From: a virus
Strand: one strand, 5' to 3'
Length of the DNA: 38,472 nucleotides
IMG/VR virus record: IMGVR_UViG_3300037258_000232
Coordinates: 1 to 38,472 of that record
Shown here: piece by piece, positions 1 through 38,472 of the stretch
Layout: each line of letters starts with the position of its first letter
Position numbering within the stretch: the stretch's first letter is position 1
The notes under the pieces: model-generated
Database searches by the model: none
Seen by the model: the letters and a program-made list of their open reading frames with translations, nothing else
What the model was told of the DNA's origin: nothing
Made by a program: the position numbers and the translations under genes

Positions 1-191
1 ATTGCCCTGTACTATTCCAACCGGTGGAACTTATTAATTTAAATAGGAGACGGCATGGCGAAAGTAGCACCATTCCATTCAAAATTAGCTTCAGCGGACG
101 TATATCACGACAATAGCTCGTGTACGCTTGGAGATAACATCGAACCCTATAACAAAGTGTCTGGGACTGGCAACTTGCCAAAGTGTAGCCA
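1..191. repeat. Left copy of 191-bp terminal direct repeat
   Basis: Bases 1-191 recur at 38282-38472 in the same orientation. Two transitions separate the copies: C21 versus T38302, and G64 versus A38345. The repeat contains the start of a small gene, so the contig either closes into a circle or has short direct terminal repeats like those of T7-type phages. The two mismatches argue against a trivial identical-overlap assembly artefact. Confidence 0.9.
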
Positions 192-210
192 GTGCAAGAC
201 CCTTTCCTAG
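55..210 (+). CDS. Small Cys-rich phage protein, 51 aa
   Basis: This ORF starts at an ATG eight bases after a clear AGGAG ribosome site and ends at TAG. The 51-residue product has a spaced cysteine set: one Cys near residue 24, then a C-x2-C pair near the C terminus. The Gly/Asn-rich middle (around GDNIEPYN and SGTGNLPKC) resembles small zinc-binding phage proteins of unknown role that I recall from other phage genomes. Its 5' part is duplicated at the right end of the window, where G64A changes Val4 to Ile. It is the only rightward gene at this end and faces the leftward recombination genes. The function is unknown; metal binding is inferred from the cysteines only. Confidence 0.75.
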   Translation: MAKVAPFHSKLASADVYHDNSSCTLGDNIEPYNKVSGTGNLPKCSQCKTLS

Positions 211-220
211 ATTTGTTCTT

Positions 221-241
221 GAGCGCCATATTTTGGCGTTC
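221..241 (+). terminator. Hairpin between convergent genes (possible terminator)
   Basis: An 8-bp stem (GAGCGCCA / TGGCGTTC, one G-T pair) with a five-base loop lies just after the stop of the small plus-strand gene and before the end of the minus-strand exonuclease. There is no run of T on either side, so it is a weak intrinsic terminator candidate, judged mainly on position. Confidence 0.4.
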
Positions 242-272
242 TCTTAACTGATTTAGTATTTTCATATTTTCT

Positions 273-299
273 CTACGTGCTTAAAGTATATAGTCTCCA
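273..299 (+). repeat. 27-bp repeat, inverted partner at 37496-37522
   Basis: These 27 bases cover the last five codons, the stop and eight further bases of the exonuclease gene. They match the reverse complement of 37496-37522 perfectly, and similarity stops abruptly on both sides. Counted across the contig junction the copies are about 1 kb apart, flanking the small-gene segment. Confidence 0.9.
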
Positions 300-928
300 T
301 GGGCTTTGCCTCTTACGTAACGTTTGTGCCTAGCAGCCTTTATTTTAGCAGAGTTGTTTTCAACGTAACGCTGTTTTGCTCGGTTGGCGCTTGGCCTACC
401 TTTCGGACGAGTAATTTCCAGACGGTCTTTCATGAATGCCTGAATACTTGGGTCAGCTTTTATCTCTATGACAAACAGAGGCGTATCAGAATCTGGGTTG
501 TAGAGAATGAATTTAGCCGCAGGCAGCCCAGTGATGAGCATACCAAATTGCATTTGAGCTATGTAGTCGGTGGGAATTGGTATCTCGCCATTAACAATGT
601 TGTCGTGCTTCTGTACGCCCAGGCATTTAATCTCGTCCACAAATCCAGGCTCAATCCCGTCTGGTGAGTAACCAGCGTGTGGGTATTCGGAATTAGTAAC
701 GAAGCCGAAGTGCTGCATTTTTATGCCGTATTTGTGCTCATACGCCTCAGCCGCCAACGGCTCCAAAATGCGGCCACGCTGCATATATTTATTATCGTAG
801 CTAGGGTCGCCCTCAGGCGGCGCTTTCTTGCCACTAAGCAAGTCTATGGCTGTTGAACCAGTCCACTTATCTTTGCGATAGATGCGCCACTTTTCAGAGC
901 GCTGCTCGAAATTGTAATAGCGTATCAT
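281..928 (-). CDS. YqaJ-like viral recombinase / lambda-type exonuclease
   Basis: This 215-aa protein matches the PD-(D/E)XK recombinase family that includes YqaJ and lambda Exo. Visible motifs are RGRILEP (51-57) with the helix Glu, SPDG (88-91), the E-x-K pair at 99-101, and the downstream DYIAQMQ (121-127) with the family glutamine. Such enzymes degrade one strand from DNA ends to give 3' single-stranded tails for annealing or strand invasion. Residues 165-215 form an extra Arg/Lys-rich tail not needed for the fold, which may bind DNA. The ATG has a GAAGGAG site and overlaps the preceding small ORF by ATGA. The SSB-like and Sak4-like genes lie upstream in the same operon, giving a complete phage recombination module. 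Confidence 0.85.
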   Translation of the reverse strand: MIRYYNFEQRSEKWRIYRKDKWTGSTAIDLLSGKKAPPEGDPSYDNKYMQRGRILEPLAAEAYEHKYGIKMQHFGFVTNSEYPHAGYSPDGIEPGFVDEIKCLGVQKHDNIVNGEIPIPTDYIAQMQFGMLITGLPAAKFILYNPDSDTPLFVIEIKADPSIQAFMKDRLEITRPKGRPSANRAKQRYVENNSAKIKAARHKRYVRGKAHGDYIL

Positions 929-1089
929 TGTTCTACTCCTTCGTCAAATAGTCTTTCCATCGTTTTACTGCCTATAGCAGCTTCAAGTAGACGATGCTTA
1001 TGTTCTAACGTAGTTATAGTTTCCTCAACACGAGTCTTTTCGGCTTCGAGTACCTCTACTGAGAGTTGTTCGTAGTTAAATTCACTCAT
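925..1089 (-). CDS. Small coiled-coil protein, 54 aa
   Basis: A 54-codon ORF starts at ATG 1089 after a strong GGAGG site and ends in TGA that overlaps the exonuclease ATG (ATGA), so the two are translationally coupled. The product is charged and helical, with Leu/Ile heptad-like spacing from about residue 10 to 42 (LSVEVLEAEKTR onward), and should form a short coiled coil. No enzymatic motif is visible. Its position suggests an accessory to the exonuclease, but that is inference from context only. Confidence 0.7.
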   Translation of the reverse strand: MSEFNYEQLSVEVLEAEKTRVEETITTLEHKHRLLEAAIGSKTMERLFDEGVEQ

Positions 1090-1121
1090 CTTCACCTCCA
1101 ACCTTTATAGGCATTTATTAG

Positions 1122-1394
1122 TCATACCATATCCATTAATGTATCTAAGTCGCTTTTAGGCTCTTCGGCACTGGAGTGGAAACTCGGTAAATAGACTGGA
1201 TGAAACTTGTCTCGGCAGTCTTTGCACCAATGATTGTGTCGGTGCATAGCCCACTTCGTATTGTCAAATTGTCCAATCTGATACGTATCAGTCTGGGCGC
1301 AACCAGGACAAATAAGTGTTATTCCAGCTTTACTGAAAGTCCTGTACTTAGTCGAAGAGGCCGTCTGGGACTTCGCTTGGGTCAACTTCTTCAC
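1122..1394 (-). CDS. Zinc-ribbon-like protein, 90 aa
   Basis: Translation most likely begins at GTG 1394, which follows a GGAGG site by about eight bases inside the 3' end of the SSB-like gene; the two frames overlap by 47 bases. The protein has two cysteine knuckles, CPGC (29-32) and CKDC (57-60), separated by about 24 residues with histidines (MHRHNH), typical of a treble-clef or zinc-ribbon fold. The C-terminal third is acidic. A nucleic-acid-binding or zinc structural role is likely, but no specific family was recognised. Confidence 0.7.
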   Translation of the reverse strand: MKKLTQAKSQTASSTKYRTFSKAGITLICPGCAQTDTYQIGQFDNTKWAMHRHNHWCKDCRDKFHPVYLPSFHSSAEEPKSDLDTLMDMV

Positions 1395-1908
1395 CGTCTA
1401 AATCCTCCACATTATTGACCGTAGTATCTTGGCTAGCAGTAGCTGGTGAGCGCTTGCTTTGGTCGTAGTGCCACAAATCCACGTATTTGGTTGTATCGTA
1501 CTTATCCTGAGGCTCAGCGTAAATGAACGCTTCTTTGCCAATCAGCTTCTCGTTCAGAATCTTGAGCAAGTGCTCTTTGGTATCGGACGGAGCCTTGACA
1601 TTGGCAAACACACGCTTACCGAAGTTACTGATGGTAGTTTTCTTATCTTCTTTGACATTGTGAACCAGGATGCCGAGCACCTTAGTAACAGCCATCTTAG
1701 CACCGCCCTCAGTATGCAGCCACAGCGTGGCTTCACCCTCTTCGTCATTGTCGCCGATAACGGTAACTTTGATGATTTCTCGGTCTTTGCTGTCTTTGCC
1801 TCCCTCAGCCAAGCCAATCTTAACTGCGTGAGCGCCTGGCGTGAAGCCAGATGCACCCATTGGCTTACCTACATTTTCTAACACATCATCTAAAAAATTA
1901 TCACTCAT
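1348..1908 (-). CDS. SSB-like single-stranded DNA-binding protein
   Basis: This 186-aa protein starts at an ATG with a strong AGGAGG site. The body (about 15-140) is rich in predicted beta strands (REIIKVTVIGD, ATLWLHTEGG, TISNFGKRVFANVK), compatible with an OB fold. It ends in a disordered, strongly acidic tail finishing GLFD, which resembles the acidic, Phe-tipped C terminus of bacterial SSBs used to recruit partner proteins. It sits between the Xre gene and the zinc-ribbon and exonuclease genes of the recombination module. A role coating ssDNA during recombination or replication is inferred from the tail, fold and context; primary sequence similarity was not tested. Confidence 0.6.
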   Translation of the reverse strand: MSDNFLDDVLENVGKPMGASGFTPGAHAVKIGLAEGGKDSKDREIIKVTVIGDNDEEGEATLWLHTEGGAKMAVTKVLGILVHNVKEDKKTTISNFGKRVFANVKAPSDTKEHLLKILNEKLIGKEAFIYAEPQDKYDTTKYVDLWHYDQSKRSPATASQDTTVNNVEDLDGEEVDPSEVPDGLFD

Positions 1909-1964
1909 ACTAATCCTCCTATTAATTTACGTTTAGCCGTCCAGTGGTTCTTACCACTAGGCAT
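1905..1964 (-). CDS. Possible 19-aa leader peptide before SSB-like gene
   Basis: A short ORF (ATG 1964, 19 codons) ends in TGA overlapping the SSB-like ATG. A TAGGG sequence lies about nine bases upstream and a better GAGGAG lies farther back. The peptide is basic (K/R/H/W-rich). It may be translated to couple or attenuate SSB expression, or may simply be fortuitous. Confidence 0.3.
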   Translation of the reverse strand: MPSGKNHWTAKRKLIGGLV

Positions 1965-2016
1965 ATGTCTTAACCCTATTCTCCTCAAATGACATTTATG
2001 TAATTGCTCCTTATAG

Positions 2017-2283
2017 TTAATTGACCTTATCACTATTTACCTCCACTGTTATATTGAAATTTATACTTGCTCCGCACAACTTCATGAGTTCCAGCCAGTG
2101 AACCAGAGTTATCCTCGAATACGTTTCACTCTCCATGCGAGCAACTGATGACTGGGTAGTATTTGCCTTCTTAGCTAAGTCAACCTGGGTCATAGATGCC
2201 TTTTTTCGGGTTTGTTTTAACGTAAAAGCCAAAGCAGGAAATATTTCTTCGTCTTGGGCCATAATACCTGATTGGGTTCTCAT
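2017..2283 (-). CDS. Xre-family helix-turn-helix regulator
   Basis: The 88-aa product has a lambda-repressor-like HTH around residues 29-57: MTQVDLAKKANTTQSSVARME has the typical Q-x-x-L-A-x-x-x-x-x-x-x-Q-S-x-[VI]-A-R-x-E signature. A short beta-rich tail (INFNITVEV) follows, as in HigA-type antitoxins and small phage regulators. ATG 2283 has an AAGGAAG site; an internal ATG at residue 8 is an alternative. It is co-directional with the recombination genes and has no adjacent toxin-like ORF, so a phage transcriptional regulator of the early operon is more likely than an antitoxin. Confidence 0.8.
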   Translation of the reverse strand: MRTQSGIMAQDEEIFPALAFTLKQTRKKASMTQVDLAKKANTTQSSVARMESETYSRITLVHWLELMKLCGASINFNITVEVNSDKVN

Positions 2284-2304
2284 AACCCTAACTTCCTTTG
2301 TGTA

Positions 2305-2391
2305 TCATGATGTAGCCCGTTTCCGTATACCAGGACGAGGTTGGGATAGCCTGTGCAACAGTTTGTCGGTAGTACTTGTGCTATTACTCAT
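2305..2391 (-). CDS. Micro-protein, 28 aa
   Basis: ATG 2391 follows a strong GGGAGGAAGC site, and the ORF begins inside the last codons of the upstream 37-aa zinc-finger ORF (8-base overlap), so coupled translation is plausible. The 28-aa product is Ser/Thr-rich at the start and strongly basic at the end (RPGIRKR). There is no recognisable domain. Support comes from the ribosome site and tight packing only. Confidence 0.5.
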   Translation of the reverse strand: MSNSTSTTDKLLHRLSQPRPGIRKRATS

Positions 2392-2497
2392 GCTTCCTCC
2401 CACACCTATAACAAAAAGTATTACTACCGTATGCTAGCTCACTACCCCAGGTAGGTTTAGTATAGTTATGTCCCAGTATCCAGCATAGTAACACCAT
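2384..2497 (-). CDS. Mini zinc-finger protein, 37 aa (DUF1660-like pattern)
   Basis: ATG 2497 overlaps the preceding gene's TGA by one base (TGATG). The 37-aa product has the pattern C5, G-H at 9-10, then FCYRCGRKH at 28-36, so a Cys/His pair is followed by C-x2-C and His. This is the layout of the very small phage proteins of the DUF1660 type, which begin with a C-x-x-x-G-H motif and end with C-x-R-C-G. A zinc-knuckle structure is likely; the biological role is unknown. Confidence 0.6.
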   Translation of the reverse strand: MVLLCWILGHNYTKPTWGSELAYGSNTFCYRCGRKHE

Positions 2498-2757
2498 CAC
2501 TGTTCCAATCCCGACTTAGTGTCTTTTATAGAGTCAATGCCGTCAGCGGCTATAGGGTCAACAACCTCTAATAAGGCTGTATCTAGTATCTCATCAAGAT
2601 CATCTCGGTGGCTAGGGTGTTCCTCAGCGAACCGCTTTTGAATCTCCTCGGCTTGGCTATAGTTGAACGGGTATAGTATGGCTCTACAGTAACCACACTG
2701 CCTAAGTTTTGTATAAGGTACTGTAAAAGGATGAGTACAAGAGTTACTTATAGTCAT
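2497..2757 (-). CDS. Hypothetical protein with C-x2-C knuckle, 86 aa
   Basis: The 86-aa ORF starts at ATG 2757, overlapping the upstream gene's stop by ATGA, and its own stop overlaps the next ATG. The N-terminal half has Cys7, His8 and CGYC (21-24), a possible zinc site. The C-terminal half is acidic and helical, ending SIKDTKSGLEQ. No family was recognised. The continuous stop/start overlaps on both sides support real translation. Confidence 0.65.
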   Translation of the reverse strand: MTISNSCTHPFTVPYTKLRQCGYCRAILYPFNYSQAEEIQKRFAEEHPSHRDDLDEILDTALLEVVDPIAADGIDSIKDTKSGLEQ

Positions 2758-3422
2758 TCCGCTACATACACCTTCCCGTTAATCGTCAGTTTCTCAGGGA
2801 GTGAAGAACCAAGGTCAGAAGCTGAAGCAACAGTACCAAGGCTATCTTTATACCCCACCACCAAACGCGCCTCGAGGCCAACCTCGGCAACAACGTCGTC
2901 CAAGCAGGGCTGACCGCCGTGGTAGACGTACGAGAGCGGCACGCCCAACCAACCGCCTATACTTTTCGTTTGTAGGTTGAAATGCCTAATATACGTACTG
3001 TCAAAATCTAGGGTTTCACCTAATTCCCTGAGTGTATACCAGAAACAAATAGCCTCTAGGACAGTTGGCACGTGGCCAGGATTGTCCTGTTTCTGCTTGG
3101 CTGGAGTGGCTGCGGGGACATTGTAGGTTTTAGGTATGTGCACAAAACGTACCGCTCCCTTACCTACGGGTGTGCCGCACAGCTCCTCGTCAGTATATAG
3201 GTCGTACAGATTTCTATAGATGTAGGTAGAGTACGGCCGGCCTTTACCGAATTTAATAGCTAAGGTATATAGCTGCTCTTTGGTGAAGGGTTTGTTGGGG
3301 ACAGGGACCAGGGTGGTTCCTGGGATGTCTTTAGGTAGTAATTTGGTGAAGTCTGCTTCGGGTAAGGGCTTAGTGCCCAATGTTACGCAGGTTGCCTTAT
3401 AGGCTTTGTAAAGTTTATTCAT
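2754..3422 (-). CDS. Hypothetical early phage protein, 222 aa
   Basis: The start at ATG 3422 is chosen because AAGGAAAT precedes it; a longer reading to 3512 would overlap the upstream ATPase gene by 86 bases. The first 75 residues are basic with Pro-rich turns (GTTLVPVPNKPFTKEQLYTLAIKF), followed by an aromatic-rich segment (YSTYIYRNLYDLYTDEEL). A C-terminal beta-rich part ends KLTINGKVYVAE. No catalytic motif was recognised. It lies immediately downstream of the Sak4-like ATPase in the recombination operon and may act with it. Confidence 0.6.
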   Translation of the reverse strand: MNKLYKAYKATCVTLGTKPLPEADFTKLLPKDIPGTTLVPVPNKPFTKEQLYTLAIKFGKGRPYSTYIYRNLYDLYTDEELCGTPVGKGAVRFVHIPKTYNVPAATPAKQKQDNPGHVPTVLEAICFWYTLRELGETLDFDSTYIRHFNLQTKSIGGWLGVPLSYVYHGGQPCLDDVVAEVGLEARLVVGYKDSLGTVASASDLGSSLPEKLTINGKVYVAE

Positions 3423-3426
3423 ATGC

Positions 3427-4083
3427 TTATTTCCTTGCTTTCTTGGCTGGTGCAGCCGCTGGCTTGTAGTATGCACGAATTGTAGCATCAACAAGCTTAA
3501 GGTCGTTTGCAATCATATCTTCTTTGAACATATCCTCTGGCGTTTTGACTGGACTAGAACCCTCCATTTTGTGGACGGCGAATTTATAGCGGTCTTTGAC
3601 TTCGGCCTCGGTGTCATCGTAAACCGTTTCCAACACTACGTTGGTCAAGCTCTCTGGCTGTAAATTGTCGCCAATAAATTTACCAGTGGTCTTGAATTTG
3701 CGGCGGCCAGTATCCTCAGTATCTACGTGAGCGAATACGTAGTAGTTCTGGTCAGTTGGTTTGCTAACGATTTTCTCGATTAGCGTGTTAAAGGTGTTAG
3801 CAATCGACTTGAAAACAAAGAACTGGTCCTTATCAAGTGCGTGCTTGCCCTGGTAGAGCGTAAAGAACTGGTTGGTGTCGTCAATCACGACCATCGGTGC
3901 TGGTGCGGCCAATGCCACGCTTGGCAGACTTTCAAGGTCAGTTTTGACCACCTTAATGTCGCTCTTAAACGGCATTTCCTTGCCAGTTGGTGATATTAAA
4001 TTTACGTCAGCTTTTTGCAGACCTTTAAGACTGAATGTCTTGCCAGTACCGCTATAGCCGATAACTACGATTATTCGTGCCAT
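3427..4083 (-). CDS. Sak4-like RecA-fold ATPase (phage nucleotide-binding protein)
   Basis: With the start at ATG 4083 (AAGGAAAAAG site and one-base overlap with the previous stop) this is a 218-aa P-loop protein. Walker A is GYSGTGKT (9-16) and Walker B is MVVIDD (64-69). The size and layout match the AAA_24 / Sak4 group of phage RecA-core proteins, which with an SSB promote single-strand annealing or strand exchange. The C terminus is basic and Ala/Pro/Lys-rich. The same operon encodes a YqaJ-type exonuclease and an SSB-like protein, the usual partners. A packaging or replication ATPase is less likely given size and context. Confidence 0.75.
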   Translation of the reverse strand: MARIIVVIGYSGTGKTFSLKGLQKADVNLISPTGKEMPFKSDIKVVKTDLESLPSVALAAPAPMVVIDDTNQFFTLYQGKHALDKDQFFVFKSIANTFNTLIEKIVSKPTDQNYYVFAHVDTEDTGRRKFKTTGKFIGDNLQPESLTNVVLETVYDDTEAEVKDRYKFAVHKMEGSSPVKTPEDMFKEDMIANDLKLVDATIRAYYKPAAAPAKKARK

Positions 4084-4295
4084 TATTCTTTTTCCTTCCC
4101 TATTAGAAATGCTTTTGCTTCTTCTTCGGTCAAATCTTTTGCCTTGCAAAATCGTAAGGCATAGACAACATCCTTATGCTTAAACATATAGCATAATTCG
4201 GGTCGAATACTACCGTTATCAAGTTCGGCTTCTTCAAACACCTTAGCGATCTCTTTTGCGGCTTTGTTCATCCGTACACCAAATCCGTTATCCAT
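4083..4295 (-). CDS. Hypothetical protein, 70 aa
   Basis: This 70-aa ORF is coupled on both sides by TAATG overlaps (with 4295 upstream and 4083 downstream). It is helical and acidic, with MNKAAKEIAKVFEEAELDNG followed by a short strand-turn region containing two cysteines. No known domain was seen. An alternative internal ATG at residue 9 exists. Operon position suggests an accessory of the ATPase or recombination set. Confidence 0.65.
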   Translation of the reverse strand: MDNGFGVRMNKAAKEIAKVFEEAELDNGSIRPELCYMFKHKDVVYALRFCKAKDLTEEEAKAFLIGKEKE

Positions 4296-4639
4296 TACTT
4301 TTTCTCCTTTAAGGCTGTTTTAACATCGTTAATGAAATTGTCTACTGATTCAAATGCAGCTGCGTCAGTAGCATCTCGACGCTCTAGTTCGGTATTGCGC
4401 TCTTGAAGCTCTTTGTTTCGACGACCCAAGCTTTCATTTTCTTGCTCAAGCCGACGGTTATCTTCGTTAAGCAAATCGTTCTGAGCGCCTAGCTGGCCAA
4501 CTATTTCAGATAGATCAACCAAGCGTTCGTCTTTAGCGTCGAGCTGGCTTACTGGTGATTGTGGTGGGGTTGGTGGTTGATTGTATGGAGCAAAGTTATT
4601 ACTCGGCCCATAGCCATTACGATTTCGGTTTCTCAGCAT
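4295..4639 (-). CDS. Coiled-coil protein, 114 aa
   Basis: The first 35 residues are Asn/Pro/Gln-rich and probably disordered (NQPPTPPQSP). Residues about 38-90 form a clear leucine-zipper-like coiled coil (LVDLSEIVGQLGAQNDLL, then RRLEQENESLGRRNKELQER). A basic helical end follows (ALKEKK). TAATG overlaps join it to both neighbours. It probably dimerises or scaffolds an early complex; no enzymatic role is visible. Confidence 0.7.
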   Translation of the reverse strand: MLRNRNRNGYGPSNNFAPYNQPPTPPQSPVSQLDAKDERLVDLSEIVGQLGAQNDLLNEDNRRLEQENESLGRRNKELQERNTELERRDATDAAAFESVDNFINDVKTALKEKK

Positions 4640-5007
4640 TACTTGATCTCCTTTGGAGCGTTAAGTTTGTAGGTTGTAGTCTCAACTACACCAACTGGCA
4701 ACTGGCCGGTAAGCGTATATTGAGCGTTGGTCTTAGCCGTGTCAAGAACCACCTTAGTGAATTTCTTTGGCACTTCACTGACTTCACCACCGAGCGCTAC
4801 GCCTTTAACAACTGAGAGCTTCAAAACGTATTCACCGTTGTTAATCTCTTGCACGTTGTTAGCGACCATGACCTCTTTGATCTTAGTGACCTCTTCTTTC
4901 ATGTCTTTTTCTATGGCCTTGACGGCTGCATAGTTTTTGGCGTAGTTTGTAAGTAGAACTTTTTGGTCTGCTGACAGCACCAAATCTTTTACTTCGTCGT
5001 TACTCAT
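4639..5007 (-). CDS. First gene of leftward early operon, hypothetical, 122 aa
   Basis: This 122-aa protein starts at ATG 5007 with an AAAGGA site and is the first gene after the strong promoter at 5044-5072. Residues 1-55 look like a long charged helix (YAAVKAIEKDMKEEVTKIKE). The rest is beta-rich (GEYVLKLSVVKGVAL, KKFTKVVLDT). The helix-plus-sheet layout recalls small phage host-takeover or Gp157/Gam-like proteins, but I cannot assign a family. Stop and next start overlap as TAATG. Confidence 0.65.
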   Translation of the reverse strand: MSNDEVKDLVLSADQKVLLTNYAKNYAAVKAIEKDMKEEVTKIKEVMVANNVQEINNGEYVLKLSVVKGVALGGEVSEVPKKFTKVVLDTAKTNAQYTLTGQLPVGVVETTTYKLNAPKEIK

Positions 5008-5043
5008 TCCGTTAATCCTTTCATTGATTATCTTACTCTAAGG

Positions 5044-5072
5044 AGTGTATCATACTGATTGTATCGTGTCAA
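5044..5072 (-). promoter_or_regulatory. Early leftward promoter P1 (TTGACA-17-TACACT)
   Basis: Read on the minus strand, a perfect TTGACA (5067-5072) is followed after 17 bases by TACACT (5044-5049). The next start is ATG 5007. The same arrangement, with GTGTATCA and TGTCAAG blocks shared on the plus strand, occurs at 9330-9358, indicating two co-regulated host-type sigma-70 promoters. Confidence 0.8.
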
Positions 5073-5608
5073 GTACTTTTTATGCCTGATATTTTCACTT
5101 TGCTGGTACCCAGGCTGTCGTTAAAATCTTGCTTGTTCTCAACTTGCTTTCTAATCTTTATAGCTTCCTCTCTGGTACTAAATTGACCTATTTTCTTACC
5201 TCGATATTCAGCTATCCATTTATTACGGTCTTTTGCATATGATACTCCTGGACAACCTGACCTATTATCTTTGCGTAATCCTCGATTCATACTTTGGATG
5301 TACATTGTAGCCCAGCGACAATTGCTCGGTTCGTAGTTGCCGTCATTGTCTATCCGGTCGAGGGTCATACCTGTGGGGCGCTCACCTATATCTTTCACGA
5401 ATAGTGCAAAGTCATCCCACCGCTCACACACCTTAATGCCCCTGCCACCGTAACGATGATAGGCGTAGTAATTTGGATTATTACAACGGGTACGCATATT
5501 TAGCCATACATGATATAGCGGATGATTGTGCGCTGCCACGTAATGCTTACTACACAACCCTTTGGCTAAGTGTTTAGTCTCACAGCCTTGTATGCTACAA
5601 ATCCTCAT
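5069..5608 (-). CDS. HNH homing endonuclease with AP2 domain
   Basis: The likely start is ATG 5608, inside the last codons of the helicase gene (14-base overlap). It gives 179 aa with three parts: an N-terminal C-x4-C...C-x2-H knuckle (CSIQGC, GLCSKHY), an HNH core with YGGRGIKVCERW and LDRIDNDGNYEPSNCRW (conserved Asn/Cys), and a C-terminal AP2-type DNA-binding domain (PGVSYAKDRNKWIAEY, IGQFSTREEAI). Free-standing enzymes of this kind cut specific DNA and spread themselves into related genomes. It lies directly downstream of the SF2 helicase, whose other side carries a second HNH gene. Confidence 0.88.
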   Translation of the reverse strand: MRICSIQGCETKHLAKGLCSKHYVAAHNHPLYHVWLNMRTRCNNPNYYAYHRYGGRGIKVCERWDDFALFVKDIGERPTGMTLDRIDNDGNYEPSNCRWATMYIQSMNRGLRKDNRSGCPGVSYAKDRNKWIAEYRGKKIGQFSTREEAIKIRKQVENKQDFNDSLGTSKVKISGIKST

Positions 5609-6758
5609 AGTAAGCCATACTCTCGTTAAAGTCGGTTTTAGCTTCCAAGCAACGATATACGGCTGTATCAATAGTCCTATCGACCTTAAAATAGTAATGT
5701 CGCACCATCTGGGTTTGTCCTCCTCGGTAGTTGCGTCCGATTGCTTGTTGGGTATCCATCCAAGAGTAACTTGGTTCATAGAATATTGTAATACTGGCAT
5801 ATTGTAAATTCAAGCCCGCACTTCCTGACTGGTATTGAAGCAGTGTAAGGCTAGGTTTTTGTGGCGTACTTTTCGGTAGGTCACTCTTATGCCCGCTTTG
5901 CTCAAATACTACGCGTCCATACTTGGCTGCTATGTCCAATATAGCTTCTCTGCTGGAGTTGTACTGGTAAAACACAAGGATATGCTCTGCTGTATCGTCA
6001 AGCACCGCAGACAAAGCCTCTGTCCTCGTAGTGGATAGATACTGGCGCAAAGTTGCGTGTAATTTGGCTGGCGTATCGAGTAGCGTGCCATCTTCCATAA
6101 CTCGCTCAACTTTCAACACTCGGTAAGCATCACGCTGCTTAGGTGTGAGATTAATGGTAGTGGTTATGTTAATCAGGTCTGGTAGTTTCAAAATGGCCTT
6201 ATCAAGCCCGAAAGCAACTGACTGCCATAATTGCTTAAGTTTGTCCTCACCTCTGTAACCAATGATACGTGGATAGCCTCGGCTGCGGTCAATCAGTACG
6301 TGCTCTTTAATGAAGCCAGTTTTGTTTTTCCACCAGCCGAATAAAATGCCGTAAGTCTGCAAATCAATGTAGCCATTCGGTATTGCTGTGGCGCTTAAGC
6401 CGATAAGTTGGCGGCAATTCGAGTCAGTAGCAAGCCTGATGATAGCTTTGGCTCGTTGGCTCGTGGCTGCTTTGGCGTAGTGTATCTCGTCCACAATCAG
6501 AATATATGGCTTTGTTGGCGTACCGAGTTTTGCAACCTTGCCAAAACTAACAGGGTAAACTTGCTGGCCTAGCTGCGTTCCAATCTCTTGCCAATCACCT
6601 GAGTTAATTTTGGCTGGTGGGGCAATGACTAAAATCGGCACCCGTTCGGTAGCGTGTTTCATAGCCATAATCGTCTTGCCTGTGCCCGTGTCGGCTGTCA
6701 TGATGACATTGTGAGGCAACGTTTTAAGATACTCGGCTTGCCAAAAATACAACTGCAT
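5595..6758 (-). CDS. SF2 (SNF2-like) DNA helicase
   Basis: This 387-aa protein carries the full set of superfamily 2 motifs: Walker A TADTGTGKT (21-29), DEIH (90-93), SAT (122-124), the motif V region QSGSAGLNLQ (310-319) and motif VI QQAIGRNYRGGQ (337-348). The order and the GLNL/QAIGR.YR.GQ signature place it with the SNF2/DEAD-like phage helicases that move on duplex DNA during replication or recombination. The start ATG 6758 has an AAAGG site in the end of the upstream HNH gene. The gene is bracketed by two homing endonucleases, suggesting a conserved target that they exploit. Confidence 0.9.
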   Translation of the reverse strand: MQLYFWQAEYLKTLPHNVIMTADTGTGKTIMAMKHATERVPILVIAPPAKINSGDWQEIGTQLGQQVYPVSFGKVAKLGTPTKPYILIVDEIHYAKAATSQRAKAIIRLATDSNCRQLIGLSATAIPNGYIDLQTYGILFGWWKNKTGFIKEHVLIDRSRGYPRIIGYRGEDKLKQLWQSVAFGLDKAILKLPDLINITTTINLTPKQRDAYRVLKVERVMEDGTLLDTPAKLHATLRQYLSTTRTEALSAVLDDTAEHILVFYQYNSSREAILDIAAKYGRVVFEQSGHKSDLPKSTPQKPSLTLLQYQSGSAGLNLQYASITIFYEPSYSWMDTQQAIGRNYRGGQTQMVRHYYFKVDRTIDTAVYRCLEAKTDFNESMAYYEDL

Positions 6759-6760
6759 AG

Positions 6761-7210
6761 CTAAAACGCCTTTCCTCTAAAATTAGCTTTAGAAAATACT
6801 ATCTCAAGTGGTAGCCCTAGTTTATAACGTCTCAACAGTGTTATGTTATTTACTCCAAGTTCGATAGACCAATCTTTAGCACACTGAGTTTTACCCTGGT
6901 AGGTAATAAATATATTGTTGCGCCTATTTCGTTGCTGTTCTTTACGAGTAGACCATTTGCAATTATCGGGCGAATAACCCTTGTCATTGTCTATTCGGTC
7001 AAGCAAAGCATCTTTAGGTTTTATGCCCATATCTCTTGTAAAGTTCGTGAACCCCTGCCCGTCTTTACCAGATTGCCAGCGTTCGCAAATTGTTACACCT
7101 CTACCACCATAGTCTTTATACTGTGGATTGTTGGGGTTGTAGCAACGCTGCAACATACTTTGGTAAGCATATACCTGTGGATGTCTACGTTGAGCATTTT
7201 CTTTACGCAT
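6761..7210 (-). CDS. HNH homing endonuclease with C-terminal HTH
   Basis: The 149-aa product shows the HNH layout MLQRCYNPNNPQYKDYGGRG, ICERW, LLDRIDNDKGYSPDNCKWST, then a basic linker (RKEQQRNRRNN). A NUMOD-type helix-turn-helix follows (KTQCAKDWSIELGVNNITLLRRY). It is a homologue of the HNH protein on the other side of the helicase but has a different DNA-recognition end. ATG 7210 lacks a Shine-Dalgarno sequence and sits exactly six bases after TACAAT of its own promoter, so a leaderless, independently expressed mRNA is likely, as expected for a self-contained mobile gene. Confidence 0.88.
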   Translation of the reverse strand: MRKENAQRRHPQVYAYQSMLQRCYNPNNPQYKDYGGRGVTICERWQSGKDGQGFTNFTRDMGIKPKDALLDRIDNDKGYSPDNCKWSTRKEQQRNRRNNIFITYQGKTQCAKDWSIELGVNNITLLRRYKLGLPLEIVFSKANFRGKAF

Positions 7211-7216
7211 AACAGT

Positions 7217-7245
7217 ATTGTACTTTCATAATGACAGTTTTACAA
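7217..7245 (-). promoter_or_regulatory. Promoter for HNH gene, leaderless (TTGTAA-17-TACAAT-6-ATG)
   Basis: On the minus strand TTGTAA (7240-7245) and TACAAT (7217-7222) are 17 bases apart, and the HNH ATG follows after six bases. Transcription should start at or next to the ATG. Confidence 0.7.
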
Positions 7246-7252
7246 GTTTTAA

Positions 7253-7360
7253 TCATAATCCTAGCACCATCCTTTCTGGGTGAAATATTAAGATGTATAA
7301 ACACCAGAGTACAACTCCTGTAAATAATAGCCAAAATGTCGTGTTAATCTTCGTCTTCAT
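7253..7360 (-). CDS. Single-span membrane micro-protein, 35 aa
   Basis: ATG 7360 follows an AGAGG site. The 35-aa product has a basic N terminus (MKTKINT) and one long hydrophobic segment (TFWLLFTGVVLWCLYILIF), then a short charged end. A small inner-membrane protein is the natural reading; the role is unknown. It lies in a run of tiny early genes just upstream of the homing endonuclease. Confidence 0.6.
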   Translation of the reverse strand: MKTKINTTFWLLFTGVVLWCLYILIFHPERMVLGL

Positions 7361-7391
7361 AGTCCACCTCTTGTAATTCCTCAAGGCTCAT
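7344..7391 (-). CDS. Possible 15-aa acidic peptide
   Basis: ATG 7391 has GGAAAG about eight bases upstream and encodes MSLEELQEVDYEDED before TAA, overlapping the following membrane micro-protein. It is very acidic. It may be a translated leader that couples the flanking membrane genes, or chance. Confidence 0.3.
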   Translation of the reverse strand: MSLEELQEVDYEDED

Positions 7392-7392
7392 A

Positions 7393-7557
7393 TTAGTCTT
7401 TCCAAGTGTTTAGTGCTGCTATAGCTATGAAAATCACGCCTACATTGAAGCAGATAGCTTCGACCCAATTTCCATAGGCCAGTATGTAAAAGGTGAAACA
7501 AGCTTGTACAGCTATCCACGCCCACTGGCTTTCAGTAATATCTTTAAGCTTTTGCAT
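7393..7557 (-). CDS. Two-span membrane micro-protein, 54 aa
   Basis: A GAAAGGAG site precedes ATG 7557, which lies within the 3' end of the zinc-ribbon gene (14-base overlap). The 54-aa product has two hydrophobic segments, about 12-28 (WAWIAVQACFTFYILAY) and 33-50 (AICFNVGVIFIAIAAL). It resembles small phage membrane proteins of unknown function. It could be an early holin-like or superinfection-exclusion protein, but nothing in the sequence decides this. Confidence 0.65.
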   Translation of the reverse strand: MQKLKDITESQWAWIAVQACFTFYILAYGNWVEAICFNVGVIFIAIAALNTWKD

Positions 7558-7723
7558 TTAATTTACTCCTTTCTTCTAATCCGCAGTCAGGACAAATCAA
7601 AGTTGCCAAATCCTCGCTGTCATCATTGACATAACAGTGAGCGTCTGCCCACCAGCTAGGCTTAGAATAGGTTAAATATTCTACCTCGGCATTCTCATGC
7701 TCGCATAAATCTTGGTCAATCAT
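7544..7723 (-). CDS. Small zinc-ribbon-like protein, 59 aa
   Basis: The start at ATG 7723 is preferred because AAAGGAG lies about nine bases upstream; an ATG at 7765 would read through an inverted repeat and has no site. The 59-aa protein has Cys7-x-His near the N terminus, His29-x-Cys31 (DAHCYV) and CPDC (44-47), a plausible zinc site. It is acidic in the middle. The stop overlaps the next membrane gene. The function is unknown. Confidence 0.65.
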   Translation of the reverse strand: MIDQDLCEHENAEVEYLTYSKPSWWADAHCYVNDDSEDLATLICPDCGLEERSKLNAKA

Positions 7724-7742
7724 TTCTATAAACTCCTTTCGT

Positions 7743-7925
7743 GGCTGCCCTGCCTTTAAGTACATACTCGCAAGCGTTACTTATCCAGCAGGGCAGTAAC
7801 ACCGCCTAAGCCACAACTCAGGCTTGGCTACATTCAAGTAGCCAGTGCTAGCAATAAGGCAAGCACTAAGTTGTGGCCTACGCCTTAGCTTCTTATGCTT
7901 TATTGCCAGTAACGGCTACTTGATT
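7743..7925. other. Highly structured noncoding element with alternative pairings
   Basis: About 200 bases here hold no convincing gene but many inverted repeats. There is a 9-bp outer dyad (7745-7753 with 7788-7796). A three-way junction is possible: P1 GCCACAACT 7810-7818 with 7869-7877, P2 GGCTAC 7826-7831 with 7838-7843, and P3 AGTGCT 7844-7849 with 7862-7867. A competing long-range pairing exists: 7834-7843 with 7914-7923 (10 bp) and 7851-7857 with 7900-7906 (7 bp). The two folds exclude each other. It may be a structured RNA in the early leader or a DNA site; it resembles no family I know. Confidence 0.6.
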
Positions 7926-7931
7926 AAATTG

Positions 7932-8123
7932 TTAAAAAGGTATATTTTCCAGCAGTTTGCGCTCTTCTGCAAGTGCCTGCTCAGCTTCAACTGTACCAGT
8001 TATCAGCTTTTCAATTTCGGCCATGATGTCCTCAGGATAGCCGTGGCACTTCTCGTAAAAGAAATCTTTAGCTAGCTGGTCCGTCCAGCCATATTTTATA
8101 GCGTCTTGGATTGTAGTTGTCAT
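7932..8123 (-). CDS. Hypothetical helical protein, 63 aa
   Basis: ATG 8123 follows a strong GGAGG site. The 63-aa product is acidic and helical (DIMAEIEKLITGTVEAEQAL, EERKLLENI) and ends PF, with no Cys motif or membrane span. It lies between the structured noncoding element and a small membrane protein gene. No family was recognised. Confidence 0.65.
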   Translation of the reverse strand: MTTTIQDAIKYGWTDQLAKDFFYEKCHGYPEDIMAEIEKLITGTVEAEQALAEERKLLENIPF

Positions 8124-8176
8124 AATTGGTAATCCTCCAGCGTTAAAATTAATGCTATCTCTTGCGCTAAATTCAT
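8120..8176 (-). CDS. Possible 18-aa coupled leader peptide
   Basis: ATG 8176 follows a GAGGTGGAG site and encodes 18 residues (MNLAQEIALILTLEDYQL) ending in TGA that overlaps the next ATG at 8123. The strong site and ATGA overlap favour translation; the peptide itself is uninformative. Confidence 0.35.
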   Translation of the reverse strand: MNLAQEIALILTLEDYQL

Positions 8177-8197
8177 TTGTAAAACTCCACCTCTCAA

Positions 8198-8443
8198 TTA
8201 AATTATTGATTTTACGATGCTAGGCCACATCGGTAATGCCCAATTTACTATGAAGTAAATATTGATAATCACGCTGATAGCTAGCTTGTGTCGCTTAACC
8301 AAGTGCCAGACTAATTTGCCTGTGCTAATCTTGCTAAGCTCTCGTTGCTGATAGTTCTTCAAACCATCACGACTAACTGCTGTTTTGTCTACTTTGCCAG
8401 CTTCATATTTCATGCCGTCAGTAGAATTTTTAGCTAAAGTCAT
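8198..8443 (-). CDS. Membrane-anchored hypothetical protein, 81 aa
   Basis: ATG 8443 with a GGGTGAG site is preferred over GTG 8452, which would sit too close to it. The first 55 residues are soluble and basic (MKYEAGKVDKTAVSRDGLKN, WHLVKRHKL). Residues about 56-78 form a membrane span (AISVIINIYFIVNWALPMW). The topology suggests a cytoplasmic head with a C-terminal anchor. The function is unknown. Upstream lies a 270-base stretch without a gene. Confidence 0.6.
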   Translation of the reverse strand: MTLAKNSTDGMKYEAGKVDKTAVSRDGLKNYQQRELSKISTGKLVWHLVKRHKLAISVIINIYFIVNWALPMWPSIVKSII

Positions 8444-8452
8444 TTTGCTCAC

Positions 8453-8722
8453 CCTTTCTTGTTTGTTATCTTAACTGCTTACGCCTAGTCGGTACGTTAT
8501 GACCAGTGCTCGACGCACCAAGCCTGTTCTGTACACGCAACCACTGCAATCTATGTGGTTTACTGCATTATTGTGCCTATAGCTGTACTTGGTTTAGTTA
8601 TCTGGTATTCAGAGCTTCTTACGCTCTCGACCAGGTGCAAGCAGTTAAGTTGTTAATATTGTTTTCATTCAATCACTCATCTGTCAGCCTTAGCGGTGTT
8701 AATGTGGACTTAAACGTCCTTT
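8453..8722. other. 270-bp noncoding segment with nested inverted repeats
   Basis: No supported ORF is present. Nested dyads fit one folded RNA: an 11-bp outer stem (8470-8480 with 8639-8649), ACCAAG 8517-8522 with CTTGGT 8588-8593, AACCAC 8539-8544 with GTGGTT 8555-8560, and a small AGAGC/GCTCT hairpin near 8608-8624. The segment also carries one copy of a 29-bp element repeated in inverted orientation at 9224-9252. It could be a noncoding RNA or a long regulatory leader within the leftward early transcript. Confidence 0.5.
8668..8696 (+). repeat. 29-bp element, inverted partner at 9224-9252
   Basis: These 29 bases match the reverse complement of 9224-9252 at 24 positions, and all five differences are transitions. 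Both copies are noncoding and flank the two-gene unit at 8723-9207. Transition-only divergence suggests conserved base pairing or an old duplication. Confidence 0.7.
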
Positions 8723-9067
8723 TTACTCTTCTGTACCGCTTTCGGTTATCTCTTTGAAGTAACGACCTACTTTTTGCTTTAAGAAAACAGAACGAGGAGT
8801 TGTGCTAGCGTTGGTGGTTAAACCAATTCTTCGCTCAACATCTGCAAGTGTTAAATGATGCGGCTTGCCATCTACGGTTGTAAACGTGCCGCTCATTAAT
8901 TCAACTAAGTGCAATCGAGCATAAAACTCTTTGTAGTTAGTTTTAGTGATAGTTCCGATACCAACAAACATGGTTGACCAAATTAGAGTATCGGTAACTG
9001 TCCACTCACTTTTCGTTGTCAATTTCTTGTAGTCTTTACATTTCTCAATATTCCAGTTAAGAGCCAT
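8723..9067 (-). CDS. Hypothetical early protein, 114 aa
   Basis: ATG 9067 overlaps the upstream stop (TAATG) and has AAGGAG about ten bases before it. The 114-aa protein is basic at both ends, with a central region TKTNYKEFYARLHLVELMSG and a DVERRIGLTTN segment that could be a helical DNA-binding unit. No family was recognised. As the second gene after the first early promoter it may be a host-takeover protein, which is inference from position only. Confidence 0.65.
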   Translation of the reverse strand: MALNWNIEKCKDYKKLTTKSEWTVTDTLIWSTMFVGIGTITKTNYKEFYARLHLVELMSGTFTTVDGKPHHLTLADVERRIGLTTNASTTPRSVFLKQKVGRYFKEITESGTEE

Positions 9068-9207
9068 TACAGCATCTCCTTTAAGTCTTTGAACGCCTGG
9101 ACCTGATAGTCGTAGAGTTCAAGCTTACCGTCTGCCGCAAGCATTTCTGCCCACTGGATTGCTGAGCGAATAGCTCTTGCCTGTTCATCGGTTAGTTCTA
9201 GTGTCAT
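9067..9207 (-). CDS. First leftward early gene, 46 aa
   Basis: ATG 9207 (AAGTGAG site about nine bases upstream) encodes 46 residues, all predicted helical (DEQARAIRSAIQWAEMLAAD, QVQAFKDLKEML). It ends at TAA overlapping the next ATG. It is the first gene after promoter 9330-9358, with an untranslated leader of about 115 bases that carries one copy of the 29-bp inverted element. The function is unknown. Confidence 0.65.
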   Translation of the reverse strand: MTLELTDEQARAIRSAIQWAEMLAADGKLELYDYQVQAFKDLKEML

Positions 9208-9223
9208 GGTGATTTCTCACTTT

Positions 9224-9252
9224 CTGCTAAGACTGACGAACGAGTGATTGAA
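9224..9252 (-). repeat. 29-bp element, inverted partner at 8668-8696
   Basis: This is the partner of 8668-8696, lying in the untranslated leader of the first early transcript. In a single leftward RNA the two copies could pair over about 550 bases, enclosing the two small genes between them. Confidence 0.7.
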
Positions 9253-9329
9253 TTGTTAAAGTGCTTTGGTGATGTTGACGGTAACTGCTATATAGCTTTG
9301 TTATGTGTCCGTTCTATCTCACCTTAAAC

Positions 9330-9358
9330 AGTGTATCACAGCAAAGATATCATGTCAA
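9330..9358 (-). promoter_or_regulatory. Early leftward promoter P2 (TTGACA-17-TACACT)
   Basis: On the minus strand TTGACA (9353-9358) and TACACT (9330-9335) are 17 bases apart, matching the architecture of the promoter at 5044-5072. It drives the genes from 9207 leftward and borders the iteron block. Confidence 0.8.
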
Positions 9359-9394
9359 GAATAAAGTCATAAATAGTGTTGTAAAATATGTCAT

Positions 9395-9687
9395 GTAAAC
9401 CAGGTTGTAAACCACTATATACAGTATACAAGTTATGTGTTATAACATACATTTCTAAGGTGAGGAGTTGCAAAAAAATAACACAGACCTACCTTTTTTC
9501 TTGTAAACCATACTCATAATTATGTTATATGTACGCAGGTGAGGCCAAATAGCAGTGCATGAGTAGGTACGTAATGACACGTGCATATAAGAACTTAAAG
9601 AATCATGGTTTACGGTTTACATACAGATAGGCTAAGAAGTGAGATATTATGGTTTACTCAATGGTTTACGGTGCATTTATGGTTTAC
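9395..9687. repeat. Iteron cluster, probable replication origin or operator array
   Basis: Eight-base iterons are present in two orientations. GTAAACCA lies at 9395-9402, 9407-9414 and 9503-9510. TGGTTTAC lies at 9606-9613, 9650-9657, 9662-9669 and 9680-9687, and a 7-base copy GGTTTAC at 9614-9620. Several are spaced by 12 bases. The two groups face each other across AT-rich DNA in a noncoding region between the leftward early promoter and the rightward replication genes. This layout is typical of iteron origins bound by an initiator; a repressor operator array is the alternative. Confidence 0.75.
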
Positions 9688-9723
9688 GTATATCAATGCT
9701 TAAGCTTTTGTTTAATTGCTTAA

Positions 9724-9772
9724 TGACCACCCCGAACAACAACAAACGTTGGTCATGATTGTTATCGTTTGT
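9724..9772. other. Dyad block next to iterons
   Basis: Interlaced inverted repeats TGACCA (9724-9729) with TGGTCA (9750-9755) and ACAAACG (9742-9748) with CGTTTGT (9766-9772) are followed by a G-rich run (GGGGCGGG) and A-tracts. Such features are common beside origins. The stretch from here to 9877 has no other gene. Confidence 0.5.
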
Positions 9773-9877
9773 GGGGCGGGTGATTTTGAGAACTTTTGTT
9801 ATATATGCTCACGATATCTTCCCAAAAAAAATCATGAAAAACACGACTTGCCAAATGCCCAAAATATGACGAAGTAA

Positions 9878-10018
9878 ATGACCAAAAATTTCGCCGATTT
9901 TAGCTTCGTATTTGACCCAAAAAACACCACTGATTTAGGCCCTGAAATTGGCCCCGAAACCACCCCAGATTCTGCCTTAAAAGAGGCCGCCGCAGGCAAG
10001 CGAATTGGTGTGTTATAA
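9878..10018 (+). CDS. Small rightward protein, 46 aa
   Basis: ATG 9878 opens a 46-codon frame with coding-like composition. The first part is aromatic (NFADFSFVFDPKNTTDL), followed by a Pro/Glu-rich linker and a basic helical end (LKEAAAGKRIGVL). There is no Shine-Dalgarno sequence; TATGAC lies seven bases before the ATG, consistent with a leaderless start, though no -35 is evident. It is the first rightward gene beyond the iterons, a position where small initiator accessory or regulatory proteins occur. The function is unknown. Confidence 0.5.
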   Translation: MTKNFADFSFVFDPKNTTDLGPEIGPETTPDSALKEAAAGKRIGVL

Positions 10019-10019
10019 T
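10011..10019 (+). promoter_or_regulatory. Extended -10 promoter TGTTATAAT
   Basis: A perfect extended -10 (TG-T-TATAAT) overlaps the end of the 46-aa gene and lies about 37 bases before ATG 10056. No good -35 is visible, as is usual for extended -10 promoters. Confidence 0.6.
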
Positions 10020-10055
10020 TCGAGCAATAACGTAAGCAGAAAGGTATCAGACAGG

Positions 10056-11039
10056 ATGAGAATAGGAACGATTGAACACCTGGATTTTCCAGTTACTATG
10101 TGGGAGCCTCATAAAGCGCCAGCCTGGAATCATAACCCGACTATCACGAGGGACGACAAGGACCAGGTTTGGATTGGCGTGAGGCACCACGATTTGCTGC
10201 CGCTGACAGTTCACCTTGACCCGACTAACCCGAATGCGAATGAGCCGAGCAGGTTTATGGTGGGGAAGCTTAATGAGAAAACGCTGGAGGTCAGCGACTT
10301 AAAATTGATTGTCCCAGAGCCTGGTAGCTCGGAGTTTTTAGTGAAACATAACACTGAGGACGTGCGGATATTTTGGCGCTATGACGGGCTGCATGGCATC
10401 GGCGTTATCTTCACTCCGCAGGGTATTACGCAGGGTGAGATATTGATTGATTATTTCAATGGCACCTACAAATTGCTACATGATTACGGGCAGCCCTACA
10501 AGCACACCGAGAAAAACTGGTCGCCGCCCACTCAGACTACCGAGGCTTTCGACTTCATTTACAGCCAGTGTGAGGTGGTGAAATACGGGCGACCACGCAA
10601 GGGCGAATCGTACAAGGGTGAGATTCATGGTGGTAGCCAGCTCTTGCCATACAAAGACGGCTGGATAAGCATAGCCCACAGGGTTACTCCAGTGGTTGGT
10701 TTGACGTGGCGCTGGTACCTTACGGTGGCTCGGCTGCACGACTACAACGGCAAGGTTACGCACATCTCTCAATTCTTTGATTTTGGGACTGGCTGGCGAG
10801 AGAATTTGCAGGAGTCAGTGGAGTATGTCAGCGGTGCTATCTGGACCGAAAAGGACAAGGAATTATTGCTATCTCTTGGGGTGCGTGATGAGACGTGTGG
10901 ATTCGTGAGGTTACCAATTAGCGCTTTGAAATGGCAAGAACCAGGTGGCTATTACCACAAGTTTGAGCTTGATAATAGTCTCAAAAAAATCGTCAAAGAA
11001 CACGCTGGGCAGAAACCATTTGCTGGCTTTCTGTTGTAG
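10056..11039 (+). CDS. GH130-like five-bladed beta-propeller protein, copy A
   Basis: The start at ATG 10056 gives 327 aa and follows AGAAAGG; a TTG at 10005 would overlap the promoter. The sequence has the hallmarks of the GH43/GH130-type propeller superfamily: TEDVRIFWR (100-108, the E-D-x-R motif), EKNWSPP (152-158), FDFIYS and GGSQ after His191. GH130 enzymes are mannoside phosphorylases or hydrolases. Related propellers with the EKNW motif occur beside glycosyltransferases in surface-glycan clusters. A paralogue lies at 14042-14995 on the other strand. A role in cleaving or remodelling host or phage glycans is inferred; catalytic competence is unproven. Confidence 0.7.
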   Translation: MRIGTIEHLDFPVTMWEPHKAPAWNHNPTITRDDKDQVWIGVRHHDLLPLTVHLDPTNPNANEPSRFMVGKLNEKTLEVSDLKLIVPEPGSSEFLVKHNTEDVRIFWRYDGLHGIGVIFTPQGITQGEILIDYFNGTYKLLHDYGQPYKHTEKNWSPPTQTTEAFDFIYSQCEVVKYGRPRKGESYKGEIHGGSQLLPYKDGWISIAHRVTPVVGLTWRWYLTVARLHDYNGKVTHISQFFDFGTGWRENLQESVEYVSGAIWTEKDKELLLSLGVRDETCGFVRLPISALKWQEPGGYYHKFELDNSLKKIVKEHAGQKPFAGFLL

Positions 11040-11100
11040 AATTGTCATGGATTAACTGTAGTCTAGTGTCGGACCTTTTCCATAAGCACTATATGTGGTC

Positions 11101-11129
11101 TTGCCAACCCGATTTTTCGAGCCTATAGT
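11101..11129 (+). promoter_or_regulatory. Promoter TTGCCA-17-TATAGT before SF3 helicase
   Basis: TTGCCA (11101-11106) and TATAGT (11124-11129) are 17 bases apart. ATG 11140 is ten bases downstream, leaving a leader of only a few bases and no Shine-Dalgarno sequence. Confidence 0.7.
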
Positions 11130-11139
11130 TAGCAGTCCG

Positions 11140-12501
11140 ATGCCCAGCACTAAGACGAAAGCCGAAGAACAGAAAGCCCTAGATATTGCTCATATCCAGA
11201 AAGCCGTACAGATGTGCCGCTTTAAAGGGTCGCCATTTTACGTGGCTGATAATGGCTACTGGCAACCGCTAAACGAGGACAAATTCAGGCAGCTTGCCTA
11301 TGAGCTTTTGCCTACACCGATGCGTTCACGAGTTAACGAGGCTTGGGACTACATTCAGTACGGCGTAAAAGACCTGACACAGTATGCCCAATATATCCGT
11401 ATGGGCGACCTCGTTTGGGACACAAAAATGGTTGGCTTCACACAGGATGTGGCCGCCGAGGATTGCGTTTATGCTACGCCAATTACGCCTGATTTGGAAC
11501 CAGAAGTGAGTGAATTTATCCTCGACATTGCCAAGCGAGATGATGCTATTTACGGCGATATTTTGCAGACGATTGCGCCTGTTTTTCTGAGTCATAAGCC
11601 AGCTGGCGTGATTTGGTGGAAAGGCATGGGAGCTAACGGCAAGACCACGCTAGCTCAGGTTATATACGACCTTTTCCCAGGTTTCATTAGCAACTTAACA
11701 ATCAAGCAAATTGAGGACGAGCGAGACGCACCAGTGCTCAATGGTATGCTGGCGAACATCGTGAAGGAATCATCTGACGGCTATATTCAGGATTCCAAAG
11801 CCTACAAATCTATTGGCACACATGAGGATTTTCCAGTCCACAAATTCCACTCTCAGCAGAGTGTCATGATTGATGGTGGCCTGCATCACCTCTACTCCTG
11901 TAACAATATCCCGACATTTGCCGACAAGTCTGAGGGCGCTCGCAGGCGCACGCTTATCATCCCATTTGAGGCGAAATTTGCTGATGACCCAACCTTTATC
12001 GAAAAGACTTTTACGCCCGAATTTTACTCGCAACATCTTGGCCTTTTTCTCGAATATGCTAAGAAACTTAAGGAGCAAAATTATCACTACAAATTTGACG
12101 AGCATACCACAGACGTGAAAGCGCTCTACGATATTGGCACCAACAGTGCCGCTACCTACATGGATGAGCTGCTGGCTCAATATGTCTTTGGTTTTAGCTC
12201 TTATGGTAGCCTGTATATGGACTACGAGAACTGGTGCATTGACAATGGCTACACCACTCTTTCACGCTCGCATTTGCGCCGAGCCACCGAGGATTACGAG
12301 TTTCACAATACCACGGTCCGTGGTGAAGAGCAGCAGCTTATCAAGCGGTATGTAAAGCAGGGCTACACCTTTGACCAGTTGGAGCTTATTGGTGGGACGA
12401 GGCCAGGTATGTATCGCCAGATAAATGCCCCCAAAGAGTTGGTTGAAACTGAAAAAGCCAGCACGGGCTTACAGGAGTTATTAGATGCCATCCCTGACTA
12501 A
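11140..12501 (+). CDS. SF3 / D5-like replicative helicase
   Basis: Starting at ATG 11140 (after the TATAGT promoter) the protein has 453 aa. Superfamily 3 motifs are in order: Walker A GMGANGKT (162-169), a Walker B-like region LANIVKESS (204-212), motif C LYSCNNIPTF (251-260) and the Arg cluster GARRRT (266-271). This matches D5-type phage and plasmid helicases that load at origins. The N-terminal 120 residues show no primase motifs, so a separate or host primase must serve. The C-terminal part contains a winged-helix-like segment (SRSHLRRATEDYEF). It is close to the iteron block, consistent with origin unwinding. Confidence 0.88.
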   Translation: MPSTKTKAEEQKALDIAHIQKAVQMCRFKGSPFYVADNGYWQPLNEDKFRQLAYELLPTPMRSRVNEAWDYIQYGVKDLTQYAQYIRMGDLVWDTKMVGFTQDVAAEDCVYATPITPDLEPEVSEFILDIAKRDDAIYGDILQTIAPVFLSHKPAGVIWWKGMGANGKTTLAQVIYDLFPGFISNLTIKQIEDERDAPVLNGMLANIVKESSDGYIQDSKAYKSIGTHEDFPVHKFHSQQSVMIDGGLHHLYSCNNIPTFADKSEGARRRTLIIPFEAKFADDPTFIEKTFTPEFYSQHLGLFLEYAKKLKEQNYHYKFDEHTTDVKALYDIGTNSAATYMDELLAQYVFGFSSYGSLYMDYENWCIDNGYTTLSRSHLRRATEDYEFHNTTVRGEEQQLIKRYVKQGYTFDQLELIGGTRPGMYRQINAPKELVETEKASTGLQELLDAIPD

Positions 12502-13270
12502 CCTGCTCGATATGATGCTTGTCATGGACTACAAAGAGTTCAAGATGATGGGCGACAGTGAGGGCATCAATGCCGATGCCAAAGTTGTGGCCGCCCTACT
12601 GGACCGCTGCTGCCATGCCAAAAGCACACGGGCAATCCACTTGGCATTTGAGCGCCTGGAGGGTGAGCAGCCGACCCCGATTCGGTTCGAGACTCCGAAG
12701 TTCTACACCAGGTTTCACAATGCCAAGCCATCAACCCAAATTGCGGCGTTTTCGTCTGCCTCGGCGGTGCCCACCCCCTCTGAGGTAGACGATGACCCCG
12801 AAATTACCTCGGATATTGCAGGCTCACTGCGTGTCACACTGGACGCACTGCGCCGACTGCCGAAATCAGACGTTGAAGCTTTGCTAACTTACCGAGCTGC
12901 CGTTGACAAAAAACTGCCTAAGGCTGGGCTGTCGGTCCAGAAAGCCAGCGTACGGAAAATCATAGCCGCTAATTTGCTTGTTATCGGGCATAGCGGCAAT
13001 ACCAATGCTATCGAGGAGATATTTTTACAAATTGAGGGTCAACTGGAAAAAGTCATTAAAGTGCTCGGCGGCCATGATGTCTATATAGACGACTACGCTA
13101 CGCTAGAAGCACCTATGAACGCCCAATTAATTGACGGAATTTGGGTGGCTGAAAACGAGGCTGTGACTAATATGTGGGTGGCGAGACTGGCACCCGAAGC
13201 CCAGCCAATAATTAACAAATCGCTAAGTTCCAAGTGGGACGAAATGAATAAAGGAGTAAAGAATGCTTAA
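12485..13270 (+). CDS. Hypothetical protein, possible small terminase subunit, 261 aa
   Basis: ATG 12485 has an AGGAG site and overlaps the helicase stop by 17 bases. Residues 30-70 (AKVVAALLDRCCHAKSTRAI, HLAFERLEGEQPTPI) resemble the segment AxxxLLxRxxxGxxxAIxxxxDRxEGKxP seen in several phage small-terminase-like proteins. An Ala/Ser/Pro linker, a helical middle (SDVEALLTYRAAVDKKL) and an acidic end follow. If it is TerS it is unusually far from the large terminase at 28.1 kb. A replication accessory is an alternative. The resemblance is short and the assignment weak. Confidence 0.5.
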   Translation: MPSLTNLLDMMLVMDYKEFKMMGDSEGINADAKVVAALLDRCCHAKSTRAIHLAFERLEGEQPTPIRFETPKFYTRFHNAKPSTQIAAFSSASAVPTPSEVDDDPEITSDIAGSLRVTLDALRRLPKSDVEALLTYRAAVDKKLPKAGLSVQKASVRKIIAANLLVIGHSGNTNAIEEIFLQIEGQLEKVIKVLGGHDVYIDDYATLEAPMNAQLIDGIWVAENEAVTNMWVARLAPEAQPIINKSLSSKWDEMNKGVKNA

Positions 13271-13817
13271 TCATACTGCTCGTGCTATAATTTGGGCAAA
13301 AAACTATGCCAATGGCGATAATTTGCGCTCCTCTATAACTTGGCTGCCCGAAATGCTGGACATGATTAAGGCCAAAACAGTCTTTGAAATCGGTTGCGGC
13401 CAGAGCCACATTTGGGATATCCCAGGCATCGAATACATCGGGGCTGACCTTTGTGGCGACCTGATTGATGACAATAAGCGGAACCATCCAGAAGTGGCAT
13501 TTATACGTTTTGATGCGCTGAGAGCTGACGTGCCTAGTAGTGACGTAATTATCATAAAAGACCTTTTTGAGTGCTTGCCCAATGACGAGATTCGGACTAT
13601 TTTGCAGAAAATCTATAGTTCAGGCTCGAAGTGGATGATTGCCTCAACCAATCCGCAAGTGAAAGACCAGCCGAATACTGATGAGGGTGTCTGGCGACCT
13701 GTTAATTTGCAGAATTTTGGCTGTAAACTGATAGCGCTTACCAAGAACGATATTGGTCTGTTCGAACTAAGTAGGAGACGAGGTTATGGAGAAAAAACTC
13801 CAGTCCGAGATAATTAA
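13263..13817 (+). CDS. Class I SAM-dependent methyltransferase-like protein
   Basis: ATG 13263 has an AAAGGAG site and overlaps the previous stop. The 184-aa protein shows a Rossmann SAM-binding core: motif I FEIGCGQS (41-48), ADL (61-63) as the acidic ribose contact, FDAL (83-86) and IIIKDLFECLP (96-106) as the motif IV region. It lacks the DPPY/NPPY motif of DNA amino-methyltransferases, so a small-molecule, glycan or other substrate is equally possible. Its 3' end overlaps the VRR-NUC nuclease gene by 32 bases. A nuclease and a methyltransferase together suggest DNA modification or anti-host functions, by inference only. Confidence 0.75.
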   Translation: MLNHTARAIIWAKNYANGDNLRSSITWLPEMLDMIKAKTVFEIGCGQSHIWDIPGIEYIGADLCGDLIDDNKRNHPEVAFIRFDALRADVPSSDVIIIKDLFECLPNDEIRTILQKIYSSGSKWMIASTNPQVKDQPNTDEGVWRPVNLQNFGCKLIALTKNDIGLFELSRRRGYGEKTPVRDN

Positions 13818-14088
13818 ATTCTTGCAAAGCAAAGGTGCTTACGTTTTAAAAAACGATGCTACCTATCGGCAAGGAGTGCCTGACTTAAGTTTTTGGCACC
13901 CTGACCTTAGTGGTTTTATTGAGGTCAAAGCGCACGAAAACTCACCTTTTCGGCCATTGCAGCAAAAAACCATAGAAAGATTAGAAGCTATGGGGCTGTT
14001 TATTCGAGTAATTCACTCAGAAAACTGGCCTGAGCACAAAGCTAATTTTGAGCAATGGCTTGACGATTATCAGGCAAATAAGCCCTAA
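13786..14088 (+). CDS. VRR-NUC domain nuclease
   Basis: This 100-aa protein is almost exactly a minimal VRR-NUC (PD-(D/E)XK) domain: Glu8 in the first helix, GVPDLSFW (30-37), EVKAH (46-50) with the catalytic E-x-K, and the Gln59/60 helix. Stand-alone phage VRR-NUC proteins are thought to act on branched DNA, like FAN1-type nucleases. ATG 13786 follows a GTAGGAGACGAGG site. It ends in a 47-base convergent overlap with the minus-strand propeller gene. It probably resolves replication or recombination intermediates before packaging. Confidence 0.88.
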   Translation: MEKKLQSEIIKFLQSKGAYVLKNDATYRQGVPDLSFWHPDLSGFIEVKAHENSPFRPLQQKTIERLEAMGLFIRVIHSENWPEHKANFEQWLDDYQANKP

Positions 14089-14995
14089 TTGGCTCACCGA
14101 TATGGCTGTACGGTTCGAAGTGTAAATCGTCAGGATTGATAACGGCGAGCACTGCGTGTGCGTCTCCGTAGCCCATGCCAGCTAAAAGTTGGTTATCGGC
14201 AGTTTTTACTACGCTAGAGATAAATTCAACGCAGTTATCGGCAAATAGCAAAAAACCCTGGCTAATTTCTGTAGCAATACCCTCGGCGTTGTGCTTGATA
14301 GCATAATTGCAATATTGGCGTAGGCCAGTAGTGCCAGGTAACTGAGCACGGTGGACTTTGTGCATGAATGTCAGCCAGCCATTCTCCCATTGAATTGCTT
14401 GTGAGCCACCATGCAGCAACCCGTGGTATTCAATATCACCCTGGAGCACGTTATTTTTGATAGTTTGGGTTGGGGAATAAATGTAGTCGAATTTGTCGGT
14501 TGCTATCTCTGGTGGTGTCCAGTTCTTTTCGATGCGGTCTGCGTATGGCTTAGGCAATGTGCCCTCAATCCAGAGTTCGTCACCTTTAATTTCGCCGATT
14601 GCCATAAATACTGTTTCAGCAATCCTGTTAGTATCAGACATACAACAGCCGATGGCATAAAGTTTGTCATTTCGCACAAATAGCCGAGCGTCCTCTAAAC
14701 CAGTATTATCAATATATTCGTTGGCTTTGCCCTTATAGGCGAGTTTTCGCAGATTTTTTACTTTAAGCGTTTTTTCGTCCAGTTCACCGAGTAGCATGTC
14801 AGTGTGCAATTTATCTTGGGTGAGGCTGGTGTAGCGACCACCAGGGCCGAGTGTCCAGGTACTGCTGCGGATACTGATTAAGAGCTTTCCTTTGAACCTG
14901 ACCAAGCTGGGGTTGTAATACGGCTTTTTGGGGTCATTATCAGGTAAAATGACCGTTTTCGCTTGTAGTAACTCAATGTTTTCTTTCCACGCCAT
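14042..14995 (-). CDS. GH130-like five-bladed beta-propeller protein, copy B
   Basis: The 317-aa paralogue of the 10056-11039 product reads in the opposite direction. Shared landmarks are YYNPSLVRFKGKLLISIRS (the first blade), GLEDARLF (99-106), EKNWTPP (156-162), FDYIYSP and HGGSQ (195-199), all equivalent to copy A. GLEDARLF is closer to the GH130 consensus than copy A. It is a single-gene leftward unit inside a rightward region, with its own promoter overlapping the divergent late promoter. Its substrate is unknown; glycan phosphorolysis, hydrolysis or mere glycan binding are possible. Confidence 0.72.
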   Translation of the reverse strand: MAWKENIELLQAKTVILPDNDPKKPYYNPSLVRFKGKLLISIRSSTWTLGPGGRYTSLTQDKLHTDMLLGELDEKTLKVKNLRKLAYKGKANEYIDNTGLEDARLFVRNDKLYAIGCCMSDTNRIAETVFMAIGEIKGDELWIEGTLPKPYADRIEKNWTPPEIATDKFDYIYSPTQTIKNNVLQGDIEYHGLLHGGSQAIQWENGWLTFMHKVHRAQLPGTTGLRQYCNYAIKHNAEGIATEISQGFLLFADNCVEFISSVVKTADNQLLAGMGYGDAHAVLAVINPDDLHFEPYSHIGEPIRAYLPDNRQAIAQN

Positions 14996-14996
14996 G

Positions 14997-15005
14997 TGCT
15001 ACTAT
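14997..15005 (+). promoter_or_regulatory. Extended -10 of late rightward operon (TGCTACTAT)
   Basis: TG-C-TACTAT lies in the 45-base gap between divergent genes and would start a leader of about 29 bases before ATG 15041, which has an AGAAAGGA site. Confidence 0.5.
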
Positions 15006-15012
15006 TAAATCA
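15004..15012 (-). promoter_or_regulatory. Divergent extended -10 for propeller copy B (TGATTTAAT)
   Basis: On the minus strand TG-A-TTTAAT ends eight bases before ATG 14995, with no ribosome site, predicting a near-leaderless mRNA. It overlaps the opposite promoter, so the two directions may compete. Confidence 0.4.
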
Positions 15013-15040
15013 TAACCGTAACTAGAAAGGAAAACTTAGA

Positions 15041-15583
15041 ATGAACAGTGAACAGATAGCCAATATTTTAGCGTTTTATTCGTATTACCACCCGAATGAG
15101 AGCGTTGACCAAATTGCGCTGGACTTCAAACTGCCAGCTTCACTAATTGTTAATGGTCTCTATTCTGGCAAAACAGCTGGGCTTTTCACGGCTCAGAAAA
15201 AAGACTCGCTATGGCAAGAAATCACGGTCACGGCAGTGCCTGACGATACTGCTGATTTTGGTAAGGACATCGAACGTATTAAGAGTGTTATTTTGGAAAC
15301 AATCACCAATTTGGCTACTGACAAAGAGGACATTGAGGATGGTAATTTGTTCTTGTGGGTCGGTGCACCTCTAATTATTTCGAAAGTGGCCTGTCAGCTG
15401 CTTGTGAATGAGGGTAGTTTGGCTAAGTATTGGATTCGAGACCTCAAAGACCCGAAAAGCAAATATTACTACCATACTCTCCCTGAGAATGTTGAGAAAA
15501 AGTTTGCCAGCAAAAATTTCAAAAATCAGGGAAAACCGAAAAAAGGCAAAAAAAATGAGCCTCTATCACGAAGAAAGCGATAA
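15041..15583 (+). CDS. Hypothetical protein with N-terminal HTH-like segment, 180 aa
   Basis: ATG 15041 follows an AGAAAGGA site. Residues 18-50 (ESVDQIALDFKLPASLIVNG) look like a helix-turn-helix. The middle is acidic and helical (ERIKSVILETITNLATDKED), and the last 30 residues are a strongly basic, probably disordered tail (KNQGKPKKGKKNEPLSRRKR). DNA binding is likely. As the first gene of the late operon, directly before a small HNH gene, it could be a late regulator or a small terminase; neither can be settled by eye. Confidence 0.6.
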   Translation: MNSEQIANILAFYSYYHPNESVDQIALDFKLPASLIVNGLYSGKTAGLFTAQKKDSLWQEITVTAVPDDTADFGKDIERIKSVILETITNLATDKEDIEDGNLFLWVGAPLIISKVACQLLVNEGSLAKYWIRDLKDPKSKYYYHTLPENVEKKFASKNFKNQGKPKKGKKNEPLSRRKR

Positions 15584-15800
15584 TGACCCTCTATTCAAGG
15601 CGCAGCGCAAAACTTATTTAAACCGATTCAAATTTTGCCGTATTTGCGATGACTGGGTGCTGAGGGACCAGCGGTCAATAGACCACATTATTCCGATGTG
15701 GCGTTACCCTGGAAATTACTGGGATAAAATCAATTGGCAAATGCTTTGTTTAAGGTGTCATAAGAAGAAAACTCGCATTGAGGGCACTTTGGATTTGTGA
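15555..15800 (+). CDS. Small HNH endonuclease (packaging-type)
   Basis: ATG 15555 lies in the 3' end of the previous gene (29-base overlap). It gives 81 aa: two zinc-binding pairs, CRIC (28-31) and CLRC near the C terminus, surround the HNH core DHIIPMWRYPGN...NWQMLC. The compact size and late-operon position match phage HNH proteins such as HK97 gp74 that stimulate terminase, rather than the two larger homing enzymes in the early region. Reading upstream to 15408 in the same frame lies wholly inside the neighbouring gene and is unlikely. Confidence 0.85.
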   Translation: MSLYHEESDNDPLFKAQRKTYLNRFKFCRICDDWVLRDQRSIDHIIPMWRYPGNYWDKINWQMLCLRCHKKKTRIEGTLDL

Positions 15801-15859
15801 TAATATTGAGGCACAAACAAAACGACAGCCGTAAAAAGTCTATTGCATAAGCATTTATG

Positions 15860-15868
15860 TGATATTAT
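15860..15868 (+). promoter_or_regulatory. Extended -10 TGATATTAT, six bases before ATG 15875
   Basis: TG-A-TATTAT is followed by six bases and the ATG, with no Shine-Dalgarno sequence. A leaderless transcript for the virion gene block is predicted. Confidence 0.6.
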
Positions 15869-15874
15869 TTACTT

Positions 15875-16126
15875 ATGACTGATTCTTCCTCTCATTGGAT
15901 ACAAGGCGCTATCAAGCACCCAGGTGCTTTTACTCGCAAAGCTAAAGCTCATCACATGAGCGTCCCGAAATATGCAGCTGAGGTGAAAAGCGGAAAAGAA
16001 AAATCCAGTGACTCGACCAAGCGACAGGCTACTTTAGCTCAGACCCTTGCTAAGTTACGTGGCGGCAAAGTAGATGCCGAAGATAAAAAAGACCACGGCG
16101 TTGATGAGGCCGAGGAGGAATCGTAA
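15875..16126 (+). CDS. Conserved small phage protein (HWIQGAIKHPGA motif), 83 aa
   Basis: The N terminus HWIQGAIKHPGAFTRKAKAH followed by MSVPKYAAEV matches a small conserved family found near structural genes in many phages and metagenomic podoviruses. A Lys-rich middle and an acidic end (DAEDKKDHGVDEAEEES) are likely disordered. The stop overlaps the next ATG by one base (TAATG). It is probably an internal or DNA-associated virion component; the precise role is unknown. Confidence 0.75.
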   Translation: MTDSSSHWIQGAIKHPGAFTRKAKAHHMSVPKYAAEVKSGKEKSSDSTKRQATLAQTLAKLRGGKVDAEDKKDHGVDEAEEES

Positions 16127-17112
16127 TGGCTATTACCCCACAACAAATTGTTAATGCACTCTCCAACAATCAAGAAGTTAATGCAGCTCCTGGTACTCTT
16201 CAAGGTAACTACTGGGTCGGTTCTGACGGTAATGTATACGTCAAAGCCGCTGGTGTTACTGGTGCGAACGGTGCTGATACCGCTAATCTAGGCGCAAACA
16301 ACTCTGCATTGACCACCGACCTTAAGGCTTATGGAGCTACCGAGATTTCTAACCCAGGTAGCGGTGCTGCCGCTGGCACGGGTGCTAGCTCAGGTTCGTC
16401 TAGTACGCCTGTTTCTCAGGCGACTATTGATGCGATTAACGCCTCTATTGCTAATGAAATTCAGCAAAACCAGAATGCTTACAATACGGCAGCCTCTTAT
16501 AACGCTACCCAAGACCAGCAAGACCAAATTGATAATGCTAACCAAGTCCAGGGCAATAAGGAGAGCCGAGCTACTGCAGTACAAAACGCAGAACAAGCTG
16601 CTGCTTCGGGTAATCAGGGGCTGAAAGCTGTTTTGGCTTCACTCGGTGCCTTAAATGGTACGGGTCAAGTTTTGGCTGGACGTGCAGTCGCTGATTCTGC
16701 CAATAACGACATCGGTGGAGCTGACCAAACATTCCAAAACAACGCCACTGCTATCCAAAATGCTCAAACTGCTTACACCAACTCAGCTGCTGAGCGTGAC
16801 GCAGCGCTTAAAACTGCTCTCTCTACCGATAATCAAAATGCCCAGTCTACTGGCACCCAAGACATCCTTAACGATGCTCAAAACGCTGGCGATATAGCTA
16901 CCTACAATAGGTTCTTGCCTCAATTAGTTCAGGCTACAGCACCTGTCCAGGCGCTGACTGGTAGCACTACCACCTATAACCCAGCTAGCGTTAATTCGTT
17001 TGCTCCAACCAGTGGCTTAACAGTCACCACCCAACCATCAACTAATTCAGCTGCTGCGAAGTCTGCGACTACGCCAGTCAACTCAGCCTTATTTGTAAAA
17101 AAGACTAGTTAG
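16126..17112 (+). CDS. Ala/Asn/Gln-rich probable internal virion protein, 328 aa
   Basis: A GAGGAGGAA site precedes ATG 16126. The 328-aa protein is low in charge and very rich in Ala, Asn, Gln, Ser and Thr. It has a long helical coiled-coil-like centre (ASIANEIQQNQNAYNTAASY, QNAEQAAASGNQGLKAVLAS) between flexible Gly/Ser and Thr/Pro ends. It lies directly before the 1414-aa internal protein. In short-tailed phages this position holds ejection-core proteins that enter the cell with DNA. No enzymatic motif is present. Confidence 0.65.
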   Translation: MAITPQQIVNALSNNQEVNAAPGTLQGNYWVGSDGNVYVKAAGVTGANGADTANLGANNSALTTDLKAYGATEISNPGSGAAAGTGASSGSSSTPVSQATIDAINASIANEIQQNQNAYNTAASYNATQDQQDQIDNANQVQGNKESRATAVQNAEQAAASGNQGLKAVLASLGALNGTGQVLAGRAVADSANNDIGGADQTFQNNATAIQNAQTAYTNSAAERDAALKTALSTDNQNAQSTGTQDILNDAQNAGDIATYNRFLPQLVQATAPVQALTGSTTTYNPASVNSFAPTSGLTVTTQPSTNSAAAKSATTPVNSALFVKKTS

Positions 17113-17123
17113 GAGGTCGTATC

Positions 17124-20100
17124 ATGGGCTTGTTCTCAGATATCATCTCCGCTGTCGGGAACGCTGCTAACGATGTTGGCAGTTTCTTTAGTGGTGGCAA
17201 TGATGATGACCAGAAAAGGAAACAAAATAACGGGCCTACATCTAGCCCTATTATTCCTGGCTCTAAGGTTAATTTACCTAGTGTTTTGAGAGCACCGCAG
17301 GGTGGTCCAAGCGCTCCAAAAGCGCCTGTTTTCACCTTACAGAACAATAACAACAATTTGACTGCTCAACCTCCTCAGTCCCAGCCCCAACCTCAGCCAG
17401 ACAATGGTGGCGGAGGTGGCTTTTTCCATGATTTGACGCACAATCCAGTCACCAATGTTGTCGGGCATGACATAGTTAGTCCCACAATTAATGCTGGCAA
17501 AGATGTTGGTGAAGTAGCCGCAGCTGCTGTCCCAGAGGTTGGCTTGGGGCTAGCCAGGGTAGGCACTGGATTGGTCCAGGGCGTGACGCAGGTGCCACAT
17601 ATTCTTACTGCTGCAACTGCCACTGGCACCAAAGCACTGGCTAACACTGGATTGCCTGGCGCAAATGACCTTAATGATGTAGTTCAGGGAGCCAATACTG
17701 GCGTTAAAGATGCCACTAATTTCGTGAATAAGCCAATAAATGCTCTTAATCGAGGCATTGATACCGTAGCTCAAGATTACAGTAATGTGGCACCTTTGGG
17801 AGACCAGGGGTATGGTCAAGAAGTGTATAAAGATACTCAAATTCCGCTTAACATTATTGCTGGCCTGGCTACGCTAGGTGCTGCTCCTGCGGCTGAGGGT
17901 GCCGAGGGTGCTGCTGACGCTGGTGAGAGTGGCGGCTTGATTAGCCGAATTAGTGACTTTTTGAATAAGGCTAGGGGTGGTAGTGATAGCGATGCTATCA
18001 GTAAAATTTCTCAGCCAGTCATTAATGTCACCAAGCCAGTTGTTAATGCTTTGAATACTCCTATTAAAAGTGTCACCGACTTGATTCGGGGTGGTGAGGC
18101 TAGCGAGGGCGCTGGCGAATTGGCTGGTGACGAGAGTGCGCCGAGTGAGAACACACCCCCAGAAACAGGCACCAAACCTATAGATGAGCCAGTCAACTCC
18201 CCAGCTGGAGAGAATGGCACGCCTACGGTTGAGCCAGGAACTACCGAGACTGGTACGAAGCCAGGCCCAGGCCCATCCAATCAGGGCTTGACCCCATCTG
18301 AGCTACAGGCGCTGGAAAGCAAACCAGCTACTGCTACTGGTGGCACGCCACCCACAGGCACGCCGACTCCTGCTGACATTCAGGCTGCTGAAAACAACGC
18401 TACCGAACAGGTTAATAAGACCTCTGAGAATCCTCCTACTCCAGTTCCAGCTCCGACAACGGCGGCAGCTGATGTCTCGCCTAAAGAAGCAGCTGCTATT
18501 CAAGCTGCTGAGGCTCCAAACCAGATAGCTGCTGATGAGGTGCCAAATCTTCTTAATAAGACTGGCGATAAGCAGCAGGATGTTCAAAATACGACCAATT
18601 TGGTTCGTAATTTGCTAGAAAATGGTCGAAATTACGAGGGCGATGACCTACCGACTACTTTGGCGAGGGCTAATTCTCACCTCAACAGCAATGCTGACGT
18701 GGCTGGCGCTCTTAATAATAGAATTAACGAGGGACTTACTGATTCAGAGGCTTCCAACGTTCGAAATGCTATTGAGACTGGCAGCACAAAGGGCCTGAGT
18801 GACAAAGAGGCCACTGTAGTTAAGGCTATTCAGGAAAATATTGAAAACCCGTCAAATACTGTTCGTACCAACCTGAGCAAGGATTTCCAGGCAGCTGATA
18901 ATCACTTTCCACAGGTCAGGCAGTCTAGTGTTAAAAATGCACTGACCGCAGCGAATCAGGTTAAAGGCATGAACTCCAAAATTAATACCTTTAATGATTT
19001 ACTTAACCGTAATTCTCGGTTTTCTCAGGGCAGTACGCTGGGTAAATTTACCAACAATGGTAAGACTATCGTTGGAGATGCACCAAACTTGGGTTTGGTA
19101 GCCAAGAAAGACGGCACTTTCGTTGATAAAGCTGGCAAAGTCTATCAGTATTCTCGTGCCACTAGCCAGGAACTGGAAAACGCTGGCACGAAGCTCCAGG
19201 CTCCTAAGGATGCTTTATCGGCTTACGTCCGAGATACGCTGAACCTGAAAACTCGTGCTGATGCTTCGGATTATTTGATTAAAAATGCTGACAATTTGGG
19301 CTTATCTGACGCTGAGGCTGAGGGTAAAACCACTCCCGTGACTATAAAAAGCTCACAGGGTGAGGACAAAACGTTCTTTACGGATGCAAAAACTGCCAAA
19401 GATATCAAAGATTCAGGAATTATTGGCAACTTCGGTAAAGAGGCCAACTTACCGACTAGGGCCTGGAACGCTTTAAGCTCGCTGATTGCCCAGACTACCG
19501 TTATGAACCCCACAGCTCACGGTGCTAACTTGGTTAGTAACGCTTTTGTGCGAGGAGGTGCTGGGGCGCTGAAAGATGCCTTTACTCCTCTTGACGACGC
19601 TACGAGGTTCAGAATGTCTGAGGACGGCGTGCATTTCCCAACTTATGGCAAGGATGCATCCAATGCTTTGTCTCGCCTGACTGGTGGCGCTTCGAAATTA
19701 AACGAGCGAGCTATTTCAGCTATTGATGCCCATGCTCGTGCTGGTTTGTATGAGCAATTGACCGATAAAGGTATGGCTGGCAAGGATGCTGCTAAGCAGG
19801 TTAACGACTGGCTCGGCGGCAAGAGTGTTTACAAAGGTGATAGTGCCCAGCTGGGCATTTTCTGGAAATACTTTGTGCGCCAGAACGTGAATGCTGGCCG
19901 CATCTTATCTATGGCTGCCAAAGGCAATATTAAGCCGCTGATTAACGCTGCTGTCGTAGCAGGCACTACATATGGTGCTGACAAAGGTTTGCAGGCCGCT
20001 ACAGGCAATAAAAATGCTTACGCTCACGTTCCAGGTGTAGTGGGTATTGCGAACGATTATTTGAAAAGTGGTGAGGATTTGGCTAAAGGGCAGTTCCGAA

Positions 20101-21368
20101 GCTCTGTTAATCCGATTGTTAGCCACGTAAACCCGTTAGTCCAGCAGGTGGCTGAACAGACTTTGGGCGTAGATAACTATGGCAATAAGTTCCAAAACGG
20201 CCAAGCACGAGTAGATAATGCGCTTGGCATGACTCCTGTAAGTAGTGCTTTCGACAACAATGGGCATTCTCTAGCTGAAAAGGGACTCAATACTTTCGGC
20301 ATTTATACGCCACATATTAAAGGTGATATGGCGGTTAGCCCGAATGCTCCTGGCGCACCAGTCTTGAATGTCAAGGGTGCTCAAAATGGTTCAACCGTAG
20401 CGTTTCCTAAAGACTTTACGGGTGAGAAAAACCAGGCAGCGGTTAATAACGCCGTGTCTGCTGGCGCACCATACTCTAGTAAATTGTCTGCAACTACGGC
20501 TGGTCAAACCCAAGCTCAGCAAAAAGCTTATGACAGTGCTGTTAAGACGCTTAAAACTATTGGCATCACAGATGCTAGCGATGTGCAAAACTTCTCTAAG
20601 CTATCAACTGAGGACCAGGGTAGTTATGTTACTGCCGCTAAACAACTTAATCAGGCTGGAACGTCTATCAGCAGTGGCTCAATTCAGAGTCAATTGGTTA
20701 AGAATGGCAAGACAGCGCTGGCCGCTAATCTCAACAAGGGTATTCCGAGTGACTTGCCCCAAGAAAGCAAAGAAGCTCTGGAAACCTACTCTACGCTTGG
20801 CTCGGACGGTCAAAAAGGCGTGTGGCTCCAGAATAACAATAATGCCCTCAGCTACTACAATGCTGTTCTTAGGCAAAAACAGGCTCAGGGTGCTCTTACT
20901 ACGGCTGATACTGATACAGGAACTACCTATAGTGGTTCGGGTGGTTCACTAGCCGTTAAAGCGCTGGTGGCTAAAACTAATCAGCAAAATAATGTACCGC
21001 AGAGCCTAGTTGAACTGTACAAAAACACCACCAAAACTGAGTACAACAATATGTCGGGTACCGAGAAAACTGAGCTTACGAACTACGCCACTCAGCTTAA
21101 TAAGAATGGTGTCATTGATAAGTTCGGTTTGGCTGACGGCACTTCGGGTAGTTCGGGCAACAGTTCTAGTGGTGCTAATGCAAGGGATTTGGCGGCTGGC
21201 ATTCCTGACAGTGGTAATGCTGTTGTTAAACCTCAGACTAATTCTGACCTGAAAGCTGGTACGGCTAAGTATGTCGCTCCAAAATTAGCGGTAGCTACAG
21301 CAGCAACTGGCAAGAACGATAACCCGTTTGTTCGTAGCATAAGCGCATCGAAAGGTGTTAAGATATAG
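17124..21368 (+). CDS. Large internal virion / ejection protein, 1414 aa
   Basis: The start has a perfect AGGAGGT. This is the longest protein in the window. The N-terminal 130 residues hold a short amphipathic helix (LFSDIISAVGNAANDVGSFF) and Pro/Gln-rich linkers. Residues about 130-330 have Gly/Val/Ala-rich, membrane-active-looking helices. About 340-480 is a Pro/Thr/Glu linker with repeated TGTKP/PPTGTPTP. The rest is mainly helical, with a conserved-looking centre near 770-960 (LPTRAWNALSSLIAQTTVMN, HGANLVSNAFVRG) resembling large polyvalent phage proteins. The size, length and place before the adaptor fit an ejected core protein of a podovirus. No lytic transglycosylase motif was seen. 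Confidence 0.7.
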   Translation: MGLFSDIISAVGNAANDVGSFFSGGNDDDQKRKQNNGPTSSPIIPGSKVNLPSVLRAPQGGPSAPKAPVFTLQNNNNNLTAQPPQSQPQPQPDNGGGGGFFHDLTHNPVTNVVGHDIVSPTINAGKDVGEVAAAAVPEVGLGLARVGTGLVQGVTQVPHILTAATATGTKALANTGLPGANDLNDVVQGANTGVKDATNFVNKPINALNRGIDTVAQDYSNVAPLGDQGYGQEVYKDTQIPLNIIAGLATLGAAPAAEGAEGAADAGESGGLISRISDFLNKARGGSDSDAISKISQPVINVTKPVVNALNTPIKSVTDLIRGGEASEGAGELAGDESAPSENTPPETGTKPIDEPVNSPAGENGTPTVEPGTTETGTKPGPGPSNQGLTPSELQALESKPATATGGTPPTGTPTPADIQAAENNATEQVNKTSENPPTPVPAPTTAAADVSPKEAAAIQAAEAPNQIAADEVPNLLNKTGDKQQDVQNTTNLVRNLLENGRNYEGDDLPTTLARANSHLNSNADVAGALNNRINEGLTDSEASNVRNAIETGSTKGLSDKEATVVKAIQENIENPSNTVRTNLSKDFQAADNHFPQVRQSSVKNALTAANQVKGMNSKINTFNDLLNRNSRFSQGSTLGKFTNNGKTIVGDAPNLGLVAKKDGTFVDKAGKVYQYSRATSQELENAGTKLQAPKDALSAYVRDTLNLKTRADASDYLIKNADNLGLSDAEAEGKTTPVTIKSSQGEDKTFFTDAKTAKDIKDSGIIGNFGKEANLPTRAWNALSSLIAQTTVMNPTAHGANLVSNAFVRGGAGALKDAFTPLDDATRFRMSEDGVHFPTYGKDASNALSRLTGGASKLNERAISAIDAHARAGLYEQLTDKGMAGKDAAKQVNDWLGGKSVYKGDSAQLGIFWKYFVRQNVNAGRILSMAAKGNIKPLINAAVVAGTTYGADKGLQAATGNKNAYAHVPGVVGIANDYLKSGEDLAKGQFRSSVNPIVSHVNPLVQQVAEQTLGVDNYGNKFQNGQARVDNALGMTPVSSAFDNNGHSLAEKGLNTFGIYTPHIKGDMAVSPNAPGAPVLNVKGAQNGSTVAFPKDFTGEKNQAAVNNAVSAGAPYSSKLSATTAGQTQAQQKAYDSAVKTLKTIGITDASDVQNFSKLSTEDQGSYVTAAKQLNQAGTSISSGSIQSQLVKNGKTALAANLNKGIPSDLPQESKEALETYSTLGSDGQKGVWLQNNNNALSYYNAVLRQKQAQGALTTADTDTGTTYSGSGGSLAVKALVAKTNQQNNVPQSLVELYKNTTKTEYNNMSGTEKTELTNYATQLNKNGVIDKFGLADGTSGSSGNSSSGANARDLAAGIPDSGNAVVKPQTNSDLKAGTAKYVAPKLAVATAATGKNDNPFVRSISASKGVKI
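21356..21364 (+). promoter_or_regulatory. Extended -10 TGTTAAGAT, six bases before ATG 21371
   Basis: TG-T-TAAGAT overlaps the last codons of the 1414-aa gene and is exactly six bases from the adaptor ATG, which lacks a ribosome site. Confidence 0.55.
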
Positions 21369-21370
21369 CC

Positions 21371-22123
21371 ATGAACCCGAACATCTACACTGGCAATCCG
21401 ACTAATGATGTCACTACGTTGGCTCAGGCTATTTACTTGCAGACGCACGGCATTGAAAACGATGTTACGGGCACTGATTTGGCTTCATTTTTGGCCGAAA
21501 CGGTTACTTGGACTAACTTTTGGGCTTCGGAATTTGAGCTGGCCGCTGACTGGAAATTCCTGCGTACCAACAACAACCAGCTAGGTGTTATTACTGTTAA
21601 TAATAGCCAATACACACTGGCTCCTACCATTCGCAAACCTATTTATCACCCTCAGCGGATGCTGACAATCCAGCAGGATGGTGTGGTTGTTTCGAAGTGG
21701 ACGCTTGTAGACCCTGACCAAATTCAATCTGACCCTCGGTTTACTCTCAATAGCACCCCTGCCGATTACATCGGGCCTGATTATGCAATGGTAGACCAGG
21801 GCGTGCTTACTCTTTCACGGCTACCTAAGGATTATGAGGTAGGTGGTATTATTGTGGCCGATACTATTGCGTGGATACCTCAACTTACCCTGACCGATAG
21901 CACTTTGCTGACGACAATAACTCCTCCCAAGCTTGTAGTATTAGGCGTGTCGAAAGACCAACTACCACCTGACCTGGTGCGTGGTGGTCTAGCTGACCTC
22001 ATAGAAACTCGGTATACCAAACTGTTGGCCGATGCCATCCAAGACAATGGTGGCACTTCTATGGATGATGAATCTATGCCTGATGACTTAAGTTTTATCG
22101 GGGGGAATTATCTAAATGGCTAA
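21371..22123 (+). CDS. Head-tail adaptor-like protein (gp11 / tubular A analogue), 250 aa
   Basis: The 250-aa protein has an aromatic helical N-terminal half (LASFLAETVTWTNFWASEFE, ADWKFLR). A beta region (GVITVNNSQYTLAP) follows, and then a helical C terminus (DLVRGGLADLIETRYTKLLA) and acidic end. The Trp-rich helix followed by a small beta insertion is typical of podovirus adaptor proteins that attach below the portal. Its position immediately before the nozzle-like gene supports this. The start has no Shine-Dalgarno sequence and seems leaderless. It begins MNPN, as do several other structural proteins here. Confidence 0.65.
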   Translation: MNPNIYTGNPTNDVTTLAQAIYLQTHGIENDVTGTDLASFLAETVTWTNFWASEFELAADWKFLRTNNNQLGVITVNNSQYTLAPTIRKPIYHPQRMLTIQQDGVVVSKWTLVDPDQIQSDPRFTLNSTPADYIGPDYAMVDQGVLTLSRLPKDYEVGGIIVADTIAWIPQLTLTDSTLLTTITPPKLVVLGVSKDQLPPDLVRGGLADLIETRYTKLLADAIQDNGGTSMDDESMPDDLSFIGGNYLNG

Positions 22124-24218
22124 GTCTATTTATGGCAATGTTATTAGCTCCCCAATCATCAGCGCCAATGGCGGCCTGGATACCCGTTTGCCTCAAGATG
22201 CTGCGCCCAACACCTTTTCTGAGGGCCAAAATGTCTCTGTCACTACGCAGGGGCTACTGACATTTCGCCCAGGAAAGAAAAAGTGGCTGCCAGATACGGT
22301 AGGTACCGTTTACCAGGTCTATCCAGCTTTTTACAATAATGATATTTTCTACTTTGTTTGTGACGATGGCTTAGTGAAATACTGCCAAGAGGGTGATACG
22401 GAGTGGACCGACTGTGGTGGCGCTAACGATATCACTACTGGCACAGGCATCCGTTACCAATTTATTCATGCCGAAAACAAACTTTATGTGGCTAACGGCC
22501 ACGATACCAGTATGTATGTTGACCTTACGACTATGGATGTGGTGGTCTTTGAGCCTGTTGTGGACCCGACAAATGCACCTACAGCAGCTGCTTTCGGTTC
22601 AGGCTTGACTTACGCAACCAGCTCAGGTGGCAGCACACCTTACCCGATTTATTACTCGATTACTTTTAACGGAGCCATTGGTGAAACCACTAATAGCCCG
22701 ATTTTGAGTGGTTTCGTGTCCATAGACCGCACTAGCTGGGATGGCACTAATGATTACGGGCTTACTATAACTCGCAATAACACCACGCCAGCCAATGCCA
22801 CCAGCTGGAACTTGTATGTGGCTAGTGCTTCCAGCACAGGCTCGATTACTAATGACGATATGCTCTTGCTGGCCGCTGGCCTGCCGATTGACACGACCAC
22901 ATTCCAAGATAACGGCTCTTTGCAGCCTGACCTTAACCACGGAACGGCTCCAAACGACAACTCTACGGAAGGTTTCGTGGCTACTTATGGTTGTGAAATT
23001 GATGGTCGAGTATTCTTGTGGGGCATTGTTGGTGACGAATATACGCTGAGGATTGGCGGCAATCCAGGCAGCGCCTTTGACTTTACGCCTACCAATGGCG
23101 GTTATGCTTTGACTATGAATGAGGGCACCAACTATTTCCCAACTAATCTGGTGTCATTCCGCAACTCGCAGGGCATACCGAGCCTGACGATGCTTTATTC
23201 CAACACGCAGGGCACCTCAAAACAGGCTGTAATTGAGCAGTCCACGGTCAATTATGGCAACTTCTCGTTTGTTGTCTGGGGTGCGACTGACCAGGGGCGT
23301 AACGTGCCAGCTGGTGCTAGCCCATATGGTGTGTTTGCGTACAACAACTCGCTCTATTTCCCGACCAACAGCGCCGTTATGGAGCTTACTACCAGGCCGA
23401 CCACGCTTAACGTGTTAAGCGTGAATAACATCTCTATCCCGATTTCTAACCTGTACCAGACTATTAATGCCGACAACCTCCCGAATATTGTGGGCTGTGG
23501 CATTGATGACCGTATGTATTTCTCTTGTGCTGTGAACGGCTTTGCCGACAACAATATCATCCTAGTTTATGACTACACTGACCCTAATAACCCTCGCTGG
23601 TATCCGTGGGACATCACTCAGCAGTGGGTGGGTGTTATCTCGCCGCCAAGTAATCAGTGGTTCCTATATGTTTGCCAGGATAACCACATTTTCAAGCTAG
23701 AGCAGGGCTTTGTGGCTCAAGATGAGGATTCCAACGGCATCCCTACGCCATTTGTTTTTGGTGCTACTGGCCCGATGACGGGCACTAATCTCGACCACAG
23801 TGCTTATTTGGCGCTGGTACAGGCTATGTTCTATATGCTGAATGTTGTCGGGGACATAGATATTACCGTAAATTATACGGTCTCCTCGCCGAGTGGCATT
23901 GTGACCCCCAAATCTCGTAGCAAAACGATTAATGGGCCGCAATACGAGGTGAGCGTTGATGGCAACTGGACTGATTACTCGTATCAATTCTTGCCTGCTG
24001 AGGTGGAGTTATTGGGCTGGGGTGAAAATCCAACCTTTAATACCTCTGATGAACAGCAAGCTAGCGCTAACTACCGAAAGCCCGTGCCTGTCAACCAGGT
24101 CGTGAATGAATCTCAGTGGAGTTTTTTGTCTGATATCACAAATGGACCTGTTGCTGCTACCATGCGTGCGGTATCATATGAGGGCGTAAATGTCGGACCT
24201 AAGGCAGATATTCAATAA
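22116..24218 (+). CDS. Tail nozzle / tail tubular B-like protein, 700 aa
   Basis: ATG 22116 overlaps the adaptor stop by eight bases with a GGGGG site. The 700-aa protein is beta-rich throughout. It has an N-terminal NGGLDTRLPQDAAPN then GLLTFRPGKKKW motif, followed by repeated WxxY/YxVxxD-type blades (RYQFIHAENKLYVANGHDTS; SVDRTSW region; EGFVATYGCEIDGRVFLWG; RMYFSCAVNGFADNNIILVY). This composition fits podovirus nozzle or stabilisation proteins that form a beta-propeller tube at the tail tip. Order adaptor-nozzle-portal supports the call. Confidence 0.78.
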   Translation: MAKSIYGNVISSPIISANGGLDTRLPQDAAPNTFSEGQNVSVTTQGLLTFRPGKKKWLPDTVGTVYQVYPAFYNNDIFYFVCDDGLVKYCQEGDTEWTDCGGANDITTGTGIRYQFIHAENKLYVANGHDTSMYVDLTTMDVVVFEPVVDPTNAPTAAAFGSGLTYATSSGGSTPYPIYYSITFNGAIGETTNSPILSGFVSIDRTSWDGTNDYGLTITRNNTTPANATSWNLYVASASSTGSITNDDMLLLAAGLPIDTTTFQDNGSLQPDLNHGTAPNDNSTEGFVATYGCEIDGRVFLWGIVGDEYTLRIGGNPGSAFDFTPTNGGYALTMNEGTNYFPTNLVSFRNSQGIPSLTMLYSNTQGTSKQAVIEQSTVNYGNFSFVVWGATDQGRNVPAGASPYGVFAYNNSLYFPTNSAVMELTTRPTTLNVLSVNNISIPISNLYQTINADNLPNIVGCGIDDRMYFSCAVNGFADNNIILVYDYTDPNNPRWYPWDITQQWVGVISPPSNQWFLYVCQDNHIFKLEQGFVAQDEDSNGIPTPFVFGATGPMTGTNLDHSAYLALVQAMFYMLNVVGDIDITVNYTVSSPSGIVTPKSRSKTINGPQYEVSVDGNWTDYSYQFLPAEVELLGWGENPTFNTSDEQQASANYRKPVPVNQVVNESQWSFLSDITNGPVAATMRAVSYEGVNVGPKADIQ

Positions 24219-24221
24219 ATC

Positions 24222-24230
24222 TGATAGAAT
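24222..24230 (+). promoter_or_regulatory. Extended -10 TGATAGAAT, six bases before portal ATG
   Basis: TG-A-TAGAAT starts four bases after the nozzle stop. The six-base gap to ATG 24237 and lack of a ribosome site predict a leaderless portal transcript. Confidence 0.6.
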
Positions 24231-24236
24231 AAGCTT

Positions 24237-25988
24237 ATGGCAACTAAACAAGACACTCCAACGGATACAACGCCAGACGAAATGGATGCTAGTGACCTCC
24301 TCAATGAGTGGCTGTTAGATTCTCAGTGGCGCTATAACTTTACGATTGATTATATGACGCTAGCCAACTTGGTTGGCGGCGTGGCTATGAACAACGTTAA
24401 AAATGCTCCACGAGTTGGAGACGTTCGGCTTGGTAACGATGTCAAGCAATTACCTCGTGCAAGCATACAGCAGCTTCCGACCTTTGGTGTCCCTGTTAAT
24501 GGCACTCGTCAGAGCGAGAAGTCTGCACTTTGCGAGTATATCGTCAGGCGAGAAATCTTAAATCAGGACCAGCAAGGCATTGGCATTTTGGCTACGGTTC
24601 AGTTGGTGGCCGAGAGTGCTTTGACTTATGGCTGGCAGTCCAGCATGACCGAAATGAACACTCAGGGACGTATGACGACCAATATGACCTTTATTCATTA
24701 CGCAGATATTGCGGTTGAACGTGGTGTTTTGGACTTCTCGAACAGTAGCTACTTCTATGTACGTACTCGTATCTCCAAAACCAAGCTAAAAAACATGATT
24801 GCCAAGCTCAAGAAAAACTCTAAGACCTCGTGGAACGTAGATGCTCTGCAAGAAATGTACGATGCAGGCCCACAGGCTTACTCTTATACTATTAGAGATA
24901 GCTCCGTACCTCAGTTTAATGAGCTGGTGAACAGCGGCAATAATCAGTACAACTTTATCACTCGCTACGGCACTGGTCCGTACTACGACATTGATGTTAT
25001 TAGCCCGAACTCTGATAAAATCCTGCGGCACACAACTTCACGAAGCAAGTTTGGCTATAATCGTGTCACGGCACTCGTGCTTGACCCGAATCCTCTATCG
25101 CCATTTGGCCTTTCACGGGTACGCCAGGCCAGCCCAGCAGCCAATTTCACTAATATCTACCTACAGAGCGTGGCTAAGATGCTTTTGCTTAACGCAGATG
25201 CTCCTGTGGAGGTTCGTGGGCAATATCTTGCTCCAGTGCGCCTGAGACGGGGTGCTAAGTGGGAAACTCTTGACCCTAACGCTAGTGTGAACATCAAAGA
25301 GCTTTCGAACTCTACGCTTGAGCAGTTCCAAGAAGTGCTGGAGTACAGCGAGGGCCAGGTGGACAGCGTTATGGGCGTGTCGCCAGCCACCGCTAGCGGC
25401 CAAAGTTCGGCCTACGTGAACACTGTCCAGGCACAAGCTCAACAGGCCATGCAGGACAGCCAAACTACTCAGTTTACCAACGTGCTTGAGAACTATATTC
25501 GTCAATACGTGCTTACAGCGCTTGACCTCTACATCAGCGAGCAACAGGGTGAGGGCACTATTATTATTGATGACACGGCCAAAGACATCATCAACAACTT
25601 ACAGCCAACTGACCCTCAGACTGGCAAGCCGATTCCTAAGGTCGGCCCAAACAACGAATACAACATTAACTGGGACGACTTTTATGAGGCTATTCAGACT
25701 TGGACTGTAGACATTGACCTCTCAATGGGCCAAAAGGCTGCTAACAAAGATGATATCGCACAACTACAAGATGAGTTGACTGTGCTACGACAAACTTCTA
25801 ACCCCAATGACCCAGTAGCTCAGGACAACGCTAATAAGATTGAGCAGGTGCTTTTGCAAAAGACTGCTCCTGAGATTAGTAACATGGCTAGTCCCCCAAG
25901 TTTTCAACCTAGCGCACCAGGCGTAACCCCAGGCTCCCCTGTCGCAGCTGCTCCAGGTGCTGCACCAGGCGTTCCTCAGCAACAATAA
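24237..25988 (+). CDS. Portal protein, 583 aa
   Basis: The 583-aa protein matches phage portals in size, composition and features. It has a helical N-terminal clip region, central wing (FGYNRVTALVLDPNPLSPFG, LSRVRQASPAANFTNIYLQS), the long stem helix segment rich in Gln/Ala (NTVQAQAQQAMQDSQTTQFT, LENYIRQYVLTALDLYISEQ), and a disordered Pro/Ala C terminus (PSAPGVTPGSPVAAAPG). Portals form the dodecameric vertex for DNA packaging. It is followed by a leaderless HNH gene and then scaffold and terminase genes. Family identity is by pattern, not alignment. Confidence 0.82.
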   Translation: MATKQDTPTDTTPDEMDASDLLNEWLLDSQWRYNFTIDYMTLANLVGGVAMNNVKNAPRVGDVRLGNDVKQLPRASIQQLPTFGVPVNGTRQSEKSALCEYIVRREILNQDQQGIGILATVQLVAESALTYGWQSSMTEMNTQGRMTTNMTFIHYADIAVERGVLDFSNSSYFYVRTRISKTKLKNMIAKLKKNSKTSWNVDALQEMYDAGPQAYSYTIRDSSVPQFNELVNSGNNQYNFITRYGTGPYYDIDVISPNSDKILRHTTSRSKFGYNRVTALVLDPNPLSPFGLSRVRQASPAANFTNIYLQSVAKMLLLNADAPVEVRGQYLAPVRLRRGAKWETLDPNASVNIKELSNSTLEQFQEVLEYSEGQVDSVMGVSPATASGQSSAYVNTVQAQAQQAMQDSQTTQFTNVLENYIRQYVLTALDLYISEQQGEGTIIIDDTAKDIINNLQPTDPQTGKPIPKVGPNNEYNINWDDFYEAIQTWTVDIDLSMGQKAANKDDIAQLQDELTVLRQTSNPNDPVAQDNANKIEQVLLQKTAPEISNMASPPSFQPSAPGVTPGSPVAAAPGAAPGVPQQQ

Positions 25989-25993
25989 ATGTG

Positions 25994-26002
25994 TGCTACA
26001 AT
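25994..26002 (+). promoter_or_regulatory. Extended -10 TGCTACAAT, six bases before HNH ATG 26009
   Basis: TG-C-TACAAT lies just after the portal stop; ATG 26009 follows after exactly six bases. There is no ribosome site, so the inserted endonuclease appears to carry its own leaderless promoter. Confidence 0.65.
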
Positions 26003-26008
26003 AAGCAC

Positions 26009-26326
26009 ATGACATCAAAAGAAGCGATAGGTGAGACAAGATATAATACTATTCATCAATGGAATTTGCGCCATTGGAAGAAAATGGGTATCTGTGAAAA
26101 TTGTAAGCAAAGTAAAAAAACTCAGTGGGCTAATATCAGTGGAGAATATAAGCGTGAACTCAATGACTGGGCTGAACTTTGTGCAGCCTGCCATGCCCTA
26201 ATTGACGGAGGGAGAGGGCGTAAACGACTTCTTGTTCGGCTGAAATGTTTGGTTGATAACTGTGAAAAAAGCTCTCGTGCACTAAGGTTATGCCAGCAAC
26301 ATTACGATTTACAGCGTAGAGGTTGA
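26009..26326 (+). CDS. HNH-type endonuclease, 105 aa
   Basis: With ATG 26009 (rather than 25991, which would overlap the -10 box) the protein has 105 aa. CENCK (about 30-34) and ELCAACHALID (about 61-71) supply two zinc-binding pairs around a degenerate HNH core. A C-terminal C-x4-C, then LCQQHYDLQ forms a second knuckle like the N-terminal knuckle of the 5069-5608 endonuclease (GLCSKHY). It sits between portal and the next structural gene, a typical homing insertion site. The canonical first His of HNH is not obvious, so activity is uncertain. Confidence 0.7.
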   Translation: MTSKEAIGETRYNTIHQWNLRHWKKMGICENCKQSKKTQWANISGEYKRELNDWAELCAACHALIDGGRGRKRLLVRLKCLVDNCEKSSRALRLCQQHYDLQRRG

Positions 26327-26350
26327 CACGCAAAATGGTTATGATATCAT
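26323..26350 (+). promoter_or_regulatory. Promoter TTGACA-16-TATCAT for scaffold-terminase block
   Basis: TTGACA (26323-26328) and TATCAT (26345-26350) are 16 bases apart, giving a leader of about 16 bases with AGGA before ATG 26373. It begins within the stop of the HNH gene. Confidence 0.65.
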
Positions 26351-26372
26351 CATTCATAGGACATATTTAACT

Positions 26373-26663
26373 ATGGACGATAACGATAGCCAGCTAGATT
26401 ACGTATCTTCGGTTGACCCTTTCACACCTGAGAAAGACGACCCATCTGTTGATGCGCCAGACGAAAAGGCCCTGGAAAGGGTCATGGTTGTGCTGGACGC
26501 ACAAATTAGGCTCTATCATACCATAACTGGTGTTAAACAGTTCTCTGATAAGTTGACTGTTGAGCAAAGATTTGAGCTTTGTGACCAGTACACTAAGCTT
26601 TTGGGCAATCTGGTACTATTAATAAATAACGCCATAGAGGGTATAAAGGAGAAGCAAAAATGA
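26373..26663 (+). CDS. Hypothetical late protein, 96 aa
   Basis: The 96-aa product has an acidic, Asp/Pro-rich N-terminal 35 residues followed by two helices (KALERVMVVLDAQIRLYHTI; FELCDQYTKLLGNLVLLINN). Its TGA overlaps the scaffold ATG (ATGA). The size, helicity and position between portal and scaffold recall small capsid-assembly chaperones. No family was recognised. It is the first gene of the promoter at 26323. Confidence 0.6.
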   Translation: MDDNDSQLDYVSSVDPFTPEKDDPSVDAPDEKALERVMVVLDAQIRLYHTITGVKQFSDKLTVEQRFELCDQYTKLLGNLVLLINNAIEGIKEKQK

Positions 26664-27688
26664 ATCCTAACGATAAGCCAGCGGATGATAACAAAGATAA
26701 CCAGGTAGAGGAATTTAACCCTCAGTCGTTGACTGATTCTCTATTGGCGGCTCATAACGGGGAGGAAATTAAAGCTGATGAAAAAGATAAAGGTGAGGGC
26801 ACGGAGAAGCCTGCTGATGGTGCTGAAAAGCCTGGTGAGGAAAAGCCTGCCGAGGGCGAAGAAAAGCCAGCAGACGGAGCCGATGATAAGCCTAAAGACC
26901 CAGCCGCAGGTGATAAACCTGCTGACGGAGAAGCCGCAGCCGATAAGGAAAAAGGTGACGATGCCGAAAAGGATTCAAAACCTCTAAGCAAAGAGGATAT
27001 CCGTGCTGCCATGCGTGAAGAGCAGCAAGAACGGGAGCAAGCCACTGAGCAGCGCCAGTCTTTCTCTGGGCAGGTGCGCCAAGACCTACGTGAGGCTCTC
27101 AAATTAGACAGTAGCTATACCACTGTCGCTCTGGATGACGGCACTCCAATTAATAGTGTCGAGCAGCTGACTCAAGTTATTAATCCAGCCACTGAGGAGC
27201 CGTATACTCGTGACGAAGCTGCTACGTTGTTACTGGATGCTCGGAAAATTGTGGATGATAATATTGCGGCATACGAAAAGCGTGTTGATGAGCTGACCGA
27301 CATAAATGTTAGCTTCAAAGAAGAAGCTGACGAGATTGATAGACTCTATGGTGATGTCTTAAAAGCATTCCCAGATGTAGCCAAAGACCTACTGGAAGCC
27401 TACCAAAAGACCTTTAAAGTCAGCGCAGACGGTCAATATGTTGAAAACGTGCCCGTCTCACCATTGGCCTTTTACGGTCCTGCGCTACGTCCATTTCGAA
27501 ATGCCACTGACCAGGTTACTCAGAAAGCAGCCGAGGAAAAGGCTGCTGAGGAAAAAGTAGCTAACGATGCCAAAATCAAGGCTGAGCAAGAGGACAGAGG
27601 TGATTTGGGTGGTACAGCCAGTCCTGGTCAGGGCAAGCCTAATCCGTTGGGTGATGCCATAGATAAACATTTAGCGAGTCTTAATTAA
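26660..27688 (+). CDS. Capsid scaffolding protein, 342 aa
   Basis: An AAGGAG site precedes ATG 26660. The 342-aa protein is strongly acidic and low in hydrophobics: residues 20-110 are degenerate Lys/Glu/Pro/Ala repeats (EKPADGAEKPGEEKPAEGEE type). A coiled-coil region rich in Arg/Gln/Glu follows (IRAAMREEQQEREQATEQRQ), and the C terminus is helical with a basic final segment (NPLGDAIDKHLASL). This is the usual profile of phage scaffolds, where the C-terminal helix contacts the coat. It lies between portal and terminase/capsid. It begins MNPN. Confidence 0.72.
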   Translation: MNPNDKPADDNKDNQVEEFNPQSLTDSLLAAHNGEEIKADEKDKGEGTEKPADGAEKPGEEKPAEGEEKPADGADDKPKDPAAGDKPADGEAAADKEKGDDAEKDSKPLSKEDIRAAMREEQQEREQATEQRQSFSGQVRQDLREALKLDSSYTTVALDDGTPINSVEQLTQVINPATEEPYTRDEAATLLLDARKIVDDNIAAYEKRVDELTDINVSFKEEADEIDRLYGDVLKAFPDVAKDLLEAYQKTFKVSADGQYVENVPVSPLAFYGPALRPFRNATDQVTQKAAEEKAAEEKVANDAKIKAEQEDRGDLGGTASPGQGKPNPLGDAIDKHLASLN

Positions 27689-27699
27689 GGAGTAAAATC

Positions 27700-28116
27700 A
27701 TGGACCTACAATCAGTAAAATTCGTAAACATCTACCAAAAAGATAATAAGGGCAAAAATGTAATTGCAGTTATTCCAATTACTAGCCCTCAAAAAATCCG
27801 TGCGTATATTGACTTGGGCGACCTACAGCCTGAGAACTTTGCCAATAACGACCACGGCTGGCGTTTGGACCCTGGAATTACAGCTCAGGTTCGGGATATC
27901 ATGGATGACCCACCTAAGCTGGAGCAAATTGCCAGGGACACTGGACACCCACTCGACCTAATTAAGCCATTCCACGTATTTATGTACGAGGTTCAGCGTA
28001 ACCGTGCGCTAGCTCTCAAAGCTCAAGCTAACTCACTTGACAAGCAAGAAGCTACCACTGAGTACGAGCGTCAGGTTGCCGAGGCACGAGAAAAAACCCT
28101 CAAAGACGAGAAGTAG
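27700..28116 (+). CDS. Hypothetical late protein, 138 aa
   Basis: ATG 27700 has an AAGGAG site. The first half has beta-strand character (SVKFVNIYQKDNKGKNVIAV). A LxDLGDLQPEN segment follows, then a His/Pro turn (GHPLDLIKPFHVFMYEV), and a basic-acidic coiled-coil end (TEYERQVAEAREKTLKDEK). No family was recognised. The position directly before the large terminase allows a packaging accessory or a head-completion role. Confidence 0.6.
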   Translation: MDLQSVKFVNIYQKDNKGKNVIAVIPITSPQKIRAYIDLGDLQPENFANNDHGWRLDPGITAQVRDIMDDPPKLEQIARDTGHPLDLIKPFHVFMYEVQRNRALALKAQANSLDKQEATTEYERQVAEAREKTLKDEK

Positions 28117-28119
28117 TGT

Positions 28120-29499
28120 GTGGAAATCCCTGTACACTACAGGCCCAGACCGTACCAGGCTGAGTTCTTAAAAAATGCACCCCACCACAGATTTATAGTT
28201 CTGGAGTGGGCTAGGCGTAGTGGCAAGGACCTTACTGGCTTTGCCTATGCGGTAACTCGCATGGTGCAAGAGCCAATGGGGGTAATTATCATTTATCCCA
28301 CCAAGACGCAGGGTTACAACTCGTTTTGGAACAACGTAGAAAATGACGGCTTTCGTACTATTGAGCACGTGCCCAAAGAGCTGATAGCCAGTCTCTATTC
28401 GACCTCTGATAACATGAGCATGGTGCTTAAAAATGGCTCAACGCTTACGCTTGTAGGTTCTACCAACAATCCTGAGAGTCTGCGTGGTGCTAACACCAAG
28501 CTTTATATCTTACCTGAGTTCGTGGACCAGCCAGTGGGTGTACTTGGTATTTTGCGACCTATCGTTGCGGCTAACGGAGGGCAAATACTTATCCAGTCAA
28601 CGCCGAAACAAGACGGTATTTCTGGCGGCACGTTTATTAAATTGCTCGAAGCTGCTGAAAAAGACCCCACACAGTACGCCCAGCGAGTAGATGCCACGCA
28701 GTATATGAGTGAGGCTCAGCTACGGCAGGTGCGCTCTGACTATATTACTGAGTACGGCAATGATTTCTTGTATCGCCAGGAGTTCCTGCTAGACGAGGGC
28801 CAAGCGCTGGCTACCAGCTATTATGGTAATTTCATTACTAGAGCCAGAGACCAAAAACGCATTGGCGAATTTCCTCATAAACCAGCGTTGCCTGTGTTTG
28901 TTTCTTACGACCTGGGGCTTAGTGACTCCACAGCTATGCTGTTTTGGCAGTATGAAAAGAAAAAGCTCAATCTTATTGATGCTTACGAGACCCATGATGT
29001 TGGAGACGAGGCGTTAATTAAATATATTAAAGCCAAGCCCTACAACTACGGCTGGCACTTTCTACCGCACGATGGTGCTAAGCGTGACGATAAAGAGGCG
29101 ATTGCTCGTATCCAACACTGGCGTAACGCTGGGATTGTCAATGCTAGCCTGCTTCGAAAGGAAAACAAAGAGGATGGCATTAGGCGTGCCATTGACTTAC
29201 TGAATCAGCCAACCACCACCATAAACAAAGCTACCACCACTGAATTTGTCAGAAAACTAGCACTTTATAAGCGAAAATTCAATCAGTTTACTGGCGACTA
29301 CGAGGGGCCAGAGCACAAAAGCGAATCTCATTACGCTGACTCCTGGCGTTACGTCAATGCCGCTATAGAGCAGGGATTTCGCAAAGACGGTACACCATAT
29401 ATGACATTACCAGGCAAAAAGAAAGAGCTTGAACCTGTGCTAGAGGATGAATGGGGTGATTCTTTCCAGGGTGATGACGATTGGGCCACAGAATTTTAG
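28120..29499 (+). CDS. Large terminase subunit (ATPase-nuclease), 459 aa
   Basis: This protein starts at GTG 28120, three bases after the previous stop and with no clear ribosome site. It has the packaging-motor ATPase motif WARRSGKD (30-37), Walker B-like LYILPEF (128-134) and a downstream STPK (160-163) coupling region. Its RNase H-like nuclease has VSYDLGLSDS (261-270, first Asp) and HYADSWRYV (404-412, last Asp). TerL translocates DNA into the prohead and cuts it. The order portal-scaffold-TerL-capsid is unusual, because TerL normally precedes portal. Confidence 0.93.
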   Translation: MEIPVHYRPRPYQAEFLKNAPHHRFIVLEWARRSGKDLTGFAYAVTRMVQEPMGVIIIYPTKTQGYNSFWNNVENDGFRTIEHVPKELIASLYSTSDNMSMVLKNGSTLTLVGSTNNPESLRGANTKLYILPEFVDQPVGVLGILRPIVAANGGQILIQSTPKQDGISGGTFIKLLEAAEKDPTQYAQRVDATQYMSEAQLRQVRSDYITEYGNDFLYRQEFLLDEGQALATSYYGNFITRARDQKRIGEFPHKPALPVFVSYDLGLSDSTAMLFWQYEKKKLNLIDAYETHDVGDEALIKYIKAKPYNYGWHFLPHDGAKRDDKEAIARIQHWRNAGIVNASLLRKENKEDGIRRAIDLLNQPTTTINKATTTEFVRKLALYKRKFNQFTGDYEGPEHKSESHYADSWRYVNAAIEQGFRKDGTPYMTLPGKKKELEPVLEDEWGDSFQGDDDWATEF

Positions 29500-29506
29500 A
29501 AAAAAT

Positions 29507-29536
29507 TTGCACTTGCAAAATCATTAGTGATATAGT
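29507..29536 (+). promoter_or_regulatory. Major capsid promoter (TTGCAC-18-TATAGT)
   Basis: TTGCAC (29507-29512) and TATAGT (29531-29536) are separated by 18 bases. The mRNA would have a leader of about 50 bases with a TGAGGT ribosome site before ATG 29590 and a strong terminator after the gene. A high-output single-gene unit fits a capsid protein. Confidence 0.7.
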
Positions 29537-29589
29537 ACGAGCGTAAGCATTACGCTTTACACTAAACATTAAAATTTTGAGGTAAGACT

Positions 29590-30450
29590 ATGAATCCTAA
29601 CCAATTTGGCATCAAAACCGCCAATATGCTTGAAAAGCCCCTCAAGCAGCTGAGTGTTGTAACTCAGTATTTGGGCGATAACGGTTACACCTGGACAGGT
29701 GTTTACACCGTTCGTTCTTTGTACTTCAATGATGGTGCTTTGGTGAGCACCAACAACAGTAGCGCCACCGCTACTTGGGGTACGCCTGGTATTTCTAATA
29801 CTTTAGGCAACGACTACACCATTGACTACGATGAGGGTATGATTACCCGTATTCCACGTCAAGCACAGCAAGACGTTCCTATTGATAGCCTCGGCGCTCA
29901 ATGGGCTGCTCAGCAGTTGTCCGATGTGTTTATCCCTGCTCACGATGAGTATTCGTTGAGTAAGATTGAGGCAGCAGTGCCTTTCGCTAACAAGGTCAGC
30001 CTGACCCTCAGTAGCGGTGCCCTCCCAACGGGGCTAAACTTGCTTTTCCAGCAAGCTGTGAACAAGGCTCGTGTCGCTGGTAATCCGAACATGAACAGCA
30101 TGGTTGCATGGGTTTCCTACAACTTCGTTGCTGCGCTTCGTGCTCAGACCAACTACACAGGTTCGAATCTTGGTTTTGCTAACGCTCAAACTGGTCTACT
30201 TGGCAAGTACAACGGTGTCACAACTGTTGAAACCCCAGATGCCTACTTCCTCGCTGGAACGTATGTCATCATCTGTGACAAGCGAGCTGTCATTAACGTG
30301 ACTCCAAAAGTCGCACCTGAGGACTTCCGTATTCTTACGCAAGTTCCAGCCTTTGACGGTATCGAGGTTCAGATTCGTGACCGTGGTGCAACCATTCCGA
30401 TGCTGCGCCGTGTCCAAAACCTGGCTCTCATCTACGCTACCAACTCCTAA
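29590..30450 (+). CDS. Major capsid protein, HK97-fold-like, 286 aa
   Basis: The 286-aa protein is isolated between its own promoter and a strong terminator, as expected for the most abundant virion protein. It has an N-terminal arm, a TWTGVYTVRSLYFNDGALVS beta region, a long helix (QWAAQQLSDVFIPAHDEYSL), and a P-domain-like helical segment (NLLFQQAVNKARVAGNPNMN). A beta-rich C terminus ends with RVQNLALIYATNS. The pattern of spine helix plus beta A-domain fits HK97-fold coats. Identity is by context and composition. It begins MNPN. Confidence 0.8.
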   Translation: MNPNQFGIKTANMLEKPLKQLSVVTQYLGDNGYTWTGVYTVRSLYFNDGALVSTNNSSATATWGTPGISNTLGNDYTIDYDEGMITRIPRQAQQDVPIDSLGAQWAAQQLSDVFIPAHDEYSLSKIEAAVPFANKVSLTLSSGALPTGLNLLFQQAVNKARVAGNPNMNSMVAWVSYNFVAALRAQTNYTGSNLGFANAQTGLLGKYNGVTTVETPDAYFLAGTYVIICDKRAVINVTPKVAPEDFRILTQVPAFDGIEVQIRDRGATIPMLRRVQNLALIYATNS

Positions 30451-30471
30451 GTTAGTAACTAGATAGCACTA

Positions 30472-30498
30472 AGCACCTCTTCAAATGAGGTGCTTTTT
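30472..30498 (+). terminator. Intrinsic terminator after capsid gene
   Basis: A perfect 8-bp GC-containing stem (AGCACCTC / GAGGTGCT, loop of seven bases) is directly followed by five Ts then GTTT. It ends the capsid transcript just before the next promoter. Confidence 0.85.
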
Positions 30499-30512
30499 GT
30501 TTATGGTTATAG

Positions 30513-30518
30513 TATGAT
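30513..30518 (+). promoter_or_regulatory. -10 TATGAT, six bases before ATG 30525
   Basis: TATGAT is exactly six bases before ATG, with no ribosome site, continuing the leaderless pattern. It is not an extended -10 (AG rather than TG upstream), so support is weaker. Confidence 0.45.
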
Positions 30519-30524
30519 AATATT

Positions 30525-30878
30525 ATGAATCCCAATCTCACGTACACTAGGGGCACCACCTACAACCTGACGCATACCTACACAGCGCCTCAGTACCTGG
30601 GAGCAACTCTTATTTTTACAGTAAAGACAGTGCAGAATGACACTGATATTACTGACCTCACCAATGCCGTAATGACTCCAAAAGTTATTGATATGAGTGG
30701 CTCTAGCTTTCCTCAAACCACTCTTATCACGATTGAGCCAGCTGACGTGGCCGTGACTATGCAGCCTGGAAATTATTACTATAGCATCAAAATCATTGAT
30801 ACCCAGGGAGAGGAATATATTGTTGCACAGGGTCGGTTTGCTTTAGTAGCCTACCCCACCAATGATATAACCCCATAA
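30525..30878 (+). CDS. Probable virion / baseplate-like beta-sandwich protein, 117 aa
   Basis: The 117-aa product is almost entirely beta (GTTYNLTHTYTAPQYLGATL, IFTVKTVQNDTDITDLTNAV, NYYYSIKIIDTQGEEYIVAQ, GRFALVAY). This is the pattern of small Ig-like or upper-baseplate-type phage domains that begin near GxTYxxxxxx. It is followed two bases later by the tail-fibre gene and may attach it to the tail. It begins MNPN. Confidence 0.6.
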   Translation: MNPNLTYTRGTTYNLTHTYTAPQYLGATLIFTVKTVQNDTDITDLTNAVMTPKVIDMSGSSFPQTTLITIEPADVAVTMQPGNYYYSIKIIDTQGEEYIVAQGRFALVAYPTNDITP

Positions 30879-30880
30879 TT

Positions 30881-33061
30881 ATGGAAAATTCAGCTACCAT
30901 AAACAGTACCGTTACTGAGGGCGGCACAATCAACTCGACTGTCGTAACTGCCTCAACTGTTTCCTCCACGATGACTGGAGGCGGTATTGGTCCTCAGGGT
31001 CCATCAGGGCCAAGCGGTCCATCGGGTCTATCAGGGCCAACGGGTGCAGCCTCAACAGTGCCAGGTCCGTCTGGTCCGAGTGGACCTAGTGGCCCTCAAG
31101 GAGTTAGTGGTGTATCTGGGGTTAGCGGAGTTTCAGGCGTGGCAGGTGCGTGTGGAGTCTCTGGTACAACTGGAGTGGGAGGCGCTTGCGGAGTCTCTGG
31201 TGTAGCTGGAGCTTGTGGCGTATCTGGAACAGCAGGCACAAATGGAGCTTGTGGCATAAGCGGAGTTGTTGGTGCGTGTGGAGTGAGTGGAACTACGGGT
31301 GCGTGTGGTATCTCAGGGGTATCAGGAGTCGCTGGTGGGGCGACTGACTGGAGAGGAGCCTATAACGCTGGTACAGCTTACGTAGAAAATGATGCTGTTA
31401 GCTATAACGGCAGTTCTTATATTTGTATTCTTGCCACAACTGGTAATGTACCGACTAACGCAACTTACTGGACACTTTTAGCTCAAGAGGGTGCCTGTGG
31501 AGTCTCAGGAACCGCAGGGGTGGCTGGTGCGTGTGGTGTCTCAGGAGTCGCTGGAGCTTGCGGTGTCAGTGGTACAGCTGGAACTAATGGAGCCTGTGGA
31601 GTCTCTGGCGTTGCTGGAGCTTGCGGAGTGTCAGGTGTGGCAGGTGCTTGTGGAGTGTCAGGCACGACTGGTGCCTGTGGCGTGAGTGGAGTCGCTGGTT
31701 CAACAGCTACATCTACACCTACAGCCAGTACAGCTGCGGCATGGGACGCAAATGTTAATATGTCGGCTAACGCTTTCTTTGAAAAATTCACGACAACGGC
31801 AACAGCCGCTGGTACTACAACCATGACCATAACCTCTACACAAATTCAGGAGTGGACTGGCTCAACTACACAGACTATAAAACTGCCAACTACCAGTGTC
31901 CCAGCTGGCGCTCAGTATCTGTTTATCAACGACAGCACAGGCATTATTACAATCCAGTCCTCAGGGGCAAACACAATTATTACTCTAGCTGGTGGCACCG
32001 CTTGCATTTTGACTGCCCTGGTTGCCACACCTACCACAGCTGCTAACTGGTCATTCCAGTATGTCAGCGTGGTTGCTGCCACAGGCAAAAAGGCTACTAT
32101 CAGCAACAACCTGACGTTTGCTGGAACCGATGGCACCACGATGACATTCCCCAGCACCACATCTACGGTAATGACGCTGGCTTCTACTGATACTATTACG
32201 GGCACCAAAACCTTTTCGAATGCTCCTGTATTAAATGCATTGCCTACGGGTACCGCAGTTGCTTCTGCTGCCACAGCTTCTACCATAATGACACGAGATG
32301 CCAGCGTAAATACAAATGCCAACAATGTTTTTGAGGGCTTTACTACCACAGCTACAGCGGCTGGTACGACCACCATGAGTATTACTAGCACTCCTATACA
32401 GGTTTTTACTGGGTCAACAACTCAAACTATTAAATTGCCCACTACTAGTGTTCCTGCTGGCGGCACATACAATATTATCAACCAAAGTACGGGAGCACTA
32501 ACAGTTCAGTCATCGGGCGCTAATACCATAGCCATTTTACCTGCTAATAGTTCAGCTATATTTACTGCGGTTGTGGCAACTCCTACAAGTGCTGCTAACT
32601 GGGCTGTACAATATACTGGTGTAACGGGATATTTACCCTATAAGTTCAGCGTTTACCTAAACCAAGCTCAAAATACGTCATCTAATACTTACGTAGCTAT
32701 TCAATTTAATGCAAAGACTTTTGATACTGGTTCTAATTTTGATGCCGTTACCAACTTTAGATTCACTGCCCCCATAGCAGGGTTCTATTGGTTGGGAGCA
32801 GCAACTAACGTTCCTTTGTCAGGAACCTCGCAAGTTGCCATAAAGTTAACTAAAAATGCTTCTACCGACCTGATAGTTGGTAATGCCTCAGATAGTACGG
32901 CGTTTGCTAATACTATAGACTCTTCATTTACGGTTGGTGGTCTAGTACAATTAGCTGCTGGTGATACAGTACAAGCACTGGTTTATTGTAATGGTGCCGT
33001 AGCGATGACTAATGGCGCATCATTAACTTATTTCCACGGATTCTTAGTAAGTACCACGTAA
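30881..33061 (+). CDS. Collagen-like tail fibre with C1q-like head, 726 aa
   Basis: Two bases after the previous stop, this 726-aa protein has a short N-terminal anchor (1-36). A Gly-X-Y collagen-like stretch (37-150) follows, beginning with GPSGPSG and continuing as GACGVSGVA-type units. A Trp/Tyr insert with a carbohydrate-binding-like pattern DWRGAYNAGTAYVENDAV (156-200) is next, then a second collagen block (204-272). Two related beta repeats follow (281-395 and 463-580, both with GSTTQTIKLPTTSVPAG), and a C-terminal C1q/TNF-like domain (585-726, YKFSVYL, APIAGFYWLGA, GDTVQALVYCNG). It is probably a trimeric receptor-binding fibre. Cysteines in the collagen units are unusual. Confidence 0.85.
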   Translation: MENSATINSTVTEGGTINSTVVTASTVSSTMTGGGIGPQGPSGPSGPSGLSGPTGAASTVPGPSGPSGPSGPQGVSGVSGVSGVSGVAGACGVSGTTGVGGACGVSGVAGACGVSGTAGTNGACGISGVVGACGVSGTTGACGISGVSGVAGGATDWRGAYNAGTAYVENDAVSYNGSSYICILATTGNVPTNATYWTLLAQEGACGVSGTAGVAGACGVSGVAGACGVSGTAGTNGACGVSGVAGACGVSGVAGACGVSGTTGACGVSGVAGSTATSTPTASTAAAWDANVNMSANAFFEKFTTTATAAGTTTMTITSTQIQEWTGSTTQTIKLPTTSVPAGAQYLFINDSTGIITIQSSGANTIITLAGGTACILTALVATPTTAANWSFQYVSVVAATGKKATISNNLTFAGTDGTTMTFPSTTSTVMTLASTDTITGTKTFSNAPVLNALPTGTAVASAATASTIMTRDASVNTNANNVFEGFTTTATAAGTTTMSITSTPIQVFTGSTTQTIKLPTTSVPAGGTYNIINQSTGALTVQSSGANTIAILPANSSAIFTAVVATPTSAANWAVQYTGVTGYLPYKFSVYLNQAQNTSSNTYVAIQFNAKTFDTGSNFDAVTNFRFTAPIAGFYWLGAATNVPLSGTSQVAIKLTKNASTDLIVGNASDSTAFANTIDSSFTVGGLVQLAAGDTVQALVYCNGAVAMTNGASLTYFHGFLVSTT
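30989..31330 (+). repeat. Collagen-like coding repeats, block 1
   Basis: Gly-every-third-residue repeats encode GPSGPSG then nine-residue units of the form GACGVSG(V/T)(A/T). Six Cys-bearing units occur here. Codons vary between units, so the repeat is conserved at protein level more than DNA level. Confidence 0.85.
31490..31696 (+). repeat. Collagen-like coding repeats, block 2
   Basis: Seven further GACGVSG-type units lie after the Trp/Tyr insert, with the same Cys spacing of nine or, where a GTAGTN unit intervenes, twelve residues. The block is homologous to block 1. Confidence 0.85.
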
Positions 33062-33073
33062 GCAATAATATTT

Positions 33074-34117
33074 ATGAGATTACATTTATTATCAATGCCC
33101 CATACTGAGACCACCGAGGACTATTCCTGGTGTGCTTTTACTTCTTTGGTTAGAAATATGGCTACAATGATGACTCGTGAGGGGCATGAGCTTATTCTCT
33201 ATGGTGGACCGCATAACACTGCTGAGTGTACCGAGCACGTAGTCGTCTCTGAGCAACCAGCAACTTGTGACTTTTTCGTACCACCCTGGACTAACGAGTA
33301 TTTTAAGCCTATGAACGATAAAATTATTGAAGAAATGTCTAAACGTATCCAGCCAGGTGACATTATTTTAAAATCCACCTCTTTACAGAACCCCGTAACA
33401 GACCATTTTAATAACAATATCGGCGTAGAGTACGCTATCGGCTACGGTGGCTGTAACTCACCCTGCCGAGTATTCCCGTCCGAGGCGTGGCGGCATGAGA
33501 TTTATGGCCGAGATGCTCACGCCAGAGGTGAGGACATCCACACTGTTATGGGCTTTGCCTCTGACGCTGTTATCCCTCATATGCTAGACGTTGACCAGTT
33601 CCCAGATTACACTAAAGGCGAGAAAAAATATCTGTTATTCATGGGTCGTTTAGGCAACCTTAAAGGTGAGGAAGTAGCTGTGGCCGTCTCTCAAGCTACT
33701 GGCATACCACTTAAAATAGCTGGTCCTGGTACTCCTCCAGCTTACGGTGAGTATTTGGGTGTCGTAAAGCCAGAGGAGCGTGCTGAATTGATGGGCAACG
33801 CCCTGGCTTTTATGTGCCCGTCTATGTTCCCTGAGCCATTTGGTATGGTAGCGATTGAGGCTCAGATGCTAGGTACGCCTGTACTTTGTACTGATTGGGG
33901 TGCATTTACAGAAACAGTCGAGCAGGGTAAAACTGGTTATCGAGCTGTTACTATTAATGATTTTGTTAAAGCTGCCAAGTTAGTCCAGCATTTGGACAGA
34001 GATTACATACGCCAGCGAGCCATAGATAAGTATTCTCTGAGTGCTATTGGGCCACAATACACAGAGTTTTTTGAACGATTGCAAGAAATAATGCCTGCTG
34101 GACTTAAAAAGGCATAA
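33074..34117 (+). CDS. GT4-family glycosyltransferase, 347 aa
   Basis: This GT-B fold protein has an N-terminal domain (LVRNMATMMTREGHELILYG, then GYGGCNSPCRVFPSEAWR). The C-terminal donor-binding domain has FMGRLGNLKGEE (189-200), FMCPSMFPEPFGMVAIEAQM (247-266) with the E-x7-E pair at 254 and 262, and LGTPVLCTDWGAFTETVEQG. It is an NDP-sugar-dependent retaining GT4-type enzyme. It has no visible ribosome site and lies 12 bases after the fibre gene, between the two receptor-binding proteins. It may glycosylate fibres or alter the host surface. The sugar is unknown. Confidence 0.88.
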   Translation: MRLHLLSMPHTETTEDYSWCAFTSLVRNMATMMTREGHELILYGGPHNTAECTEHVVVSEQPATCDFFVPPWTNEYFKPMNDKIIEEMSKRIQPGDIILKSTSLQNPVTDHFNNNIGVEYAIGYGGCNSPCRVFPSEAWRHEIYGRDAHARGEDIHTVMGFASDAVIPHMLDVDQFPDYTKGEKKYLLFMGRLGNLKGEEVAVAVSQATGIPLKIAGPGTPPAYGEYLGVVKPEERAELMGNALAFMCPSMFPEPFGMVAIEAQMLGTPVLCTDWGAFTETVEQGKTGYRAVTINDFVKAAKLVQHLDRDYIRQRAIDKYSLSAIGPQYTEFFERLQEIMPAGLKKA

Positions 34118-34133
34118 GAGGTAATATTTAATC

Positions 34134-35255
34134 ATGGACCCAAACTACGCAGCATTATCAGCCAGTGACGGCGCAGGTGAGCCAGTACGAGCAACAGTCC
34201 AATCACCTGGGCGTTCCATTGGTTCGACTACTATCCCTGTACAGGCTACCACCAACTGGCCGACTGGCACTTTTATTGCAACTACGGGCACTCTTTTATC
34301 CTCTGGCAAGCTTGACCCCACCACCGTACAGGTGTTTTATGGCACTGCATCAGGCACAGATATCACTATTACTGCTTTTGCAGCTGGTTACTCAGATGTA
34401 GGTAATGCTGCTGGAGACGTAGTTGTTATCAAACCCACTACTGAATGGGCTAACATCGTTAGTGAGGGTATTTTGGGCACGACTCAATTCCCAGCTAATT
34501 TTGCCAATTTTGTTGAGGCATCAGGTGGTGCTTGGTCAGCTGGAGCTGGTTTAGTCGGCTCAGGTACGGCTGGATTTGTATGGTACAACGGCGCACGTTC
34601 AGCTATGGCAGCTGTCACTAATCATACCTTTGCAGCTTCAAAAGACACTTATATTGATTACAACCCTACAGCAGCTACCTTGACTTATTTACCTGAGACC
34701 AATGGCGCTATTGAGCCAGCAGTTAGCACAGGTTCAGTGCGTATCGCTAAGGTGGTTACGGGCGCTAGTGCTATTAGCTCTATCAGTCAGATAGAGTATA
34801 GCAATCCCGTTGTAGGTGCTCCAGTTTATAACCCTTATAAGTTTAGTGTTTATCTAAAGGCTTCTTCGCAAACCGTCACAAGCAACACGGCTTCAATCGT
34901 AATACCTGACACCGCTAGATATGATACTTCTTCAAACTTCGACCTCACTACTGGGTTGTTCACGGCTCCAGTAGCAGGATTCTATCACTTTAACGGAACA
35001 GTTCTTTTCACTTCTACGTTATCAGGACATTTAGGAGGGGCTATACTGGCCGTAAACGGTTCTGCCTTGGTATACGGCAACTCTAATTCTGGAAACACCA
35101 CCCAGACAGCCTTTAGCGTAGAAAGAACCCTAAAACTATCCTCTGGTGATACGGTCGCCTTATGGCAGACTAATACCTCTGGTGCTGCCGTTACTGTAGC
35201 CGGTGGTTCTTCGGATTATACCTTCTTTGAGGGTGAACTCAAGAGTGCAACTTAA
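34134..35255 (+). CDS. Second receptor-binding protein with C1q-like head, 373 aa
   Basis: The start has AGAGG twelve bases upstream and also TAATAT six bases before ATG. Residues 1-115 form a beta-rich N domain (RSIGSTTIPVQATTNWPTGT). A linker with WYNGARSAMAAVTNHTFAAS and DYNPTAATLTYLPETN is a tail-fibre-like repeat motif. Residues 234-373 are a C1q-like domain paralogous to that of the 726-aa fibre (NPYKFSVYL, FTAPVAGFYHFNG, SGDTVALWQTN, TFFEGEL). It probably forms a short trimeric spike. It begins MDPN, a variant of the MNPN start. Confidence 0.8.
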   Translation: MDPNYAALSASDGAGEPVRATVQSPGRSIGSTTIPVQATTNWPTGTFIATTGTLLSSGKLDPTTVQVFYGTASGTDITITAFAAGYSDVGNAAGDVVVIKPTTEWANIVSEGILGTTQFPANFANFVEASGGAWSAGAGLVGSGTAGFVWYNGARSAMAAVTNHTFAASKDTYIDYNPTAATLTYLPETNGAIEPAVSTGSVRIAKVVTGASAISSISQIEYSNPVVGAPVYNPYKFSVYLKASSQTVTSNTASIVIPDTARYDTSSNFDLTTGLFTAPVAGFYHFNGTVLFTSTLSGHLGGAILAVNGSALVYGNSNSGNTTQTAFSVERTLKLSSGDTVALWQTNTSGAAVTVAGGSSDYTFFEGELKSAT

Positions 35256-35324
35256 AGGAGATATACTCGGTAGCATCTCTGCGCCCCTTTTTATGATTAA
35301 ATTCAAGCTTGAATATGAAGATAT

Positions 35325-35362
35325 AAAAGATAAGCTCTACGACAAATATCGTAGAGCTTATC
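35325..35362 (-). terminator. Strong hairpin terminator of lysis operon
   Basis: A perfect 14-bp inverted repeat (35329-35342 with 35349-35362, six-base loop) is followed on the minus strand by TTTT (35325-35328). It lies between the rightward fibre genes and the leftward lysis genes and would stop the leftward transcript; on the plus strand it lacks a T-run. Confidence 0.7.
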
Positions 35363-35380
35363 GAAAAAAGCGAAAAAAGA

Positions 35381-35650
35381 CTAAACGCTAGGCGCTGGGT
35401 CTGTTGGTGCAGGTGGGTCAGCTGGCTTCTCATCAGAAGCTACTATCTGGCCTATTTGCGTACCTGGATTGTACGCTACTGCTGTGTTGGTCGTGTAATA
35501 GACGAATAAGTGGGTTGCTACCCATGCGCCTACGCTCCAAGCTACCGTTTTAGCGTCTAGCTTACCACCTACTTGCAGCTGACCTGCTAGGGTGGTGATA
35601 CCAGCTCCTAAGCCACCAATAAATGCTTTTTCCCGTCCAGTTATATTCAT
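35381..35650 (-). CDS. Holin, r1t-type, 89 aa
   Basis: The 89-aa protein has two hydrophobic stretches (AFIGGLGAGITTLAGQLQVG; TVAWSVGAWVATHLFVYYTT) separated by GGKLDAKT, then a Pro/Ala/Asp-rich hydrophilic tail (KPADPPAPTDPAP). This arrangement, including the GLGAxxTTLA and AxSVGAW elements, matches r1t/mycobacteriophage-like holins. Holins form membrane lesions that release the endolysin. It is the last gene of the lysis operon. Confidence 0.75.
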   Translation of the reverse strand: MNITGREKAFIGGLGAGITTLAGQLQVGGKLDAKTVAWSVGAWVATHLFVYYTTNTAVAYNPGTQIGQIVASDEKPADPPAPTDPAPSV

Positions 35651-35661
35651 ATTAGTTCCCC

Positions 35662-35739
35662 TTACCTCTTAATTATATAAACTACACCGAATACGGCTAA
35701 AACTACTATAACAACAAATGCCCAAAGAGGTAGGGTCAT
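35662..35739 (-). CDS. 25-aa single-span membrane peptide of lysis cassette
   Basis: ATG 35739 overlaps the endolysin stop by one base (TAATG), a coupled start. The 25 residues (MTLPLWAFVVIVVLAVFGVV and YIIKR) are almost one transmembrane helix with a basic end. It lies between endolysin and holin genes, so it is probably an accessory holin, antiholin or lysis regulator. Confidence 0.6.
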   Translation of the reverse strand: MTLPLWAFVVIVVLAVFGVVYIIKR

Positions 35740-36584
35740 TATTTGACCCTTATCTGGTCGCCAGGCCAAATTACGCTGTAATTGCGAGCTGGGTGTCCAG
35801 CATTCGGGTTAAGTCCCTCAATTTGAGCGAGGTTTAGAGCATGATTAGCTGCAATAGTGCTGAGGTTGTCGCCACTCACTACTGTGTAATATTCAGGATT
35901 GCTAACAGGTGCGCTTGCTGGCTGTCCACTGACGTGCAGTACATCACCAGGCCAGATAACACCGAAGTTACCTGCTGGGTGTCCAGCGCTGGGGTTCATT
36001 TGCTCTAATTGACCGAGAGAGAGACCGTGCTTAGCAGCGATGGTGCTCATATTGTCACCAGATACCACAGTGTAACTGTCACCGCTAACAGGAGCAGGCG
36101 CAGGATTTGGTGCAGGATTACCGCCAACGTGTCCAGCTAAGGTGTTCATGATACCTACGACTTCCTCAGCCTCAGCGTCATGGCTAGAACTGTAGTGAAC
36201 AAAGATACCGTGAGGTGTTGCAGCGCCGCCCCAGTATTCCTGACCCTCGTGTAGATAATGTGTGTTCAAAAAGTCAGCGTAATCGTGGACGCTAACAGCT
36301 TGTGAGGCATAAGAGCTAGCCAAGTCAGGGTCACTATCTACGGCATTGAAGCCAAATAAGTTATTACGAGTTTCGGCGTAGTTGCTGGTGCCGTGTGCGC
36401 TCTCAACGTCAGCATGCGCCAAAATAAACAGGGCGTTCAAGTCATACTGGTTTTCAGCATCAACAAGAGCCTGCCAAAAGTCGGGGTGGTATCCGTTATC
36501 AGAGCGCATAGCAGCCTCAGCTGCCTGTAGTTGCCCAGCGGTTAAGCCGCTTTTGGTGAGTAGGTTGCTATTGATATCAAACAT
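35739..36584 (-). CDS. Endolysin: glucosaminidase domain with two LysM repeats
   Basis: ATG 36584 follows AAAGGAG. Residues 1-150 are a GH73-like N-acetylglucosaminidase (ILAHADVESAHGTSNY with catalytic Glu61, NNLFGFNAVDSDP, AVSVHDYADFLNTHY). After a Pro/Ala linker come LysM repeats at 171-218 and 233-280 (YTVVSGDNMSTIAAKHGLSL, NPSAGHPAGNFGVIWPGD; then YTVVSGDNLSTIA). There is no signal peptide, so export through the holin pore is expected. It cleaves peptidoglycan glycan strands between GlcNAc residues. Confidence 0.92.
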   Translation of the reverse strand: MFDINSNLLTKSGLTAGQLQAAEAAMRSDNGYHPDFWQALVDAENQYDLNALFILAHADVESAHGTSNYAETRNNLFGFNAVDSDPDLASSYASQAVSVHDYADFLNTHYLHEGQEYWGGAATPHGIFVHYSSSHDAEAEEVVGIMNTLAGHVGGNPAPNPAPAPVSGDSYTVVSGDNMSTIAAKHGLSLGQLEQMNPSAGHPAGNFGVIWPGDVLHVSGQPASAPVSNPEYYTVVSGDNLSTIAANHALNLAQIEGLNPNAGHPARNYSVIWPGDQIRVK

Positions 36585-36642
36585 AATTAGTGCTCCTTTG
36601 AGTTGTTACCCTATGAAAGTATCATACCACTCCTGCTTACGA

Positions 36643-36855
36643 TTACAAGCTAGAGTGATGCTTCCGGCAATACGGCGACCCGTTAGATTTATGCCTGCCC
36701 CATCGATGACACGATTGGTCGGTACAGATGTTGTGCATATAGAGGCCGATAGCTGCTCCGAATATCGTTACGTCACCGAAAATACCAGACCAAAATAGGT
36801 ACTGGCTACCGCTGGCATTGCTTAAACCGAGCCAAACGTATAGAAAATGTATCAT
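36643..36855 (-). CDS. Small membrane protein with His/Cys tail, 70 aa
   Basis: ATG 36855 is chosen because it overlaps the upstream TGA (ATGA) with a TGAGG site nine bases before. The 70-aa protein has a hydrophobic N-terminal region (FLYVWLGLSNASGSQYLFWS, GIFGDVTIFGAAIGLYMH) and a Cys/His end (CTDQSCHRWGRHKSNGSPYC, RKHH). It resembles proteins I recall beside lysis genes of actinobacterial phages, where HNCHVxGCWRxGRH...CRRHH is typical. A zinc-like tail at the membrane is likely. The role is unproven. Confidence 0.7.
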   Translation of the reverse strand: MIHFLYVWLGLSNASGSQYLFWSGIFGDVTIFGAAIGLYMHNICTDQSCHRWGRHKSNGSPYCRKHHSSL

Positions 36856-37121
36856 TGGTATTGCCTCACACATTGATTTAGAATACTTTGCGCTTGAGTT
36901 TCGTTAGTGGAAGTAAAAGCAGTTAAGGCACATACAGTGAGATGACGGTTTACTTTTTCTTGTAGTAAGATTCGGTTGGAATAATAAACGACTGTAAAAA
37001 TTGTAGCAGCACAACAGACAATAAATAAAATTGTCTTAACGATGTGCCAATGTACTTCAGAATTTTGTAAATTTTGGAGGGTAGTACTTTCGTATTGTCG
37101 TAGTTCGTCATCTTGGTTCAT
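36852..37121 (-). CDS. Single-span membrane protein, 89 aa
   Basis: ATG 37121 overlaps the upstream stop (ATGA) and its own TGA overlaps the next ATG. Residues 1-26 are polar; about 27-48 form a membrane span (IVKTILFIVCCAATIFTVVY). The C-terminal 40 residues are mostly helical with two cysteines (VCALTAFTSTNETQAQSILN, QCVRQYQ). A type II topology with a short periplasmic helix would resemble spanin-like or accessory lysis proteins, but no lipobox or proline-rich part was seen. Confidence 0.6.
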   Translation of the reverse strand: MNQDDELRQYESTTLQNLQNSEVHWHIVKTILFIVCCAATIFTVVYYSNRILLQEKVNRHLTVCALTAFTSTNETQAQSILNQCVRQYQ

Positions 37122-37450
37122 ACTTTTTTCTCCAATATTTTCAAAATTGCATTTTGAGTTTCTCCCAGTTGAGTAATTAAATCTGGTTTAACTAATTGTA
37201 AGTCTTTATAAACTGCTAATTGACCTTGAATTTCATTCATCTGAGCATGGAGGCCATCACGGTCACGACGAATATCTTTTAACTCCTCAAGTAATGAATC
37301 AATACGCTTACGCTGAGTATCTATAAGGAGTGCAGCATCTTTAGAGTTTTCACGTGAATAAACAGATTTAGAGGCTACATAGCCACCGACCACAAGTCCG
37401 AAAGCACCAAGAGCATCAAGTATATATGTCCAAGTAGGTACATCATTCAT
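37118..37450 (-). CDS. Membrane-anchored coiled-coil protein, 110 aa
   Basis: The start at 37450 puts ATG exactly six bases after GATACT of the promoter at 37457-37485; a start two codons earlier (37456) would begin immediately after that box. An N-terminal span (ILDALGAFGLVVGGYVASKS) precedes a long charged coiled coil (IDTQRKRIDSLLEELKDIRR, DRDGLHAQMNEIQGQL). It is the first gene of the lysis operon. This architecture is seen in some holin/antiholin or spanin-like lysis proteins; the assignment is unsure. Confidence 0.65.
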   Translation of the reverse strand: MNDVPTWTYILDALGAFGLVVGGYVASKSVYSRENSKDAALLIDTQRKRIDSLLEELKDIRRDRDGLHAQMNEIQGQLAVYKDLQLVKPDLITQLGETQNAILKILEKKV

Positions 37451-37456
37451 AACCAT

Positions 37457-37485
37457 AGTATCTAGCTTATGCCTAGAAAAGTCAA
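37457..37485 (-). promoter_or_regulatory. Lysis operon promoter (TTGACT-17-GATACT-6-ATG)
   Basis: Read leftward, TTGACT (37480-37485) and GATACT (37457-37462) are separated by 17 bases, and ATG 37450 follows after six bases. This would give a leaderless lysis mRNA. Confidence 0.6.
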
Positions 37486-37495
37486 CTAATGGGCT

Positions 37496-37522
37496 TGGAG
37501 ACTATATACTTTAAGCACGTAG
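37496..37522 (-). repeat. 27-bp repeat, inverted partner of 273-299
   Basis: This perfect reverse-complement copy of the 3' end of the exonuclease gene lies in noncoding DNA between the lysis promoter and a small plus-strand gene. It is a relic of recombination or a functional site. Confidence 0.9.
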
Positions 37523-37534
37523 GGATTATTATCA

Positions 37535-37562
37535 TTGAGGCGTATTATCAATATGCTATAAT
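37535..37562 (+). promoter_or_regulatory. Promoter TTGAGG-16-TATAAT with extended -10, six bases before ATG 37569
   Basis: TTGAGG (37535-37540) and a perfect TATAAT (37557-37562) with upstream TG-C (extended -10) are followed by six bases and ATG. This is the clearest example of the leaderless pattern in the window. Confidence 0.75.
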
Positions 37563-37568
37563 TGGGCT

Positions 37569-37667
37569 ATGGTAAAACTTGACAAGGCAACACGGGACAT
37601 CATCAGGAAGATCGCAAACGAACATCCTGAACTTAATACGCATATACCCTACGTGCCGCAGAGTTAA
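37569..37667 (+). CDS. Leaderless micro-protein, 32 aa
   Basis: This 32-codon ORF begins exactly six bases after a consensus TATAAT. The product is basic and helical (MVKLDKATRDIIRKIANEHP) with a His/Pro/Tyr end (LNTHIPYVPQS). It resembles the start of a small helical DNA-binding protein but is too short to assign. The excellent promoter argues that it is expressed. Confidence 0.5.
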   Translation: MVKLDKATRDIIRKIANEHPELNTHIPYVPQS

Positions 37668-37698
37668 CAAAAATAATATAACAACATACTGCTCATGC

Positions 37699-37727
37699 TT
37701 GCAAATTGTAGGTAGTAGGTTGACAAT
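37699..37727 (+). promoter_or_regulatory. Promoter-like TTGCAA-17-GACAAT, six bases before ATG 37734
   Basis: TTGCAA (37699-37704) and GACAAT (37722-37727) are 17 bases apart. ATG 37734 follows after six bases and has no ribosome site. Confidence 0.5.
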
Positions 37728-37733
37728 ATTAGC

Positions 37734-37991
37734 ATGACGGCACCGTCCCATATTTCTTTCTGGGAGTCTAACTTTTTGCTTGTACTAGCCACTGTCATTG
37801 TTGGACTTGTTGCTCTCTACGTTTATTGGAAACAAAAGGTTGACCAAAAGAAAGATGCCGCAAGCATAGTTCTTCAGGAAATTAGACGAGCTAGTAAAAA
37901 ACTACAAAATGCAAAAGAGATTATAGATAAAGACGGTATTATCCCAGAGACGATCTTTGCTCTTAAAACCTCCAATATAGTATCTTTCTAA
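37734..37991 (+). CDS. Membrane-anchored coiled-coil protein, 85 aa
   Basis: The 85-aa protein has a membrane span at about 12-32 (NFLLVLATVIVGLVALYVYW) followed by a basic then mixed-charge helix (KQKVDQKKDAASIVLQEIRR, ASKKLQNAKEIIDKDG). It resembles the lysis-operon coiled-coil protein in layout but points the other way. It overlaps the convergent gene end by four bases. The function is unknown; a lysis or superinfection role is possible. Confidence 0.65.
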   Translation: MTAPSHISFWESNFLLVLATVIVGLVALYVYWKQKVDQKKDAASIVLQEIRRASKKLQNAKEIIDKDGIIPETIFALKTSNIVSF

Positions 37992-38275
37992 CATTGGTTC
38001 ATTTTTTCCTTTGGAGCAGGATTAAGTATCCAATCTTTATGCTCATAGGCCAGTGGCCCCGAAACAAAGGCTGAAGGGATTTTCTCTATACCAGCCTCTT
38101 CTAAGCGTCTACATATACAATTTGGGCAAAGTAACCCGGCACCACCCTCAGTACCAACACCTGGACCACGAGGAGCTATTTTATTCCATGCCCAAGTAGG
38201 GATTATTAGGTCTGGAAAGCCCGGTGAGTCGTACTCCCAGCCACAGTCATAACATTCGGCAGATTTAATACTCAT
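37988..38275 (-). CDS. Conserved phage zinc-binding protein, 95 aa
   Basis: The 95-aa protein has CYDCG (8-12) and GGAGLLCPNCICRRL (44-58), which together form a four-Cys zinc site, followed by IPSAFVSGPL. The combination of CYDCG, FPDLIIPTWAWNKIAP and LLCPNCICRRL is a pattern I recall in small conserved proteins of many unrelated phages. Only a weak CAGGG lies upstream of ATG 38275; TTCCAC-17-GGCAAT-6-ATG is a marginal leaderless promoter. The function is unknown. Confidence 0.7.
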   Translation of the reverse strand: MSIKSAECYDCGWEYDSPGFPDLIIPTWAWNKIAPRGPGVGTEGGAGLLCPNCICRRLEEAGIEKIPSAFVSGPLAYEHKDWILNPAPKEKMNQC

Positions 38276-38281
38276 TTAATA

Positions 38282-38472
38282 ATTGCCCTGTACTATTCCA
38301 ATCGGTGGAACTTATTAATTTAAATAGGAGACGGCATGGCGAAAATAGCACCATTCCATTCAAAATTAGCTTCAGCGGACGTATATCACGACAATAGCTC
38401 GTGTACGCTTGGAGATAACATCGAACCCTATAACAAAGTGTCTGGGACTGGCAACTTGCCAAAGTGTAGCCA
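38282..38472. repeat. Right copy of 191-bp terminal direct repeat
   Basis: This is the same sequence as 1-191 with T38302 for C21 and A38345 for G64. The window ends inside it. Confidence 0.9.
38336..38472 (+). CDS. Partial second copy of small Cys-rich protein gene (3' truncated by window end)
   Basis: The ATG and first 45 codons of the gene at 55-210 are repeated here with the same AGGAG site. Codon 4 is ATA (Ile) rather than GTA (Val). The frame is open to the window edge. On a circular or terminally redundant genome this is the same gene as at position 55, not a second locus. Confidence 0.75.
   Translation, partial: MAKIAPFHSKLASADVYHDNSSCTLGDNIEPYNKVSGTGNLPKCS

Follow-up and report, generated by a model that had tools for sequence, protein, structure and literature searches.

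The origins of PICIs consist of iterons flanking A+T-rich DNA (PMC6092414). In published relatives of the SF3 helicase described below, a C-terminal domain reads the iterons (PMC7581432), and in P4 the origin repeats are also read by a C-terminal domain (PMC4234260). The stretch analysed here (the window) is a whole linear virus contig of IMG/VR, 38,472 bases long. In it a short asymmetric word recurs in an array that, on balance, is rather likely to be the iteron part of a phage replication origin served by an SF3 helicase.

The leftward early arm of the window encoded recombination and helicase genes (YqaJ exonuclease, a Sak4-like protein and an SNF2-type helicase). The rightward arm started with a protein without family match (10056–11039) and the SF3 helicase (11095–12501), followed by a 261-aa protein, methyltransferase-like and resolvase-like proteins, and later by large genes without assignment, the large terminase (28120–29499) and a glycosyltransferase. 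An endolysin-like gene was located at 35739–36584 on the minus strand, and HNH or HNH-like genes at 5069–5800, 6761–7210 and 15408–15800. The proteins encoded at 10056–11039 and 14042–14995 were paralogous and without family match, flanked the replication genes and were kept in relatives; they look like putative sugar-acting enzymes. No near or distant DNA relative of positions 8000–13000 was found among ~50,700 deposited phage records, and a genome-collection scan with the SF3 helicase gave no match. The same scan with the terminase detected one contig, L018 (terminase 43%, SF3 gene 37% identical, no array), which was binned in a Saccharibacteria genome; a contig of phage genes can be misbinned, so Saccharibacteria are a possible host only. 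In the record IMGVR_UViG_3300028800_000028 the Sak4-like gene was at one contig end and the rest of that arm at the other, which points to a near-complete and circularly permuted genome of ~41 kb.

As shown in Table 1, seven exact copies of TGGTTTAC were located within 293 bp (9395–9687). These and the 7-mer GGTTTAC at 9614–9620 (+), all reported by a first-pass annotation, were found by exact matching. Against dinucleotide-preserving shuffles (300–500 per test), the gap count of seven compared with a mean of 0.08 and was reached in 0/500, and the top repeated 8-mer of the gap had 7 copies against a shuffle maximum of 4 (0/300 shuffles). When all gaps and all 8-mers were scanned with no prior motif, no other non-coding cluster of an 8-mer in the contig was as dense as the array. 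The whole contig contained 8 exact copies, the eighth at 8556 inside the coding-dense left arm; the octamer was thus nearly confined to the array, as had been expected. A 12-bp spacing, previously ascribed to several copies, held for two pairs (9395/9407 and 9650/9662) but not for the remaining gaps (96, 103, 7, 37 and 18 bp). The copies formed two opposed groups separated by DNA of 63% A+T (9511–9605); A+T content was 70% between iterons 2 and 3 (9415–9502) and 66% over 9395–9687.

Table 1. Features of the array region and of the SF3 helicase gene (window coordinates)
Feature	Position	Strand	Basis or remark
Leftward sigma-70-like promoter, TTGACA-N17-TACACT	9330–9358	−	Conserved in relatives
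Candidate unwinding element, overlapping the left iterons	9369–9448		Least stable 80-bp segment of the contig
Iteron 1, TGGTTTAC	9395–9402	−	Exact match
Iteron 2, TGGTTTAC	9407–9414	−	Exact match
Iteron 3, TGGTTTAC	9503–9510	−	Exact match
Iteron 4, TGGTTTAC	9606–9613	+	Exact match
One-mismatch iteron, CGGTTTAC	9613–9620	+	Overlaps the last base of iteron 4
Iteron 5, TGGTTTAC	9650–9657	+	Exact match
Iteron 6, TGGTTTAC	9662–9669	+	Exact match
Iteron 7, TGGTTTAC	9680–9687	+	Exact match
Conserved block, GGGGCGGGTGATTTTGAGAACTTTTGTTATATAT	9773–9806	+	Right edge of the array; comparison with L003
SF3 (P4/D5-type) helicase, proposed initiator	11095–12501	+	DUF5906, TIGR01613, PHROG primase C-terminal families, SaPI5 7ola
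Predicted C-terminal winged helix of the SF3 helicase, proposed iteron reader	12145–12387 (residues ~351–431)	+	AlphaFold2, pLDDT mostly 70–90

The gene layout confirmed that the array lies in a gene-free block between divergent units, one leftward and one rightward. The candidate unwinding element ranked first in a contig-wide nearest-neighbour stability scan, in which the runner-up segments scored close. The GC skew had its minimum at 9154 and the T-A skew turned at 9325. A GC-skew signal had been anticipated at 9.4–9.8 kb; both skews do turn beside the array, but divergent transcription explains this equally well. Conservation of the leftward early promoter extended well past its hexamers (TTGACATGATAC...TGATACACT) in the window, L003, L004, L015 and L012. 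The iteron words did not overlap this promoter, and the distance from it to the first word was ~37–83 bp in most contigs and ~700 bp in L003, where genes lie in between; such a variable distance is a poor fit to a promoter-bound regulator. Octamers were also considered as −35 elements (TTTACA resembles TTGACA) and rejected, the two leftward matches having a poor −10 and being inconsistent across copies.

Two dyads annotated to the right of the iterons, TGACCA/TGGTCA (9724/9750) and ACAAACG/CGTTTGT (9742/9766), were present as sequences but were rejected as origin elements, since strand folding was no better than that of shuffles (z −0.78) and they were not seen in L003. The G-rich run noted beside the array was real. 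A 34-bp block, GGGGCGG.TG.TTTTGA.AACT.TTGTTATATAT, was shared by the window and L003 (at ~5190), with looser versions in L004 and L015. DnaA boxes (TTWTNCACA) matched twice in the contig, at 20582 and 26261, and never at the array; a DnaA-dependent phage origin was rejected on this ground.

Related contigs were found with four queries: the SF3 helicase, the protein encoded beside it, the SNF2-type helicase and the Sak4-like protein. The divergent gap recurred in five of them (L003, L004, L015, L020 and L043) and in a weaker case (L012), and in every such gap a short asymmetric word was repeated on both strands, spelled in its own way: TGGTTTAC in the window and L003, TGTTTACA in L004 and L015, TGTCTACA in L020 and TGTCTC(A) in L043. 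Cross-counting gave a nearly diagonal result (TGGTTTAC, 7 in the window and 3 in L003; TGTTTACA, 4 in L004 and 7 in L015; TGTCTACA, 5 in L020; TGTCTC, 6 in L043). In L003 (SF3 75% identical) the three octamers of the homologous gap compared with 0.05 expected (0/500), and in L004 (SF3 75% over the part present) the core GTTTAC, mostly as TGTTTACA, occurred 7 times with 0.9 expected (0/500); both arrays depend on the window's word or core, de novo k-mer tests for either contig alone not being significant. The seven words of L015 (SF3 66%) were reached in 0/500 shuffles, and in L020 (SF3 46%) the GTCTAC core gave 0/500 and a de novo 9-mer test 0/300. The word of L043 (SF3 41% over residues 16–397) was found after looking, and its best de novo k-mer was marginal (6/300). 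The five GTATAC words of L012, a contig that does not include the SF3 gene, are suggestive only: the de novo test failed and the targeted result (2/500) concerned a word chosen after looking. Whole-contig counts in the window, L003, L004 and L015 placed the majority of word copies inside the gap.

All six arrays were located between divergent units. The opposed groups of the window proved not to be a general rule, orientation being mixed in L003, L004, L015, L020 and L043. A kept position, spellings that change in concert and mixed orientation point to a binding-site array for a co-evolving protein; judged from these sequences, this is the mark of a conserved protein-binding array whose word would drift from phage to phage.

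Some relatives had further features of their own. In L003 (4833–4903) a perfect 17-bp inverted repeat (TTTACACTGGTTTACAT and its complement, separated by a long loop) was built around two iterons; it folded strongly (z −5.3) and such a repeat occurred in this relative only. An HNH or HNH-like gene (4148–4465) and another inserted gene lay between the array and the leftward promoter of L003. The gene that follows the Sak4-like gene in L015 contained a tandem coding repeat (CAGATTAGCACCACG-like, at ~13895–14300), its 8-mers present in 11–14 copies within 400 bp; the window counterpart is a 252-aa gene without family match.

No comparable array was found in the DNA examined of SF3 relatives of 35–40% identity, mostly of one-way gene order (L021–L042, L045 and L018). 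Thus, the helicase family does not always bring an array, and the origins of these relatives must be built differently or lie elsewhere. Many of them had an ACGCTA...TAGCGT-like motif and then AGGGGTA.AATAGAGGGTA before the SF3 gene, and L018, L023 and L028 also had a DnaA-box-like TTATCCACA upstream of it; these motifs may mark a regulatory site or an origin of another type. The ATCTTACAC repeats upstream of the SF3 gene in L023 and L025 were discarded as lying inside a coding repeat.

The SF3 helicase (468 aa) started ~1.4 kb to the right of the array, close to the ~1.5 kb first given. It matched DUF5906 above the gathering score, PHROG 864 (E 8e-39) and, below the curated cut-off, TIGR01613 (P4-family, E 3e-21), and these profiles identified a P-loop SF3/D5-type ATPase core related to phage and plasmid primase C-terminal helicases. 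Its closest solved relative was the SaPI5 primase-helicase 7ola (profile E 4e-16), which also ranked first in Foldseek with an AlphaFold2 model built from 27 sequences (VIA-align Z 14.5); a model from 5 sequences (pLDDT 38) was discarded. The resemblance covered most of the helicase, from SaPI5 residue ~333 onward, and no primase catalytic family was found in its 468 aa. The model was poor in the ATPase core (residues 198–287, pLDDT <50) and fair in the C-terminal part, where a winged helix was predicted (helices 351–361, 370–384 and 391–400; strands 403–409 and 415–421) with weak structural matches to ArgR/AhrC DNA-binding domains. The recognition-helix segment (HLRRATEDY) was mostly common to the window and L003, which have the same octamer; L015 and L020, with other spellings, differed in it. 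In these few sequences it is suggestive that recognition-helix changes may track iteron spelling.

The SF3 helicase was the sole recognised initiator-type protein, and it was encoded ~1–3.5 kb from the array in all six contigs. It is the best candidate for the array binder; the words may instead be bound by an initiator of the host or by an early protein that was not recognised. The absence of an obvious Rep protein had suggested a novel initiator; given the resemblance to the SaPI5 primase-helicase and the predicted C-terminal winged helix, none is needed.

The main rival to the origin reading is an operator or enhancer cluster, in which an early phage regulator would bind the words and repress or activate the divergent early promoters, the spellings being immunity or regulatory specificities. 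The array always lies between divergent units, the classic place of an operator, and adjoins a conserved sigma-70-like promoter; a repressor acting as a monomer can recognise an asymmetric site, cluster A mycobacteriophages being an example (PMC9283540), and the window encodes an HTH protein at 2017–2283. We nevertheless regard such a cluster as unlikely, if well worth weighing. That HTH protein, the only HTH regulator recognised in the window, had no match in any relative searched (some of these contigs being fragments) and was rejected as a conserved regulator, and the genes adjoining the array in L003, L004, L015 and L020 gave no match to an HTH family, which weakens the operator explanation without removing it. 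The words are also clear of the leftward promoter at every distance observed, and they are clustered in mixed orientation, whereas cluster A sites occur genome-wide and are oriented with transcription (PMC9283540).

It seems quite improbable that the array serves another transaction of the DNA, be it packaging (a pac site), partition or architectural binding of a host protein. Packaging sites can carry repeated boxes, and the gene directly after the helicase (12485–13270) may be small-terminase-like on a reading of its sequence, with no family match, but the large terminase is encoded far off. For partition, none of the proteins scanned matched a ParA/ParB family, and for a host protein, concerted respelling at a conserved position fits a dedicated phage-encoded binder better. 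There is practically no room left for chance or low-complexity repeats: the gap is A+T-rich, but the counts in the window, L015 and L020 were reached in none of 300–500 shuffles, and the arrays of the relatives, including the window octamer in the homologous gap of L003, refute this reading.

The iteron origin thus remains the best explanation of the array. Comparison with relatives strengthened this part of the first-pass annotation, while the novel initiator, the dyads and the opposed-group rule did not stand. In favour of an origin are an initiator-type helicase gene close to every one of the six arrays, the minimum of duplex stability in the contig (80 bp, 9369–9448), the skew turns at 9154 and 9325 and the varying distance to the conserved leftward promoter. 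Against it stand the position of all six arrays between divergent units and the separation of array and helicase gene, which are direct neighbours in PICIs. The SF3 helicase probably binds the octamers, and replication probably starts at the array. In the proposed mechanism the helicase would bind the octamers via its C-terminal winged helix, assemble as hexamers on the array, melt the adjoining A+T-rich DNA (~9369–9502) and load as the replicative helicase, after which priming and copying would fall to enzymes of the host and perhaps of the phage.

The locus offers a concrete, testable candidate origin/initiator pair for a group of uncultivated phages, and the relatives, alike in layout and different in word, suggest that the specificity of the origin and, presumably, the binding domain change together. 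A further proposal, which we hold only tentatively, is that in this phage lineage, possibly infecting Saccharibacteria, a primase-less SF3 helicase and its iterons co-diverge fast, giving mutually exclusive origin words (GTTTAC, GTCTAC, perhaps GTATAC, and GTCTC cores). If so, these phages would provide a natural series in which to read the recognition code of the winged helix and to examine origin specificity when phages co-infect, and the helicase-iteron code would be directly testable with synthetic DNA and purified protein.

The locus resembled the SaPI/PICI module in its related helicase (SaPI5 being the best solved match) with a C-terminal DNA-binding domain, here predicted, and in short iterons on both strands with A+T-rich DNA beside or between them. 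Multiple short iterons with a phage-specific word, as in the PICI/SaPI type, were found here, and we infer that the phage's own protein reads them. In SaPI/PICI the origin is immediately 3′ of rep, whereas the array here precedes the SF3 gene by 1.4 kb, is separated from it by another gene and lies between divergent units; the helicase here has no primase domain, and a tailed phage (encoding a large terminase) takes the place of a satellite island. SCCmec Cch2 is likewise a stand-alone P4/D5-type helicase without fused primase, with direct repeats bound by its C-terminal domain, as is proposed here; its iterons, however, are downstream of the operon and its partner is CCPol-MP, no such partner being recognised here. 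P4 alpha shares the P4-family SF3 helicase and a C-terminal winged helix reading short repeats (here a predicted fold with a proposed role) but contains a TOPRIM primase domain, absent here. Cluster A mycobacteriophage operators and stoperators are also short asymmetric sites, some near early promoters; they are scattered genome-wide and oriented with transcription, whereas 7 of the 8 exact copies here lie in 293 bp and orientation in the relatives is mixed. The array is probably an origin of the P4/SaPI kind, new in its placement and lineage and known in its kind.
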